From IMG/VR virus record IMGVR_UViG_3300030101_004733, positions 1-50,426 of that record: DNA of 50,426 nt; one strand, written 5' to 3'. Origin of the DNA: a virus. Under the pieces are notes generated by a model. That model was not told where the DNA came from. It did not search any database and was given only the letters and a program-made list of their open reading frames with translations. Position numbers and translations under genes: made by a program. Below, in pieces: positions 1 through 50,426 of this stretch (positions within the stretch are counted from its first letter, which is position 1; each line of letters starts with the position of its first letter).

Positions 1-461
1 AATGGGTGTTGTGTATTGATAAGTGATACACCATCACCACCAGGATTAGTTCCTGCAGCACCTGCACCAGCAAAAGCGTTGTTTAAAACATCAGCGCCTT
101 TAACTTGCTTTGTGTTTGCCATTGATCTTGCAAGAGCTTTTGTGTAACGAGATGAAAGCTGATCATAAAGATTATCTTCGATTGCTTCTTCTGTTATTGC
201 AAAACCTAATGCAATTGTTTCGTGTGTGTAGCGTGAAGTGTATGCTTCAACTGCTGTGTCATAAGATATGCCGGCACCTTCAGCTTTTGATGGTGCAGAA
301 CCGAAACCTGATAACATTACTTCCTCTTCAAACGCTCTGTCTGAAGATTCGTTGTCAAAGATTTCTGCGTGTTCGTTTTCATACCTTGCGTACTCCAAGC
401 CAAACAGTGCGTTTAGACCTGGTTCTAACTCTTTAACGAGTTGACTTCTAGATATAGCCAT
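1..461 (-). CDS. Major capsid protein, N-terminal part (cut by window edge)
   Basis: The frame opens at an ATG (459-461) and runs off the left edge after about 153 codons, so only the N-terminal part is present. The protein starts MAISRSQLVKELEPGLNALF and continues with an acidic segment (residues about 25-45) and an Ala/Gly-rich stretch near the break. This N-terminus resembles capsid proteins of marine podovirus-like phages, an assignment I make from memory. The position downstream of a scaffold-like gene and a probable decoration gene supports it. The product would form the icosahedral shell around scaffold protein. Confidence is good for the role but no full-length fold can be checked here. 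Confidence 0.75.
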   Translation of the reverse strand, partial: MAISRSQLVKELEPGLNALFGLEYARYENEHAEIFDNESSDRAFEEEVMLSGFGSAPSKAEGAGISYDTAVEAYTSRYTHETIALGFAITEEAIEDNLYDQLSSRYTKALARSMANTKQVKGADVLNNAFAGAGAAGTNPGGDGVSLINTQHP

Positions 462-464
462 AGT

Positions 465-1043
465 TTAGATTCCTGTGGTATCTCTATACTGATGTTTGTT
501 AATTCTAACAAGAATGTTAGCGTTAGCAGCAGTATAGTCACTGTTGTCAGGATCTGTTGAAAGATCATAAACAGCGAAGTTGGAAGCGTTACTGGTTGCA
601 AATGTACTACCATCTAATGCTACGCCTGAAATACCTGATTTGGTAGATCCTGCTGCATAAGTTGCGATGTTAGCAGTTGAACCAACTTGCGCTCGTCCAC
701 CATTTGTGTCGTCTACTTTGACTTCAAAAATGACGTCTGGGTCACTGATTACGTTTGCCACGATATCATCAGCTACAATTGCCCCTGGATAGTGATTTGA
801 GAAAGTTGGTTTTTGTGAAGTTGGGTCTGTATAGAAACAACCATTGAAAACACCAACAAGCTCAGCACCAGCAGAGGAACCACGAGAGATTGATCCGTTT
901 GCGTTTAGCACGACAGGATCTCCCATAAAAATGGAATTCGTTTCGTTACTAGCGATGGTCATCTGTTGTTGACCTTGGCCCTGATATGCAGAACCCATCA
1001 TTAGCACTGGACGAAATCCAAAGTTGCCTTGTTGATTTGCCAT
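465..1043 (-). CDS. Probable capsid decoration or accessory head protein
   Basis: A 192-residue protein rich in Gly, Ser, Thr, Ala and Asn, without membrane segments or long coiled coils, as expected for a beta-rich virion protein. It begins MANQQGNFGFRPVLMMGSAY and lies just upstream of the capsid gene, 3 bases away, in the same transcript. Genes in this place between scaffold and capsid often encode head decoration or stabilisation proteins. That role is inferred from position and composition only. AGGAG precedes the start ATG (minus strand, about 1050-1055). Confidence 0.5.
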   Translation of the reverse strand: MANQQGNFGFRPVLMMGSAYQGQGQQQMTIASNETNSIFMGDPVVLNANGSISRGSSAGAELVGVFNGCFYTDPTSQKPTFSNHYPGAIVADDIVANVISDPDVIFEVKVDDTNGGRAQVGSTANIATYAAGSTKSGISGVALDGSTFATSNASNFAVYDLSTDPDNSDYTAANANILVRINKHQYRDTTGI

Positions 1044-1099
1044 AATATTACTCCTTTGTAATACGTTGTTAGTATTGGTCGTTCAACAAACCGTGCCGA

Positions 1100-1555
1100 T
1101 TACGACTTGTTTCCTTTACCAAATGTTACATTGGTTCGCCTTTGGGGTTTACTGATCGGCATCCGAGGATCCTCGATTTTCAGTAGATCGCTGTCGACAG
1201 CCTCTTTTTGGCTCTCGGTTAGGTTTTGATAATAAGCATTACGCTCTTCAACGGTCTCTACTGGCATACGAGCTAACAGTAACCCACCTACCCCTATAAC
1301 ACCTGCGTGTTTACCATCTTCAATGGTTGGAAGTTGCCAGTCAGGATACTCGTCAGATCGGACTAATTCCCATCCTTCTCGTAATTTTCCCATGATATTT
1401 TTAGTATCATCATAACCTCTAACTGATTCCCTAATCCATCGGTGCTTAAATCCGTCTGGTGCTGGGGGTGCGTCTAACGATGAAGGTCGAGTCCAGCCTG
1501 TTTTACGAGCTGTCTTTTCCCTAGTCTCGCTAGATCTTAGCATTTTATTTACCAT
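1100..1555 (-). CDS. Conserved hypothetical protein of the head module
   Basis: A 151-residue soluble, charged protein with an N-terminal Arg/Lys-rich stretch and a central hydrophobic segment (GVIGVGGLLLARM, near residues 86-98). GGAG lies 5 bases before the ATG at 1555, which supports this start over an internal Met four residues later. It sits between the scaffold and the decoration/capsid genes. I do not recognise a domain. A structural or assembly role is likely from position alone. Confidence 0.6.
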   Translation of the reverse strand: MVNKMLRSSETREKTARKTGWTRPSSLDAPPAPDGFKHRWIRESVRGYDDTKNIMGKLREGWELVRSDEYPDWQLPTIEDGKHAGVIGVGGLLLARMPVETVEERNAYYQNLTESQKEAVDSDLLKIEDPRMPISKPQRRTNVTFGKGNKS

Positions 1556-1567
1556 ATTGTCTCCAAT

Positions 1568-2488
1568 CTATACATATTTTGCGTATTGTTCAAGAGTAAG
1601 ACCTAGTTTTTTTGCTATCGCTACTTGGCTAGGTGTAAGCTTTACTTTTTTAGAACCGCTTGTTTTTTGTGAACGAGAAGCAGAAGCCACTACAACTGGT
1701 GCTTTTTCTTTTGCTTCTTCCGTTTTTGTTTCTTCAAATTTGTGAGGAAACTGTTTTCTCATGTAAGAATTTATTTCTGAATAATATTCATCACTTTTGG
1801 GATTATATCCTTCTTTTAATAAATTTTTATGATGAGCTAGAGCAGTGAAGGTCATGGCTTCGTCTTTTCCAAACCAAGAGTTTTCTTCAGCCCACTCCTC
1901 AGCTCTTGGGTCAGGCTGTGCAGGAGCAGGTTGCTGTTGTTTAGGTTTTTCGGCCATTAAACCTTCTGATTGTTTTTGTAAGGCTTCTCTCTGTTGTTTT
2001 GAAGCTAGAGCTCTTTCTTCTTCAATAGCTAATCTAGTCAAAGCTCTTTGTGCTTCTACTTGAGCGGGAACATCATTATTCACCAGAGCATCTTGATAGA
2101 CTTTTTTAGTTTGCTCTATTTGAGATTTAACTCTGTTTTCATATTCAGCGATATAATTCTCATCTAGAGATTTTATTTTAGTCTCATATTCTTCGTATTT
2201 TTTCTTAGCAGTTTCTGCAAAACGAAGAGCTTCTTGTTCACGTTGTTCAGTTTTCTCTACTCTGTCCAAAAGTTTTTTAATTCTTCTTTGAACATTTTTA
2301 GAATACTTGTCTAATCCATCATCTTTAGAGTCTTCTTCTTCATTTACCTCTTCTTTAGATGGTTCTTCAGATGAAACTTCTACTTTTTCTTCTTCGACTT
2401 TTTTCTCTTTAGTAGATTCTTCTTCTTGAAGTTCAACCTCTTGACCCTCGCCAGTAGTGTCAAGGTCTACCATTTTTTCTTCAGTCAT
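1568..2488 (-). CDS. Capsid assembly scaffolding protein
   Basis: A 306-residue, extremely charged protein. The first 60 residues are mostly Glu, Lys, Asp and Ser. A long predicted coiled coil (about residues 75-190, rich in E, Q, K, A and R) follows, then a Pro/Gln linker and a basic C-terminus (KVKLTPSQVAIAKKLGL). Acidic, helical proteins with a basic C-terminal clamp encoded directly before capsid genes are typical phage scaffolds, which guide procapsid assembly and then leave. The Glu-rich N-terminus is coded by low-complexity sequence at about 2340-2480. Confidence 0.75.
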   Translation of the reverse strand: MTEEKMVDLDTTGEGQEVELQEEESTKEKKVEEEKVEVSSEEPSKEEVNEEEDSKDDGLDKYSKNVQRRIKKLLDRVEKTEQREQEALRFAETAKKKYEEYETKIKSLDENYIAEYENRVKSQIEQTKKVYQDALVNNDVPAQVEAQRALTRLAIEEERALASKQQREALQKQSEGLMAEKPKQQQPAPAQPDPRAEEWAEENSWFGKDEAMTFTALAHHKNLLKEGYNPKSDEYYSEINSYMRKQFPHKFEETKTEEAKEKAPVVVASASRSQKTSGSKKVKLTPSQVAIAKKLGLTLEQYAKYV

Positions 2489-2498
2489 CTTTTTCTCC

Positions 2499-2912
2499 TT
2501 AATAAAGGGTTAATACATCTTTAGGATCTTTTAACTTTGCCAATACTTCATCATCGTTAAGAATTCTAACTTCTCCGCCTTCAATCTTAACTCTGGAGCC
2601 TGCATACTTAGCAAACACAACCCAATCTCCTTTTGTACACCAAGGTCCATTTGGAAATTTATTTTTATCAGCATAAGCATCTGATCCCATACTTAAAATT
2701 AAACCAACGTTGGTTGTTAACTGTTGTTCTTCTATTGCTTTATCTGTCAACAATAAACCTCCCTTGGTTTTTTCTGCTCCTCTATAAGGAAGCACCACAA
2801 TTCTCCAGCCAGTTGCTTGAGGAACTCTTTCCATAGCAGGGCCTTTATTCTCTTCTTTCTTTTCTTCTTTTGCTTTTGTTTTAAAGCCTTTAGGAAGTAT
2901 TATTTTATTCAT
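2499..2912 (-). CDS. groES: Phage GroES-like co-chaperonin (Cpn10)
   Basis: A 137-residue protein with a Lys/Glu-rich N-terminal extension of about 33 residues, followed by a Cpn10-like domain. Visible family features are GWRIVVLPY at the domain start, TKGGLLLTDKAIEEQ (mobile-loop region and GG), VGLILSMG, the KGDWVVFAKYAGSRVKIEG block, and a closing VRILNDDEVLAKL. These match the order of conserved blocks in GroES and phage co-chaperonins such as T4 gp31. It would cap host GroEL and help fold capsid subunits. The location between scaffold and small head or lysis genes fits that job. Confidence 0.8.
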   Translation of the reverse strand: MNKIILPKGFKTKAKEEKKEENKGPAMERVPQATGWRIVVLPYRGAEKTKGGLLLTDKAIEEQQLTTNVGLILSMGSDAYADKNKFPNGPWCTKGDWVVFAKYAGSRVKIEGGEVRILNDDEVLAKLKDPKDVLTLY

Positions 2913-3093
2913 CTTTCATTACCTCATTATGTAAGTCTTGGTAGTCCAATAAAAACTGTTCTAAAGCATGTAGCTTACCTAGTTGATACTGGTATTCATC
3001 AAACGAATTTAAAGACCTTGATAAAAGATCTTCTCTTCTTTCTTCTATCTTTTGTTGAATTAGTTTTTTTACTTTATAATCGAAACGATCCAC
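2905..3093 (-). CDS. Small charged helical protein, unknown function
   Basis: A 62-residue protein dominated by Lys, Glu, Gln, Leu and Asp, probably one long amphipathic helix (QQKIEERREDLLSRSLNSF). Its stop overlaps the start of the co-chaperonin gene by 8 bases and its start abuts the holin stop, so it belongs to a tightly coupled operon. No domain is recognised. Confidence 0.55.
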   Translation of the reverse strand: MDRFDYKVKKLIQQKIEERREDLLSRSLNSFDEYQYQLGKLHALEQFLLDYQDLHNEVMKDE

Positions 3094-3506
3094 TATTGTG
3101 TAATTTTCTTATTTTTTTCGAAGCTGCGGAGCCCGGCCATTCCGAGCAAAGCCGTGACGAGCGGGAATAAAGTCGACATGTCAAGCTCTGGTAGAGGGTT
3201 ATGTTGAATACTAAAAGCTGCCAATATAAAAACTAAAAATTGTTTTATTACAAATTCCCACGCTATGGCTAACGCACAGGACATCCCGATGAGGGGCCTC
3301 CACGACCGCTGCATGATACCGCCTATGCCTGTAGCTTTTGACTTAGCATCAGCTAAGTTAATGTCCATTTGTTTGGAGTTAATCTCGTTTTCTAGTTGTT
3401 GAAGTTTTATTTTAATCTGACCTTTTTCTTCTTCTGAAGTGTGGACACTGTCGATTACTTTTCCGACAGTGTCAACTAAAGATCCGCCTAATAATTTTGA
3501 TAACAT
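3093..3506 (-). CDS. Putative holin of the GTA/3TM type
   Basis: A 137-residue protein with an N-terminal amphipathic region, a coiled-coil-like stretch (EEEKGQIKIKLQQLENEI), the motif MQRSWRPLIGMSCALAIAW, and two to three hydrophobic segments (about residues 70-86, 89-101 and 112-125). The RSWRP-plus-membrane arrangement matches the holin-of-3TMs family known from gene transfer agents and marine phages. It would permeabilise the inner membrane at lysis. The endolysin candidate is far away, at 28837-29232. Confidence 0.7.
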   Translation of the reverse strand: MLSKLLGGSLVDTVGKVIDSVHTSEEEKGQIKIKLQQLENEINSKQMDINLADAKSKATGIGGIMQRSWRPLIGMSCALAIAWEFVIKQFLVFILAAFSIQHNPLPELDMSTLFPLVTALLGMAGLRSFEKNKKITQ

Positions 3507-3509
3507 TGA

Positions 3510-3608
3510 TTAGATAGCTTGAGCTACAGCCCAACCGATTACTACACCAATTACGAGCCATTTTTTCTTTGGGTGTTTTTCCCAAAGGTCCTTAATCCAT
3601 TTTTGCAT
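3510..3608 (-). CDS. Tiny single-pass membrane protein (32 aa)
   Basis: A 32-residue frame starts at the ATG at 3606-3608 and ends just upstream of the holin gene. It has a basic, Trp-containing N-terminus (MQKWIKDLWEKHPKKKW) and one hydrophobic segment (LVIGVVIGWAVAQAI), so it is predicted to sit in the inner membrane with its N-terminus inside. Its start overlaps the stop of the next upstream gene. Placement beside the holin suggests a lysis accessory or antiholin role, which is inference. Confidence 0.5.
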   Translation of the reverse strand: MQKWIKDLWEKHPKKKWLVIGVVIGWAVAQAI

Positions 3609-3778
3609 TAGAATACTCCTTCGAATTTGAGTCCTTTAGAGGCTATTCCATATCCCTTTTTTCTTTTCTTATCTTCTGGTACAGAACCTACTGGCACTAT
3701 TTTTCCATAAGGAATATCCATGCCTTGTGACTTAGGTCCCTTTTTAGGGGGAATAGTTTTTGTCAATCGTTTAGTCAT
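3608..3778 (-). CDS. Small basic protein, unknown function (56 aa)
   Basis: A 56-residue frame starts at 3776-3778 and overlaps its neighbours by one base on each side. It is rich in Lys, Gly and Pro (MTKRLTKTIPPKKGPKSQG) and lacks hydrophobic segments. Overlapping ends show it is translated in the same unit as the holin group. No family is recognised. Confidence 0.5.
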   Translation of the reverse strand: MTKRLTKTIPPKKGPKSQGMDIPYGKIVPVGSVPEDKKRKKGYGIASKGLKFEGVF

Positions 3779-4035
3779 TAGTGTAATGTTAAACTATTTT
3801 CATTAATTTTCAACTTACTAATTTGATTAGCAATATAGGTATCTGCAACAAATTCACCGTAAGCATCTACCATTGTTTCACGACTCATGCTTAACATAAC
3901 TTGAGCTAATTCAACTAGATCTACGCCTTTTTCTGCTTGGCTTTGCATAAATACTCTTGCATCATCAATAATACTTTGAATTCTTTTTTCTGTTTTTTTA
4001 TCAACCATATCTTTAACATAGTATGGACTAGACAT
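3778..4035 (-). CDS. Small hypothetical protein (85 aa)
   Basis: I prefer the ATG at 4033-4035 (MSSPYYVKDMVDKKTEK) over the in-frame GTG at 4044. The product is an acidic and helical soluble protein with a Met-rich middle (LAQVMLSMSRETMVDAYGE). It overlaps the preceding basic gene by 8 bases and abuts the following gene. No domain is recognised. It is part of the small-gene run between portal and holin. Confidence 0.5.
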   Translation of the reverse strand: MSSPYYVKDMVDKKTEKRIQSIIDDARVFMQSQAEKGVDLVELAQVMLSMSRETMVDAYGEFVADTYIANQISKLKINENSLTLH

Positions 4036-4171
4036 TTTTACCACTCTTCTTTTCGACTTTCTTTATTGTGCCTTTATTCTTAGAAGCGTAAAATACTTTT
4101 TCTCCTTCTTTCTTTCCATATGTCTTTTTCATTGATTTCATAATCTTTTTGCCTTTTTTATTTAGAGGCAT
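4028..4171 (-). CDS. Small lysine-rich protein (47 aa)
   Basis: A 47-residue frame begins at 4169-4171, overlapping the end of the portal gene by 14 bases. It is very basic: about 18 of 47 residues are Lys (MPLNKKGKKIMKSMKKTYG). The segment GEKVFYASKNKGTIKK suggests a small folded or nucleic-acid-binding peptide. Similar lysine-rich peptides occur beside portal genes in marine phages, as far as I recall. The function is unknown. Confidence 0.5.
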   Translation of the reverse strand: MPLNKKGKKIMKSMKKTYGKKEGEKVFYASKNKGTIKKVEKKSGKNV

Positions 4172-6545
4172 TTTTATTTTTCATATTTAAACTTTGAGTT
4201 GTCATTTTATCGTACTGAACTTCTGCTCTTTTATCAGCTATATCATAATCTTTTTGTATTCTAGCTTGGTCTATTGCTGTTTTTTGTTTTAATCTTTCAG
4301 CATCTAATTGAATTCTAGCTTGATCTCTTTGAGAGTCCATTTGATCTTTTTGTGCGTCTTGTTGTAGTTCTTGTTGTTTTAATTGTATAGCTGGATCAGG
4401 TTGTCCTCCTCCAGAAAGTTGTTGAGATGCTTGTTTTAGTTCTCCCATAAACTGAGCCTCTAATCTAGCAATGGCTTGATCCATGTCCTCTTCGGGAAGC
4501 TGTCCTTGACTGACTAAGAAAGCAGTTTGTTCTTTTGCTTTTAAAGATATATGTTCCAAAATATGTTTTTGAAGTTTCATAGCCATAGGAGGATTAGCCA
4601 ATATCATTTGATTGGTTCCAAAGATTAAATGATTTTGAATATGTGCATCATGATCTTGACCTTCATAAACTTGCAATAAGTTACCGTCCAGTAAATCTGC
4701 ATGTTCTGTAGCAGGATCTTTAGGAGCGACAGGAGAGTCTTTTCTTAAAATTTCGTCCACATCTTTAATACCTAAAGCTTCATACATTCTTCTATAAGCT
4801 TCTTTCATGTTATGTAAATCAGGTGCACTTTGAGCTAATTGTAATTCTGTTTGAGCTAATGTTACTCTTTGTGTGGTAGAAAAAATATTAGGATCAGCAA
4901 CAGGTAGTACATCTAAACTACCGTCAAAATCTTCTGCTTTAATTGTTCTATCTGCTCCTTCAACCGAGTAAGGATAAGTTTCAGGTAAATAATCAGCAAA
5001 CACATTGTACAGTAATTTAAATTCTTTTCTTTGAGAATAATAGCAACGCTTATGTATAGCTGACATAATTTTAGAACCACGTTCTAATAAAGCAATTGTA
5101 GTTCCAACAGGAGCATTTTGATTTCCATCTCCCACTTGCATGTCTGCAATGCTAGCAAATCTTTGACCCGCTTGAACGACAAAACCTAAAAGACTGTAAA
5201 GAGTTTGTGAAGGTTCTTTGTAAGGAAGAGGTATTAATGAGTTTCTTAAATCACCATTAGGTGCGTCTATGTCTCTAAACTCACCTGGTTGAATAGGATC
5301 TGCATCATCTCTAATTCTTATTCCTCTAGATTTAAATCCTGCTGGTAGATTAGATAAAGTTCCTGCATCAATTAATTGTCTTAAAAGATCCGTAGCAGTT
5401 CTTGATAATCCACCAATCATGTGAATTAAACCAAAACCATAAAACCCTAGGCCAGGTAGAAACTTATATTGAACAAAATATTGTTTCTTCATTTTTTTAG
5501 GATCATCTTTTTCGTAGTTTCTTCTAATACCTACTACTTTTGTTGAACCTTCTTCAATCGTAACTATGTAAGGAATTTTTATTCCTGTCATCTCTCCTGA
5601 GTCATCTTTATCTTCGAAATCTTGTAAATCTAATGAAGTGTGAAACTCATATAATTTTATAACCTTATCTGCATAGCTAGGTTTCTGCCCATCCAATTCA
5701 TTATATTTTTCTTTGACTCTGTCTGCTTCTGCCTCTTGAGGTAAAATATCTACATCTTTATAAAAACCAGAAACTTGTTTTTTTCTAAAATCATTATAGC
5801 TCATGTTAATCACATGACACATTCTCTCGCAGCTATCTAAATCTGTTGCCAAATAGTTAACAACTAAATCTTCTGCTGGAACAAACTTAGAAACAGGTCT
5901 ATCCATTAACTCATCGTAGTAAACTTTTTTAAATGTCGATCCTGCTAAAGGTAAATAAAATAACATCTGATCATACTCAGGAGTATAATCTTCCATTTTA
6001 TTCATTAACTGAAAATTCATAAACTCTTGAACACGTCCAGCTCTTGCATACTTTTCAGGACTTTCGTCTCCCATAATAATTGTTCTTACTGGGCCACCAG
6101 ATGGTAACAATTCTTTAAATGCAGTTGCTTGAAATTGTGTAGCACTTTCTGCTAACAAAGGGTGGGTAGCTCCACTGGCTCCTCTAAATGGATTAGACCT
6201 TTCTTCATACTTCAGTCCTAGTAATCCTAAACCCTTAACATAAGCGTCTTCCCAATCTTTACGTGAAGACTTATCGCTTTCAAAGTCTCCCATAAGTTCG
6301 TCAGACAAAGTTTCTAAATCTCTATCATCAATAACTTCTGCTAAATTAGAATAAAATTCTATTTCAGGTAAAGCTTCTTTTGGATCAAAGTCTAAAGTTG
6401 CTCCACCGTCATCGTCCATTTGAATTTCTAATCCTTCGGGAGCCGGAACTCGTTGTCCATCAACCACAACTTCCGTTTCTTTTTTTAAAATTTCAAGTTC
6501 AGGTTTACCGCCTAGGTTTAAAGCTTTGTCTATATTATCTACCAT
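4158..6545 (-). CDS. Portal protein (head-tail connector)
   Basis: A 795-residue protein with an acidic N-terminal region and a block typical of podovirus-type portals: KDWEDAYVKGLGLLGLKYE, then NPFRGASGATHPLLAE and MLFYLPLAGSTFKKVYYD. A long Gln/Asp/Lys-rich helical tail (residues about 690-795) would form the crown or barrel. Twelve copies would form the ring through which DNA is packaged and ejected. It lies downstream of TerS, TerL and the 757-residue gene, in the usual packaging-to-head order. The length is at the long end for portals because of the C-terminal coiled region. Confidence 0.8.
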   Translation of the reverse strand: MVDNIDKALNLGGKPELEILKKETEVVVDGQRVPAPEGLEIQMDDDGGATLDFDPKEALPEIEFYSNLAEVIDDRDLETLSDELMGDFESDKSSRKDWEDAYVKGLGLLGLKYEERSNPFRGASGATHPLLAESATQFQATAFKELLPSGGPVRTIIMGDESPEKYARAGRVQEFMNFQLMNKMEDYTPEYDQMLFYLPLAGSTFKKVYYDELMDRPVSKFVPAEDLVVNYLATDLDSCERMCHVINMSYNDFRKKQVSGFYKDVDILPQEAEADRVKEKYNELDGQKPSYADKVIKLYEFHTSLDLQDFEDKDDSGEMTGIKIPYIVTIEEGSTKVVGIRRNYEKDDPKKMKKQYFVQYKFLPGLGFYGFGLIHMIGGLSRTATDLLRQLIDAGTLSNLPAGFKSRGIRIRDDADPIQPGEFRDIDAPNGDLRNSLIPLPYKEPSQTLYSLLGFVVQAGQRFASIADMQVGDGNQNAPVGTTIALLERGSKIMSAIHKRCYYSQRKEFKLLYNVFADYLPETYPYSVEGADRTIKAEDFDGSLDVLPVADPNIFSTTQRVTLAQTELQLAQSAPDLHNMKEAYRRMYEALGIKDVDEILRKDSPVAPKDPATEHADLLDGNLLQVYEGQDHDAHIQNHLIFGTNQMILANPPMAMKLQKHILEHISLKAKEQTAFLVSQGQLPEEDMDQAIARLEAQFMGELKQASQQLSGGGQPDPAIQLKQQELQQDAQKDQMDSQRDQARIQLDAERLKQKTAIDQARIQKDYDIADKRAEVQYDKMTTQSLNMKNKNASK

Positions 6546-6573
6546 TTTTTATTTATAGCACCTAACATGTCTT

Positions 6574-8847
6574 TTACAACATGTCTATTTTAGGTAAAGG
6601 CATTACGTATCCGCCTTTTCTTTTTTTATCTACGCTTTTTCCTTTTGCTTTTTCGATTTGCGATCCGAAGAAGTCCGTAAGTTTTTCGAGGTAATCACCG
6701 ATATCGGACCAGCTTTTAAGCGGACTAATTGTTCCGGCTTCGTCGCTAAAGTACCTTTTATAACTCTCACCATTTTTATCTACCTTCCAGTCGTTTCTTA
6801 ATTTCTCTAATTCTATCTCTGATATAGTATATTGTACAGAAAAATCAAGATCATTAGTAAGATCAGGAAAAGTGTTTTCCAAGAAATCTTGTATGTAAGG
6901 AATTACATCTGCTTTTTTTAAAGGAGAGTTTTTAATCGCCTCTTTATCCACAATAATTCTGATACCATCATTTCCATCCATTGTTTCAATTGGCTGATAT
7001 CCTCTAAATATTCCATTGGGATCATTTGTTACAAAAAATTCAAAAAACTTTTTTAAAGTATCACTATCTCTTAGATTACTTGTGCCCTCTTCAACTAAAT
7101 CTATACCAATATTTTTAGGGTTTTTTGTTAATTCTTTTGCTGAATTAACCCATACTTCTGTTTGGTTTAATAAATATCCCAACATCGCTCCAGCTTTTCT
7201 TGCATTTTCTTTTGATGAGAAAGTTTGTTCTACTGTGGACGGATTTTGATAAAGCTCCCATCCTCCCGTGCCATGAACGACACCAGAAAGATTTGTTCCA
7301 AAAACTTCATTAACCATTTTAATCGCTTCAGCAGTAACATCGTTATTTATTTTTTCTTGTTTAGTGACAGGTAACTCTGAGTAGTCTTCACTAAACTCTA
7401 ACTGCCAAGGTGACCCATCTCCCGGAGCCACTTCCATAGAAATTCTTCTCAAGTTTCTTGTCATGGCCATTGATACATCTCCACTGGTTCCTAACTCACC
7501 TGTAAAGTCTGTTAGGTTCATCCATCCTATGGCCTGAATCTCAGCAGGTTTCCAGTCGGATTTACCTTGCCACTCAATGCTGTTTAAATAATCTGTTAAC
7601 TCTCTTCCAAACATAGCTCTATTTTCATATTTGGTTCCTGTAATACCTCCCTCACTTATGTCAATTTTAATTCCTTCTGGTATTTCATATCCTAATTTTT
7701 TTAATTTATTTAAATAAGTTTTATCAACTAATCCCATATCTCTAGCGGTGTGTATATCTACCACAAAAGGAGCTCCTCCAGCTTCATCATTTCCCATTAT
7801 GGATCTGACGTCTTTGTCATACCCAGCGTCTATAAAATCAGAAATTTTTTGTCCGACACCTTTTGTTACTTTTTTTTCAAAAAGAATATCTTTGATAACT
7901 TGGTTAGCCATGGGTAATCCTTTTCCTTTTATTTCGGTGTAAGGCACTCCTTGCTGCATTTGCTCGTAAATAAACAAAGTATTAGTTAAAGCACTGGTAG
8001 GTGTTTCGTTCTGTTGCCCTGATAACCAAGCAGTGGCTAACTTATCTCTTTCCGCTTTGTCACCAGCTCCAATAGAATCGAACTCATCAAAAATTTTCTT
8101 ATACCAATTAGCAGCGTTAAGTATTTGCTCTTTATTCATTGTTGAATCAATTCTGTTTTTCCAATCATCAAATTCAATATTACCAATTGCTATATCAGGT
8201 AAATTAGTTCCAGGGGCTTTCAAGACTATTCTTTCGTTTTGTGGTCCTCCAGGGTAAGAGTCTACTTTTCCTTCTTTTATTTTTTTAATTCTATCTGTAT
8301 GTAGTCTTAAATTGTTTTCTGTTTTATCATCAGGAAAGTTTATGCCTCCGATAAAATCAGTAAGCCCTTCTACGGTTACATCAGTGTAAATAGAATCAGA
8401 TAAGGTTTGTTTTGATTCTGTGAAACCTACATCTTCTACTTTAGTTTTTTGTTCAGGAACATCCGGAGTAATTAAAGGCTCAGATTTTGTAGTTGTTTCT
8501 GGAGTGCTGATAATTTGTTCAATGGGAACTTCTGGAGGAAGAAAAATTTTTTTATTTAATTCCTCATTAAATTTATTTTCTGCTTCTATTTGATCTGCAT
8601 CAGGAGCATATAAAGGTCCAGCGGGTGTTTCTTGTATTCGACTAACAATCGATTGAATAGGAGTACCTGATAAAATATTTAGAATATCATCAAAAATTAT
8701 TTGATTGGAATTATAGGCATTCATGATTTTCTCTGCGTTTTGTGCTCCGACAGCACTAATCAACAAAGGGCCTACAATATTAGGATTAGTCGCTATTCTC
8801 TTTGTAATCTCTTTTCCAGCTAGTCCTGTTAAAAAAGGGTATACCAT
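6574..8847 (-). CDS. Large unknown protein between terminase and portal (757 aa)
   Basis: A 757-residue protein that starts with a hydrophobic, Gly-containing segment (residues 1-35), followed by an acidic Pro-rich linker (about 95-140). A globular central part includes GNDEAGGAPFVVDIHTARDM (about residues 350-370) and AEIQAIGWMNLTDF. The end is basic (KAKGKSVDKKRKGGYVMPL). The FVVDIHTARDMG segment looks like an enzyme active-site region, but I cannot name the family. Its ATG overlaps the TerS stop. A virion-borne enzyme or ejected protein is plausible; this is inference. Confidence 0.65.
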   Translation of the reverse strand: MVYPFLTGLAGKEITKRIATNPNIVGPLLISAVGAQNAEKIMNAYNSNQIIFDDILNILSGTPIQSIVSRIQETPAGPLYAPDADQIEAENKFNEELNKKIFLPPEVPIEQIISTPETTTKSEPLITPDVPEQKTKVEDVGFTESKQTLSDSIYTDVTVEGLTDFIGGINFPDDKTENNLRLHTDRIKKIKEGKVDSYPGGPQNERIVLKAPGTNLPDIAIGNIEFDDWKNRIDSTMNKEQILNAANWYKKIFDEFDSIGAGDKAERDKLATAWLSGQQNETPTSALTNTLFIYEQMQQGVPYTEIKGKGLPMANQVIKDILFEKKVTKGVGQKISDFIDAGYDKDVRSIMGNDEAGGAPFVVDIHTARDMGLVDKTYLNKLKKLGYEIPEGIKIDISEGGITGTKYENRAMFGRELTDYLNSIEWQGKSDWKPAEIQAIGWMNLTDFTGELGTSGDVSMAMTRNLRRISMEVAPGDGSPWQLEFSEDYSELPVTKQEKINNDVTAEAIKMVNEVFGTNLSGVVHGTGGWELYQNPSTVEQTFSSKENARKAGAMLGYLLNQTEVWVNSAKELTKNPKNIGIDLVEEGTSNLRDSDTLKKFFEFFVTNDPNGIFRGYQPIETMDGNDGIRIIVDKEAIKNSPLKKADVIPYIQDFLENTFPDLTNDLDFSVQYTISEIELEKLRNDWKVDKNGESYKRYFSDEAGTISPLKSWSDIGDYLEKLTDFFGSQIEKAKGKSVDKKRKGGYVMPLPKIDML

Positions 8848-9392
8848 TAATCACCTTCCACGGTCCGCGTTTCGCTAGTCAATGACCTCTTGTCATCATC
8901 TACGATCAAACCTCTATCATGAGTTATACCTTGTTGATCGTATTTTTCCAGTATTTCTACTAACTCTTCTTTTGACATGGTATCCATAGATTCATCTGCT
9001 TTATTCTTCAAATCATAAAATCCTGCTACTCTTCCCCTTGCGACTTCCGCGTTGATAGCTGCTGAGTAGTGCTTGTCATCTCGGGCTTCGTCCCGCATTT
9101 CTTTGAGCGCCGTAAGATGGGAAGCCATCGACACTCCTGATGTCTCATATAAGTCTTGTTTCATTTCACTAATGGCTTCCACGATGAAGGGATTCTTTTT
9201 CGCATTCAAAAGATCATGGGCTGTTTGTCTTGCTCGATTCATTGAATATCCTGCCTTGCGAGCCGCTTCGCTTGCCGAAATTTTACCGGTCAGCGTTCCT
9301 TGGACATAGTTCGTCACGAATAACATTTGTTTAGGCGTCAGCTTCTGCTTTAACCTTCTGTCCTCTGGGTTTATATTTTTAATAATAGACAT
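8847..9392 (-). CDS. terS: Terminase small subunit
   Basis: The product (181 aa from the Met at 9390-9392) carries LTPKQMLFVTNYVQG, then SASEAARKAGYS with a helix-turn-helix pattern, and a helical oligomerisation region. This is the standard terminase-2 small-subunit layout that recognises phage DNA and loads it onto TerL. I chose this start because AAGGAG lies 11 bases before it, while the 14-residue upstream extension lacks such a site. The start overlaps the TerL stop by 14 bases, indicating coupling. Confidence 0.8.
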   Translation of the reverse strand: MSIIKNINPEDRRLKQKLTPKQMLFVTNYVQGTLTGKISASEAARKAGYSMNRARQTAHDLLNAKKNPFIVEAISEMKQDLYETSGVSMASHLTALKEMRDEARDDKHYSAAINAEVARGRVAGFYDLKNKADESMDTMSKEELVEILEKYDQQGITHDRGLIVDDDKRSLTSETRTVEGD

Positions 9393-10845
9393 ATTTTCTT
9401 TTACTCCTTGGTATTTCAAGTTCCTTTTCATCATCTTGTAACTGAACCAAGTTTCCTTGACGGTATCTTAACAAAGCTAAAGTTGTTGCGTCAACTAAAT
9501 CATCGTGTTCTCCAAAAGGAAACGAAGCGCACTCTTCCATTAATTCAATTGCAAATTCATTATCGGTTCGCCACACTTGTCCCGACTCAAATATGGGAGC
9601 GACTGTATTTACCCGGACATGCTTGTCCTGTCCGCGGTTCGGGGAAAATGCTGTAGCGTATATTCCATGTCGTCTCAACTCGTGTATCAAAGGTGTCCCG
9701 GTTGCTTTGGCTTCAATAATAACTAATTCAGGGTTCCAGTACCTAACGTTATCTAATGCAACTTTTTTTAATTCAGGAAAGTCCCACCTGCCTTTTTCAA
9801 CGTCTAATAAAATTATGTGAGTCTCATTTCCTTCGTTTGGATAGAATATTCCCCAAGTTGTAATAGCTGAATAGTCCGCGGACTCTTTTTTGGAGAAAGC
9901 TGTGTCATAGCTTTGAATAATAAATTGACATTCAGGCGTGTTTGGTTTGTCCCACACGTTCCACCATTCGCGTTTAATGATACTCGTTCCGTCGTACGTG
10001 GGATTTTGTTGCCACTGGGCGTTCCACTTGGATGGGGTCAAAGATGCTTTGACTTTGTCTAGCTCATCTATCTTCCAATACTGTGGCCAAATGGGTTTTC
10101 TCTTATCTTCTTCGTCATCATCCAATATAGCAGGAAACTCTACAACATCCCATTTGTCTGCTTTAATATCTCCCATCTTTTTTACAAGTTGTGCAGTTAA
10201 ATCCTTTTGTGACCAGCGAGTCATGACAATAGCAATGGATCCTCCAGGTTGTAAACGTTGTCTAGGTCCTGAAGTGTACCACTCATAAGCATTATCCATG
10301 GCAGTATCTGATAATGCATCTTGTTCTGAATGTGGATCATCAATAATTAATAAATCTGCACCACGACCGGTGATTGCACCGCCTACACCTGCAGCAAAAT
10401 ACTCGCCTCCAAGGTTAGTTTCCCATCTACCAGCAGCTTGGTTGTCAGTTCTTAACGTTACACCAGGGAATATTCGTTTATATTCTTTTGAATTCATTAA
10501 ATTACGAATTTTTCTACCAAACCTAACAGCTAGTTCACCTGTATGTGTTGCTTGAATAATTTTTAACCTAGGATTAATACCCATCATCCATGCTGGGAAC
10601 AAATAACTCGCAAATTCTGATTTTGTGTGTCTAGGCGGCATGTTAATTATCAATCGACAACCTTTGTCAGTAGAAAATTTTTGAAATTTTTCTGATGTTC
10701 TTAAATGATGTGGTCCTTCTACAAACTCAGGCCACACCGCTTTAACAAATCTCATAAAATTAGTGCGTGCACCTTCTTGTTCAATTTTTTGACGAAGCAA
10801 AACCATTGCTTTTAATTGATTTGCGTCCAGGTTTTTATATTCCAT
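9379..10845 (-). CDS. terL: Terminase large subunit
   Basis: The product is 488 aa from the Met at 10843-10845 (MEYKNLDANQLKAM), preceded by AGAGAGG at good spacing. A longer frame has no better site. The ATPase part shows MPPRHTKSE as Walker A (about residues 69-77) and LLIIDDP as Walker B (165-171), with an ATHTGELA motif between them. The C-terminal part shows a nuclease-type SYDTAFSKKESADYS motif, DVEKGR, and a final EHDDLVDATTLALL block. It cuts and pumps DNA into the procapsid through the portal. Confidence 0.93.
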   Translation of the reverse strand: MEYKNLDANQLKAMVLLRQKIEQEGARTNFMRFVKAVWPEFVEGPHHLRTSEKFQKFSTDKGCRLIINMPPRHTKSEFASYLFPAWMMGINPRLKIIQATHTGELAVRFGRKIRNLMNSKEYKRIFPGVTLRTDNQAAGRWETNLGGEYFAAGVGGAITGRGADLLIIDDPHSEQDALSDTAMDNAYEWYTSGPRQRLQPGGSIAIVMTRWSQKDLTAQLVKKMGDIKADKWDVVEFPAILDDDEEDKRKPIWPQYWKIDELDKVKASLTPSKWNAQWQQNPTYDGTSIIKREWWNVWDKPNTPECQFIIQSYDTAFSKKESADYSAITTWGIFYPNEGNETHIILLDVEKGRWDFPELKKVALDNVRYWNPELVIIEAKATGTPLIHELRRHGIYATAFSPNRGQDKHVRVNTVAPIFESGQVWRTDNEFAIELMEECASFPFGEHDDLVDATTLALLRYRQGNLVQLQDDEKELEIPRSKRKYVYY

Positions 10846-10975
10846 ATACAAATTCCTCTCTATGACTGTGAAAATGCTGCTTACCCTTGCTACTGTCTGC
10901 AAGCGCACGGGCCATTTTTCGTGGGTGGGGGTAAAATTTTGTTCGTATTTTGTTCATTTTTCTCTAAGTACCTAA

Positions 10976-10994
10976 CGTTTCACAATGTGAAACG
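10976..10994. promoter_or_regulatory. Perfect 19-base palindrome, operator-like
   Basis: CGTTTCACA, a central A, then TGTGAAACG form a perfect 9-bp inverted repeat upstream of the terminase operon (130 bases from its start) in the otherwise non-coding stretch 10846-11070. No T-run follows on either strand, so it is more like a dimeric repressor operator than a terminator. The flanking word CCTAACGTTT recurs as CCTAAACGTT at about 11548. Confidence 0.45.
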
Positions 10995-11070
10995 AATATT
11001 TGTTGCATAATAGTCATTATAGGAACCAAAAACAACGTAAAAACCCTTATTTTTCAACGTTTTTAAAAAA

Positions 11071-11499
11071 TCAATCATTTATTATCGGAACACCCCCCAC
11101 ATCTAGTGGGTCAGAATTTAGCTGTGCGCTGAGCGCACGCCAATTTTCACGATCCGGAGCCCGCGCGCAAGGTTCCGCGACCCTTTTTGGGTCTAAAAAA
11201 TCAAAATCTTTGGATCTATACAGAAATACTTCTCTTGAAGAGAGGGCCCTCTGCAAGATAAAAAGGCCGTCAAAAATTTTAGAATATTTATGGTGAAAAG
11301 CTTTCTGATGTGGTCTCAAATTTTGTACCAGTTTATCACGCTCACAAACCTTACATTCGACAAACAAAACTTCTTTATTTTTATTAAATAAAATAAGATC
11401 CGGAAATCCATTTATTGTAGTAGTTTCAATACGAATAGGATTAAATTCTGAAAGCTTATCCTTAACCATTTTATATAAATTCTTTTCAGGGCCCGCCAT
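11071..11499 (-). CDS. VRR-NUC-like PD-(D/E)XK nuclease
   Basis: A 142-residue protein whose first 80 residues follow the VRR-NUC/Holliday-resolvase pattern: GFPDLIL with Asp34, then EVLFVECKV with Glu48-x-Lys50, and LRPHQKAF with the downstream Gln. These are the catalytic D...ExK residues of the PD-(D/E)XK fold. It probably resolves branched DNA made during replication or packaging. The C-terminal 35 residues come from unusually GC-rich DNA (11120-11190), unlike the rest, and may be a fused or decayed tail. It lies at the edge of the divergent control region. Confidence 0.75.
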   Translation of the reverse strand: MAGPEKNLYKMVKDKLSEFNPIRIETTTINGFPDLILFNKNKEVLFVECKVCERDKLVQNLRPHQKAFHHKYSKIFDGLFILQRALSSREVFLYRSKDFDFLDPKRVAEPCARAPDRENWRALSAQLNSDPLDVGGVPIIND

Positions 11500-12195
11500 A
11501 AATACAACGTTACATTATTTCATAATCTGAAACAAATCAACTATACCTAAACGTTACAAGAAGATTTTCCAAAATTATATTTTAAAATAAAATTTATCTA
11601 AAAAACAGCCTAACTACCTAGAGAGTATGGAACACTGTCCACACTACCAAAAATAGAACTGTGGACAGGTTTTGTTATATTTTTCAATAATTCTAGAAGA
11701 ATGGAACACTGCCACACTTCTTTTTTACAAAAACTTTTTTTTATTTTAAATTTTTCAAAAAAACTCTTGTACTGTTCCACTGTTCCACGATCCGCCGGCC
11801 ACGATCCAGGATTTAAGAACAAACTACGAACAAACCCAAAATCGCTTTTAACCCACATTTTTTAATCGTAGAGAGGTATCATAAAATATCATACTTAATC
11901 ATACAAGACGATACCAAAGACCTATCTCTACGGCTCTTAAAACAGTTTTTATTTTTAGCCTCTTTTCTAAACTATGTTATACAGTACCATATTTTATCAT
12001 ATAAGAGCCCTACAGAGCATTCTAACATACAAAATGAAAGCTAACTTAAAATAAAAAACTTGACACCTCTACGGCCCTTAAAACCGGTCGGCGCTCCGCG
12101 GTTCATTAATAATTAATAAAGCTCTATTTTTAACTAACCTGTGGATAACTTTATTAAGGTGCGACAATAGTGACCAATTTTATCCAATTTAATTG
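11500..12195. other. Divergent non-coding control region, possible origin
   Basis: About 700 AT-rich bases separate the minus-strand terminase/nuclease block from the plus-strand early genes. Visible structure: a 9-bp inverted repeat CTGTCCACA/TGTGGACAG (11635-11643 and 11660-11668), a repeated GGAACACTG word (about 11629 and 11703), and a nested inverted repeat GTAGAGA..GGTATC / GATACC..TCTCTAC (about 11868-11932). A 20-base near-direct repeat begins CTCTACGGC (11926 and 12067). An 82-codon minus frame at 11610-11858 lacks a ribosome site and lies across these repeats, so I do not call it a gene. Confidence 0.5.
12140..12148 (-). promoter_or_regulatory. Perfect DnaA-box word
   Basis: TGTGGATAA on the plus strand is the complement of the consensus DnaA box TTATCCACA. 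It lies in the AT-rich divergent region 50 bases before the leader promoter. A relaxed relative, TTATCCAAT, follows at about 12179. One box is weak evidence for an origin, but the placement between divergent gene blocks is suitable. Confidence 0.35.
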
Positions 12196-12223
12196 TTGAA
12201 GGTACTGTACCACATGGTATGAT
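12196..12223 (+). promoter_or_regulatory. Candidate promoter of the ribozyme leader and small-gene array
   Basis: TTGAAG (12196-12201), a 16-base spacer and TATGAT (12218-12223) resemble sigma70 elements. The spacer contains the palindrome GGTACTGTACC (12201-12211), which could be an operator. Transcription would start near 12230 and give a roughly 200-nt leader before the first gene at 12453. Confidence 0.45.
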
Positions 12224-12229
12224 AACTTA

Positions 12230-12371
12230 TCTTTTAAAGATAGACCGAATGGGTGACCGGCGAACAAATAGACACCAAGTCTAAAAGGCGAACTCGGTAG
12301 ATAACAGAGACACTACTCAAGAGGGTATCACAGAAGATGCCACACCACTGGTAAGAGGATCAAACTCCAAA
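12230..12371 (+). ncRNA. Structured 5' leader upstream of the ribozyme
   Basis: No credible gene is present. Short complementary segments suggest folding: ACCGA (about 12243) with TCGGT (about 12294), and GGTATC/GATGCC around an ACAGAA loop (about 12325-12342). The word AGACACT at 12308-12314 is complementary to AGTGTCT, the recurring cleavage-site core of the downstream array, and could mask it. The leader ends directly at the ribozyme arm. Confidence 0.45.
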
Positions 12372-12435
12372 GCTATACTGATGAGGCCTTAATGGCCGAA
12401 ACACTGACAGCGGGTTATCCCGCTGTGTCTATGGC
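12372..12435 (+). ncRNA. Hammerhead ribozyme, type I (termini in stem I)
   Basis: All core bases are present in order. Stem I strand GCTATA is at 12372-12377 and CTGATGA at 12378-12384. Stem II is GGCC (12385-12388) with loop TTAAT and GGCC (12394-12397). GAA is at 12398-12400 and stem III starts with A12401. Stem III pairs ACAC (12401-12404) with GTGT (12425-12428) and, past a TGAC bulge, AGCGGG with CCCGCT around a TTAT loop. The cleavage triplet is GTC, with the cut after C12429. Stem I closes with TATGGC (12430-12435), including one G-U pair. If stem III instead folds as ACAGCGGG/CCCGCTGT (12407-12426), the arm ACACTG (12401-12406) is free for other targets. Confidence 0.85.
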
Positions 12436-12447
12436 ATGGGAGGCCAT
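12431..12447 (+). promoter_or_regulatory. SD-in-loop hairpin before array gene 1
   Basis: ATGGC (12431-12435) pairs with GCCAT (12443-12447) around the loop ATGGGAG, which carries most of the GGGAGG ribosome site. The 5' strand is the same segment used as ribozyme stem I, so the two folds are mutually exclusive. The start ATG follows at 12453. Confidence 0.7.
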
Positions 12448-12452
12448 CTATA

Positions 12453-12653
12453 ATGAATAAAAAAATTAGATTTTCATTAACTCAAGATGAGGTTGAATAC
12501 CTAGCGGATCTACTAAGATATGAAATGGCAGATCCGGAACCAAGAATGGAAATGCATCTTGAACCGGAACAAGTATCTGATCTACAGAAGAGATTAAGAA
12601 AAAAATCTATCGATAACGCAGATCAGATTGAAAGATTATTCCAAAGCGCTTAA
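12453..12653 (+). CDS. Array gene 1: small acidic/basic helical protein (66 aa)
   Basis: The first gene after the hammerhead, with GGGAGG 9 bases before its ATG. The 66 residues contain TQDEVEYLADLLRYEM and end in a Lys/Arg-rich helix (DLQKRLRKKSIDN). The pattern suggests a small helical protein. I do not recognise the family. The stop codon lies in the loop of the next element's stem-loop (12641-12664). Confidence 0.65.
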   Translation: MNKKIRFSLTQDEVEYLADLLRYEMADPEPRMEMHLEPEQVSDLQKRLRKKSIDNADQIERLFQSA

Positions 12654-12697
12654 CAGCGCTTTGGGAGTGTCTATAGCACGGGAGGCTATATATTATG
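12641..12697 (+). promoter_or_regulatory. Ribozyme-target element 2 (stem-loop, GAGTGTC^TATAGC, SD hairpin)
   Basis: A perfect 10-bp stem CCAAAGCGCT/AGCGCTTTGG (12641-12664) with loop TAAC is followed by GAGTGTC and a predicted cut after C12671. TATAGC (12672-12677) is fully complementary to the ribozyme arm GCTATA and also pairs with GCTATA at 12685-12690. The loop of that second hairpin is ACGGGAG, holding the ribosome site for the ATG at 12695. Confidence 0.75.
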
Positions 12698-13150
12698 AAA
12701 CTACCAAATAATATTAATATTAAACTACCTAACATTAACGCGGTTGGTTCTTTAAACGCTTTCATGAAAGCAAGAACTTACTACCCTAGCAATATGTTAG
12801 AGGTGGGAACACCGGCCACAATTCATATGTGGTCTGATACCCATGCCGCTACGGTTCAAGAGGTCGTACAGACTAAAGCGGGCCGTACTTACCTTAAGGT
12901 CACAGAAGACCATAAGGAAGTGATTGCTAAAGCTAAAAGCTATGGCGATCAGCCTAAATATAACTTTACTCCTAACCCTAACGGTAGGGAGTGTTGGGGC
13001 GAGGTTGTCTTCTTTAAAGACGACAACGACGAGCTAGTCTTCTTAATTAAGAGGGCCGCTTTTAACTATAAAACCAAGCGTTTTACTAAAAACGGTTGGG
13101 CTATAGTTAGCCTCGGTGAGCGTCGCGAATATCGTGACCCTCACTTCTAA
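12695..13150 (+). CDS. Array gene 2: hypothetical protein (151 aa)
   Basis: The start at 12695 is fixed by GGGAGG in the upstream hairpin. It is a soluble protein with alternating hydrophobic and charged residues, including TPATIHMWSDTHAATVQEVV and a C-terminal Lys/Arg/Trp-rich part (RFTKNGWAIVSLGERREY), probably a beta-rich fold. No catalytic motif is evident. As an early array gene it is probably involved in host takeover, which is inference from position. Confidence 0.65.
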   Translation: MKLPNNINIKLPNINAVGSLNAFMKARTYYPSNMLEVGTPATIHMWSDTHAATVQEVVQTKAGRTYLKVTEDHKEVIAKAKSYGDQPKYNFTPNPNGRECWGEVVFFKDDNDELVFLIKRAAFNYKTKRFTKNGWAIVSLGERREYRDPHF

Positions 13151-13157
13151 ATTTCTC

Positions 13158-13211
13158 GGGGGCCTTTTTGGCCCCCAGTGTCTATGGCAATTAAGGAGGC
13201 CATCAACAATG
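13158..13211 (+). promoter_or_regulatory. Ribozyme-target element 3
   Basis: Stem GGGGGCC/GGCCCCC (13158-13176, loop TTTTT) is followed directly by AGTGTC with a predicted cut after C13182. TATGGC (13183-13188) matches the ribozyme arm with one G-U pair. ATGGC pairs again with GCCAT (13199-13203) around AATTAAGGAG. The start ATG is at 13209. Confidence 0.75.
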
Positions 13212-13310
13212 TTAAACTTTATTATCAAAAAAATAAAAAACGTTATTGAGAGAAAAGAATGGAAAGCTAATAACGATCTCTATTTAAGAAGAATTAAATT
13301 AAATGGATAA
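13209..13310 (+). CDS. Array gene 3: 33-aa basic peptide
   Basis: A short frame follows the GGAGG site of element 3 at normal spacing. The peptide is MLNFIIKKIKNVIERKEW then KANNDLYLRRIKLNG: an amphipathic, Lys/Arg-rich helix. Its reality rests on the complete upstream element and the stop just before the next stem-loop. The function is unknown; membrane or nucleic-acid binding is possible. Confidence 0.6.
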   Translation: MLNFIIKKIKNVIERKEWKANNDLYLRRIKLNG

Positions 13311-13317
13311 AACATTA

Positions 13318-13365
13318 GGGGCCGCAAGGCCCCAGTGTCTATAGCATGGGAGGCTATATATTATG
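13318..13365 (+). promoter_or_regulatory. Ribozyme-target element 4
   Basis: GGGGCC-GCAA-GGCCCC (13318-13333) is a 6-bp stem closed by a GNRA tetraloop. CAGTGTC follows with a predicted cut after C13339. TATAGC (13340-13345) pairs perfectly with the ribozyme arm or with GCTATA (13353-13358), whose loop is ATGGGAG. The start ATG is at 13363. This is the clearest copy: both ribozyme arms match over six bases each. Confidence 0.8.
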
Positions 13366-13710
13366 AAAATAGAAAAAGAAAAATTATACACTATCAACAT
13401 ACTTCATCATGAAGCAGTGGTAGCTGCTAAAAAAGCAGTCACTGATTTTATAGAGAAACACGGCGAACCATTTTATTGTGGTTTTGCCGGTGTTGTTGTT
13501 AAAGGTGTAAGAGGCAATTCAAGAGTAGGTAAGAGACTCAAAGAATTGGGTTTTAATGATAACTACGGCGGCGGTCTATATTTTAGTAATCCCGCGGGTT
13601 TTAATTTAACTTACCAGTCAATGGATTTAAAAGAAATTGGCGCAGAGAAGTATGCAGAAATGTTTAGAGAGTTTGGATTTGATGCTCATATGAGTTCAAA
13701 TCCGGATTAA
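13363..13710 (+). CDS. Array gene 4: hypothetical protein (115 aa)
   Basis: The start is set by the ribosome site in element 4. The protein contains FIEKHGEPFYCGFAGVVVKG (about residues 26-45), GNSRVGKRLKELGF, and a Gly-rich stretch DNYGGGLYFSNP. The look is that of a compact alpha/beta domain. I vaguely recall related small proteins in other phages but cannot give a function. Confidence 0.65.
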   Translation: MKIEKEKLYTINILHHEAVVAAKKAVTDFIEKHGEPFYCGFAGVVVKGVRGNSRVGKRLKELGFNDNYGGGLYFSNPAGFNLTYQSMDLKEIGAEKYAEMFREFGFDAHMSSNPD

Positions 13711-13716
13711 TTTATA

Positions 13717-13776
13717 GGGAGGGAAATTTAATTTTCCCTCCCAGTGTCTATAGCATTAAGGAGGCTATATATTATG
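13717..13776 (+). promoter_or_regulatory. Ribozyme-target element 5
   Basis: GGGAGGGAAA pairs with TTTCCCTCCC (13717-13742), followed directly by AGTGTC with a predicted cut after C13748. TATAGC (13749-13754) is complementary to the ribozyme arm and to GCTATA (13764-13769); the loop is ATTAAGGAG. The start ATG is at 13774. Confidence 0.8.
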
Positions 13777-14142
13777 AACAACGATTACTTAACAGCACAA
13801 TATAGAAGTGAAACAGATAATAATGATAATTATTATTTTCAAATATTTAGACTAGAAGAAGATGGTTTTAAAATCAAAAATTTTTTAGATGGTGTTAAAT
13901 TTAAAAATCCGGAAGAGGCAAACAAATGGATTTATAAAAATTACCCATATGAAGACGATCATCTTTTCATGGAGATAATGCAAGTTCCAAACAAACTTCC
14001 GGAACACTGGCATCATCCTTTTACTGCTGCTCTAAGCACTGAAGCTTTTTATCAGCATAATAGAGACAACGGTATCAACACTGCAATCAACTGGACTAAA
14101 GGAAAAAAGAGAGATCAATACATAAAAGAACAGGGCGCATAA
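13774..14142 (+). CDS. Array gene 5: hypothetical protein (122 aa)
   Basis: I place the start at the ATG at 13774 (MNNDYLTAQYRSETDNND). A possible upstream GTG at 13744 lies inside the target element and would translate the hairpin. The protein is rich in Asn, Asp, Lys and aromatic residues, with EHWHHPFTAALSTEAFYQH near residues 80-98. No known motif is seen. The stop codon lies in the loop of the next stem-loop. Confidence 0.65.
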   Translation: MNNDYLTAQYRSETDNNDNYYFQIFRLEEDGFKIKNFLDGVKFKNPEEANKWIYKNYPYEDDHLFMEIMQVPNKLPEHWHHPFTAALSTEAFYQHNRDNGINTAINWTKGKKRDQYIKEQGA

Positions 14143-14191
14143 GCGCCTTGTCTCTTAGTGTCTATGGCAATTAAGGAGGCCATTAATTATG
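14132..14191 (+). promoter_or_regulatory. Ribozyme-target element 6
   Basis: AGGGCGC/GCGCCTT (14132-14149, one G-U pair) has the loop ATAA, which contains the stop codon of array gene 5. After a short spacer, AGTGTC has a predicted cut after C14162. TATGGC (14163-14168) matches the ribozyme arm with one G-U pair, and ATGGC pairs with GCCAT (14179-14183). The start ATG is at 14189. Confidence 0.72.
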
Positions 14192-14413
14192 GATATGTTA
14201 AAAATGTATGGTGAAGACATCAAATCTAGACAGTCAACACCAAAAGACTCCGCACAAGCTTTTGTGATGGAGGAGATTAAAGGCTATGTTAAAGAATTTA
14301 CTTCACAGCATCCTAATGTTAATGAAAAAAAATTCATTTTAGCACTAGCAAGATTACATAATAATATTGGTAAAAAATTCAGCGGTGACTGGATGCCAAT
14401 AGAAATCGAATAA
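14189..14413 (+). CDS. Array gene 6: small hypothetical protein (74 aa)
   Basis: GGAGG of element 6 precedes the ATG. The protein is helical, with VMEEIKGYVKEFTSQHPNV and KKFILALARLHNNIGKKF, and has no membrane segment or catalytic motif. No family is recognised. Confidence 0.62.
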   Translation: MDMLKMYGEDIKSRQSTPKDSAQAFVMEEIKGYVKEFTSQHPNVNEKKFILALARLHNNIGKKFSGDWMPIEIE

Positions 14414-14420
14414 ATATCTC

Positions 14421-14466
14421 GGGGCCCTAAGGGCCCCAGTGTCTGTAGAAGGGAGGTGATATTATG
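14421..14466 (+). promoter_or_regulatory. Ribozyme-target element 7 (variant, SD hairpin lost)
   Basis: GGGGCCC/GGGCCCC (14421-14437, loop TAA) is followed by AGTGTC with a predicted cut after C14443. The downstream half reads TGTAGA, so only five stem I pairs form. The usual 3' partner is replaced by a long unpaired ribosome site GGGAGGTGAT. Target recognition is partly kept while the SD-sequestering fold is gone. Confidence 0.6.
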
Positions 14467-14592
14467 ATGTCAAAAGAAATGGCAGATATGTATGAAGCTA
14501 ATGTCGGATGGGGCAAACTATTCGCTCCAAATGATGCCGGCATCAAAGCTTTCATTAAGTTTTACATGTCATATATCAACCACAAAAATTAA
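14464..14592 (+). CDS. Array gene 7: 42-aa peptide
   Basis: A short frame starts at ATGATG (14464), 7 bases after GGGAGGTG, the strongest unmasked ribosome site in the array. The peptide contains MADMYEANVGWGKLFAPNDA and a hydrophobic/aromatic C-terminal helix (IKAFIKFYMSYIN). The function is unknown. Confidence 0.55.
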   Translation: MMSKEMADMYEANVGWGKLFAPNDAGIKAFIKFYMSYINHKN

Positions 14593-14802
14593 ATTACATA
14601 TGTTTACTCCCGCGAGGCGCGGTTCACCCACCGCGTCTCAATCAGTGTCTGTAGCAAGGTAAACCATCAAGGGGTAGGTTTTTAAATTTTACCCGCTTAA
14701 CTACTATCCGGACGTGATCACCGGCCAGTGCTAAATGTTTTATCAACAAGCCTTGTTATTCCGCGTCTCCAGTGTCTGTAGCAATTAAGGAGGCTACCAA
14801 TA
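14593..14802 (+). other. 210-base gene-less gap in the array
   Basis: The gap contains two copies of a junction beginning CCGCGTCTC and ending in CAGTGTCTGTAGCAA (14631-14655 and 14761-14783), about 130 bases apart. Between them a GGGTA..TACCC inverted repeat (about 14675-14697) and no frame of useful length are seen. The repeated junction suggests a duplication or a cassette whose gene has been lost. Confidence 0.5.
14614..14656 (+). promoter_or_regulatory. Ribozyme-target element 8, orphan (no gene follows)
   Basis: GAGGCGCGGT/ACCGCGTCTC (14614-14639, one G-U pair) is followed by CAGTGTC with a predicted cut after C14649, then TGTAGC (14650-14655), a six-base match to the ribozyme arm with one G-U pair. 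No SD partner strand and no start codon follow; the next 100 bases hold no frame. It looks like a decayed or gene-less cassette. Confidence 0.6.
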
Positions 14803-14805
14803 ATG
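14745..14805 (+). promoter_or_regulatory. Ribozyme-target element 9
   Basis: A weak AACAA/TTGTT stem (14745-14757) precedes the site. CAGTGTC has a predicted cut after C14776. TGTAGC (14777-14782) matches the ribozyme arm with one G-U pair. GTAGC pairs with GCTAC (14793-14797) around AATTAAGGAG. The start ATG is at 14803. Confidence 0.72.
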
Positions 14806-15102
14806 AAAAAAATAAAACTTAGAGACGTAAAAATTTGCGACTGGATGAGTGAGGAAACCACTTGTTTTAAAGCAACAGTTACAGTCGATGGTGAGGATAT
14901 TTGTACTGCCAAGAACGATGGTAAGGGCGGATGTACAGATTTTTATCCTGTAAAAATTAATGATGGTTATGAAAAAATTAATCAATTAAATAATTGGTGC
15001 AAGGATAATTTACCTAAATGGAAGTCACACTATTTCCCAAAGAAAAAGTTCGACAGAGATTTAGAGTTTGTTGTGGGAGAATTGTTAGATGAACAAATAT
15101 AG
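14803..15102 (+). CDS. Array gene 8: hypothetical protein (99 aa)
   Basis: A soluble protein with four Cys (CDWMSEETTCFKATVTVDGE, DICTAKNDGKGGCTDFY) and a Lys/Asp-rich C-terminus. The spaced Cys are not in a clear zinc pattern. Its last 14 bases overlap the start of array gene 9, so the next two genes are read as a coupled group without their own elements. Confidence 0.65.
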   Translation: MKKIKLRDVKICDWMSEETTCFKATVTVDGEDICTAKNDGKGGCTDFYPVKINDGYEKINQLNNWCKDNLPKWKSHYFPKKKFDRDLEFVVGELLDEQI

Positions 15103-15274
15103 TGTGACTTTGTCTGTGGATGAAGATTGGATTAAAGAATTTGATTTAATTGTGGAAGCAATTGATGAGAGTGAGGCTGAAGCATTAGCAATGATGAGTG
15201 TTAGAGAGAATTTATCTGACTACATTATTGCCAGTGCGGAAAAATTTAAAAGGAGAGAGAAGACAAATGATTAA
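15089..15274 (+). CDS. Array gene 9: small acidic protein (61 aa)
   Basis: The ATG at 15089 overlaps the 3' end of gene 8, and AGAATTG-type purine sequence precedes it, suggesting translational coupling. The sequence is acidic (DEDWIKEFDLIVEAIDESEA) with the pattern of a beta strand plus helix, as in small phage proteins that process amino-acid-rich repeats; the family is not recognised. Confidence 0.6.
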   Translation: MNKYSVTLSVDEDWIKEFDLIVEAIDESEAEALAMMSVRENLSDYIIASAEKFKRREKTND

Positions 15275-15446
15275 GAGTATTTTTGAAGCTGTTGATATTT
15301 GTGAAGGTGAGACTGAACCGGAAAATGAAGAGCAGTATATTGAAGCTTGGCAGTTCTTAATTGACACTGGCTATGCTTGGTCACTTCAAGGATGGTTTGG
15401 CCGTAGAGCGGCAGACCTTATTGAAGCGGGATATTGCACAAAATAA
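15267..15446 (+). CDS. Array gene 10: small conserved phage protein (59 aa)
   Basis: The start ATG at 15267 is chosen because AGGAG lies about 10 bases upstream; it overlaps the end of gene 9. The core IEAWQFLIDTGYAWSLQGWF, then GRRAADLIEAGYC, is a short domain I recognise as widespread in phages (the LQGWFGR motif), of unknown function. The length is complete for this type. Confidence 0.7.
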   Translation: MIKSIFEAVDICEGETEPENEEQYIEAWQFLIDTGYAWSLQGWFGRRAADLIEAGYCTK

Positions 15447-15456
15447 AATACAATAA

Positions 15457-15517
15457 TGCATACGCGTATATATGCGCGTATGCAGTGTCTGTAGCATTAA
15501 GGAGGCTACCAAAAATG
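15457..15517 (+). promoter_or_regulatory. Ribozyme-target element 10
   Basis: TGCATACGCG/CGCGTATGCA (15457-15484) forms a perfect 10-bp stem whose last base starts AGTGTC; the predicted cut is after C15489. TGTAGC (15490-15495) matches the ribozyme arm with one G-U pair, and GTAGC pairs with GCTAC (15505-15509) around ATTAAGGAG. The start ATG is at 15515. Confidence 0.78.
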
Positions 15518-15733
15518 AACGATCAATTAAAAACAGTCGGCATGGTATCAGCATTGTTTGGTATTATGTCCGGAGACGATAGAGAAGGTAAGGTAAAATA
15601 TCAAAAAAGATTTTTTGAAACAGTCAAGGGAATGAATTTTCCGGATGATTGGGATAGTTTACCTTTAGAAGAGAAAGAGCGCAGACTAGAAGGTGTTCAA
15701 AAACTTGCGTTAAACAAGGAGGAAGACAAATGA
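15515..15733 (+). CDS. Array gene 11: hypothetical protein (72 aa)
   Basis: I place the start at the ATG 15515 (MNDQLKTVGMVSALFGIMSG), just after the SD hairpin; the frame open from 15434 would translate the regulatory element. The protein has a short hydrophobic N-terminal helix and a charged helical remainder (LPLEEKERRLEGVQKLALN). Its stop overlaps the next ATG. Confidence 0.65.
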   Translation: MNDQLKTVGMVSALFGIMSGDDREGKVKYQKRFFETVKGMNFPDDWDSLPLEEKERRLEGVQKLALNKEEDK

Positions 15734-16041
15734 CAAGAAAAAATAATGAGATAAGAGCCGTTCTGAGATGGTCTGATCCATATGAAAAATTGGATTATAT
15801 CGAAAACAATATCAATGACATCATTCCTGTAATTGAAAAAACTGATATTGAATACAGAGACATCATTATTCAAAAACTACAAAGAATCCAAGGTATCTTA
15901 GACAGACATCATGGATTACTTTTGTATGCGAGAAAAAATCATGGTCTTGATTTAGATAAAATTTTAGATCAATGGTATTTAGACCGAGAATACAAACAAT
16001 CAGAAATAATGAAATCTTATGGAAAGGATAAAAATGACTAA
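15730..16041 (+). CDS. Array gene 12: helical hypothetical protein (103 aa)
   Basis: ATGA overlap with gene 11 and a GGAGG site inside gene 11's last codons indicate coupled translation. The product is a charged, mostly helical protein (IENNINDIIPVIEKTDIEYR, IIQKLQRIQGILDRHHGLLL). No domain is recognised. Confidence 0.62.
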   Translation: MTRKNNEIRAVLRWSDPYEKLDYIENNINDIIPVIEKTDIEYRDIIIQKLQRIQGILDRHHGLLLYARKNHGLDLDKILDQWYLDREYKQSEIMKSYGKDKND

Positions 16042-16222
16042 AAAAGAAGTAAAACAATATCTAATCCAAATCTTGGATGTCTATGATGAAATGGAACAAG
16101 AGTCTTTAGCCGGAGACGAGGCTAAAGAAGAATACTCTAAAGTTGAGACTGTTTTGTTTGACGCTATCGACAATTATTTTGACGATCCGATGGCGGAAGA
16201 GAGATCAGAAGGGAGGATTTAG
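16034..16222 (+). CDS. Array gene 13: acidic helical protein (62 aa)
   Basis: The ATG at 16034 is preceded by AAAGGA at 6 bases and overlaps the previous stop; an upstream in-frame ATG at 16019 has a poorer site. The sequence is strongly acidic (EMEQESLAGDEAKEEYSKVE, NYFDDPMAEE). Small acidic early proteins often mimic nucleic acid, but nothing specific supports this here. Confidence 0.55.
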   Translation: MTKKEVKQYLIQILDVYDEMEQESLAGDEAKEEYSKVETVLFDAIDNYFDDPMAEERSEGRI

Positions 16223-16347
16223 TGGATCCAACAGATCAGTTAAGACAATACTTAGAGGATCTAGGTCTTGATGATTTTGAAATTGAACAAGAAATAGAAA
16301 ACTTTGAGAATGAATGTCAAACTCAAGCAGAAATGAATAAAGACTAA
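16222..16347 (+). CDS. Array gene 14: 41-aa acidic peptide with GTG start
   Basis: GTG at 16222 overlaps the previous stop (TAG/GTG) and has GGGAGG 6 bases upstream. The peptide is very acidic: MDPTDQLRQYLEDLGLDDFE followed by IEQEIENFENECQTQ. It closes the coupled group of genes 11-14, and a terminator-like hairpin follows within 11 bases. Confidence 0.6.
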   Translation: MDPTDQLRQYLEDLGLDDFEIEQEIENFENECQTQAEMNKD

Positions 16348-16357
16348 AAACAATTAT

Positions 16358-16384
16358 AAGGGGCTCGATAACTCGGGCCCTTTT
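16358..16384 (+). terminator. Probable intrinsic terminator of the array
   Basis: AAGGG..C and G..CCCTT arms around TCGATAACTCG-type loop sequence are followed by TTTT. The stem is imperfect but GC-rich and directly follows the last array gene. It separates the array from the next promoter at 16483. Confidence 0.5.
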
Positions 16385-16482
16385 AATAAAAATTGCATAT
16401 ATGTGTATATACGCACGTGCGAGGTTGAAAAAAAATAAAAATTACACATAACTATATTATGAAAAAAAATTTATTTTTTTTG

Positions 16483-16512
16483 TTGAATTTTTCGAGATTG
16501 TCTCGATATAGT
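16483..16512 (+). promoter_or_regulatory. Promoter with internal operator-like palindrome
   Basis: TTGAAT (16483-16488), an 18-base spacer and TATAGT (16507-16512). The spacer contains a perfect inverted repeat TCGAGA-TTG-TCTCGA (16492-16506), placed like a repressor operator between the -35 and -10 boxes. A start near 16520 would be just upstream of the folded RNA. Confidence 0.55.
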
Positions 16513-16526
16513 AAGTATAAGAAATA

Positions 16527-16740
16527 AAGAAAGACCTAGAATCAAACAAATTGCAATTTGTTTGTGAGCGCTCTGACTGAATAACGATTTTAAAACAGAG
16601 TCGTAAGGTATTGATCTTAGGAAGCATGGCCAAATGGCTGAGGGCCTAAGAGGTAAGTGCGAGTAGATGAGAAACTATCTGTTCTACCGAAAGTTGGGGG
16701 TAGCAAGTTCAAATCCCCTAAGCGCTTATAGGTCTTTCTT
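16527..16740 (+). ncRNA. Unrecognised structured RNA (about 214 nt)
   Basis: The ends AAGAAAGACCTA (16527-16538) and TAGGTCTTTCTT (16729-16740) form a perfect 12-bp stem. Inside, CAAACAAATTG/CAATTTGTTTG (16543-16564) is an 11-bp palindromic hairpin. TGAGCGCT (16565-16572) pairs with AGCGCTTA (16721-16728, one G-U), stacking directly on the outer stem to give a three-way junction. Further internal pairs include TCTTAGG/CCTAAGA (about 16614-16653). The tract GCCAAATGGCTGAGGGC resembles a class II tRNA D-arm and GTTCAAATC a T-loop, but no acceptor/anticodon fold fits. No protein frame is present. Confidence 0.65.
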
Positions 16741-16761
16741 CGTTTCAATAAAGGAGGCTAT

Positions 16762-16788
16762 ATGTTTATAGTTCTTGATCCATGGTAG
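16762..16788 (+). CDS. Eight-codon leader-type peptide ORF
   Basis: GGAGG (16753-16757) lies 4 bases before ATG; the frame reads MFIVLDPW and stops at TAG (16786-16788), inside the 5' arm of the following terminator stem. A ribosome translating or stalling here would cover the terminator. The layout is that of an attenuation leader; whether it is translated is unknown. Confidence 0.4.
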   Translation: MFIVLDPW

Positions 16789-16811
16789 CCCTCGGGCTAC
16801 CATTTTTTTTT
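16782..16811 (+). terminator. Intrinsic terminator after the structured RNA
   Basis: ATGGTAGCC (16782-16790), loop CTCG and GGCTACCAT (16795-16803) form a perfect 9-bp stem, followed by nine T (16803-16811). This is a textbook rho-independent terminator. An identical GGTAGC word at 16699-16704 in the upstream RNA could compete for GGCTACC and disrupt it. Confidence 0.8.
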
Positions 16812-16823
16812 AGTGTATATAGC
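16812..16823 (+). promoter_or_regulatory. Ribozyme-target element 11, GTA variant
   Basis: AGTGTA^TATAGC directly follows the terminator T-run. It keeps the perfect six-base match to the ribozyme stem I arm and five stem III pairs. The cleavage triplet is GTA rather than GTC, which hammerheads also accept. No SD hairpin follows; array gene 15 begins 48 bases later. Confidence 0.45.
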
Positions 16824-16870
16824 AAACAATTTGTTATAATTAATCATAAAATGTTAGAAAGGAACAAACA

Positions 16871-17062
16871 ATGAATGATACAGAAGAATATTGGAAGAAT
16901 GAACACGGCAAGAGAAAAATGCAAATATTAAGCGATCTTGAAAAATATTTTAAAGTTAGAAATAAATCTAAAATTGAAATATTAAATCTAAGGTTTGATC
17001 ATGAAATAAAAAGACTTCAAACAGAACTACAAAATATAAATAACTTATTGGAGGTAATCTGA
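16871..17062 (+). CDS. Array gene 15: coiled-coil protein (63 aa)
   Basis: AGAAAGG precedes the ATG. The product is almost entirely helical and charged (LRFDHEIKRLQTELQNINNL), consistent with a short coiled coil. The stop overlaps the next ATG (TGATG). No family is recognised. Confidence 0.6.
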   Translation: MNDTEEYWKNEHGKRKMQILSDLEKYFKVRNKSKIEILNLRFDHEIKRLQTELQNINNLLEVI

Positions 17063-17175
17063 TGGGTAAAACCATGGGGTCAGCTAGTGCAGTAAAAACC
17101 ACTTATGTTCGTGATACAGGTGCTGCCAAAATAAAGAGAGCAGCAAAGAAAAAAAGGAGAAAAAGGAAGAAATGA
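17062..17175 (+). CDS. Array gene 16: 37-aa very basic peptide
   Basis: GGAGG lies 6 bases before the ATG, which overlaps the previous stop. The peptide starts MGKTMGSASAVKTTYVRD and ends in a polybasic tail KKKRRKRKK. Such tails bind nucleic acid; the role is unknown. The stop overlaps the next ATG. Confidence 0.55.
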   Translation: MGKTMGSASAVKTTYVRDTGAAKIKRAAKKKRRKRKK

Positions 17176-17321
17176 GTAGAGATAAAACTAAATGGGTATC
17201 TCAAATGATATCCACTAAAACAAGAAAAATGCTAGAAGAAATATGTCAAAAAACTAGAAGATCTGTTCCGACAGAACTAGAAATGATAGTAGAATTAGCT
17301 CACAATAAAAACAGGAAGTAG
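17172..17321 (+). CDS. Array gene 17: possible ribbon-helix-helix protein (49 aa)
   Basis: ATGA overlap with gene 16 and AAGGAAG upstream support translation. The sequence WVSQMISTKTRKMLEEICQK, then TRRSVPTELEMIVELAH, has the strand-helix-turn-helix rhythm of Arc/CopG-type DNA-binding proteins. A dimeric repressor acting on the spacer palindromes at 12201 or 16492 would make sense, but this is inference. Confidence 0.5.
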   Translation: MSRDKTKWVSQMISTKTRKMLEEICQKTRRSVPTELEMIVELAHNKNRK

Positions 17322-17336
17322 GGTTTTACCCTACTT
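17316..17336. terminator. Bidirectional hairpin between convergent genes
   Basis: AAGTAGGGT/ACCCTACTT (17316-17324 and 17328-17336) with loop TTT is a perfect 9-bp stem. It overlaps the stop codons of array gene 17 (plus) and the 52-aa gene (minus), so it can end transcription from both sides. Confidence 0.6.
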
Positions 17337-17489
17337 TCTACCTCCACAAGTACATTTATCATCCATCTTTAATAATCTTTGTTGTAAGTATTGTATATAT
17401 TTTTCCTGTAGCTCTTTTTCTGTCATTTTGTTTATCTCTAATTGTGTTAATTTTCTGATTGTTTGTTCTTTGAATGGTGTTGTGTCCAT
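17331..17489 (-). CDS. Small protein with C-terminal CxC motif (52 aa)
   Basis: A 52-residue frame starts at 17487-17489 with AAGGAG 5 bases upstream. It is helical and charged (MDTTPFKEQTIRKLTQLEIN, ELQEKYIQYLQQRLLKM) and ends DDKCTCGGRK, so it might bind a metal as a dimer. No family is recognised. Confidence 0.55.
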   Translation of the reverse strand: MDTTPFKEQTIRKLTQLEINKMTEKELQEKYIQYLQQRLLKMDDKCTCGGRK

Positions 17490-17608
17490 TTTAACTCCTT
17501 ATATATTAATTGCATATTGTTTACATACGTGCGTATGCGCGAAACTCTAGTATATCAAATTCTTGATATAAATTTCCACATATTTATTTTTAAAAACTTA
17601 AAATAAAA
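17490..17608. other. Short AT-rich intergenic stretch with inverted repeat
   Basis: TATATCAA/TTGATATA (17551-17570, loop ATTC) is a perfect 8-bp inverted repeat without a T-run. Nearby, ACATACGTGCGTATG-like alternating sequence (about 17523-17537) resembles the stem of element 10. A promoter for the 52-aa gene may lie here but none is clear. Confidence 0.35.
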
Positions 17609-17980
17609 TTATTGACTTTCTAATTTTTTTATAATCTTGGCTAAACTACAATTACTTGGTGAAAATTTTATGTTTTTATCGTCAATCATCATTAAAATTA
17701 CACCCATTTTCTTTTGATTTGAAGTCGGGCATCTGTTTATTTCTTTTTTAGAGGGATATTTATACTTTTTTCTATGAGTAATTGTCTTAACATCAATTAA
17801 AAAAATTTCTCCATCATCATTTACTGCAATAATATCTATTAGTCCGTTAGGTGAAGTATTAGTGAACACTAAAAAACCTTTTGTTATTAAAAATTGTGTC
17901 GCTTTTAGCTCTGAAACCACTCCAGTAGCATGTTTTTGATTAAGTAAATTTGTCTTAATCGAGTATTTTTTTGGTGTCAT
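17609..17980 (-). CDS. PD-(D/E)XK endonuclease
   Basis: A 123-residue protein with the core SELKATQFLITKGFLVF (Glu24), then NGLIDIIAVNDDGEIFLIDVKT, in which Asp49 and Asp63-x-Lys65 form the D...(D/E)xK site. This resembles small phage and archaeal resolvase-like PD-(D/E)XK nucleases. It may process recombination intermediates. It overlaps the upstream gene by 26 bases. Confidence 0.7.
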   Translation of the reverse strand: MTPKKYSIKTNLLNQKHATGVVSELKATQFLITKGFLVFTNTSPNGLIDIIAVNDDGEIFLIDVKTITHRKKYKYPSKKEINRCPTSNQKKMGVILMMIDDKNIKFSPSNCSLAKIIKKLESQ

Positions 17981-18236
17981 CTGAAGAGTAAAGCTGTAAG
18001 GGGATTGTCATCCGATAAATTATAGAACTTTTGTAAACTACAATAGTTCTCCCACCCTCTTTATCTTTCCTAATCATAGAGGCCATCAGTTTTATCTCAT
18101 TCTTATTTTCTTGTAGTATCCAACCTATCTCATCACAGATGGCTGTTTTTAATTTTTTCATATCATCGTAAGTATGCCAACCGGACTCTTCTTCTACAGT
18201 GTCCCGCCAAACGACATACTCCAATTGATAATCCAT
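17955..18236 (-). CDS. Hypothetical protein (93 aa)
   Basis: A soluble protein beginning MDYQLEYVVWRDTVEEESGW, with a helical centre (DDMKKLKTAICDEIGWILQE) and a basic strand (KEGGRTIVVYKSSIIYRM). It looks like a small alpha/beta domain. Its 3' end overlaps the nuclease gene, so the two are co-translated. No family is recognised. Confidence 0.6.
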   Translation of the reverse strand: MDYQLEYVVWRDTVEEESGWHTYDDMKKLKTAICDEIGWILQENKNEIKLMASMIRKDKEGGRTIVVYKSSIIYRMTIPLQLYSSDDTKKILD

Positions 18237-18262
18237 AACCTTAGATTATAAGGTAAAGGAGA

Positions 18263-18889
18263 TTATTTTAAAGTGTTTTGGCCGGGAACTAATTTTTCAA
18301 AAAGCTTAGATTTTTCAACGTTTCCACTAGTAAACCATGTTTGTTCTTGACTAGAATTTACAGATAAACTTGGAGCATTCATCTTAGGAAGAGATTTTTT
18401 AACTGCTTCTTGAACTGAGGCTAGACCATAATCATCTCCAAACATAACACCATTGGGGTGTAATTTTGGCCACCAATTAATTATATCATTCATAACTGGC
18501 TCATATTCATGGGCCCCATCTATCATTATAAAATCTATTGTTGCCTCTTCAAATTTTTCTAAAATTTTTGTATCATCTGACCTACCTTGACAAGGTATGA
18601 CCATTCCCTTTTCAATAAAAAATTCTAAATTTTCTTTAAAGATTGATGAAAAATCTCTTGGTAAATCTAAGTTTGCATGTTCAGAAGAACCTTCAAATGT
18701 ATCCACTGAATAAATTTTTACCCCTGTTTTATTTGCATTATATAATGAAGTCGCAAGATAATGCGTAGATCTTCCTAAAAAAGATCCTATTTCTATAATT
18801 TTTCCATCCTCACCAATTTGATCAACAATGATGTCATAAGTTTCAGAATAATTAAACCATCCTGGGATTTTAAAATAACTATGTTTCAT
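18263..18889 (-). CDS. Class I SAM-dependent methyltransferase
   Basis: The 208-residue product shows GKIIEIGSFLGRSTHYLATS (motif I, about residues 33-52), IYSVDTFEGSSEH (acidic end of strand 2), TIDFIMIDGAHEYEPVMNDI (strand 4, with the DGAH signature) and HPNGVMFGDDY. The IDGAHEYEPV signature matches the Methyltransf_24/TylF-like group often found in marine phages. The substrate is unknown: DNA, a surface glycan or a small molecule are all possible. Its start overlaps the 68-aa gene by 4 bases. Confidence 0.8.
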   Translation of the reverse strand: MKHSYFKIPGWFNYSETYDIIVDQIGEDGKIIEIGSFLGRSTHYLATSLYNANKTGVKIYSVDTFEGSSEHANLDLPRDFSSIFKENLEFFIEKGMVIPCQGRSDDTKILEKFEEATIDFIMIDGAHEYEPVMNDIINWWPKLHPNGVMFGDDYGLASVQEAVKKSLPKMNAPSLSVNSSQEQTWFTSGNVEKSKLFEKLVPGQNTLK

Positions 18890-19092
18890 TTTTTATTCCT
18901 TTCCTGCATTTCTATAGCAGCTTGTGCCATAATTTCTCGCATATTGGTAAAATAATTTTTACCCATCATTTTTTCAGCCATTTTTCTAGCATTTCTTCTT
19001 TTGTCTTCTTCATATCTATGACGTTCAGATTCTCTTTTATCTGTTTGTTCATAAACCGGTCTTTTTTGTAGTTCGTACTTCCTACTTTTCAT
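18886..19092 (-). CDS. Small Arg/Lys/Glu-rich helical protein (68 aa)
   Basis: A highly charged frame (RESERHRYEEDKRRNARKMA) predicted as one long helix, with a Met-rich end. It lies between the methyltransferase and the 55-aa gene with overlaps on both sides. No family is recognised. Confidence 0.5.
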   Translation of the reverse strand: MKSRKYELQKRPVYEQTDKRESERHRYEEDKRRNARKMAEKMMGKNYFTNMREIMAQAAIEMQERNKK

Positions 19093-19249
19093 TTTTTATA
19101 CTTTTGCCTTCTAAGTATTCTTCTATTATTTTTACAGATGTTTGTAGATCTACACAAGTGTCGTATTTACAATAATTTAAAACATCTCTTAATGCGTTTT
19201 TAAACTCATCTTCTCTAACAAATTTATATTGATCACTTAAATCAGCCAT
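19082..19249 (-). CDS. Small acidic helical protein (55 aa)
   Basis: The frame starts at 19247-19249, overlapping the helicase stop by 13 bases, and ends inside the next gene. The peptide begins MADLSDQYKFVREDEFKNAL and contains LNYCKYDTCVDLQTSVKII. The overlaps on both sides argue it is a real member of the operon. The function is unknown. Confidence 0.5.
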   Translation of the reverse strand: MADLSDQYKFVREDEFKNALRDVLNYCKYDTCVDLQTSVKIIEEYLEGKSIKNEK

Positions 19250-20697
19250 TTTTTAAACTCCTCTCCCATTATTTGAGTTGCTATGTTTATTTTTTCTCGA
19301 AGACTTTTTAAGATGTTTTCATCTACAGTTCCTTCGCAAACTAAATCAACATATGTTACTTTACTTTCAGTTCCAATACGATGATTTCTAGCCTCTGCTT
19401 GTTCTCTTATTTCTAAGTCATAATCATTAGAATAAAAAATCATAGTTTTAGCTATTGTTAAAGTTAAGCCATAGCCTCCAGTTCTAGGATGACCCACTAA
19501 AAACCTCATGTGATGATTACTATCCATAAATTTTTTTAATATTTTAGGACGTTCAGTGCTAGGAGTCTCTCCATAAAAACCCTCCGCTGACCCCGATCCG
19601 AACTTCTTATCCAAAGCTTCAATTACTTTTTTAATATTATGGCGATACGAACACCAAATAATTACTTTACCATCCACTTCTTCAATCGTATCTAATAGTT
19701 CTTTTAATCTATTCTCAGAAAAATCAATTATATCTCCATCATCAGTTGACATATACCCACACGCGATTTGATGAAGTCTTTTTAATTGCGCAATCAAAGT
19801 CGCAGTTGTTAGTTCTCCCTCCTCCAGTTGCACTAAAGCTAAATTTTTCATTTGAACATAAGCCTTGAGTTGTTTTTCACTCATAGGAACTCTTCTTTTC
19901 ATATAAATTTTATCGGGAAGATCTAAAGCTTCATCTTTAGTAACGCGATAAGAAAACTGTCTTAATTTTTCTGTTAGTTCATCCAATCTTTTATATCCGG
20001 TAACTTTGTTAAAACTACGCCCACCAAAAGAAAGTTTAACTTGATCACAGTATCTTGCTCTAAAAGAATAAATAGAACTAAAACCTAACAGATCTTCATT
20101 TAAAAAAGCACATTGACCATACAAATCCTCTGGAGATTTTGTAATAGGTGAACCTGTTAAGATAGTCCTATACTTAGCCATACTTCCAATCTTAATACAT
20201 TGCTTAGTTCTTTTTGTAGACATATTTTTTATGATAGTAGATTCATCCACACACATTAAACTTTTACCGGAATAAACAAACTTATCTGCAATCTTTGAAC
20301 CAAAATTTGTAATAATACTATCAACGTTCATAATCAAAATTTTTAATTTGGAGTTAGAAGCAAAAAGTTTTTCTTTGATTTGATTTTGTTCTTTTTTTGT
20401 TTTAGCTCCCTCCCATACATGACAATCATATTCTATGTGTTCTGCTACATGTTTTTCTAATTCATCTCGCCAATTGTATTTAATTCCATTAGGGCAAATA
20501 ACAAACAGTTGATCAATTTTTCCATTGTCATAAAGAATAGAGATCCCATCAATGAGAACTTTAGTTTTACCGCAACCCATTTCCATAAATAAAGCATACT
20601 CAGGGCTACGATTTTCAAATTGAGCCATCATTCCACCAAGTCCTATTAATTGATGTTCCATAGGCTTAGTTTTAAACTTGTATTTCTCTATTAACAT
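19237..20697 (-). CDS. SNF2-type DEAD/DEAH helicase
   Basis: From the Met at 20695-20697 the protein has 486 aa and begins MLIEKYKFKTKPMEHQLIGL. The upstream 40 codons lie across the divergent gene and read like non-coding sequence. Motifs: EMGCGKTK (Walker A, residues 39-46), FVICPNGIKYNWRDEL (Ia), CVDEST (II), LTGSPITKSPEDLYG (III), FLVGHPRTGGYGLTL (V) and QAEARNHRIG (VI, with the SNF2-like Q..R.HR). It probably remodels or unwinds DNA during replication or recombination. It is divergent from the replication module, with only 30 bases between starts. Confidence 0.85.
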   Translation of the reverse strand: MLIEKYKFKTKPMEHQLIGLGGMMAQFENRSPEYALFMEMGCGKTKVLIDGISILYDNGKIDQLFVICPNGIKYNWRDELEKHVAEHIEYDCHVWEGAKTKKEQNQIKEKLFASNSKLKILIMNVDSIITNFGSKIADKFVYSGKSLMCVDESTIIKNMSTKRTKQCIKIGSMAKYRTILTGSPITKSPEDLYGQCAFLNEDLLGFSSIYSFRARYCDQVKLSFGGRSFNKVTGYKRLDELTEKLRQFSYRVTKDEALDLPDKIYMKRRVPMSEKQLKAYVQMKNLALVQLEEGELTTATLIAQLKRLHQIACGYMSTDDGDIIDFSENRLKELLDTIEEVDGKVIIWCSYRHNIKKVIEALDKKFGSGSAEGFYGETPSTERPKILKKFMDSNHHMRFLVGHPRTGGYGLTLTIAKTMIFYSNDYDLEIREQAEARNHRIGTESKVTYVDLVCEGTVDENILKSLREKINIATQIMGEEFKKWLI

Positions 20698-20727
20698 ATT
20701 ATATCTTATTCTAAGAAAGAAATTATT
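20698..20727. promoter_or_regulatory. 30-base divergent start region
   Basis: Only 30 bases separate the helicase (minus) and the 116-aa gene (plus). On the minus strand GATATAAT directly abuts the helicase ATG, so that gene has no Shine-Dalgarno sequence. On the plus strand AAGAAAG is 8 bases before ATG. Promoters must overlap coding sequence or lie upstream. Confidence 0.3.
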
Positions 20728-21078
20728 ATGAATGAAACAAAAAGTAAAGTCTATGTTGTTCAAAATGTTATGAGAAAACATCCGGACGGAACAATTAGGG
20801 CATTGGACTATACGCAAGCTGAGAGATTTGGCGAAGTTATATTTTTATTTGACGGCCAAAAACAAGTAGTTATGTCTCCTCAGCCTACAATAAGAAAAAT
20901 TAAATCTATGTTGAGAGGAATAAAAGATACAGATTATATATTATTAGTTGGAGACCCGGCTTTAATTGGCTTGACCACAAGTGTGGTTTCCTATATTCTC
21001 AACGGTAGATATAATATGTTGAAATATGATAGATTAGAAAGAGATTACTTTCCTATCAGAGTCGACATTAATAGCTAA
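20728..21078 (+). CDS. Hypothetical protein of the replication module (116 aa)
   Basis: The first gene of the replication operon. It has a strand-rich N-terminus (KVYVVQNVMRKHPDGTIRAL), IRKIKSMLRGIKDTDYILLV, and GDPALIGLTTSVVSYILNG, a segment that looks like a small nucleotide- or ligand-binding loop. I remember related genes next to SSB/primase genes in marine phages, but no function is known to me. Confidence 0.6.
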   Translation: MNETKSKVYVVQNVMRKHPDGTIRALDYTQAERFGEVIFLFDGQKQVVMSPQPTIRKIKSMLRGIKDTDYILLVGDPALIGLTTSVVSYILNGRYNMLKYDRLERDYFPIRVDINS

Positions 21079-21096
21079 GAAAGGCAAAAAAACAAA

Positions 21097-21591
21097 ATGA
21101 ACGATAAAAACGATAAAATAAATGGCGTAGTAACATACCATAAAAAGACGAGAGGCGGCATGGCAGTTTTTTATCCTAAGCATGATATCACAATCAAAAA
21201 GGATGAAAAAATTATTTTACATACTGTACCTAGCAGACAAGACATCACAAAAAATTATGAAAAGTGTCCTATAACAAGTTACACTATTTGTGATGCTACA
21301 GTAAGAACTGAAGATGCTGTAGCTGATGCATTGACTGCAAGAGTCTCTGATCAAGAATTTTCTAGATCTGATAAAAATATTATTAAATTAACTGTGGACG
21401 CTTTACAAAAGATTGACCGCATGAAATTTGATAAAGGCGTAGACACTGTTAAGCTTAAAGAAAAAGTTTTGAATGACTTTACAAAACTTATGGCTATAGG
21501 CATTGCTCAAAAAGTCTTCGACAAACAATTAGCAGATATTGAAAAGAAAAAAGAAAGAGATATGAGGCAACAGTATGACCCTAGATCTTAG
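21097..21591 (+). CDS. Hypothetical protein of the replication module (164 aa)
   Basis: It starts with a charged segment, then a beta-rich half (HDITIKKDEKIILHTVPSRQ), and ends as a long charged helix (QKVFDKQLADIEKKKERDMR). No catalytic motif is visible. It overlaps the next gene by 17 bases, showing co-translation with the 180-aa gene before SSB. Confidence 0.6.
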   Translation: MNDKNDKINGVVTYHKKTRGGMAVFYPKHDITIKKDEKIILHTVPSRQDITKNYEKCPITSYTICDATVRTEDAVADALTARVSDQEFSRSDKNIIKLTVDALQKIDRMKFDKGVDTVKLKEKVLNDFTKLMAIGIAQKVFDKQLADIEKKKERDMRQQYDPRS

Positions 21592-22117
21592 AAGAAGTAA
21601 AAAAGATTTTGAGGTCAATGAAGTCGATCCCATATCTAAAGCATGTCAAGATTACTTAAAATCAGAAGACGAGATTAATAATCTTGAATTAATGTTAAAG
21701 TCAAAAAAAGAAAACTTACGTCAACAAAATGAATTGATTGTTCAATTAATGGAAGAGCGTGGTGTTCGTTCTATTAAAATGAAAGACGGACAATCTGTTG
21801 ACATCAAACCATTTTATACTGGAAGCATAACTAAAGAGAAGCAAGAAGAAGCATTTAACTGGCTTCGTGATAATGGTTATGATGACATTATAAAAAATCA
21901 AGTCGTGGTAAAATTTGGAAGAGCTGAAGATGAAAAAGCAAATCAAATTTTTAGTGACTTGGCTAATCAAGGCTTAGACACAGACAGAAATGTTAAGGTT
22001 GAGCCCATGACTCTTAAAGGTTTCATTCGTGAAATGATTGAGAGTGGTAAAGAACTTCCTATGGAAACATTTGGTGTTTTTGTAGGACACAAAATAAATA
22101 TAAAGAAAGGTAAATAA
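21575..22117 (+). CDS. Coiled-coil-containing hypothetical protein (180 aa)
   Basis: The N-terminal half is a coiled coil (EDEINNLELMLKSKKENLRQ), followed by VRSIKMKDGQSVDIKPFYTG and a small alpha/beta part ending PMETFGVFVGHKINIKKGK. Placement one base before the SSB-like gene points to DNA replication or recombination. The helical-pair pattern is loosely like Gam-type host-nuclease inhibitors, but I cannot support that assignment. Confidence 0.55.
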   Translation: MTLDLRRSKKDFEVNEVDPISKACQDYLKSEDEINNLELMLKSKKENLRQQNELIVQLMEERGVRSIKMKDGQSVDIKPFYTGSITKEKQEEAFNWLRDNGYDDIIKNQVVVKFGRAEDEKANQIFSDLANQGLDTDRNVKVEPMTLKGFIREMIESGKELPMETFGVFVGHKINIKKGK

Positions 22118-22118
22118 A

Positions 22119-22958
22119 ATGGCAGAAGCTAAAAAAGCAGAAGTAGCGAAAAAAGAAACAGGAAACGCGATAGCAATGACTGATCTGTTAAAGAAAACAG
22201 GTCCATCACTTTCAGAGAGAACGACTGAAGACTTTGCAATTCCTTATTTAAACATCATAGGAGACACGTCTCCACAGATCGATAAAGAAGACTCAGAACA
22301 CATTCCAGGAGCAGAAGCTGGAATGATTTTTAATAATGTAACCGATAAAGCTTACAAAGAAATAACAGTTCTTCCTGTTTATTATAGAAGAAGATATGTT
22401 GAGTGGGCTGAAAGAGGTGAAGGTCCGGGTGCACCAGTAAATATTTACACACCCTTACAATTTGAACAAATGAAAAGAGAGGGTAAAGTTGTGAGAGGTG
22501 AAGACAACAAAGAAAGAATTGTTGGTGGAGATACTTACATAGAAAACACCGCGGAACATTATGTAATTGTAATGGAGCCCGATGGTATGTGGTCCAAAGC
22601 AATTATAAAAATGAAATCTACTCAATTAAAAAAATCTAGAACTTGGAACTCAATCATGTCAAACCAAAGAAGAGTTGATGGTAACGAGGTTTATCAACCA
22701 AAAGATTTTGCTAGATCATATATTCTCAAAACTATAAGAGAAAAAAATGATAAAGGTAAATGGTTTGGTTGGGTAATTTCAGAGGGTGTTTGGATTGATG
22801 AATTGAATAATCCTAATATTCAAAAAGTTTACGAAGACGCAATGATGTTTGAAAAACAAATTCATAGTGGCGAAGTAGACTCAGCTCCACAAAGAGAAGA
22901 TGAAAAAGTAGCACCGCAAGGTGCAAGTGCTGAAACATCTACTGATTTACCATTTTAA
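22119..22958 (+). CDS. Probable single-stranded DNA-binding protein
   Basis: A 279-residue protein with an Ala/Lys-rich N-terminus, a beta-rich centre (KEITVLPVYYRRRYVEWAER, EHYVIVMEPDG, AIIKMKSTQLKKSR), and an acidic, flexible tail ending in DLPF. An acidic C-terminal tail ending in an aromatic residue is the hallmark of SSB proteins, which recruit partner enzymes with it. Position directly before the primase supports the role. The core fold itself is not recognised, so this is a functional-analogue call. Confidence 0.65.
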   Translation: MAEAKKAEVAKKETGNAIAMTDLLKKTGPSLSERTTEDFAIPYLNIIGDTSPQIDKEDSEHIPGAEAGMIFNNVTDKAYKEITVLPVYYRRRYVEWAERGEGPGAPVNIYTPLQFEQMKREGKVVRGEDNKERIVGGDTYIENTAEHYVIVMEPDGMWSKAIIKMKSTQLKKSRTWNSIMSNQRRVDGNEVYQPKDFARSYILKTIREKNDKGKWFGWVISEGVWIDELNNPNIQKVYEDAMMFEKQIHSGEVDSAPQREDEKVAPQGASAETSTDLPF

Positions 22959-22968
22959 ATTAAATGGG

Positions 22969-22993
22969 GACTAGCCGATAATCTCGGCTAGTC
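22969..22993 (+). promoter_or_regulatory. 10-bp stem-loop between SSB-like and primase genes
   Basis: GACTAGCCGA/TCGGCTAGTC with loop TAATC is perfect over ten pairs and followed by TTT, then CGGAGGCTGAATG. It may be a partial terminator or an mRNA processing/stability signal that sets the high SSB to low primase ratio. The target word AGTGTC is not present, so it is not an array element. Confidence 0.5.
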
Positions 22994-23011
22994 TTTAAAT
23001 TCGGAGGCTGA

Positions 23012-24571
23012 ATGAATTTAGAATTAGTACAAAAATTTAAAAATATTTTTACCGGTTTAGAGAGGGCTCATGGTGTATTTGAGAAATCAAATGAACCACA
23101 AAACGGTAAAAAAGTAGAGGCTAGGATGAAGACTGTCCACGAGCCGCCAACCATTGAAAAATTTGAATTACATCTTAAAGGCGAGTATCCGGGTATGGGT
23201 ATTGTTCCTATTAACGATGACAATGAGTGTTTGTTTGGTGCTATTGATATTGATGTCTATCCATTAGACCACAAAGCACTACAGAAAAAAATAAAAGATA
23301 AAAAATTTCCATTAGTAATGTGTTTATCAAAAAGTGGTGGAGCGCATTTATACATGTTTATGGAAAAAAAATTTACTGCAAAAGAAGTACAGTTAAAATT
23401 AAGTGAGATATCTACGGCTCTAGGTTATCCTAGTGCTGAAGTTTTTCCAAAACAAATAGAACTTTTCGTAAAAGAAGGTGAAGAAAAAAGAGATACGGGT
23501 AGTTGGATTAACTTACCTTATCATGGACGTAATAGATACGCGTTGAATGATGATGGTTCTGCGGCCTCTCTCGAAGAGTTTTTTAAACTACATGAAAAAT
23601 ATTTAGTTTCAGATTTAAAAAAAATTAAGACTAATTTTAAAAACGAAGTTATTAAAGATGGTCCACCATGTCTTCAAATTTTAACAGAAGACGGTATTAA
23701 TGAAGGTGGAAGAAACAATGCGCTATTTAATGTTGGGGTTTACTATCGTAAGTTTGATCCCGATAATTATAAAAATCTTATTGAGGACTATAATCGTCAG
23801 TATATTCAGCCTCCTTTAAAATCTGACGAGGTTTTAGTTGTCATTAAGCAGGTGTCTCAGTGCGATAGCAATGGGGCACCTAGGTACTCTTACAGATGTA
23901 CTCAGCCTCCTATTGAATCCCTCTGTAATAAGAGGCTCTGTAAGAAGAGAAAGTACGGGGTAGGTGGGGAAAACGACCGCGAACATCCTGTATACTCAGA
24001 TCTCAAAGTATACAAGTCCGATCCTCCTCGTTACTTTCTCAATGTTGATGATAGAAGAATAGAGTTACCCTCAACCGAAGATCTAATGACTCATAAAAAA
24101 GTTATTCAAGCTTGCATTGAACAATTAAACAAAGGCATACCAAACATGGCTCTTAATGATTGGAATCAATCATATACAGAGTTATTAGAAAATATTTCAA
24201 TTGATTATCCACCGGAGGAAGTAACAAAAAAAGGTGAGTTTAGAGAACTATTGGAAGAATTTATTTTACATCAAGGTGAAGCAGTTAGTATAGAAGATAT
24301 TTTTTTAGGAAAATCTTTTACTGAGGATGGTTTTACCTATTTTGCATTAAAAGATTTAATGGATCATTTGAAAAGAAATGATTTTAAAGAATCAAGATCA
24401 TGGGTAACAGTTAGGCTAAGAGAAGAATATGATGCGGAAGATTTAACTAGAAGAGTTAAGAAAGTAAAAGTTAGACTTTGGAAAATAAAAGAAATTTTAT
24501 CTGATGATGTAGAACTAGATGTTCCGGATATGAAAAGACCAGACGTTAATGAAGAGGACATACCGTTTTGA
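23012..24571 (+). CDS. AEP-superfamily primase (TOTE-type)
   Basis: The 519-residue product shows LFGAIDIDVYPL (catalytic Asp79 and Asp81) and CLSKSGGAHLYMFM (the SGGxH motif, His112), the two main active-site motifs of archaeo-eukaryotic primases in the TOTE-like branch. GSWINLPYHGRNRYAL follows. A Cys-containing segment (SYRCTQPPIESLCNKRLCKK, about residues 290-310) may bind zinc. The protein ends EEDIPF, an SSB-like C-terminal tail. It would prime replication for the phage polymerase. The stop overlaps the helicase start (TTGA). Confidence 0.8.
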   Translation: MNLELVQKFKNIFTGLERAHGVFEKSNEPQNGKKVEARMKTVHEPPTIEKFELHLKGEYPGMGIVPINDDNECLFGAIDIDVYPLDHKALQKKIKDKKFPLVMCLSKSGGAHLYMFMEKKFTAKEVQLKLSEISTALGYPSAEVFPKQIELFVKEGEEKRDTGSWINLPYHGRNRYALNDDGSAASLEEFFKLHEKYLVSDLKKIKTNFKNEVIKDGPPCLQILTEDGINEGGRNNALFNVGVYYRKFDPDNYKNLIEDYNRQYIQPPLKSDEVLVVIKQVSQCDSNGAPRYSYRCTQPPIESLCNKRLCKKRKYGVGGENDREHPVYSDLKVYKSDPPRYFLNVDDRRIELPSTEDLMTHKKVIQACIEQLNKGIPNMALNDWNQSYTELLENISIDYPPEEVTKKGEFRELLEEFILHQGEAVSIEDIFLGKSFTEDGFTYFALKDLMDHLKRNDFKESRSWVTVRLREEYDAEDLTRRVKKVKVRLWKIKEILSDDVELDVPDMKRPDVNEEDIPF

Positions 24572-26154
24572 GTAAACCTATAGTTGTAATTGGTCCTCCA
24601 GGGACGGGTAAAACCACTTTTATTTTAAATAAAATTGAGGAATATATTCAACAAGAAATAAAAATAGATGAGATTGCCTTTTTTTCTTTTTCAAACAAAG
24701 CAGTGGACGAGGCAAAACAACGGGCCGCGGACCGATTTAAAATACCAATGAATCAACTAGAAAATTTTTCTACGCTACACTCGTTTGCACTTCGTCAAAT
24801 GAGTTTGTCTAGAGAATATATAATGAGCAAAAACGATTGGAGAAACATATCAAATGTACTTAGGATTAATATTAATGTCAGTAATGACGATGACAGTTTT
24901 TTTAACTCATATGATGAAAAATATATACATCTTATAGAAAAAGCTAAAAGAAGAGACATTTCTTTAGATGATGCATGGGCCATGTTTGCTCAAAATATAG
25001 TGAAACATAAATTAGATTACATAGCCAAGGGCCTACAAGAATATAAAGATTATGGTTATGAAAATTTTACTGATGGAATAAAAGGTTACTTAGTAAAAGA
25101 TGTTGGACCAAAAAAAGACTTTACCGATTTAATTACTGATTATGTAAAAAGTGATAGAGTAAAAAATTTTAAAGTAGTTTTCTTTGATGAAGCTCAAGAC
25201 ATGTCTACTATTCAATGGAAGATGGCTGAAAAAATTTGGAAAGCATCTGAGGTTTCATACATAGCTATGGACCCTAATCAAGCTATTTATACTTGGGCCG
25301 ATGCTGATGTGTCTAGATCATTAGAAGTCAAGCAAGAAGCAGATGAATTAATTGTTTTAGATGAATCAAAAAGAGTCCCTAGAAAAGTTTGGGAAATTGT
25401 TAATCGCGTTGAAGAACAAATAAGTGATTCAAAAGATATTGAGTGGAGACCGGCTGAAAGAGACGGCAGTGTAGAGTTTATCAGAAATTTTTATCATTTA
25501 AATATGTCTGACAGTTCTTGGTTGATTATGGGGCGTACTAGAACCATAAGAGAAGACTTAGAAGAAATGCTAGTTAAGAAAAATGTATTTTTTCGCGTTA
25601 AAATGAGGGATAATAAATATAGATATTCGATTAAATCACAAGAGAGAAATGCGATATTGTCTTGGAAGGATCTGACTATTTATAAAAATTCTATCTCATT
25701 AAAAATGGTTGAAAATATGTACAAAGTTTTAGGTAAAGATTTTGTCACAAGAGGTTTTAAAAAAATTGTATCAGAGCAAAGAAAAGCTTTGCCTGATAAA
25801 AAAGTTTCCTTTGATGAACTAAAAAAAGACTATGGATTAGTGGCAGAAATAACTCAATCTTGGGTGGATGTGATGACAACATTGAACACAGAGACAAGAG
25901 CTTATTTAGAAAACTTAGAATCAAGGGGAGAAGACATAGGTAGAGAACCAAGAATTACTTTATCTACAATACATCAGCAAAAAGGCGGGGAAGCTGATAA
26001 TGTTATTGTTTCTTTGGACATAGGTAAAATGGCCTATGATGATTATAAGAAAAATCCAATAAGTGAACATCGACTTTTTTATGTCGCCTTTTCAAGAGCA
26101 AAAGAAAATCTTTACATAATTACACCAACCAGTAGGGAGGCATATAGAGTATGA
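24568..26154 (+). CDS. UvrD/Rep-type superfamily 1 helicase
   Basis: The 528-residue product starts at TTG overlapping the primase stop. Motifs: GPPGTGKTT (I, residues 9-17), FFSFSNKAVDEAKQRA (Ia), VFFDEAQDMSTIQW (II), MDPNQAIYTWADAD (III), TLSTIHQQKGGEADNVIV (V) and FYVAFSRAKENLYI (VI). The order is complete for a 3'-5' SF1A helicase. It is probably the replicative or repair helicase, since no DnaB-type gene is present in the window. Its stop overlaps the polymerase ATG (ATGA). Confidence 0.9.
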   Translation: MSKPIVVIGPPGTGKTTFILNKIEEYIQQEIKIDEIAFFSFSNKAVDEAKQRAADRFKIPMNQLENFSTLHSFALRQMSLSREYIMSKNDWRNISNVLRININVSNDDDSFFNSYDEKYIHLIEKAKRRDISLDDAWAMFAQNIVKHKLDYIAKGLQEYKDYGYENFTDGIKGYLVKDVGPKKDFTDLITDYVKSDRVKNFKVVFFDEAQDMSTIQWKMAEKIWKASEVSYIAMDPNQAIYTWADADVSRSLEVKQEADELIVLDESKRVPRKVWEIVNRVEEQISDSKDIEWRPAERDGSVEFIRNFYHLNMSDSSWLIMGRTRTIREDLEEMLVKKNVFFRVKMRDNKYRYSIKSQERNAILSWKDLTIYKNSISLKMVENMYKVLGKDFVTRGFKKIVSEQRKALPDKKVSFDELKKDYGLVAEITQSWVDVMTTLNTETRAYLENLESRGEDIGREPRITLSTIHQQKGGEADNVIVSLDIGKMAYDDYKKNPISEHRLFYVAFSRAKENLYIITPTSREAYRV

Positions 26155-28031
26155 GTAAACAAATAGGAATGTTCAAACCTAAATCCGAGTGGTTACCGCC
26201 GCAAGAATTTAAAGATATTAAAGATGCAAAAAGAATTGCAGTTGACTTAGAGACAAAAGATCCAGGTATAACTGAAAAGGGCCCGGGTTGGGCAACTAAT
26301 GATGGAAATATTATTGGAATAGCTGTAGCTGTTGATGGTTGGGAGGGCTACTATCCTATTCGTCATGAAAATAGTTTTAACTTTGATCCTAAAGTAACGC
26401 TTGAATGGCTGAAAGAAATGCTCTCTACCGATTGTGATAAAATAGCTCACAACGCAACTTATGATTTTGGATGGCTACAAGCTGAGGGCGTTAGTTGGAA
26501 CGGTAGAATTATTGATACAATGATTGCCGCTCCTCTGGTAGACGAAAATAGATTTAGTTATTCTCTCAATGCATTATGTAAAGAATATTTAGCTGATTCT
26601 AAATCAGAATGGGGTTTATATGAAGCTGCTGCTCAGTTTGGTGTAGATGCTAAGTCTGAAATGTATAAAATGCCTGCGACTTTTGTTGGTGAGTATGCAG
26701 AACAAGACGCCGCTCTTTGTTTACGTTTATGGGATCGTTTACAAGAAGAAATAACCAAAAATGATTTACAGACAGTTTTAGATTTAGAATTAGATTTATT
26801 ACCTATTTTAATAGAAATGAGAATGAAAGGGGTGAGAGTTGACCTTGAAGCTGTAGAAAAAGCTGAGAAAGATTTAATTAAAAGAGAAAATAAACTCTTA
26901 AAATATGTAAAAGAAGAAACAGGAATGAAATGTGATATTTGGGCCGCTAGATCTATAGAGGAAATTTTCAAAGGATGTAAGATAGAGTATCCTAAAACTG
27001 ATAAAGGCAATCCTAGTTTTACTAAAAGTTTTTTGGAAAATCATCCACATAAAATTCCAAAAGCAATTGTTGAAGCTAGGAGTTACAATAAGGCTAGAGG
27101 GACTTTTACCAATATGATTAATAAGTTTCATCATAATGGCAGAATACATGCCAACATAAATCAATTACGTAGTGATTCGGGAGGAACAGTTACAGGAAGG
27201 TTTAGTTATAATAATCCAAATTTACAACAAATTCCTGCTAGAGATTCAGCAGACGCTGAGTTAAAGATAGGAACTTTAATAAGAAGTTTATTTTTACCAG
27301 AGGAGGGAGAAAAATGGGGATCATTTGATTATTCTCAGCAAGAGCCACGTTTAGTGGTTCACTACGCAAATAAAGTAGGACTTGAAGGTTCAAAAAAGCT
27401 TTTAGAAGCTTATAGAGATGATAAAAACACTGACTTTCATACAATCATGGCCGAGATTGCAAATATCCCACGTAAGAGCGCTAAAACCATAAATTTGGGA
27501 CTTTTTTATGGAATGGGAGTTGGAAAACTGTCAGATCAGCTAGGAATTGCTCCCGATGAAGCAAAGTCTTTAATTAATCAATATAATGAAAGAGTACCCT
27601 TTGTTAGACAATTAGCAGATAAAGTTTCAGATCATGCTCAACGAAAAGGAAGAGTAAGAACTATTTTAGGTAGACAATGTCGTTTTGATTTGTGGGAGCC
27701 AAAAAGTTTTGGAGCACATAAAGCTTATCCGTATGAGAAAGCTGTAGAAGAATACGGTAGTAACATAGGTTTGAAAAGAGCTGGAACATATAAATCTTTA
27801 AATAGATTAATTCAAGGGTCAGCAGCGGATCAAATTAAAAAAGCAATGGTTGAATTGTACAAGGAAGGAGTAATACCGATGATACAAATTCACGATGAAC
27901 TAGCCATAAGTATTGATGGTTCAAAACAACAAAAAGAAAAAATAATAAATATTATGGAAAACTGTTTAGAAATGGAGATACCTTCAAAAGTTGATTTAGC
28001 AGTAGCCAGTAGTTGGGGAGAAGCACAATGA
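26151..28031 (+). CDS. polA: DNA polymerase family A with 3'-5' exonuclease
   Basis: The 626-residue product has an exonuclease domain with VDLET (Asp32, Glu34), HNATYDFGWL and YAEQDAALCLRLW. The polymerase domain has VTGRFSYNNPNLQQIP, motif A FDYSQQEPRL (Asp393), O-helix SAKTINLGLFYG (Lys445, Leu449, Tyr453) and motif C QIHDELA (His581, Asp582). There is no 5'-3' exonuclease domain. Leu449 aligns with E. coli Phe762, a position discussed as an indicator of phage replication style. It is the replicative polymerase of the module. Confidence 0.95.
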   Translation: MSKQIGMFKPKSEWLPPQEFKDIKDAKRIAVDLETKDPGITEKGPGWATNDGNIIGIAVAVDGWEGYYPIRHENSFNFDPKVTLEWLKEMLSTDCDKIAHNATYDFGWLQAEGVSWNGRIIDTMIAAPLVDENRFSYSLNALCKEYLADSKSEWGLYEAAAQFGVDAKSEMYKMPATFVGEYAEQDAALCLRLWDRLQEEITKNDLQTVLDLELDLLPILIEMRMKGVRVDLEAVEKAEKDLIKRENKLLKYVKEETGMKCDIWAARSIEEIFKGCKIEYPKTDKGNPSFTKSFLENHPHKIPKAIVEARSYNKARGTFTNMINKFHHNGRIHANINQLRSDSGGTVTGRFSYNNPNLQQIPARDSADAELKIGTLIRSLFLPEEGEKWGSFDYSQQEPRLVVHYANKVGLEGSKKLLEAYRDDKNTDFHTIMAEIANIPRKSAKTINLGLFYGMGVGKLSDQLGIAPDEAKSLINQYNERVPFVRQLADKVSDHAQRKGRVRTILGRQCRFDLWEPKSFGAHKAYPYEKAVEEYGSNIGLKRAGTYKSLNRLIQGSAADQIKKAMVELYKEGVIPMIQIHDELAISIDGSKQQKEKIINIMENCLEMEIPSKVDLAVASSWGEAQ

Positions 28032-28243
28032 ACTGTTGGCATTGTAATACAGAACTAATATGGGGTGGAGATCATGATATGGAAGACAATGATGATTATA
28101 CGATAGTTACTAATCTATCATGCCCTAAATGCCATAGTGTCGTAGATGTATATTATCCAAGTTTAAAATTAGTAAAGGAGTATGAAGAACATGAGAATAA
28201 TGTATCAGAACGGAAAATTGTACCTCTCTTTGACAAAAAGTGA
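28028..28243 (+). CDS. Zinc-ribbon protein (71 aa)
   Basis: The ATG at 28028 overlaps the polymerase stop (ATGA) and gives MNCWHCNTELIWGGDHDMED. CWHC and CPKC (spaced by about 33 residues) form a four-Cys zinc ribbon, followed by a charged helix. Such small zinc ribbons in phages bind nucleic acid or RNA polymerase; the target here is unknown. Confidence 0.65.
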   Translation: MNCWHCNTELIWGGDHDMEDNDDYTIVTNLSCPKCHSVVDVYYPSLKLVKEYEEHENNVSERKIVPLFDKK

Positions 28244-28403
28244 AGTAAAAGATGTTCAAGATAATTTAGGAAAACCTTGTGAAATAGATATTGGTAATAT
28301 TAAAGTAATTCATGAGGATATAAGTCAGATTGTAAAGGAAAGACTAGAAGAAAAAGAGCCTTGGTGGGATAAAATTCCGCATGGTCCTAGCATGGGGGAC
28401 TAA
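28191..28403 (+). CDS. Small hypothetical protein (70 aa)
   Basis: I choose ATG 28191 (MRIMYQNGKLYLSLTKSEVK) because AAGGAG sits 10 bases before it, too close to the in-frame ATG at 28182. The product has a short beta hairpin then a charged helix and ends WWDKIPHGPSMGD. It overlaps the zinc-ribbon gene. No family is recognised. Confidence 0.55.
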   Translation: MRIMYQNGKLYLSLTKSEVKDVQDNLGKPCEIDIGNIKVIHEDISQIVKERLEEKEPWWDKIPHGPSMGD

Positions 28404-28465
28404 AATCATATCTGATTTGCAATAAAAACAAAACCAAAATTCATTTTGTTGTGTATAACAACAGC

Positions 28466-28633
28466 ATGAAAAATCTTTTCAAACTTATTTCAACCTACTG
28501 GCACATGGAACCTGACGCAGATGGTGCGTTAAAACAATTTTTACAAGCCGAGTATAAGAAAGATTGGAAAGCTGCATACTACCAATACAAAGAAGAAGGA
28601 TCTCTTCCTAATTACGTAAGACGAACTCTATAA
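28466..28633 (+). CDS. Small hypothetical protein (55 aa)
   Basis: ATG 28466 (MKNLFKLISTYWHMEPDADG) is chosen; an in-frame GTG at 28451 is possible. There is no clear Shine-Dalgarno sequence, but TGTTG-TGTATA-ACAACA (about 28447-28464) is an inverted repeat around a TATA-like core. Its stop overlaps the convergent minus gene by 6 bases. Confidence 0.45.
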   Translation: MKNLFKLISTYWHMEPDADGALKQFLQAEYKKDWKAAYYQYKEEGSLPNYVRRTL

Positions 28634-28837
28634 TAAATCTTCCAAAAGACCTGCAGACACACAAGTAAAGTTCATAGTTACAGTTTCATCACGTGAGTTA
28701 AGTTCCTTTTGAATTACGTCAAAATATTGTGCACACTCTTCATAGGTAGTGAAATTCACCTCTGAACCTAGTCTTACACACTTTTGATCTATACCTATTC
28801 CTACACAGGCCCAGCCTAATAGGAAAAATTTTAGCAT
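28628..28837 (-). CDS. Secreted or membrane-tethered small protein (69 aa)
   Basis: An N-terminal hydrophobic segment (MLKFFLLGWACVGIGID) looks like a signal peptide or lipoprotein-like leader, with Cys in a possible lipobox position. Three further Cys and a soluble remainder follow. It begins at the stop of the endolysin gene (1-base overlap), so it may be an envelope-acting lysis partner; this is inference. Confidence 0.5.
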   Translation of the reverse strand: MLKFFLLGWACVGIGIDQKCVRLGSEVNFTTYEECAQYFDVIQKELNSRDETVTMNFTCVSAGLLEDLL

Positions 28838-29232
28838 TAATAGCTATAAATGATTTGAGGAAGATCCGTGTACTTTTCTCTTTTATCCAAGTGTACAAAA
28901 GTTTTCGCTAAACCAACAGTCCAACCGAGTTCTAAAGCTACGTTAAAAAGTTTAACTAGTAGGACTCCATCAGGCCTTGCCATATCAATAGCACAAGTAT
29001 CAGTACCATACTTGTCGTTGTCAATTAAATGTAATGAATTACTAGAAGCAGGATATCCTCGTGACTGTAGCCATTCATTATGTTGTTCTGTTCTGCAACC
29101 CGAAGTGACCACGATCGGATGACCGAAAGCCTCTCTTAATTCATCAAGATCGTCTCCAAAACCATCTTGTATTTGAACTATTCCTGTTGTTGGGCAAGCT
29201 AGTTCAGATTCCTGGAAATATTTCATGTTCAT
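28837..29232 (-). CDS. M15-type endolysin (zinc peptidase)
   Basis: A 131-residue protein with VVTSGCRTEQHNEW (Arg47), SLHLI (His68), CAIDMA (Asp83) and TFVHLD (His114, Asp116). This is the SxH...D...HxD pattern of Peptidase_M15_3/D,D-carboxypeptidase-like endolysins. It would cut the peptide bridges of peptidoglycan. No signal peptide is present, so export depends on the holin, whose candidate is at 3093-3506. Confidence 0.82.
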   Translation of the reverse strand: MNMKYFQESELACPTTGIVQIQDGFGDDLDELREAFGHPIVVTSGCRTEQHNEWLQSRGYPASSNSLHLIDNDKYGTDTCAIDMARPDGVLLVKLFNVALELGWTVGLAKTFVHLDKREKYTDLPQIIYSY

Positions 29233-29261
29233 CCCTTTCGTCTTGTTTTTTAAATAACCTT

Positions 29262-29289
29262 ATTATAAATGACTTAATTTTACTAATCA
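29262..29289 (-). promoter_or_regulatory. Candidate promoter for the endolysin gene
   Basis: On the minus strand a perfect TATAAT (29262-29267) lies 30 bases upstream of the endolysin ATG, in a 57-base gap after the 422-aa gene. The -35 region (about 29285-29290) is poor. GAAAGG serves as the ribosome site. Confidence 0.35.
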
Positions 29290-30558
29290 TTATTTGAACA
29301 TATACCCTAAACCACCACTATTAAATGGGACCATCAAATTAATATTAGGAGTAACATTACCTCTGGAATCAACAGAAGCACCCAAATTTATTGGTGTTCC
29401 TACGGATGAACCAGGGAAAATAGTTTTTAAAGGGTCTATGGTAGTATTTACACCTAAACTTAAATCTCCTTGTCCTGACATATTTAGAGAAGGTGTAACA
29501 TCACTAATTACTGGTATGTCCACACCAAAAATTTTTGGTAAATAGGTATTAGACAAACTCACACCCGGAAGATCACTTGAAGATGCTCCCGCTGATAATT
29601 TGAAATCACCCGGTAAAGCTGTATTAATACCTAGATTATAATCTAAAGTGTTAGGATCAATAAATCCACCTAACTTTACATCACCTATTCCTCCATCTAA
29701 AAAAATTTTTTCTGCTAAAGGATTTACATTAACCTTTCCTATAGGAGTATTTACATCAACACCTTGTGCAGCAGCATTATAGTAGTCAGTAATAGTTTGT
29801 GCAACATCTGTAGGACTTGGGATATTAAGATTCATGGCAGTAGCGTTAGCTAGTTGTTCTTGAAATGTTGGCTTGTCATCAAATCTTCCTTCGTTTGCTT
29901 TAGCGATTTGAACTAACATATTATTAGGATCTACTTCAGCTACTCCTGTATCAATCGAACTAAAAAAGTCTTTTGTATCTGAACTAGGTTGAGGAAAAGC
30001 AGTTCCTTGCACTGTTGTCGGCTCTCCACGAACCGCGTCCCACGCTGCTTCTACTCCAGTTTTAATTTTACTTCCAAGTCCTTTAAGAACTTGAAACATT
30101 GGAGTTCCTTTTTCAGCAAAACCTTGAAAAATATTTCCTAAACCAAAACCGATGTCACCAAAAATCTCACTGGGTGTAGGGCCAAGAATATTAGCTAATC
30201 TTTCTCTTTCAGCAGCAAGACTACGAGGAGCATCTTCAGTCATTTGTAAAAGATTAGTTTTTGATCCTCCCGCAGGTCTCGTAAATGTATCTTTAAATTG
30301 TCTTTCTAATGAATCTTGTTTTATTCTTCTGCGAAGCCTCTCTTCAGGCACATCCCTGCCTTTAAAAAACTTTTGTCTATTTAAATTATCCATCGTAGCT
30401 TTTTTAGCTTGTGGTGATATGGAGCTTATACCACCTGCTTGACCACGATTTTTTCTTAAACTAGCTGCGTATGCTTTTTTACCAGCATCATATTTTTCTT
30501 GCAAACTTGGACCTGAAGGTCTCACTGTCCTGTTTTTTTCAAAAATATTTATAGCCAT
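29290..30558 (-). CDS. Virion protein with beta-rich C-terminus (422 aa)
   Basis: The N-terminal part is basic and helical (KAYAASLRKNRGQAGGISSI). The C-terminal 180 residues are strand-like repeats rich in Gly, Asn, Leu and Val (GFIDPNTLDYNLGINTALPG), ending FNSGGLGYMFK, which gives a membrane beta-barrel impression. It closes the internal-virion gene block. An ejected protein that forms part of a conduit across the outer membrane is one possibility; this is inference. Confidence 0.6.
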   Translation of the reverse strand: MAINIFEKNRTVRPSGPSLQEKYDAGKKAYAASLRKNRGQAGGISSISPQAKKATMDNLNRQKFFKGRDVPEERLRRRIKQDSLERQFKDTFTRPAGGSKTNLLQMTEDAPRSLAAERERLANILGPTPSEIFGDIGFGLGNIFQGFAEKGTPMFQVLKGLGSKIKTGVEAAWDAVRGEPTTVQGTAFPQPSSDTKDFFSSIDTGVAEVDPNNMLVQIAKANEGRFDDKPTFQEQLANATAMNLNIPSPTDVAQTITDYYNAAAQGVDVNTPIGKVNVNPLAEKIFLDGGIGDVKLGGFIDPNTLDYNLGINTALPGDFKLSAGASSSDLPGVSLSNTYLPKIFGVDIPVISDVTPSLNMSGQGDLSLGVNTTIDPLKTIFPGSSVGTPINLGASVDSRGNVTPNINLMVPFNSGGLGYMFK

Positions 30559-33005
30559 TACGATACTACCTGAGGCTTTTTAAATTTTTTAATATCAACA
30601 CTAGCTAATCCTCCATCTTTAGCTTGAAAGAAAGGTAGTCCAACAGAATCTAAACTAGCTATAGTTTCTGGATTAATGGACTGTGAAGGAGGTGCTGAAG
30701 CAGTTGTAAGCGGTCCTAAGTCTAGTGGTGCCATAGACACGGATCTAGATGGTGGAGCATCCAAAGAAGCAACAGCTAGAGGCTCGTCATCTTCTAAAGT
30801 ATCTATGTCTAATTGTTTTAGTAAATTTGCTTTTGCTTCTAATTCTTCTGGAGATGTAACAAGATTAGAACTATTATCGGTTCCTTCTTTTTTAGTTTTA
30901 TTTTCAAAATATTTTTTTGCGTTTTCATTTAAATAATTTTTTTGAACACCCTCATCAATGAAGTCATTAACATTCTGTTGACTAACAAGATCACCCGTTA
31001 AAAGATCATTTAAATATTGAACAACTGATCTAGTGTACATGTCGCTCCCCGGTTTTAATTTATTAACTGCGAACATACTTTTAATAAACTTTGGATTAGT
31101 AAAAGCTTTCGCTATGGCTTTCGGTCCCCCAAAGACTATGCCAAATGTTGCGGCATCTTCCCATCCTAGTTCTAAATTAATAGCTGTACCAATGGCACCT
31201 GCTCCTAACAATTGAATTAAAAAACCTCCATTAGCTCCTTCAATACCTTTTGTTTGTGCTAATTGAAGGCTTCTGGTTAAAGATCTAAAATCTTTTAGAA
31301 GAGTGGGATCATTATCAAATAGTTCTAACAACGCTCTATTAGACGTACCACCAAAAGTACGCATTTGTTGAAATAATTTTGATGCATTTACAACTCCTGT
31401 ACCCGAATCAATGCTGTCTGTTAAAATTTTTGCAAAAAATTCTCCTTGAACATCTTTTCTTAACCCTAATTTTTGTGCTTGAGTTATAGCTTTATCTTTA
31501 ACACCTTGCTCTAATAATTGATTAAAGGATTTTATTAATTCTGGTGATTTAGATTTTAATAACATGTTATAAACAGCATCGGGTTTTGCTTTTATAATTT
31601 TACTCACCATCAGACTATTAAAAGTATCCTTACTTAAACTATAGAAGTCTTGTGCTGATCTGAAAGATCCATTTAATTGTTTAAATAATTTTTGTCCTGC
31701 CTCTTTTGCTAAAGCTTCATCCATACCCTCATTTATTAATTTATTACCATGACTCTCTGCGATAGCTTTTATAGCGTTTTCCATTTCTTTATTTACTTTT
31801 GCAAAAGCGGCTCCTGATACTTTTGTAGAGAAAGTAGAAACAGGTATACCTGTTTCTTGAAAAGCTTTTGTATTTCCTAAAAACATTGAACGTAAATTTT
31901 TTGCATAAGTAAAATCAACATAATCAGGAAGATCGGCAATTTGTTTATATACAGTCGCTAAAGTAGAGTCAGTAGGGACATCTTTTTGTAAATTTGTTAC
32001 ATATTTTTTTAGACCTGATATATCGACTATTTTTGCACTACCTATGGATCCTGCAATGGCCTTATCTAAATTTTTGTAAGACTGATCAATAAAAGTGTCT
32101 TGAGCTTGTCTTCCATTTTTTAAAAAAGTTTGCATTATACCTGCAAAGTCTTTACCTCCTGCATTTGCTACAAAGTCTTGAACAGAGTCATCTAAGACCT
32201 TAGTCACTTTTGGGTGATATTTACCTAACAATAGGTTTCCTATATTTTCTGTGGCGGTTTCTATACCTCTTGCTTTTGCTTCCGCCATTTGACCTCCTCC
32301 GATCCAAGCATTTGAAGCCATATTCTCTAAAGTATCGACTATTCTATCGTCTGTAGCTTGAGCAGGAGTCAATAATGTTCCTTGTTCTATCGCTTCCTCA
32401 GCCCCTTTTACGGGTTTAGCCTTGACTCTTGATTTAATAAAATCTTTAAACAAAGGAAAAAATTTAGCTATGCCTTGAATAACACCTTCTCCTAATCCTT
32501 CTATTAAGCCATATTTACCTGCTTGTTGAACAAATTCTTGAGGTGTTTCTGCTTCAATAAAAGGAGCTGATCCACCAAAACCTCCTGTTATAGCTGCAAC
32601 TATTTTAGCTATTCTTGGATATTGGTTTGCTAATGCTGCAACTCTAGCAGGAAAAGTAACAATTCCTGGAGGACCACCAATAATGGTAGGTAAAATAACT
32701 CCTCCCGCGGTGGCACCAACCATTGCTCTGTTTTCGGGTTTTTCAAACCATTGATTTAATTTTTGTGTATTTGCAAAAAGGTCAGCAAACTCTTCGTCTG
32801 TAAGATTTAAATTGGCACTGGACCCTAAGGGAGAGGATGTTAGTAATTCTTTAAAAACATTTAAATTTTTTTGAGGATCTGTTTCTTGCCCAAAGGCATA
32901 AGGTGCAGGTAGTTTGTTTGCATCTCTTAAAGCATTGACTCCTTCTGTTTCTTCATCGGTTAGAAGACCAAAATATTCATAAGATAATAATTTGTTGACA
33001 TCCAT
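30558..33005 (-). CDS. Internal virion protein-like large protein (815 aa)
   Basis: A mostly helical protein with hydrophobic Gly/Ala-rich segments (about residues 95-125, 135-155 and 605-625) that could insert into membranes. The C-terminus contains FFQAKDGGLASVDIKKFKK. Size, composition and place in a run of giant virion genes fit podoviral internal core proteins ejected with DNA. Start and stop overlap the neighbours by one base. Confidence 0.6.
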   Translation of the reverse strand: MDVNKLLSYEYFGLLTDEETEGVNALRDANKLPAPYAFGQETDPQKNLNVFKELLTSSPLGSSANLNLTDEEFADLFANTQKLNQWFEKPENRAMVGATAGGVILPTIIGGPPGIVTFPARVAALANQYPRIAKIVAAITGGFGGSAPFIEAETPQEFVQQAGKYGLIEGLGEGVIQGIAKFFPLFKDFIKSRVKAKPVKGAEEAIEQGTLLTPAQATDDRIVDTLENMASNAWIGGGQMAEAKARGIETATENIGNLLLGKYHPKVTKVLDDSVQDFVANAGGKDFAGIMQTFLKNGRQAQDTFIDQSYKNLDKAIAGSIGSAKIVDISGLKKYVTNLQKDVPTDSTLATVYKQIADLPDYVDFTYAKNLRSMFLGNTKAFQETGIPVSTFSTKVSGAAFAKVNKEMENAIKAIAESHGNKLINEGMDEALAKEAGQKLFKQLNGSFRSAQDFYSLSKDTFNSLMVSKIIKAKPDAVYNMLLKSKSPELIKSFNQLLEQGVKDKAITQAQKLGLRKDVQGEFFAKILTDSIDSGTGVVNASKLFQQMRTFGGTSNRALLELFDNDPTLLKDFRSLTRSLQLAQTKGIEGANGGFLIQLLGAGAIGTAINLELGWEDAATFGIVFGGPKAIAKAFTNPKFIKSMFAVNKLKPGSDMYTRSVVQYLNDLLTGDLVSQQNVNDFIDEGVQKNYLNENAKKYFENKTKKEGTDNSSNLVTSPEELEAKANLLKQLDIDTLEDDEPLAVASLDAPPSRSVSMAPLDLGPLTTASAPPSQSINPETIASLDSVGLPFFQAKDGGLASVDIKKFKKPQVVS

Positions 33006-35500
33006 TAATCAAATCTTCCTAAATATCCTGAATAATTAGTTTCACCAACCGTTAAATCTTGACCATCGCCTGATATCAATTTTTCTATTATTCCACTAGT
33101 CACATCATTCTGATAGACATCAAGACTAGGCATTGGTAATTGGGTTTCTGCGTTAAACTTATCTCCAAAATTATCTATTCCAATATCAACGTAGTTTTGT
33201 CTCTGCTCTAAGAAATCATTGAAAGATGTATCCATTAATATCTTTGTTTCTTGTAATAACATTTTCTTTTGTTTAGGACCGAGGAAACCACCACCATTAA
33301 TGGTATCAATAAATGTCTGATATTTTTCTGTGAAAGGATTTGTTTTCTTTAACAACAACTGTTCACCTTCTCTAACAACAGAGTCAGGATCTAACATCTT
33401 CATGAAGTTAAACATAATAATTAAGTCTTTTGCACCACTAGGATTTTCTCTAAGCATTTTTTTGAAATCTTCATCATTAGTTCCTTTTGCCATTTTAACG
33501 GCATCTTCTTCGGAAATAGGTTCTAATAATGCATTTCTTATTTGCGTGTAGAAACCATTTCTTTTGACTAATCCTTCAACAGAAGCATTTTTGTTATATT
33601 CATTTCTTAAATCAGCTTCACCTTTTATTTGGTCTTTATCTTTTGAAGGGTTATTTATTTCTTTTTCTAATTTAACTATATCCAACTGATTTTTGTAAAA
33701 GCTTTGTGAAGCTACTTGATCAAATATATCTAACTCTTTGTATAGCTTTTGATTTTCACCTTTTGCCTTTAATAACTGTTCTTTTAGTATCTCAGGTTTA
33801 GCATTTAAATCTAATTGAGCATTCAAGTTAGCAATTTGTTGATTCTCAATAGCTAGAGCATCAAGGATAGGTCTTTTCTCAATATCAAACTGAGTTAATT
33901 GATTAGCTAAATCTGCTCCTTCAATCTGAGCAATAGCTAATTTACTTTGATTAATCAAAGACTGGTTCTCTAATCTTTGCTTTTCAGGTAAATTTTCTAA
34001 AAGTGTTAGAGTTGTTTGTAACTCTGCTTTTTTGGTTAATAAATCTGTTTTTAAATTTTCATCTTTATAACTTAATTCAAGATTTTTAGTGGTCAAATCC
34101 ATTTCATCAATTAAATTATTTATTTTGTCTCCTGCAACTTTGACAGTCAACTCCTCAATAGTTAAATCTTCTAACTGACTTTCTGTTGTAGTTTTAAAAG
34201 CGTCTTCTAAGAGAGGACCAGTGATAGCTCCAATAAAAGCATTTTTTGTTTTAGTGTCTGTAGTTTTATCTGCTAAAGCTAACTGTAAGGCTTTATTTTT
34301 AAGATTTTCAATTTTTTTACCTTGTGCTGTACCATACCTAGCCACACCTGTAGCCGCTTGTGTTATTACATCTGATATACTTGCATCTGGGTTTAAAGCT
34401 AAAGCACCTAACTGTAAAAATTCTGGTGCAGCGGCTAGGAAAGCTTGATCTCTTAAACCTTCTTTATCAATTAACTGTTTTTCATATTGTTGACGAACAG
34501 CTTGAGTATCAAAAGGTCCAGCAGTTACTCCATAAACTTTAGCCAAAGCATCTGCTATTTGTAATTTTGCAGGATCATAAACTCCTGAATCACCTAAGGC
34601 AGAAAATAAATTCTGTGTATTTTCTCCCGTTATATTGCTACCATTAAAACGATGAACAATACCCCCATCTTTTGCCATCATCATTGGGTTTTGTTGTTGC
34701 ATCATTTGTTGCGCTCCGGGGGCCGCGGCTAACCCACCTTGTTGCTCTTGTAATTCAAAAACTGGTTGCACTAAAGCTAAGACAGATAAAGGAGTATCTT
34801 GAGCATCTTTCTCTCCTACTGTTGATGCTAGTTCTTGAACTCTTCCTTCCAAAGGAACCTCATCACCACGCACTTGATTCATTAACTCGACATATTGTGC
34901 AGGAGAAACTTTAGCGACACCTGTTGTATTAGGGTCTGCTTTTGGCATTTCTTGATCTAATCCATCAGCAATACCAACAGCATCTGATTTTTCACCTTCC
35001 ATGGGTGAACCCTCAGCTCTATTTTTTAATCTATTTAAAAAAATTTGTTCTTGCTCAGATAAGTTATCTTCTCTAGATGGAAGAGCTCCTTTCTCTTTCA
35101 TTTCATTTGAAATTTTAAAATTAGTAAACTCATTTATTAGACCAGTTAACAAGCTAAAGTTGTCTGGATTATTGCCTTGTAAAAGGGTGTCCAAAATACT
35201 TTGACCTCTTTCTCCGTAAGTGCTTAATAAAAAGTTTTGAAATTCTGGATCAATAACAGTCTTTCCATAGCTATCTAATTCAGGTTTTTCTTTAAAAACT
35301 CCAAAATTTCTCATACTCAAAGCATCAGATAAAACATTTTTTGCATCAGAAGTTAAAGAGGATAAATTTTTTATATCATTTTCTGTAGCACCAAATTCAG
35401 ATCTTAAAATATCTTTTTCTTCACCTGTTATAGGTGTACCTGTTTGTCTTCTCACAATTCGTGGTCTAAACATAGGTCGTTGCATAACCTCATTCATCAT
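33005..35500 (-). CDS. Internal virion protein-like coiled-coil protein (831 aa)
   Basis: A long Gln/Asn/Leu/Lys-rich helical protein. The middle (about residues 430-620) is a near-continuous coiled coil; a Met/Gln-rich patch and AKDGGIVHRFNGS lie near residues 265-290. This is consistent with a core or ejection protein. No enzymatic motif is seen. The frame is closed by one-base overlaps on both sides. Confidence 0.6.
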   Translation of the reverse strand: MMNEVMQRPMFRPRIVRRQTGTPITGEEKDILRSEFGATENDIKNLSSLTSDAKNVLSDALSMRNFGVFKEKPELDSYGKTVIDPEFQNFLLSTYGERGQSILDTLLQGNNPDNFSLLTGLINEFTNFKISNEMKEKGALPSREDNLSEQEQIFLNRLKNRAEGSPMEGEKSDAVGIADGLDQEMPKADPNTTGVAKVSPAQYVELMNQVRGDEVPLEGRVQELASTVGEKDAQDTPLSVLALVQPVFELQEQQGGLAAAPGAQQMMQQQNPMMMAKDGGIVHRFNGSNITGENTQNLFSALGDSGVYDPAKLQIADALAKVYGVTAGPFDTQAVRQQYEKQLIDKEGLRDQAFLAAAPEFLQLGALALNPDASISDVITQAATGVARYGTAQGKKIENLKNKALQLALADKTTDTKTKNAFIGAITGPLLEDAFKTTTESQLEDLTIEELTVKVAGDKINNLIDEMDLTTKNLELSYKDENLKTDLLTKKAELQTTLTLLENLPEKQRLENQSLINQSKLAIAQIEGADLANQLTQFDIEKRPILDALAIENQQIANLNAQLDLNAKPEILKEQLLKAKGENQKLYKELDIFDQVASQSFYKNQLDIVKLEKEINNPSKDKDQIKGEADLRNEYNKNASVEGLVKRNGFYTQIRNALLEPISEEDAVKMAKGTNDEDFKKMLRENPSGAKDLIIMFNFMKMLDPDSVVREGEQLLLKKTNPFTEKYQTFIDTINGGGFLGPKQKKMLLQETKILMDTSFNDFLEQRQNYVDIGIDNFGDKFNAETQLPMPSLDVYQNDVTSGIIEKLISGDGQDLTVGETNYSGYLGRFD

Positions 35501-36423
35501 TAAAACAATCCTTGCAATCCTTTTAATCCACTAAGTGCTCCTAGCCCTAATGAACCGTAACCAATAATTTGTTGTAATGGAGATACTGAACCACCTCCAC
35601 CAGCAGGTGTATAAGAAGGTATTGATGGAGCATAACCAAATGCTGAACCTAAGAAACCTAATTCTGTGAATGGTCGTTGATACTGAGCCAATTGATTAGA
35701 ATAATCCACATCCAAACCTTTTTGTTGTTGTTGCTGTTGTAAGTTTGCAAAATCAAGTAAGGTGCTGATATCTGCAAGTCCTCCTCTTTGCACGTCAAAA
35801 CCAAGTCCCGCCTGTCCACCACCTATTTGACCTAATTGTGTTCCAAAAGTTCCGAACTGTCCTGCAACGTTTCCTAATCCACCGGCAGCGGCTTGTTGAG
35901 AAGCTAAAAAGTTTGATAAACCTTTTTCAAAAGCCTGCCCTTGTGCTTGAGCTAAAGCTCCTGCTCTATCTCTCTCTAGTTGAGATCTTTGAATGCCCTC
36001 ACGACCTCCCCCAAAAGCTCCTGCTCCAATCGCACCGGCTGCAGCTTCATTGGAAGCTATGTCATAAGCACGATTAATTTCATCTCTGATGGCATCTTGA
36101 TAAGGGTTGATAAAAGGTTGAATCTGTTCTGTTGTAGGAGCAGTCGCTAATCCTCGATAAACATCGGCTGCTTCACCTAAAACATCTCGCCCTGTTCCAA
36201 TGGAGGAAACCCCCTCACCGATTGTTTCTTGACCTCTTTCAACAAAAGGTTCAAAGGCCCCAAGGCCTTGAGTAGCTCTATCTTGAGCTTGTTGGTAAAG
36301 ATTATTTAATTCAGCTAATTTTTGCTCTGGAATACCTTGAACATTACCAGCTTGAATATCTTTAATAAGGTCTTGAATACTGTCTAAGTATCCTAAATAT
36401 TTACCTTGAATTTCTTCTTCCAT
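35500..36423 (-). CDS. Ala/Gly/Gln-rich internal virion protein (307 aa)
   Basis: Helical N-terminal third, then a low-complexity Ala/Gly/Gln centre (AAAGAIGAGAFGGGREGIQR) and a Gln run near residue 230. The C-terminus is Gly/Ser/Pro rich. The general look resembles podoviral DNA-ejection proteins such as the P22 gp7/gp16 type, but I cannot align it. It is part of the 29-37 kb late block. Confidence 0.55.
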   Translation of the reverse strand: MEEEIQGKYLGYLDSIQDLIKDIQAGNVQGIPEQKLAELNNLYQQAQDRATQGLGAFEPFVERGQETIGEGVSSIGTGRDVLGEAADVYRGLATAPTTEQIQPFINPYQDAIRDEINRAYDIASNEAAAGAIGAGAFGGGREGIQRSQLERDRAGALAQAQGQAFEKGLSNFLASQQAAAGGLGNVAGQFGTFGTQLGQIGGGQAGLGFDVQRGGLADISTLLDFANLQQQQQQKGLDVDYSNQLAQYQRPFTELGFLGSAFGYAPSIPSYTPAGGGGSVSPLQQIIGYGSLGLGALSGLKGLQGLF

Positions 36424-37493
36424 TATGCTCTCCCTACCATGCCCATACTTTGTTCAGATAAACTACCACCTTTTTCTAAACTTTTCATTAATTTATACAT
36501 GTTTTGTGCTCCCACTTTTCTCGATCCGCCACCCGCGTTCCGAACAGCTTGAGCAGTCATTACAAATTCACCATCACTTAACATTGCAGGAATATCATCA
36601 GAAGTTCCCGTTCCAGCTCCTGCAATTTCACCGATACGTTTTGGATGTTCTTTTACTTTTCCATTGGGATGTTCTATTTTTTGACCCTTATCAGCGACAC
36701 CACCTGTCATCTCTCCACCATCCGCGGCATAAGAAATATAAAAATCATCTCTTGCTTGTTGCACATAGTCAGTGTCATCTATCTCTGGTTCATCTTTAGG
36801 TAAAACAAAAGGTAAGGCTGCACTCGCTAAAGTAGCTATTGGAGCAATCCGTCCTATAAAATCTCTTTCGGGTTTGATACCCATTTTAAATAATTCTTTT
36901 TCTGTAAAGCCCATATCTAAACCTTGAAGAAATTTAGGATTCATTTTAGAAGCATCACTAAATGGATTTAACCTAGATCCTATACCTTCTGTAAAGAAAT
37001 CTTTAGTTGTATCGACTGCTGTTTGAAGAAAACTTGGTTCTGAAACAACTTGCTCAATACCTGTAGGTAATAAATTTGAAGGAGCAACACCTGGAACATT
37101 TTTAGGATCATTAAAAAATCCTAACAATTCATTTGCGTAAGTTGTATCAGAAGCAACCGCGGGTGTGACTGCTGGAACTGTCGCTGCACTTGTATTAACA
37201 GGAACTTTTGTTGCTCCTTTACTGAACCCACCAGTGATACCGGTCAGAGCAGTTTGTAGCGCTAAATTTTTTGCAACTTCAGATGGTTTTTGACCAGACG
37301 CTAAACCTAGTCCAGCACCTATTCCTAATTGTGCTACCGGACCAATGCCTGGAATAAAAGGTAATACATAAGGTGCAACAGGAGCTACAGCTCTTGCGAC
37401 ACCTGTGACAGTATCCTTAACATTTTGAAAAAAATCCCCGATCAGCGATCCGAGACCCATTTCATAAACTTGTGCGTATTCCTTTTCTTGCAT
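36423..37493 (-). CDS. Virion protein with conserved C-terminal domain (356 aa)
   Basis: The N-terminal half has hydrophobic Gly/Ala/Pro segments (YVLPFIPGIGPVAQLGIGAG) that could be membrane-active. The C-terminus carries YAADGGEMTGG and then GTSDDIPAMLSDGEFVMTAQ plus AVRNAGGGSRKVGAQNMYKL, a domain I recognise as frequent in marine podovirus virion proteins. Its function is unknown. It lies at the head of the internal-protein block. Confidence 0.6.
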   Translation of the reverse strand: MQEKEYAQVYEMGLGSLIGDFFQNVKDTVTGVARAVAPVAPYVLPFIPGIGPVAQLGIGAGLGLASGQKPSEVAKNLALQTALTGITGGFSKGATKVPVNTSAATVPAVTPAVASDTTYANELLGFFNDPKNVPGVAPSNLLPTGIEQVVSEPSFLQTAVDTTKDFFTEGIGSRLNPFSDASKMNPKFLQGLDMGFTEKELFKMGIKPERDFIGRIAPIATLASAALPFVLPKDEPEIDDTDYVQQARDDFYISYAADGGEMTGGVADKGQKIEHPNGKVKEHPKRIGEIAGAGTGTSDDIPAMLSDGEFVMTAQAVRNAGGGSRKVGAQNMYKLMKSLEKGGSLSEQSMGMVGRA

Positions 37494-37498
37494 ATTCT

Positions 37499-37750
37499 CT
37501 ACTCTGGTAACGTATGTGCTCCTGCAAATACATTGGGAGCTGTTACGTGAACATCTCTTCTAATATCTGCTTCTGTTGTGTCTGTTTCTGAATTGTCAAT
37601 ATCGGCCTGACATTCTTCGTGTGAATTATACTCTCGACCTGTTCTAGTATTAGTAATGGTTGTCTCTACTTTAGCACTATAAACAGGAATTTTTTTACCA
37701 CCAATATCGTCATAACGTAAAATTATTGGTTCGTCTACAATTTTTGCCAT
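37499..37750 (-). CDS. Small conserved marine-phage protein (83 aa)
   Basis: An acidic, strand-rich protein with IPVYSAKVETTITNTRTGRE and NSHEECQADIDNSETD. It lies 5 bases before the 356-aa gene. Similar small proteins accompany tail genes in pelagiphage-like genomes, from memory. The function is unknown. Confidence 0.55.
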   Translation of the reverse strand: MAKIVDEPIILRYDDIGGKKIPVYSAKVETTITNTRTGREYNSHEECQADIDNSETDTTEADIRRDVHVTAPNVFAGAHTLPE

Positions 37751-37794
37751 ATTATAGTTTTATAGTCGAAAAACTAGGAAATCAATAGGTTTTA

Positions 37795-38388
37795 TTATCT
37801 GAAAGGTTGTCCTAACCACCATATAACTAAAGAGTTTCTAATTCCTTTTGTGATAGGAGTAATTCTATGCCAAACAAAAGAGGGAAAAACTATAATACTT
37901 CCTTTTTTTCTAAACTCTTCTCTTGTAAAAATTTTATTTTCTTCTTCAGGATTTAAATGAGCAAGTTCTAAGTTGCCTCCTTCATAGTTCTCAGGCTCAG
38001 AAAGAGTAACTGTTACAGAAAGTTTTCTTATTTTACCATGAACAGATGGATATTCTGGTTTATTCCAAGGCCGAGCAAAAGCATCTGTATGCCAATGAAA
38101 GTATTGTCCTTCTCCGTATTCAGTAAATTGAGCAGCTTCTCCATGATCGTAATCAAAATTCCAACCTGCATTTTTATTAGCAGCATCGACATAAGGTCTT
38201 ATGTATTCATAGATAAAAGATTCGGATGTCCAAAAGATATTAGATGTTCTTTTAGATTTTTTTATCTCATCTTTTTCTCCAACAACTCCTTCTTGAAATT
38301 TGTTTTTTTCTTTTAGTTCAAGTATTTCATTACATTGTTTCTCATTAAGAGCACTTTCAAAAAACCAAAAGTCATTAGGTAAAATCAT
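37795..38388 (-). CDS. 2OG-Fe(II) oxygenase 1
   Basis: The 197-residue product has FHWHTDAF (His100-x-Asp102, iron ligands), LSVTVTLSEPENYEGGNLEL, and SIIVFPSFVWHRITPITKGI with distal His174 and Arg184 for 2-oxoglutarate. This is the complete HxD...H...R set of the prolyl-4-hydroxylase-like family. It probably hydroxylates a protein, nucleotide or surface component. It sits among tail genes. Confidence 0.85.
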   Translation of the reverse strand: MILPNDFWFFESALNEKQCNEILELKEKNKFQEGVVGEKDEIKKSKRTSNIFWTSESFIYEYIRPYVDAANKNAGWNFDYDHGEAAQFTEYGEGQYFHWHTDAFARPWNKPEYPSVHGKIRKLSVTVTLSEPENYEGGNLELAHLNPEEENKIFTREEFRKKGSIIVFPSFVWHRITPITKGIRNSLVIWWLGQPFR

Positions 38389-38404
38389 TATGTAAATAAA
38401 TACA

Positions 38405-38761
38405 TTATTGCTGTTGCTTGACCTCTAATACAGATACTTCAACCACTGCTCTTGAGGCAGCGTTTGCTTGTAATTTCATTTTATCTCCTTCTTGATAAAC
38501 CATACTTGTACTTATTGTATTTGTATCAGACGCAGATACATCAACTTGAAATACTTGAAAGTCTGAACTACCATTATTGTGATCAACATTAACAGTAACT
38601 GCACTTGATCCGTCATAATTGTGAGTATTGATAGTTTTGACTATAAACGTAGATACTGGCACAGGTGGTGTCGCTGCAACATTTGCAGTAGGCACTTCAA
38701 AGACAGTCGTTAAATCTGTGGTTGTTAAGTTTGCAATAAATCTTTTAAAAACATCAGCCAT
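38405..38761 (-). CDS. Beta-rich virion protein (118 aa)
   Basis: A Thr/Val/Asn/Ser-rich protein with strand periodicity (PVSTFIVKTINTHNYDGSSA, SDFQVFQVDVSASDTNTIST), typical of small phage structural sandwiches. Its ATG overlaps the stop of the 55-aa gene. A tail or fibre accessory role is likely from position. Confidence 0.55.
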   Translation of the reverse strand: MADVFKRFIANLTTTDLTTVFEVPTANVAATPPVPVSTFIVKTINTHNYDGSSAVTVNVDHNNGSSDFQVFQVDVSASDTNTISTSMVYQEGDKMKLQANAASRAVVEVSVLEVKQQQ

Positions 38762-38928
38762 TAACTAAAAAACCACGATCTTCTTGTGGACTCCTCCTGC
38801 GTGTCTTGTGTATATTGAGTGTTCAACTGTTGTATCATTTCTTCTAATTGTCTTATAAGTTCAGCAGACTGTTGAGCATCATACTCTGGTCTTGGATCTG
38901 GAAATCTTTGTAAAGTTAATTTTGCCAA
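38761..38928 (-). CDS. Small Gln/Glu-rich protein with TTG start (55 aa)
   Basis: The frame starts at TTG (38926-38928), inside the last codons of the 112-aa gene, and ends one base into the next ATG. The product contains AKLTLQRFPDPRPEYDAQQS, LIRQLEEMIQQLNTQYTQD and a basic end; it is mainly helical. Purine-rich GAAGAAAA upstream could serve as ribosome site. Continuity of overlapping frames supports it. Confidence 0.5.
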   Translation of the reverse strand: MAKLTLQRFPDPRPEYDAQQSAELIRQLEEMIQQLNTQYTQDTQEESTRRSWFFS

Positions 38929-39254
38929 TTTTCTTCTTTCCCAAGTGTACCATTTTTAACATGTAATTTGTATTCTTTTTCATCATTGAATAATAATGAT
39001 TCGATCAATGTATAATACAATACATTATGTGTGTCATTTCTCAAGGTAACCTCACTTTCTAGTTTAATATTTTGATGCACATATTCTTTAGGATGTTTTA
39101 ATATTAAATGTAAAAAGCCTGAAGTTAAAGATATTCCAGATTTAGGTTTCATTCTAATATATTTTTGATCGTCGTAAAAAGCGTGTATGTTTTCATAGTT
39201 TGTTTTTCTGTATGGTTTAGATTTCCAATCTTGTAGTATTTGAAAAGGATTCAT
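38916..39254 (-). CDS. Hypothetical protein of the tail block (112 aa)
   Basis: Soluble, with aromatic and basic residues (WKSKPYRKTNYENIHAFYDD) and a strand-rich centre (HLILKHPKEYVHQNIKLESE). Starts at the stop of the 608-aa gene (1-base overlap). No family is recognised. Confidence 0.55.
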   Translation of the reverse strand: MNPFQILQDWKSKPYRKTNYENIHAFYDDQKYIRMKPKSGISLTSGFLHLILKHPKEYVHQNIKLESEVTLRNDTHNVLYYTLIESLLFNDEKEYKLHVKNGTLGKEENWQN

Positions 39255-41080
39255 TATCTTCTACCATCAGGTTGTATATCAAAACGTTGCGTGCCTAATC
39301 TCCAAGCTGTTCCTGTAGTATTGGAAACAACATTAACAGTAAATTCTCTGCCTCTACCTCTTAAACTAACAAACTCTGTAGCATCAGTAAAAGTAGCAGT
39401 TTTTGTAACACTTGTGGTATTGTTTGGATAATATTTGAATTCTAGGTTCATGTTTAATGTTCCTGCTTGATTTTGTACATCAGGAATAAGTTTTTGTACC
39501 ATAAGAATATCATTACCCTCACCTATTTCTACAGAACCTGATTTAACAAAAGCAGTCATAGCTGCTCCATCTGCATCATTACCTGTTTCATGTAAAAACA
39601 TTTGAGTTGCACCGTCTGTTAAACCAGAAATTGTTTCATTATTAGCTGTAGTCGTCGGTAAGTAGTCTGAGGCAACTGGATTATCATATACTTCTCTATC
39701 AATCCAAGTCGTTCTATCTAAAGTTCCCGTCCACCAAGTTTGTTCCAAATAGTTGTAAGCGACTATAGCATTAATTGTGTCTGATCCTGTTCTAGGATAG
39801 AACCACATGATTTCATTAAACTCACCATTATGCCCAGCAAAAGCATTTTCTGCTCCAGTCACATTTATATTATCAAAAATAAATTGTTCGACAGTACAAG
39901 GTAGCTTTTTGACAGTACCATCAAATAAATAGAAAGAATCTTGCGACATCCAATAGCTTACGCCATTGATATCTACACCTGCATGACTACCAATAATCCC
40001 ACAGTTCTGACCAAGTTGTCTTAAACCAAAAGTAAAAGGAGGACCAATGAATTGCATAGAGTGTAAAGAAGTGTCTGTCCAAACAAGTATCTGACCTCTT
40101 GATCGCTCTGCGGCTACGATACGTGATCCGTCAGCAATTCTTAAAGAACCTGCTGTGTTTTCTGCTGTTGGTTGATAAGTTGTAATATCTTCTTGACTAG
40201 AAAATCTTATAAGCAAGTCGTCCTGAGAACCTGTTGTGCCAATCGTATTCTCCGTGCCCATAAAAAGAAGATGTCTGTCGGGAGTAGAAACTAAACTTAA
40301 TCTTGAAGCTGTAGGTGCACCAGATATTGCGGTTGCTCTTGTGGCCACTCCTGCTGAGGTATCCCATTGAAAAGCCCCACCATTCAAAACAGTAGCGATT
40401 AAATCTTCACCAAAATTATCTAATGACCACTGTCTTGCCTCTAACGTTACATTAGATGTAGACCTCGGTGTACCCCATGTAGATACATTCCATGCACCTG
40501 TACCCCAACCAAAAGCTGAAGTAGATACTTCAGGACCTATTGATATTTGATACTTCGCATTACCACTACCTCCTCCACTCGCAGTTGATCCTGAAGCAGC
40601 AGCAGTTGTTGTGATTATGTAAGCATTATTATTTGCGACAGAAGTTATTTCAAACTCTTTATTCATATCTAAACCATCTATGGCTGAGAATGAATCAAAG
40701 GTGACAAAGTCTCCTGCTTGTGCACCGTGAGCTGTGTCGGTAACCACAACGGAAGTTGATGCACTTGTTGTAAAAGGATTAGTAAGAGCTTGTGTTTCTC
40801 TGATTGGAGTAATGTCGTAGGCTAGACCCTCTTGAATGACATAGAGCTTTCTATCAGTGCCTACAGCATTATATCTTGTGCCATCTAAGGCTACCCAAGC
40901 ATGCATATCACGTGCAACACCGACCAAGGTTGTAGAGATAAATTTCTCCCATCCTTTGATTTTTTGTGGCAGTCCTTGAAAAAAACGTACATTATCGCCA
41001 TCCGTCCACTTGCCTTCGCCTGTGTAGTCGGTGACTTCTTTATTGATTCCAGGTGCGGGTCTAAAATTAACTAAGGGCAT
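39254..41080 (-). CDS. Large tail/virion structural protein (608 aa)
   Basis: It begins MPLVNFRPAPGINKEVTDYT, then WTDGDNVRFFQGLPQKIKGW, a start I recognise from large marine podovirus structural proteins. Repeated short blocks such as HAWVALDGTRYNAVGTDRKL, LISRFS-like segments and DGTVKKLPCTVE suggest a beta-propeller-like body, as in tail nozzle proteins. Serine, threonine and glycine are abundant. It is probably part of the tail tube or nozzle. Confidence 0.65.
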   Translation of the reverse strand: MPLVNFRPAPGINKEVTDYTGEGKWTDGDNVRFFQGLPQKIKGWEKFISTTLVGVARDMHAWVALDGTRYNAVGTDRKLYVIQEGLAYDITPIRETQALTNPFTTSASTSVVVTDTAHGAQAGDFVTFDSFSAIDGLDMNKEFEITSVANNNAYIITTTAAASGSTASGGGSGNAKYQISIGPEVSTSAFGWGTGAWNVSTWGTPRSTSNVTLEARQWSLDNFGEDLIATVLNGGAFQWDTSAGVATRATAISGAPTASRLSLVSTPDRHLLFMGTENTIGTTGSQDDLLIRFSSQEDITTYQPTAENTAGSLRIADGSRIVAAERSRGQILVWTDTSLHSMQFIGPPFTFGLRQLGQNCGIIGSHAGVDINGVSYWMSQDSFYLFDGTVKKLPCTVEQFIFDNINVTGAENAFAGHNGEFNEIMWFYPRTGSDTINAIVAYNYLEQTWWTGTLDRTTWIDREVYDNPVASDYLPTTTANNETISGLTDGATQMFLHETGNDADGAAMTAFVKSGSVEIGEGNDILMVQKLIPDVQNQAGTLNMNLEFKYYPNNTTSVTKTATFTDATEFVSLRGRGREFTVNVVSNTTGTAWRLGTQRFDIQPDGRR

Positions 41081-41108
41081 CGAACCAATATACTATACTT
41101 TCTATAAA

Positions 41109-41687
41109 TTAAAAGTAAGTATACCATCCTGTAATTATATATTTTTCTTTGGTATTACTCACAATTCCTCTGTGAGTATGAGTCCAAATTGTAGGCCAAA
41201 TTATGGTCAATCCTTTTTCAGCTTTTGTTTGTATATTTTGATGTAAAAATTCAGTGCCACCATCTTCTACATCGTTCAAATATGTCATAAAAACAAGGTG
41301 TCTGTGCATAGTCTCTTTATTAAGGCTTTCGCAATGATAGGTTTTATACCCCCCACCTTTAGGATAAAATTGTAAATTATAATTACCAGTAATATTAAAT
41401 ACATCTGTACGCTCAACAGTGGGATAATTCTTTATATAAGTTTCTAAAACTGTTTGAAGATTTTTTCTATATTCTCCTATGACTCCATCAAAATTACCTG
41501 GACTTAAAGATAAATCGACACTCTGTTTAATATTAGAATCAATAATACCTACTTCATCTTTACCAACCCTACCTTCAACAGCATATTTTTTATTGTATTT
41601 AAAATAATCTATTAACTCATCACACAGATCCTCTGATATATATGAACCTAGTATAAAGTTGTTTTTACCGTATTCTTTAATTTTCAT
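41109..41687 (-). CDS. 2OG-Fe(II) oxygenase 2
   Basis: The 192-residue product has YNLQFYPKGGGYKTYHCES (His118-x-Glu120), HRHLVFMTYLNDVEDGGTEF and LTIIWPTIWTHTHRGIVSNT (distal His170 or His172). The HxE variant of the HxD motif and the EGGTEF-like turn are typical of phage and bacterial 2OG oxygenases. Its ATG overlaps the stop of oxygenase-like gene 3. The substrate is unknown. Confidence 0.8.
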   Translation of the reverse strand: MKIKEYGKNNFILGSYISEDLCDELIDYFKYNKKYAVEGRVGKDEVGIIDSNIKQSVDLSLSPGNFDGVIGEYRKNLQTVLETYIKNYPTVERTDVFNITGNYNLQFYPKGGGYKTYHCESLNKETMHRHLVFMTYLNDVEDGGTEFLHQNIQTKAEKGLTIIWPTIWTHTHRGIVSNTKEKYIITGWYTYF

Positions 41688-42196
41688 TTTTTACAAAAAA
41701 TATTAATGGTCATTCTACCGTCTTCTAAATTTTCTCCATAATTAGACAGTGATTTATGTTTAATTTGACCGTTGAAAAATAACCCACAATTTTGAACAAA
41801 TTTAACTGATGATATTTCTTGTTCATCATCAGAATAAAAAGATGTTCCAGAAAATAAATTAGTAGGAGATAAGTAAATTAATATAGTGTCTGTTGGATCT
41901 ATATGAATCCAATCTTTAGTATCATCTTCTTTCAGTCTTAAATGAATATATGCGTCTATAGATTTATAATTTGATAAAACTAAATTAAACTTACTTTCAA
42001 TTAAGTGCATTAATTGTAAATATAAAAAAGGTTCTACCTCAGATAGATTTAAACTTCTTTTACCCGGCCAACTGTCTGTTGTTTCTTGATTATTAAGTTC
42101 AGAATGATCTTCTACTTTAAAAAGAGATATTTTATTTTTACATGAACTGTAAACTTGATCTATATAAGGAATAAAATCATATCTAATATCAATCAT
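41684..42196 (-). CDS. 2OG-Fe(II) oxygenase-like protein 3
   Basis: The 170-residue product shows IHIDPTDTILIYLSP (His98-x-Asp100), GTSFY, GLFFNGQIKHKSLSNYGENL (His147) and GRMTINIF (Arg161). The HxD...H...R order is complete. It resembles the DUF6445-like oxygenases. It overlaps both neighbours (glycosyltransferase and oxygenase 2) by a few bases, forming a modification cassette. Confidence 0.7.
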   Translation of the reverse strand: MIDIRYDFIPYIDQVYSSCKNKISLFKVEDHSELNNQETTDSWPGKRSLNLSEVEPFLYLQLMHLIESKFNLVLSNYKSIDAYIHLRLKEDDTKDWIHIDPTDTILIYLSPTNLFSGTSFYSDDEQEISSVKFVQNCGLFFNGQIKHKSLSNYGENLEDGRMTINIFCKK

Positions 42197-43011
42197 TATT
42201 TTCTTTGTGCAACTAAAGATCCAACATGACCTTTGAATGCACGATTACCAAAGTGAGTCAAAGGCATAGCTAAGTCTGCCCAAATTTCACCACCACACTC
42301 TTGCCATAGTCTAGAAAAGTAATAGTCTTCTGATAGATACCTGATTTGTGGTTGACCCTCTTTTGTTTTAGTTTTGTATGGTCCTACAGCAAACAGATCA
42401 TAACAATTGTCAGACTTGTAAGATCCACCATTTACTATTTGATCAGACTCATACTTACGTTCTGGAAATTTCTTCATCATAGTGCGAAACACTTCTCTTT
42501 TAACCAACATCATACCAGTGGCTGCTTCTTGTACAGGGAAGAAACCTTGTTCACCTTTTAAATTAAGAGGATCATCAAAATTAACATTGTAACCCAAGGC
42601 TCTAGCTTCAATGTCATCAGAAGTAGCCTCTGGATTTTCTTTTAAAATTCCTTTTACTTTTTCTAAATAAATGTGTTTTCTAGGATAAATACCACAAGCT
42701 ACATCCTTGTCAGCGCATAATAGTCTTTCAATATTTTGCCAACTAAATCCTATGTCTGCATCTATAAATAAAAGATGTGTAGCTACGTAGTCTTTTTCAT
42801 CCATCATCATAGAAACAATAGTATTTCTTGCTCTAGTAATTAAACTTTCGTTACCCATTGATTGAAATCTAAGACCAACGCCTTTGGCCATGCTCCATTG
42901 TTGAATCTCTAATAAGCCATGAACTGTTGCTTCAGAAACCATGCCACCATACATAGGCATTCCTAAAAATATTTTAAAATTCTTATCTTTTAATTCTTCT
43001 GGTTTAATCAT
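42196..43011 (-). CDS. Glycosyltransferase, GT-A type
   Basis: The 271-residue product has FLGMPMYGGMVSEATVHGL (nucleotide-binding N-terminus), RARNTIVSMMMDE and HLLFIDADIGFSW with the DxD motif at Asp84-x-Asp86, then CGIYPRKHI and AATGMMLVKREVF. It is typical of small phage glycosyltransferases among tail genes. Likely targets are phage virion proteins or host glycans. It is co-transcribed with two oxygenases. Confidence 0.8.
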   Translation of the reverse strand: MIKPEELKDKNFKIFLGMPMYGGMVSEATVHGLLEIQQWSMAKGVGLRFQSMGNESLITRARNTIVSMMMDEKDYVATHLLFIDADIGFSWQNIERLLCADKDVACGIYPRKHIYLEKVKGILKENPEATSDDIEARALGYNVNFDDPLNLKGEQGFFPVQEAATGMMLVKREVFRTMMKKFPERKYESDQIVNGGSYKSDNCYDLFAVGPYKTKTKEGQPQIRYLSEDYYFSRLWQECGGEIWADLAMPLTHFGNRAFKGHVGSLVAQRK

Positions 43012-43072
43012 TATCTTACCTTCTTATAATATTCTAACTTCTTTTATAATGATTATTGAAAAAATGTCTAGT

Positions 43073-43441
43073 TTAGTAATCAGGATGTGCATCCCACGAT
43101 TGAGTATCTTCATTCCAAACATAAGCCTCTCCGTCCGTAGGATAAGAGACTGGAGCTTCCCATAAACAAGTAGTTTCATTTAGAGTAAAAGATTCGAAGG
43201 GTTTAGGAGGAATAAAAGCATCTTTTGTAGAATCATAAGTATACCCAATACCTGCATAATTTTTTCTTAATGCCTTTGATTGATCCTCACTTGGTGTATT
43301 GCTATTGGGTTGATAGTGAACACCTCCTCTTGTATTATAAGAAGTTTGAACCCAAGTTCCTTCTTGAGTATTTATAAAATCTTGTTCTGCCACTATCACT
43401 TGAGTGACGATATTGCTTTCTATTTTTGCAAAATGAGACAC
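43073..43441 (-). CDS. Tail-fibre-associated marine phage protein (122 aa)
   Basis: Starts MSHFAKIESNIVTQVIVAEQ, a pattern I know from short proteins beside tail fibre genes in marine phages. The centre has GTWVQTSYNTRGGVHYQPNS and the end repeats aromatic turns (LWEAPVSYPTDGEAYVWNED). A fibre-tip or chaperone-like role is inferred. Confidence 0.6.
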   Translation of the reverse strand: MSHFAKIESNIVTQVIVAEQDFINTQEGTWVQTSYNTRGGVHYQPNSNTPSEDQSKALRKNYAGIGYTYDSTKDAFIPPKPFESFTLNETTCLWEAPVSYPTDGEAYVWNEDTQSWDAHPDY

Positions 43442-43450
43442 ATCATACTC

Positions 43451-44443
43451 CTATTGATATTTATACCTAACAATTACTACTCCAGAGCCACCGCCTGCAC
43501 TACCGGGTTGGTTGTTTCTTTGACCACCGCCTCCGCCACCTGTGTTAGATGAGCCTGACTGTGGACCAGAGCCACCACCGCCGCCACGACCGCCGCCACC
43601 TGCACCACCGGCTCCAAATGAAGGGTTGTTGTATGTACCACCACCCCCGCCGCCACCTCTTGTGACTGATGAACCAGTAATACTTGATGAGACTCCGGCA
43701 CCTCCTGCACTATTACCAAAATTATATCCTATTTTGCCTTCTTCACTAGCGCCACCACCGCCGCCACCGGCATATGGTGGTCCACCATAAGCATCACCAC
43801 CATCAAATCCTTGATTCGCTGTTCCAGAACCACCTGTGCGACCATAACCTGCACCACCGCCAGAACCACCAGAACCACCGTTACCACCAGGGTGATGAGA
43901 ACCATAGCCACCACCGTTAGAAGTTATATTAGCAAAAACAGAGTTTGACCCATTATTTCCATTAGTTTGACCACCTACTCCTGCTCCTCCGCCTCCCACT
44001 GTTACGGTGTAACTACCTGCGGGTGCAGCTAAAGCAGATTCAGCAGATGCTCCTCCACCAGAATTTTCGCCTGTCACAGAAGAACGATATCCACCTGCTC
44101 CTCCGCCTCCACCAGTTTCTCCTCCTCCACTTGCTCCACCTGCAACAACTAGATACTCCACACTATTGGATCCTGCAGCGTTACCGGCTTGGTTTACTGT
44201 AAAAGTTCCTGAAGAATTAAAGGTATGAATTTTAAAATCACCACTAGTAGTGGTAGAACCACCAGAAGCTACAAGAAATTGTGCGTTTGATTTTCCTTGA
44301 AGATCGGCCATAGAAATTTCACCTGAGGGAACTCCTGCTAGGGTTCTAACATCTGTAGCCCCCATATTAATTTGAGTTCCAGTAGAAATACCTAATTCTG
44401 TGTTAACGTCATCAAGGCTAATTTGACCTGAGGGTGTAGTCAT
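43451..44443 (-). CDS. Glycine-rich tail fibre / adhesin (330 aa)
   Basis: The N-terminus reads TTPSGQISLDDVNTELGIST, then ADLQGKSNAQF, a short linker found in phage fibres. From about residue 100 the protein is dominated by Gly runs with Ser, Ala, Asn and Tyr. These resemble the polyglycine sandwiches of T4-type gp38 adhesins, and VEYLVVAGGASGGG opens the domain. It ends GVVIVRYKYQ. It is probably the receptor-binding protein. Confidence 0.75.
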   Translation of the reverse strand: MTTPSGQISLDDVNTELGISTGTQINMGATDVRTLAGVPSGEISMADLQGKSNAQFLVASGGSTTTSGDFKIHTFNSSGTFTVNQAGNAAGSNSVEYLVVAGGASGGGETGGGGGAGGYRSSVTGENSGGGASAESALAAPAGSYTVTVGGGGAGVGGQTNGNNGSNSVFANITSNGGGYGSHHPGGNGGSGGSGGGAGYGRTGGSGTANQGFDGGDAYGGPPYAGGGGGGASEEGKIGYNFGNSAGGAGVSSSITGSSVTRGGGGGGGTYNNPSFGAGGAGGGGRGGGGGSGPQSGSSNTGGGGGGQRNNQPGSAGGGSGVVIVRYKYQ

Positions 44444-44446
44444 ACT

Positions 44447-45637
44447 TTATTCTCCCTTCTTGATATTGTTAACCTGAGTTTGTAAGTCCTTTACACATTC
44501 AATTAATAGAGCACATAGACGATCGTATTTTACGGCTTTTACTCCGTCAGGTCTTGTGCCTACGACCTCTGGTAAAACTTTTTCAACATCTTGAGCTATA
44601 ACACCCACATCTGTTTTACGAACATAATAACCATCTTCTCCACCTTTTGCGTCAATATAGTTTTGTTTCCAATCAAAAAGCACACCGTTAAGATTTTGCA
44701 CTTTTTCCATAGGGGAAGATATATTGTGAATATTTTCTTTTAAAGCTACATCAGAAGAATAGAAAGCAGTAACATCTCCAGTCGCTCTTAACTCACCTAG
44801 AACCTCTACACCTGCTGCAAGTGTTTGAAAAACTTTTGTATTATTAGTGAAAAGTTCTACTGAATCATTATGTTTAAAGTTTGCATAAGTTTCTGTACCG
44901 CCTTCATTTTGAAATTTAATAGTAGCTTCACTTCTTATTATAAGGTCGCCACCACCTTGTTCTTTTATAATAGAATCTGTTCCGTCATGAAAAATAATCA
45001 TATCAGCACCATCACCAAATGAGGCTTTGGCATTGTCTGCGAACTCTAAGGCATTGTCTGATTTATCCCATGCTGCATTATAACTAGCACCTGTTAAAGT
45101 TGCATCACCATCAACTGTAAGACCAGTTAATGTTCCTAAACCTGTAACACCTGTGTACGCACCTGAAAGTCTTGCGCTAGCAACTGTGCCAGTTTGAAGT
45201 CCTGTGGCAGCGTCTGTGGATGAAATAATTTCTACATTATAATTTGATGCACCATCACAATACACTGTTGTCTTTGCACCTTGAGTAATAACAACACCGG
45301 CGGCTTGATACCCTGTTGCTGCAATAGTTACAGTTTGAGAACCAGTGGTATTATTAAAAAAGTTATATTCACTCTCAACCGCAGGAATAAATACGACAAT
45401 ATCCCCTGTAAGAGCGCCTGTTAATTCTATTGTTTTATTTGAAGACTCAGCAGTGTCTGATGCATTAGCTGTAGAAAGTGTTATATTTGCTGAACCCGCA
45501 ACTGATTTAGATAGATAACCTGCTGCAAAAGCGTCAACAACCTCTAAATTATTATTAGTATTTGTACCCCATGTATTGGCATTAGCGCCAGTAGCCATGA
45601 GTTCTAGTTTAAGTCTATCTGAAAATGTACTTGCCAT
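44447..45637 (-). CDS. Tail fibre with S74 autoprocessing chaperone domain
   Basis: The 396-residue product has a beta-rich fibre body, then from about residue 295 YSSDVALKENIHNISSPMEK and GVIAQDVEKVLPEVV, the signature of the intramolecular chaperone (Peptidase_S74) domain. The Ser in SSDVALK would be the autocleavage site, with Asp/Lys in the dyad region. The domain trimerises the fibre and is then released. AGGAAGG precedes the ATG. Confidence 0.85.
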   Translation of the reverse strand: MASTFSDRLKLELMATGANANTWGTNTNNNLEVVDAFAAGYLSKSVAGSANITLSTANASDTAESSNKTIELTGALTGDIVVFIPAVESEYNFFNNTTGSQTVTIAATGYQAAGVVITQGAKTTVYCDGASNYNVEIISSTDAATGLQTGTVASARLSGAYTGVTGLGTLTGLTVDGDATLTGASYNAAWDKSDNALEFADNAKASFGDGADMIIFHDGTDSIIKEQGGGDLIIRSEATIKFQNEGGTETYANFKHNDSVELFTNNTKVFQTLAAGVEVLGELRATGDVTAFYSSDVALKENIHNISSPMEKVQNLNGVLFDWKQNYIDAKGGEDGYYVRKTDVGVIAQDVEKVLPEVVGTRPDGVKAVKYDRLCALLIECVKDLQTQVNNIKKGE

Positions 45638-45687
45638 GTTTTTACCTTCCTAAAATATATCTTTTTTTGTTATTCAAGCAACACTTT

Positions 45688-47043
45688 TTATGCTGCATCT
45701 ACCCCTGTCCAAGTATTACTTGCACCTGTTACTACATTTGCCCAAGGTGTTGCAAATGGGTTTCCTGCAACTATTGATAAATCAATACCAGTCACATTAA
45801 CGGTGGCTCCTCCTGTTGTTGATGTCGTTCCCTCAGCAAAAGATAAGGCCACTGTGGAAAGGTTCACAACTACACCAGTTCCTACTTCTATTGTAGGTGT
45901 TCCTAAGGTAGAAGACACATTAACTCCAGTAGGAACAGTATCAGCTACTGTTACAACTGTTGCAGTTCCCGCAGTAGCGGTCATTGTGACTGCACTTGGG
46001 TTTACTTGTGTAAATATATCAATAGTTACTGAACCTATGTTAAAGTCTAATTGATCGGATGGAGCAACTACTGCAACGCTACCTTCACCAGATACAGTAG
46101 CTCCTGAAAGAGCCATACTCATTGTGACTGGAGTAGGATTGACTATAGCTGTAGCTCCAGAAACACTTAATGAACCAGAAACAATTGACATGGTTACCGG
46201 TGTCGGTGTTACAATCACGCCCGTTCCTACTTCTGTTGCTAATGTGCCTAACGTAGTAGACATCGCAACGCTAGTAACTTCTGTAATAAATTCTATATTT
46301 TCATTCCAGGCAAAAGATCCCCATGTAGATCTACCCCAACCTGCGTCTACTGTTCCTGAAGCAGTTTCATCACCTGCAGTGAAAGCCATAGAAAGACTTG
46401 GCAAGACAACTCCTGTACCTTCTTCAATTGCTAATGCTCCAGAAAGTTGCGTTTCGAATGATACACCTGTAAGTGTGAATATTGATTCTTGTGATGCAAC
46501 CGCAGTTCCTAATGCGCTTGTCATCGACAATCCACTAGGTTCTGCTAAAGCATTAGCCTCTACACTTTCAGTTCCTAAAGTAAAAGAAGAAGATAATCCT
46601 GTTACACTTATAGGAGCAGGTGCACCCCAAGATCCATCATTCCATGCTTGTCTTCCCCAACCCTCTAAAGGACTTGTTACAGCAGCAGAACCACCCATTC
46701 CTGAGTGGTAAAAGCAATAATAAAATAGACTAGGAGTTGTTGCTACGACAGAAATCGTAACACTACGTGTTGTGTATGAATTAAAGTTTGATACGTAATC
46801 AGAAGCGGAGACGGTAGAGCCATCTCCCTCGTAAACTACATTTGTATCGTACCTAGTTCCAGAATTATGAGTTCCGTTTGATGTTTCACTTAGTTGTAAA
46901 GGGTGCCCATCATTTGACGCATCATTTTGATTAAAAGTAAATGAATTATTGATGATAAGCGAAACACTCGCTTGTTGTACACCATCAATAAAATACTTAT
47001 TACCACCACCGGTGCTGACTACCGTGACTGTATAAGTGGTCAT
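45688..47043 (-). CDS. Virion protein with N-terminal cupredoxin-like domain (451 aa)
   Basis: Residues 1-125 form a compact beta domain with NDGHPLQLS (His47) and FYYCFYHSGMGG (Cys110, His113, Met116), the ligand order of a type 1 copper site. The remainder consists of tandem Val/Thr/Ser/Gly-rich sandwiches marked by VEVGTGVVV-like units (TPTIEVGTGVVVNLSTVALS), with WGRSTWGSFAW as a linker. It is a fibre or tail protein with a possible metal-binding tip. Confidence 0.65.
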   Translation of the reverse strand: MTTYTVTVVSTGGGNKYFIDGVQQASVSLIINNSFTFNQNDASNDGHPLQLSETSNGTHNSGTRYDTNVVYEGDGSTVSASDYVSNFNSYTTRSVTISVVATTPSLFYYCFYHSGMGGSAAVTSPLEGWGRQAWNDGSWGAPAPISVTGLSSSFTLGTESVEANALAEPSGLSMTSALGTAVASQESIFTLTGVSFETQLSGALAIEEGTGVVLPSLSMAFTAGDETASGTVDAGWGRSTWGSFAWNENIEFITEVTSVAMSTTLGTLATEVGTGVIVTPTPVTMSIVSGSLSVSGATAIVNPTPVTMSMALSGATVSGEGSVAVVAPSDQLDFNIGSVTIDIFTQVNPSAVTMTATAGTATVVTVADTVPTGVNVSSTLGTPTIEVGTGVVVNLSTVALSFAEGTTSTTGGATVNVTGIDLSIVAGNPFATPWANVVTGASNTWTGVDAA

Positions 47044-47052
47044 TTAGACCTC

Positions 47053-47496
47053 CTATGAAAGTCTTAGTATAGCACTTGAAGCATCGTTAGTTGGAAATGC
47101 GATTGTAAATGTACCGTTTGTTGATGTCTTTACACTTCCGAAATCAAGAACTGCAATAGCTGCGTTTGTAGCACTTGAAGATCTATTATAGATCAAAGCT
47201 GCTTGAGCAGATATTGTTGCTGATGTAAAACTTGCGTTTGCAAAATCAACAAATGCTGTTGAAGCTGTTGCGCTAGTTGCTGTTAAGCCGATAGTTGGAC
47301 TTGTTAAAGTAATACCACCTGCTGCATATGTTCCTGATGCGCCTACTTCGTTTGTTGCGGAATAGGCTGTTGTGTTTCCATTTAAAGTTGCAGAGCTTGT
47401 GTATAGAGCGAGATTAATTGTATCATTGTCAATATCATGATCCCCTTCTAATAACTGTTTTTTAAATGAAGCACAGACTGCTTGATTTATTGCCAT
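47053..47496 (-). CDS. Beta-rich structural protein (147 aa)
   Basis: Begins MAINQAVCASFKKQLLEGDH, followed by NLALYTSSATLNGNTTAYSA and Thr/Ser/Ala-rich strands. This matches a small structural protein common in marine tailed phages beside adaptor and fibre genes. It possibly decorates tail or neck. The exact role is unknown. Confidence 0.6.
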   Translation of the reverse strand: MAINQAVCASFKKQLLEGDHDIDNDTINLALYTSSATLNGNTTAYSATNEVGASGTYAAGGITLTSPTIGLTATSATASTAFVDFANASFTSATISAQAALIYNRSSSATNAAIAVLDFGSVKTSTNGTFTIAFPTNDASSAILRLS

Positions 47497-47510
47497 TTTT
47501 AGTTACTCCC

Positions 47511-48197
47511 TTATGGTGTTAGCGATTTCATTGGAATTCGTAACACACCATTTTGATACTCATCCCTACGTTTACGTCCCATTTGCTCTTGTGCAAAATC
47601 TTGCAGAGCTACTTGGTACTTACCTTCGTATAATTGCATATCTTGTGCGTTTTTCAAGTAAGAAAAAGCTTCTGATAAAGTTCCGTATATTAAAACTTCA
47701 GGAGCATTATTTGATAGAAAAGTTGTAGTAGTTGTTGTGCCTGAACCATTTCCTAATCTTTGTGGAGTTTCATCATACCACATCTCTACTGTGTAAGCTG
47801 TGTTTGGAGTAGGCGCTACAACCAAAGTAGTTGCATCCCAATTTCCCCAATACTTTGGCTTTCCTGTAAAATTCGTATCTGTTGTAGATCTTTCAGGAGA
47901 ATATTCATCCATAAAAGTGGCATCTCTTTGTTGAAGCCAAGTTCTAGTTCCATCAGTTTCTACAATTTGTAATCCTCTAGCAAATCTAAAACCACCCTCT
48001 GGACCAGAAACATCCAAAAAAGCATTGTTAGCTTCAAAAGTTGTAGTGGCATATCTTCTTTGATCGTCAGTATCGATTTGTCTAGCAACTTTGTTTTCTA
48101 TATTAGTTATAAAAACATTAACAACTGCATTAGAAAGAACATCACTTGTGACCTCCGTATAGTTTCTTACATTATCTAAAAGTTCAGAATAATTCAT
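47511..48197 (-). CDS. Adaptor / head-tail connection protein (228 aa)
   Basis: The helical N-terminus MNYSELLDNVRNYTEVTSDV, then NIENKVARQIDTDDQRRYAT and SYLKNAQDMQLYEGKYQVAL near the end, matches phage adaptor proteins that bind the portal. A central strand-rich part (KPKYWGNWDATTLVVAPTPN) fits the same class. Its start overlaps the stop of the zinc-ribbon gene by 4 bases. Confidence 0.65.
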   Translation of the reverse strand: MNYSELLDNVRNYTEVTSDVLSNAVVNVFITNIENKVARQIDTDDQRRYATTTFEANNAFLDVSGPEGGFRFARGLQIVETDGTRTWLQQRDATFMDEYSPERSTTDTNFTGKPKYWGNWDATTLVVAPTPNTAYTVEMWYDETPQRLGNGSGTTTTTTFLSNNAPEVLIYGTLSEAFSYLKNAQDMQLYEGKYQVALQDFAQEQMGRKRRDEYQNGVLRIPMKSLTP

Positions 48198-48526
48198 GAT
48201 ATTACCACGGTCACTTTACCAATACTTGAACCGATAATCAATGATCTACTTTCATTAGATGGCTGCATTCCATTCGAAGTAAAAGAACTGTCTCCGGATC
48301 CTCCAACAAAAACAATTACTGGTTCCTCTCTTGCAGGTCTAGCGAAAGGTAAGGCTTGAGCATCTCCTGAATGATATGCTGGATCTAATTGTGGATGTTT
48401 AGGCTCAAAACACTCTGGACAAGTCATTAAACCATTCCATTCTTTTCTTAATTCAAGAAACTTATATTGTTGAGCACATCTATCACAAATTGCTACTGCA
48501 TATTTACCTGTTGCGAAGGTAGCCAT
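48194..48526 (-). CDS. Zinc-ribbon structural-module protein (110 aa)
   Basis: CDRCAQQYKFLELRKEWNG, then CPEC, form a C-x2-C...C-x2-C zinc ribbon (residues about 14-40) at the N-terminus. A Ser/Gly-rich tail follows (VFVGGSGDSSFTSNGMQPSN). It lies between two adaptor-like genes and is probably a connector component; this is inference. Confidence 0.6.
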   Translation of the reverse strand: MATFATGKYAVAICDRCAQQYKFLELRKEWNGLMTCPECFEPKHPQLDPAYHSGDAQALPFARPAREEPVIVFVGGSGDSSFTSNGMQPSNESRSLIIGSSIGKVTVVIS

Positions 48527-48527
48527 T

Positions 48528-49208
48528 TTATGAACCTACATAATAATTTTGAGGAACAATATGCACAGAAGCTCTTTGACCATCTTCTGTTAAGGCTCTT
48601 TGTAACTCATCTTCATAATAAAGTTTTAAAGCTTGAGTCATTTGAGGATTTTTCTTTTGTGACAAATAAAAAGCCAAACCTGATACCATACAAGGAAGAA
48701 ACCTAAAAGGAGCATCGGGTTGGTTAGTATATGCTCCAGCATCTTGTATTCTTCCTATGTAATTATAATTGATTTGAGTATCTGTTGTATTAGGTGTTTG
48801 ATAAAGATTAATTTGAACGTTTGACAGATTTCTCTCAACATAATATTGAGTGGGCTGTCCTTGAGAAAATTTATTAGGTAAAGCCTGGTACTCTGATCGT
48901 GATATCTTAGTCATAGTAGTATCAGTTGTTGTACCACTTGATATTTGTCTAAAAGTCATTTCTAAAACATCACTTGCATCACTTGGAGCAGTGTATGTAG
49001 TTGTGCCTGCTGTTAAATTAGCAGTTTCATTTTCTACTTTCCATAAATGAATACCTCTGTTCATCCACTCTTGAAAAAGAATATTCAAACTTCTTCTAGC
49101 TGATTTTAAATCATAGCCTGAACGTGTTTCAACGCCACATCTTTCGTAAGCGTCTTCTACAACGTCATCTATATCTAAATTAAAAGTGGTTGTTCCAGAG
49201 GTAGCCAT
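48528..49208 (-). CDS. Head-tail adaptor / neck protein (226 aa)
   Basis: NLDIDDVVEDAYERCGVETR, then SARRSLNILFQEWMNRGIHLW, is the helical pattern of P22 gp4-type and related adaptors. VENETANLTAGTTTYTAP and INYNYIGRIQDAGAYTNQ follow, then a helical C-terminus. It would sit under the portal ring. Confidence rests on the recognisable N-terminal helices and gene order. Confidence 0.7.
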   Translation of the reverse strand: MATSGTTTFNLDIDDVVEDAYERCGVETRSGYDLKSARRSLNILFQEWMNRGIHLWKVENETANLTAGTTTYTAPSDASDVLEMTFRQISSGTTTDTTMTKISRSEYQALPNKFSQGQPTQYYVERNLSNVQINLYQTPNTTDTQINYNYIGRIQDAGAYTNQPDAPFRFLPCMVSGLAFYLSQKKNPQMTQALKLYYEDELQRALTEDGQRASVHIVPQNYYVGS

Positions 49209-49212
49209 TTGA

Positions 49213-49479
49213 TTACTTTTTCTTCATCATACCGCCGCCACGCTTCTTGGCAACTTGCTTTTTCTTGGCCATGCCACCACCACGTTTTTTCTTAACGACT
49301 TGCTTTTTCTTGGCCATGCCACCGTCCATCATTCCCATAGCCATTGCTTTTCTAGGTGAAACATTCATCATTCCTCCACCCATCTTTTTTTGCATCATGC
49401 CACCGCCGCGTTTTTTAGCTACTTGCTTTTTCTTGGCCATGCCACCTTTCTTCATTACTTGTTTCTTTTTTGCCATCAT
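49213..49479 (-). CDS. Low-complexity Lys/Met/Gly repeat protein (88 aa)
   Basis: The protein is built of repeats of the unit GGMAKKKQVxKKrGGG (three full copies plus variants), with about half of residues Lys, Arg or Met. The DNA at 49220-49470 is correspondingly repetitive. Polybasic proteins of this kind bind DNA and could neutralise packaged DNA. The start is ambiguous (ATGATG). Confidence 0.55.
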   Translation of the reverse strand: MMAKKKQVMKKGGMAKKKQVAKKRGGGMMQKKMGGGMMNVSPRKAMAMGMMDGGMAKKKQVVKKKRGGGMAKKKQVAKKRGGGMMKKK

Positions 49480-50060
49480 GACTTTACTCCTTTTTTAAAA
49501 AGTTTTTCGTACGTACGTTGCCTTTCAGCTACCACTTCTTCGTAGTATTCTTCAGGCCATTTTCTATAATAACCTATCTTGTGTAGTTTGCAACTTGCTT
49601 CATAAAGCTGTTTGAATTTTTGTATTAACATCATAGAATATTCTAAGTCTCCGTGTTGAACCGGTTCATCAGTTGGGTCTACTAAAAACTCTTGCTCATC
49701 CGCATCAGCCGGATTTTCAGGATGAAAACCCATAAAATATACGTCTTTCCTGTTGTAGGTTTTATTATAGAAATCTATTTTTTCTTGAAATTTTTCAGGA
49801 TCATATTGTTCAAAAAAAGGATCACAATATATTATTATATCGTGTTGTTTTTTATTCCAAGATTTAAGCACATCAGTTAACTGTTTTTCGTATTTGGATT
49901 TATTCATACGAACTTCAATTCTAAGTTTATTATCTCTTCTCCATTTAGCTGCAAAAGGACATGCAGGAAACCCTAAGTGTTTATTCATTGGTTCTAAAAC
50001 AGTCTTAGACCAATTTATTACGTCACTTTTTATTTTTTCTGCTAGTTTTTTTCTTGGCAA
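49476..50060 (-). CDS. Conserved marine-phage protein (194 aa)
   Basis: The N-terminal motif DVINWSKTVLEPMNKHLGFP, then ACPFAAKWRRDNKLRI, is one I recognise from marine phage genomes without known function. The Trp-Ser and Cys-Pro-Phe-Ala elements look enzymatic or metal-related. The remainder is alpha/beta (DIIIYCDPFFEQYDPEKFQE). It is encoded among neck genes, with overlaps to both neighbours. Confidence 0.6.
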   Translation of the reverse strand: MPRKKLAEKIKSDVINWSKTVLEPMNKHLGFPACPFAAKWRRDNKLRIEVRMNKSKYEKQLTDVLKSWNKKQHDIIIYCDPFFEQYDPEKFQEKIDFYNKTYNRKDVYFMGFHPENPADADEQEFLVDPTDEPVQHGDLEYSMMLIQKFKQLYEASCKLHKIGYYRKWPEEYYEEVVAERQRTYEKLFKKGVKS

Positions 50061-50298
50061 ATGTTGCTGCTCTTGAAGGTGTCGGACCAGTGTTTGCTTT
50101 TGCTTGTTTTCTTCTCACTGCTCCTGCACGTTGTCCTTTAGACATGGCTCTTGCTTTTGCTATGGGGACACACTTAGGATAGTTTTTTCTTTTTTCTCCA
50201 CCGCTTCTACCACATTTAGGATAAGAACCATCAGATTTTTTATTGGCTATGTCTACCCAATTTTCTTTTACCCAAGATCTAAGTCCTTTTTTTGCCAT
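50023..50298 (-). CDS. Small basic DUF5872-like protein (91 aa)
   Basis: MAKKGLRSWVKENWVDIANK, KCGRSGGEKRKNYPKCVP and a Lys/Arg-rich tail match the short basic protein family widespread in marine phages (I believe DUF5872). Two Cys in KCGR and KCVP might bind zinc. Probably nucleic-acid binding. It overlaps the following gene by 38 bases. Confidence 0.65.
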   Translation of the reverse strand: MAKKGLRSWVKENWVDIANKKSDGSYPKCGRSGGEKRKNYPKCVPIAKARAMSKGQRAGAVRRKQAKANTGPTPSRAATFAKKKTSRKNKK

Positions 50299-50426
50299 GT
50301 TGTTTCCTTATACTATCTTTACCTTTTTTGAAAATATTAGCAACTTCACTTTTACCCATTACTTTAGCTCTTTGTTCACCGACAGTAAGGATTTGAATTT
50401 TTCTCGCAAAAGGTTTTTTAACTTTT
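50279..50426 (-). CDS. Basic protein, C-terminal 48 residues (cut by window edge)
   Basis: An open minus-strand frame enters from the right edge and stops at 50279-50281. It reads KVKKPFARKIQILTVGEQRA then KVMGKSEVANIFKKGKDSI, a basic alpha/beta C-terminus. It overlaps the start of the DUF5872-like gene by 20 bases. It does not look like the missing part of the capsid protein at the other end. Confidence 0.5.
   Translation of the reverse strand, partial: KVKKPFARKIQILTVGEQRAKVMGKSEVANIFKKGKDSIRKQHGKKRT

Follow-up and report, generated by a model that had tools for sequence, protein, structure and literature searches.

A hairpin with the ribosome-binding (SD) sequence GGAG in its loop probably forms part of an mRNA maturation junction that is used repeatedly in one operon of an uncultured marine phage; we put the probability of this reading at roughly 60%. 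The window analysed is the entire virus record IMGVR_UViG_3300030101_004733 (50,426 nt), in which one hammerhead ribozyme appears, from the arrangement of its targets, to cut the multi-gene RNA of the same phage at around ten sites of matching sequence. The reading is built on six features present in the sequence: the hairpin, its covariation, its overlap with the stem I target of the ribozyme, the complementarity of a ribozyme CUCC to GGAG, the hairpins at the new 3′ ends, and one core for many sites (Table 1).

Table 1. Positions of the ribozyme, its target sites and neighbouring elements in the window
Feature	Position	Strand	Remarks
Predicted promoter	12196–12223	+	−35 TTGAAG (12196–12201), −10 TATGAT (12218–12223); inferred from sequence and related leaders
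Predicted promoter spacer	between 12201 and 12218	+	16 nt, palindrome-like ACCACATGGT
Structured leader domain, 5′ end of ribozyme RNA	12229–12364	+	conserved over contigs; 7 pairs changed on both sides
CUCC complementary to target SD GGAG	12365–12368	+	invariant in all aligned ribozymes; paired with GGAG by RNAalifold
Stem I arm GCTATA	12372–12377	+	Watson–Crick or G–U pairing with TRTRGC of sites
Hammerhead core, CTGATGA – stem II GGCC/GGCC – GAAA	12378–12401	+	conservation of core and stem II in text
Stem III arm ACAC(TG)	12401–12406	+	pairs with GTGT or CAGTGT of sites
Predicted cis cut freeing ribozyme RNA from gene 1	12429/12430	+	inferred from consensus three-way fold
Site 1 hairpin, TATGGC-ATGGGAG-GCCAT	12430–12447	+	ORF at 12453
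Strong hairpin at a predicted new 3′ end (example), ending immediately upstream of a cut	12641–12671	+	from the 99-site survey
Site 2 hairpin, TATAGC-ACGGGAG-GCTATA	12672–12690	+	ORF at 12695
Site 3 hairpin, TATGGC-AATTAAGGAG-GCCAT	13183–13203	+	ORF at 13210
Site 4 hairpin, TATAGC-ATGGGAG-GCTATA	13340–13358	+	ORF at 13363
Site 5 hairpin, TATAGC-ATTAAGGAG-GCTATA	13749–13769	+	ORF at 13774
Site 6 hairpin, TATGGC-AATTAAGGAG-GCCAT	14163–14183	+	ORF at 14189
Site 7, target TGTAG, no hairpin	14444–14466	+	extended SD GGGAGGTGAT; ORF at 14464; product ΔG 0.0
Non-coding segment of about 127 nt, with a predicted cut on either side	14650–14776	+	near-identical in contigs L026 and L038
Site 9 hairpin, TGTAGC-AATTAAGGAG-GCTAC	14777–14797	+	ORF at 14803
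Site 10 hairpin, TGTAGC-ATTAAGGAG-GCTAC	15490–15509	+	ORF at 15515
Possible last site GTGTA^TATAGC	16812–16822	+	after an intrinsic-terminator-like hairpin, before a TATAAT box; equivalents in other contigs

One hammerhead core and many target sites

Predicted cuts on the plus strand fall at GTGTC^TRTRG sites, after positions 12429, 12671, 13182, 13339, 13748, 14162, 14443, 14649, 14776 and 15489. Over the whole record, the pattern AGTGTCTRTRGNA gave nine forward matches, none in reverse and none for the reversed control; the named sites scored best when arm matches were searched across the record, and all site elements lie on the same strand. The hammerhead core CUGANGA…GAAA is present and, in related contigs, invariant except at N7, a free position. 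Stem II, between the core halves, has both-sided changes at three of its four pairs, one of which changed in this way in 8 of 15 sequences. RNAalifold, unprompted, recovered stems I, II and III together with the CUCC/GGAG helix. This consensus fold places the cut between stems I and III, and each site forms 5–6 bp with the arm of stem I and 4–6 bp with that of stem III. No Rfam hammerhead model reached its cut-off in searches at gathering and relaxed thresholds; only the type III model scored, at 15.2 bits against a cut-off of 48.5 (E = 1.9), the cut-off being a threshold of the tool and not a defining feature of hammerheads. Searched against Rfam at the same two settings, the leader domain matched nothing above chance.

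For comparison, 99 distinct elements were collected from 23 viral stretches, which are related contigs. No core lies within 250 nt of 86 of the 99 sites (one coding false match was discarded), so cutting there must be in trans; that trans cleavage takes place in the cell is suggested by this arrangement. Hammerheads cleave after NUH and never after NUG. The letters of the 88 anchored sites vary within hammerhead rules, with NUH kept: H17 is C at 83, T at three, A at two and G at none, and U16.1 and G16.2 are invariant. GTGT is kept at 87 of these 88, and of the six target bases only the two opposite a ribozyme U, where G–U is allowed, show variation. In trans, stem III has only 4–6 bp, and stem I has 6 bp plus 4. 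The stem I arm GCTATA is identical in all members found, and ribozyme–target covariation is seen only as G–U. A changed arm was sought both with an arm-agnostic DNA pattern and among 80 TerL-related contigs, and the one-core arrays found carried only GCTATA; a test for covariation of the stem III extension with ribozyme base 15.5 gave a weak signal.

The cuts might instead be the work of a host nuclease, such as RNase III acting at the upstream hairpin, with the hammerhead core serving site 1 only. Strong hairpins do stand at the sites: those before the cut average −16.8 kcal/mol over the 99 sites against −4.7 kcal/mol in coding controls, and at 99% of sites the hairpin reaches −5 kcal/mol or better; a U run is not consistently present. 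Moreover, related phages lack a hammerhead and have another kind of double hairpin between genes. However, the upstream stems at the sites are free to differ in both sequence and length, and it is the letters around the cut that are constrained, with GTGT nearly universal, G never found at H17, and TRTRGC held to the ribozyme arm. Cutting by a host nuclease is therefore quite unlikely.

Covariation of the SD hairpin

The original prediction named eight stems, in three sequence classes, in which the strand following each cut pairs with a partner just before the start codon. All eight are present in the window, with GGAG in the loop of every one: TATGGC/GCCAT follows cuts 1, 3 and 6, TATAGC/GCTATA follows cuts 2, 4 and 5, and TGTAGC/GCTAC follows the last two. 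Across the 99 elements, TATGGC/GCCAT occurs 40 times, TGTAGC/GCTAC 28 times and TATAGC/GCTAT 20 times; the remainder comprises six TGTAGC/GCTAT (with a G–U pair), one TATGGC/GCCAA and a class of four without a hairpin. In a set of 43 distinct element cores, pairing held in 99.5% of cells against 91.0% after shuffling (0/500), and the covariation score was 0.373 against 0.194 ± 0.022 for shuffled sets (0/500), with slid controls far lower. Stem type switches in six orthologous gene groups, and both strands match in all of them. By this comparison the hairpin is real, and the selection on RNA pairing that had been proposed is borne out by strand covariation across related contigs. The accompanying statement that both strands change together holds overall, but variation is limited to two of the five pairs (A–U, G–C, G–U) and the other three are constant. 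A sixth, outermost pair (U1–A6), found in the TATAGC class of the window, is mostly lost elsewhere (18/99); because it is not kept, the stem in most elements consists of 5 bp and one unpaired 5′ nucleotide.

Matching strands could also arise through copying of whole cassettes, or the element could be an inverted repeat in the DNA that serves a protein or recombinase, given that the elements are short and similar and that those in related phages have a common ancestry. We consider this extremely improbable. The two strands share 1.31 bits of information against 0.05 by chance, whereas loop sequence is almost uninformative about stem type (0.30 bits against 0.20 by chance); the G–U intermediates, the switches within ortholog groups and the restriction of all elements to one strand also argue against it.

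Probable competition between hairpin and ribozyme

Pairing between the sites and the arm confirms the earlier proposal that the 5′ strand of the hairpin is also the stem I target. Because both use this strand, the hairpin and stem I cannot form together. The further proposal, that the ribosome site is uncovered when the ribozyme pairs, found no support. In the predicted free product at 20 °C, the median unpaired probability is 0.999 for GGAG and 0.9995 for AUG, which lies outside the hairpin, and therefore nothing needs exposing. The SD is base-paired in the closed form of an SD-sequestering switch or RNA thermometer; here GGAG is predicted to be unpaired. As CUCC, just upstream of the stem I arm, can pair with GGAG, the bound state should hide the SD. 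In these models the switch probably runs backwards, with the bound ribozyme covering the SD. It is thus very unlikely that the hairpin hides the ribosome site in uncut RNA until ribozyme binding opens it, even though stem I and the hairpin have a strand in common; sister phages, moreover, keep the SD hairpin without any overlap. The CUCC/GGAG helix shows no variation apart from a few G–U cases and rests on conserved complementarity, not on covariation. Conservation of GGAG is expected anyway, as it is the SD.

Computed energies of the product hairpins range from −4.3 to −7.5 kcal/mol, compared with −5.8 to −6.1 kcal/mol for the 6-bp arm. The arm together with CUCC gives −9.2 to −12.5 kcal/mol, so that under standard conditions the hairpin is computed to be less stable than the bound state. 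Once the concentration cost of a bimolecular complex is added, hairpin and arm energies would be close enough for competition. The stem might accordingly serve ribozyme turnover only, displacing the ribozyme and blocking rebinding of the product, in keeping with a 3′ strand that matches the ribozyme arm and with these similar energies. Such a restricted role is decidedly unlikely, since the cis site 1 has a stem too, and one orthologous gene class keeps the site without a hairpin, which is therefore not required for being a target.

In distant phages with separate cis hammerheads before many genes, an SD hairpin also covaries, its third pair being Watson–Crick in 41 of 43 cases with all four pair types represented. 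Its strand is not a ribozyme target in those phages, so an SD-in-loop hairpin can be independent of ribozyme competition. These hairpins, which also occur there at genes without a hammerhead, raise the alternative that the stem is selected only for SD presentation or an open start region, its overlap with the ribozyme being incidental. We regard this as unlikely, because all 95 hairpin elements of the trans family have a stem that begins with the first or second base past the cut, and its variation is confined to changes that the ribozyme tolerates. The expectation that cutting leaves the hairpin at the new 5′ end agrees with its position: in 95 of the 99 elements only 0–1 unpaired nucleotides follow the predicted cut, which places the stem as close to the 5′ end (within a few nucleotides) as is expected of a 5′-terminal mRNA-stabilising stem-loop.

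Proposed maturation mechanism

In the maturation-junction reading, the single hammerhead at the 5′ end of the operon (12365–12406) would first cut itself free of gene 1 and would then cut the other GTGTH^TRTRGC sites in trans. Each cut would leave an upstream message ending just past a strong hairpin, which would protect the new 3′ end, and a downstream message starting at the base of the SD hairpin. The 3′ strand of this hairpin, which has the ribozyme's own arm sequence or a matched variant, would reclaim the 5′ strand from stem I and so help to release the ribozyme. The hairpin would next remove the SD from the reach of CUCC and present GGAG unpaired in the loop. Finally, the 0–1 unpaired nucleotides at the 5′-OH end should slow 5′-end-dependent decay. 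Strand displacement, effects on stability and translation, and 5′ protection by the hairpin would be expected from this model.

The odds seem about even for the fuller version, in which a natural multi-turnover trans hammerhead acts as an operon mRNA maturase: freed by its own first cut, it would bind some ten half-sites by means of stems I and III and of a CUCC helix that masks the SD, and almost every product would carry a covarying 5′ hairpin to eject the enzyme, open the ribosome site and cap the message. If so, one core with many matched half-sites would constitute a natural RNA enzyme working in trans on many messages, and a junction of about 20 nt with a 5′ hairpin would combine product release, ribosome access and mRNA protection. 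Multiple turnover in a living system would become testable with short synthetic RNAs, and the arrangement suggests a compact device by which synthetic operons could be cut into single-gene messages.

Relation to known systems

To our knowledge, the natural hammerheads described so far each act a single time and only on the strand that carries them. In T7, RNase III cuts early polycistronic mRNA into single-gene messages with protective hairpins; the enzyme is a protein in T7 and, by prediction, an RNA here. Tandem cis hammerheads in phage-related operons cut between the genes of polycistronic RNA, and a phage early transcript has a 5′ end that maps beside the hammerhead cut (PMC3088659). They have the same core, three stems and NUH rule as the present ribozyme, but there every site comes with a core of its own; the single core here serves some ten half-sites, and most cutting must therefore be in trans. 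The split mammalian hammerhead of Clec2 3′ UTRs, described in PMC6155905, likewise has enzyme and substrate portions far apart in sequence, but each core there has a single site, located in the same RNA, in contrast to the many sites and self-freed core here. Engineered trans hammerheads whose stem I is discontinuous, as here, with one part that binds the substrate and a separate second part, show multiple turnover in vitro (PMC1199579); those are designed RNAs with the second stem part off the SD, whereas the present system is a natural operon.

A hairpin at the extreme 5′ end, as predicted here, is linked to mRNA stability in ompA-type 5′ stem-loop stabilisers (Emory et al. 1992, cited in PMC7509114), and hairpins at 3′ ends block 3′–5′ exonucleases. 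In contrast to the ompA case, the 5′ end here is predicted to be ribozyme-made (5′-OH) and the SD lies in the loop. A natural trans-acting phage hammerhead, or a system of one ribozyme and many targets, was not found in the literature searched, which covered few subscription journals and preprints. Bacterial genomes that were searched contained no match to the ribozyme, nor did the first 50 kb of the closest cultured TerL relatives (pelagiphages HTVC023P and HTVC027P, phage 023Pt_psg01 and DSL-LC04; 56–62%). Jormungand EXVC012P has one ordinary cis hammerhead copy.

Operon layout

Related leaders have a promoter layout like that predicted here (TTGAC-, CCATATGG). The arrangement at the cut after 14443, with no hairpin and a long SD, is common to orthologs in three contigs (L030, L033 and L062). 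The site at 14649 has neither an SD nor an ORF. Many ORFs without a site are spurious.

A single ribozyme core and many predicted target sites

The 50,426-base virus record carries TerL, portal, primase, helicase and DNA polymerase genes, and its TerL shares 56–62% identity with those of cultured pelagiphages, HTVC023P among them, and of two further phages. A plus-strand row of small genes between 12.2 and 15.5 kb of the window contains ten copies of GTGTC-TRTRG; nine of these are followed immediately by an ORF with a Shine–Dalgarno sequence (SD), and a single hammerhead core precedes the first. When 2.9 million viral contigs were scanned at the DNA level, about 20 showed this arrangement. When 15 leaders were analysed by RNAalifold with no structure supplied, the three hammerhead stems were returned and an invariant CUCC was paired with the GGAG of the target; both sides of one stem II pair had changed in 8 of the 15 sequences.

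Across 99 distinct elements, each at a predicted cut site (GTGTH^TRTRGC), no core lies within 250 nt of 86 of the sites, and the predicted cutting there would have to come from the one distant core. A core match at L030_5735, in another contig, was rejected as a chance string inside a gene. The position just before the cut, scored at 88 anchored sites, is C in 83, U in 3, A in 2 and G in none, and GUGU is invariant except for one base in one site. Only two of the six stem I bases vary, both facing a ribozyme U and both being A or G, exactly what G–U pairing with that U permits. A stem serving the downstream hairpin alone would be free to vary at every position, yet this one varies only opposite a ribozyme U. 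The sites thus look like hammerhead substrates. A natural hammerhead system with one core and many sites, its cleavage predicted from sequence, is the larger finding here; no precedent was found in the literature searched.

A covarying hairpin at the ribosome-binding site

The original prediction placed a covarying stem directly after each predicted cut, with GGAG in its loop. All eight hairpins that it named occur in the window exactly as written, and the 99-element comparison confirms and strengthens the observation. The hairpin is present in 95 elements, with the stems TATGGC/GCCAT (40), TGTAGC/GCTAC (28), TATAGC/GCTAT (20), TGTAGC/GCTAT with a G–U pair (6) and a single stem whose outer pair is broken. 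Among 43 distinct cores of the elements, which come from related phages so that cells are not independent events, 99.5% of cells were paired versus 91.0% with shuffled partners. The covariation score, to which only 2/5 of the stem's pairs ever contribute variation, was 0.373 versus 0.194 ± 0.022 after shuffling (0 of 500), and dropped sharply when the partner strand was slid. Copying of whole cassettes does not explain the matching strands, because the two strands share 1.31 bits (chance, 0.05) whereas stem and loop share only 0.30 (chance, 0.20). Moreover, six orthologous gene groups, one of them a weak pairing (L061_7187 with L062_3045), contain more than one stem type, with both strands matched every time.

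Hairpin state and proposed role

In the free product, the stem is predicted to form, its weakest pair having a median probability of 0.91 at 20 °C, and GGAG is predicted to be unpaired with a probability of 0.999; the AUG is likewise predicted to be unpaired. The hairpin therefore does not hide the ribosome site, and ribozyme binding would have nothing to expose, contrary to the proposal. In this model the bound ribozyme should instead hide the site through CUCC/GGAG, and the proposed regulatory direction is probably wrong. The other part of that proposal, protection of the 5′ end by the hairpin left after cutting, is reasonable; 5′ stem-loops and 3′ hairpins have been tied to mRNA stability (PMC7509114). 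A strong hairpin also precedes the cut at nearly every site (mean −16.8 versus −4.7 kcal/mol for the control), so that a hairpin would stand at both new ends of each predicted cut; no consistent U run was found behind these upstream hairpins across sites.

At 37 °C the hairpins had computed energies of −4.3 to −7.5 kcal/mol. Ribozyme pairing came to −5.8 to −6.1 kcal/mol with the 6-bp arm alone (−2.5 at the hairpin-less site) and to −9.2 to −12.5 when CUCC was added at SD-bearing sites. On these values the hairpin is a plausible, though not a certain, competitor of the ribozyme for product release.

Natural comparisons

The MSKEM... gene class, found in four contigs, keeps the ribozyme site without the hairpin and has a longer SD; the hairpin is therefore not required for being a target. 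In L041, L042, L012, L044 and L046, phages in which many genes of an array each follow a cis hammerhead, the loop of CC-TGAGGA-GG holds the SD. The next pair of this hairpin is Watson–Crick in 41 of 43 cases (12.8 expected), with all four types represented. Unlike the window's stem, the stem here is not the ribozyme's target. In L112 (77% TerL identity) and other phages, which have no hammerhead, a double hairpin of another kind stands between genes. Taken together, these cases lead us to favour a shared purpose in protecting the ends and displaying the SD, with release of the ribozyme inferred to be an added role in the window's phage family.

Separate cis hammerheads before successive genes form arrays in L041, L042, L011 and L014; Rfam at its cut-off reported none in L041 or L042. 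The element repeated between genes of L112, L191, L193 and L197–L203 is a long hairpin whose 3′ side can alternatively fold into another hairpin, TGAATATT..ATATTCA, ahead of the SD, and resembles an RNase III site. A leader similar to the window's seems to stand before the L112 array.

Coordinates of features in the window and in other viral contigs (L numbers)
Position	Feature	Remarks
12229–12364	Structured leader with covarying helices upstream of ribozyme	In all members
12365–12368	CUCC	
12372–12377	Stem I arm GCTATA	
12378–12401	Hammerhead core	
14443	Site of MSKEM... class	
14650–14776	Non-coding segment of ~127 nt between two predicted cuts; possibly a small RNA that the ribozyme cuts out	Near-identical in L026 and L038; segments at a comparable position in L061 and L062 are unrelated
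16551–16729	Weak full-length manA RNA match (E 0.007; 23.0 bits, cut-off 55.2)	3′ part tRNA-like
16812–16850	GTGTATATAGC after intrinsic-terminator-like hairpin, before TTGTTATAAT; may be the last cut site or a piece of promoter	Found at the same point in many related contigs, with neither SD nor hairpin
L064:9954–10197; L073:780–1023	Core CTGAGGA in place of CTGATGA	Change at the free N7 position
L101:5010	Ordinary cis hammerhead between early genes of cultured Pelagibacter phage Jormungand EXVC012P	ardA, marR and integrase genes nearby

Follow-up and report, generated by a model that had tools for sequence, protein, structure and literature searches.

The window, i.e. the whole stretch of 50,426 bases analysed here, carries a tailed-phage gene set (terminase, portal, DNA polymerase, primase and helicase). 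Its DNA polymerase is ~52% identical to that of Pelagibacter phage HTVC023P and of two other phages, and a marine, SAR11-related host is plausible. The unit described below follows an operon that is closed by a terminator-like hairpin of its own (~16360-16385, from reading of the sequence). It comprises the following features, given together with the start signal of the next gene.

16483-16512, plus strand: sigma-70-type promoter, -35 TTGAAT, 18-nt spacer, -10 TATAGT (promoter scan; boxes conserved in relatives)
16492-16506, no strand: spacer palindrome TCGAGATTGTCTCGA, exact once in the window
16521-16538, plus strand: 5' arm of the closing stem P0 (covariation)
16542-16565, plus strand: P1 hairpin (folding energy, covariation)
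16551-16729, plus strand: manA-like RNA core, matching RF01745 positions 1-192 (covariance-model match, Rfam permissive mode)
16565-16572, plus strand: 5' arm of P2, partner 16721-16728 (sequence, covariation)
16574-16584, plus strand: UGACUGAAUAA, conserved family-wide (manA match, relatives)
16584-16604, plus strand: P3 hairpin (covariation)
16603-16609, plus strand: GUAAGGU, conserved family-wide (manA match, relatives)
16616-16650, plus strand: P4 hairpin, outer and inner stems (covariation)
16696-16719, plus strand: P6 hairpin (covariation, 100% paired)
16721-16728, plus strand: 3' arm of P2 (sequence, covariation)
16729-16746, plus strand: 3' arm of P0 (covariation)
16750-16757, plus strand: strong Shine-Dalgarno (SD) sequence AAAGGAGG of the mini-ORF (sequence, relatives)
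16756-16773, plus strand: predicted hairpin around the start codon of the mini-ORF (suggestive only)
16762-16788, plus strand: 8-codon mini-ORF MFIVLDPW*, UAG stop within the terminator stem (relatives, codon variation)
16782-16811, plus strand: intrinsic terminator, 9-bp stem (16782-16803) followed by a U-run (terminator scan)
16832-16840, plus strand: extended -10 TGTTATAAT of the next gene, 16871-17062 (sequence reading)

The promoter agrees with the consensus at 9 of 12 positions, and matches this good are not rare by chance. Its boxes are kept in the relatives as TTGAATTTTT...CGATATAGT (or ATTAT). The palindrome in the spacer is retained only by a minority (the window, L194 and L003), and is not regarded as a defining part of the unit since so few relatives have it; some of the phages may use it as an operator. 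In L040 and L196 the spacer palindrome reads CGGG...CCCG, with both sides changed. At the other end, the scan found one terminator, in respect to 0.2 expected in shuffled sequences. The extended -10 downstream was not flagged by the promoter scan, and the same motif is found downstream in L192 and L196. An earlier note on this DNA had described a promoter with a spacer palindrome and a perfect terminator at 16483-16811, all of which are present; its proposal of a self-contained transcription unit with a structured RNA is supported, and the boundaries are conserved in relatives. A self-contained transcript is quite probably made from this locus.

The folding energy of 16483-16811 corresponds to z = -6.2, with none of 100 shuffled sequences as stable. 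A structure of 54 pairs was scored on an alignment (A1) of 18 close relatives, in which we looked for paired arms that diverge without compensation, named in the earlier note as the observation that would speak against the fold. The cells are 99.0% paired, and compensating changes on both sides occur at 22 of the 54 pairs. The cells changed on both sides number 98 (28.5 in shuffles), of which only 0–6 remain when the partners are slid by 1–3 columns. P0 spans 18 positions, one of them an A.C mismatch, and the perfect closing stem recognized before is its inner 12 bp; 17 of its pairs were counted, 7 of them changed on both sides, and 99.7% are paired. P1 is a 22-nt palindrome which had been read as an 11-bp hairpin: the palindrome is there, but physically it forms a 9-bp stem capped by a UGCA loop. 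P2 has 8 bp in the window, with both-side changes in 4 of the 7 counted pairs, and forms with P0 and P1 the three-way junction already described. P4 is 100% paired and shows both-side changes in 5 of 10 pairs. Within the multi-branch structure covariation backs P1–P4 and P6, with P5 less certain on the A1 alignment. In the folded part, where the earlier note saw no fitting protein frame, the longest stop-free stretch is 31 codons on the plus strand and 52 on the minus strand.

AT-rich DNA yields many weak hairpins, and the promoter match by itself is at chance level, as would be expected if this AT-rich intergenic sequence folded by chance or without function. This explanation is contradicted by the covariation, the homology described below and the folding z of -6.2, and we consider it extremely improbable. 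As the earlier note held, the stems are beyond chance; the covariation in 18 relatives leads us to the same view of the fold as a whole, and the locus almost certainly specifies a structured, conserved RNA.

ARAGORN and the Rfam models detect no tRNA or tmRNA in the window, in agreement with the earlier exclusion of both classes. A tRNA-like reading (GGAAGCATGGCCAAATGGCTGAGGGC, GUUCAAAUC) was rejected, as the T-arm-like hairpin and the acceptor misfit and are not kept in relatives. The Rfam scan suggested in the earlier note returns no match in the window at gathering level; in permissive mode the manA model (RF01745) matches over its full length (1–192), with 23 bits (E 8e-4 in 601 nt). This is less than the gathering score of 55.2 bits for RF01745, for which reason we speak of a divergent homologue and not of a formal Rfam member. 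The closest relatives score 20–39 bits against the same model, also at full length. The two family-wide motifs, UGACUGAAUAA and GUAAGGU, flank the P3 hairpin and are exact in the window.

Relatives were sought by the pattern TGACTGAATAA...GTAAGGT, which gave 87 stretches in viral contigs, and further scans widened the close clade. Sister loci score 124, 122, 112, 67, 63, 52, 47, 45, 43, 38, 32, 28 and 24 bits against the manA model. They form a graded phage series: the cyanophage type stands at the top with 124 bits, further loci score in the 60s, 40s and 30s, and the lowest in the 20s. Almost all of these matches span the full model. In searches of whole records, manA matches were obtained in 26 of 30 and in 29 of 48 phage records, as a single copy in each matching record except G052 (the record behind L086), where two manA RNAs lie in tandem, a few nt apart (23035-23204 and 23209-23396). 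The model has no match in 14 control genomes, and one scan of bacterial genomes gave 96 matches at pattern level only. There is no detectable manA in Pelagibacter phages HTVC023P and HTVC027P and in two further phages whose DNA polymerases are nearest. DNA searches of phage isolates, for which the window RNA and further RNAs served as queries, returned the cyanophage group only, or nothing. The statement that the RNA could be assigned to no known family is superseded, with the manA model matching the full RNA and the relatives bridging to the high-scoring cyanophage manA. Homology of the window RNA to the manA family is highly likely. Comparison among relatives demonstrates the fold, the manA homology and the conservation of the unit's boundaries.

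In respect to the manA motif (RF01745; PMC2864571), the window RNA shares the full-length model match, the identical UGACUGAAUAA and GUAAGGU, the same helix order and the marine-phage carriers. It differs by its score (23 bits, gathering 55.2), the extra long closing stem P0, its own promoter and terminator, the lack of a clear 5' UTR position and an appended mini-ORF. The manA motif was presented as a riboswitch candidate by Weinberg et al. 2010 (PMC2864571), and Rfam types it as Cis-reg. The window RNA lacks a 5' UTR position, as the terminator separates it from the next gene. We have counted the surroundings of 61 non-redundant manA loci, accepting an ORF only if preceded by an SD. Such an ORF lies within 70 nt of the RNA (<=70 nt) at 15 loci and 70–150 nt away at 5; a terminator is met first at 19 (14 of them of the window's own clade), a tRNA gene adjoins at 3, and none of these is found within 150 nt at the remaining 19. 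The neighboring genes are unrelated (pstS, talC, gp23, tRNA, small ORFs).

In L075 a tmRNA, tRNA-Ala, manA and tRNA-Asn follow in this order with 1-nt gaps, and in L064 and L088 manA stands between tRNA-Thr and tRNA-Asn. That manA lies beside tRNAs and bears a low-scoring resemblance to a cloverleaf was remarked on in 2013 (PMC3692125). The array of L075, a marine phage contig, begins with a tRNA-Thr and runs head to tail over 7904-8551; its tmRNA also matches the Rfam permuted tmRNA model. In the cyanophage isolates manA is found behind a TTGACA-type promoter sequence of its own. It forms promoter-manA-terminator units in S-SSM4 and P-RSM1, and is followed by tRNA-Gly in S-SSM7 and by talC in P-TIM40. 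All four resemble the window in the core RNA and the upstream promoter-like sequence, S-SSM4 and P-RSM1 in the terminator as well; unlike the window they have no mini-ORF, and their sequence is near the high-scoring cyanophage type. In S-SSM7 an annotated hypothetical protein (SSSM7_180; L218:1556-1687) lies atop the manA RNA and overlaps tRNA-Gly; it is probably a spurious gene call.

Among the relatives that lack the mini-ORF, the closing stem continues into a U-run or U-rich stretch in L200 and L215, and promoter-like sequences of their own precede the next genes in L199, L206, L217 and L215; the RNA of L215 is flanked by two promoters, and its closing stem runs into a U-run. Closing stems that enter U-runs, together with promoter-like sequences of the next genes, favour an RNA made for itself, and the distribution as a whole suggests that 'manA' RNAs are often independent RNA genes. 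Eight loci (L005, L008, L013, L045, L048, L057, L065 and L074) belong to one manA subtype with constant boundaries, AAGTTTCGTG ... GCGAAT, and differing flanks and genes on both sides, as if it were a mobile module. A further contig with a manA RNA, L066, contains two matches to Type II hammerhead ribozymes (5296-5358 and 6231-6294).

Between the fold and the terminator lies a conserved mini-ORF at 16762-16788, overlooked in the earlier reading (ATG TTT ATA GTT CTT GAT CCA TGG TAG). A mini-ORF of 8–10 codons is present in 23 contigs, the window included, in the versions MFIVLDPW, MFVVLDPW, M(L/I/V)(I/V)IVLDPW, MIVIVIDDW, MLIIVFDDW and MIIIIDLDYW. Among 13 distinct nine-codon versions, codons 2–8 vary at 7 of 7 third positions, 4 of 7 first positions and 1 of 7 second positions; lengths differ by whole codons. 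The end is always W-UAG, with the UAG in the left arm of the terminator. A search with the peptide pattern found it only alongside the window-type RNA, except for two matches to LDPW-UAG (L226 and L227), rejected as unrelated sequence. Judged from this coding-like variation, the mini-ORF is probably translated. For every version folding predicts a hairpin at the start codon; against synonymous-codon controls the fractions are 0.03–0.45 for energy and 0.09–0.58 for stem length, so that it is suggestive and only weakly beyond chance. In L196 (2366-2678) the RNA belongs to one subclade and the mini-ORF and terminator behind it to another, which points to an exchange of RNA and mini-ORF as cassettes.

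The coding-like variation and the strict W-UAG ending in 23 contigs might also mean that the peptide of 8–10 residues is the product that matters, with the RNA mainly as its 5' UTR and stabiliser. The same fold without a mini-ORF in L199, L200, L206, L215 and L217, the other manA groups inspected, in which no mini-ORF was seen, and the conservation of the RNA core make this reading improbable.

The position of the stop codon offers a possible role for the mini-ORF. When a translated frame stops only a few bases from an intrinsic terminator, termination falls from ~90% to under 10% (PMC4824070), and the geometry in the window is closer still, with the UAG inside the stem. A ribosome finishing the mini-ORF would hinder the terminator hairpin, so that translation would gate the 3' end: a short free RNA at little translation, and read-through at active translation. 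Read-through would directly reach the next gene in 13 relatives, which have a weak U-run and a gene close behind (the stem, then only TTTTCATT or TTTTTCATT, then the SD of the next gene). The contigs with a strong U-run, including the window, have a promoter-like sequence for the following gene itself, or carry that gene on the opposite strand; in the window little would be gained from read-through, as a separate promoter seems to serve the next gene. Gating of the terminator by mini-ORF translation is a tentative proposal, to which we give slightly less than even weight.

The window has an attenuator-like geometry, i.e. a leader ORF with coding-like variation and a stop within a predicted intrinsic terminator. 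The pyrBI-type translation-coupled attenuators (PMC4824070) are similar in that a ribosome near the terminator would block the hairpin; in the window a large structured RNA precedes, and the gating is a prediction. The Mbox of the M. tuberculosis pe20 leader (PMC12810186) likewise combines a structured RNA with a conserved small ORF behind it that is linked to transcription termination. It differs in being a known Mg2+ sensor, Rho-dependent and without sequence relation, whereas the mini-ORF here has 8–10 codons and its stop inside an intrinsic terminator.

The preferred description is that of a phage gene which stands by itself and specifies a structured RNA, a divergent manA homologue. Transcription from the promoter (16483-16512) to the terminator (16782-16811) would give an RNA of ~290 nt, predicted to fold into the P0-closed three-way junction (P0, P1, P2) that leads to the manA multi-branch core, where P2 encloses P3, P4 and the less certain P5, as well as P6. 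The folded part would act in trans as an RNA or an RNP, and its most likely target would be the machinery of translation or one related to tRNA; this role is proposed because relatives belong to tRNA/tmRNA arrays of phages or have a promoter and terminator of their own. The self-contained units, the arrays, the single copies and the unrelated neighbors point to a free RNA. An autonomous phage ncRNA gene, probably trans-acting, with a terminator gated by the mini-ORF in this clade, is our best reading, held at about even confidence; the main action of the core in trans is itself evenly balanced, and the translation machinery in particular as its target is possible, with appreciably less confidence.

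About one manA locus in four has the placement of a 5' UTR element, which keeps a cis role for part of the family in play. In a cis-acting, riboswitch-like leader, as proposed for manA by Weinberg et al. 2010, the core would sense a metabolite or other signal and set the access to the mini-ORF SD, and mini-ORF and terminator would then set the downstream operon. Such a leader is in keeping with the standing of manA as a riboswitch candidate (PMC2864571), the 15 of 61 loci with an SD-preceded ORF <=70 nt away and the 13 relatives with a gene right behind a weak terminator, and has a precedent in the M. tuberculosis Mbox, a riboswitch controlling a small upstream ORF (PMC12810186). The predicted SD accessibility also drops in 18 of 18 sequences once the 5' arm of P0 is removed, a weak hint that the fold could govern the mini-ORF; the result is weak because the freed pyrimidine-rich arm is expected to mask any purine-rich SD. 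Most family loci have no gene directly behind the RNA, some have their own terminator or lie between tRNA genes 1 nt apart, and the neighbors (from pstS to small ORFs) are unrelated. On balance, we regard a cis leader as rather unlikely.

No ligand of manA is named in the literature found, where it has been a riboswitch candidate since 2010, and cyanophage papers still class it as cis-regulatory; neither did we find there a description of an autonomous form with P0, mini-ORF and a stop in the terminator. The RNA family is known, and this autonomous form would be a new variant of it. That manA is a free RNA would explain the absence of a common regulated gene. In a broader and rather doubtful extension, manA-family RNAs, whether made from independent genes or cut out of tRNA/tmRNA arrays, would act in trans on the translation apparatus of the host, and in the mini-ORF clade the 3' end would sense translation. 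A mini-ORF whose stop lies in the terminator is a concrete, testable regulatory device, and the cultured cyanophages with a stand-alone manA render the question of action in trans testable.
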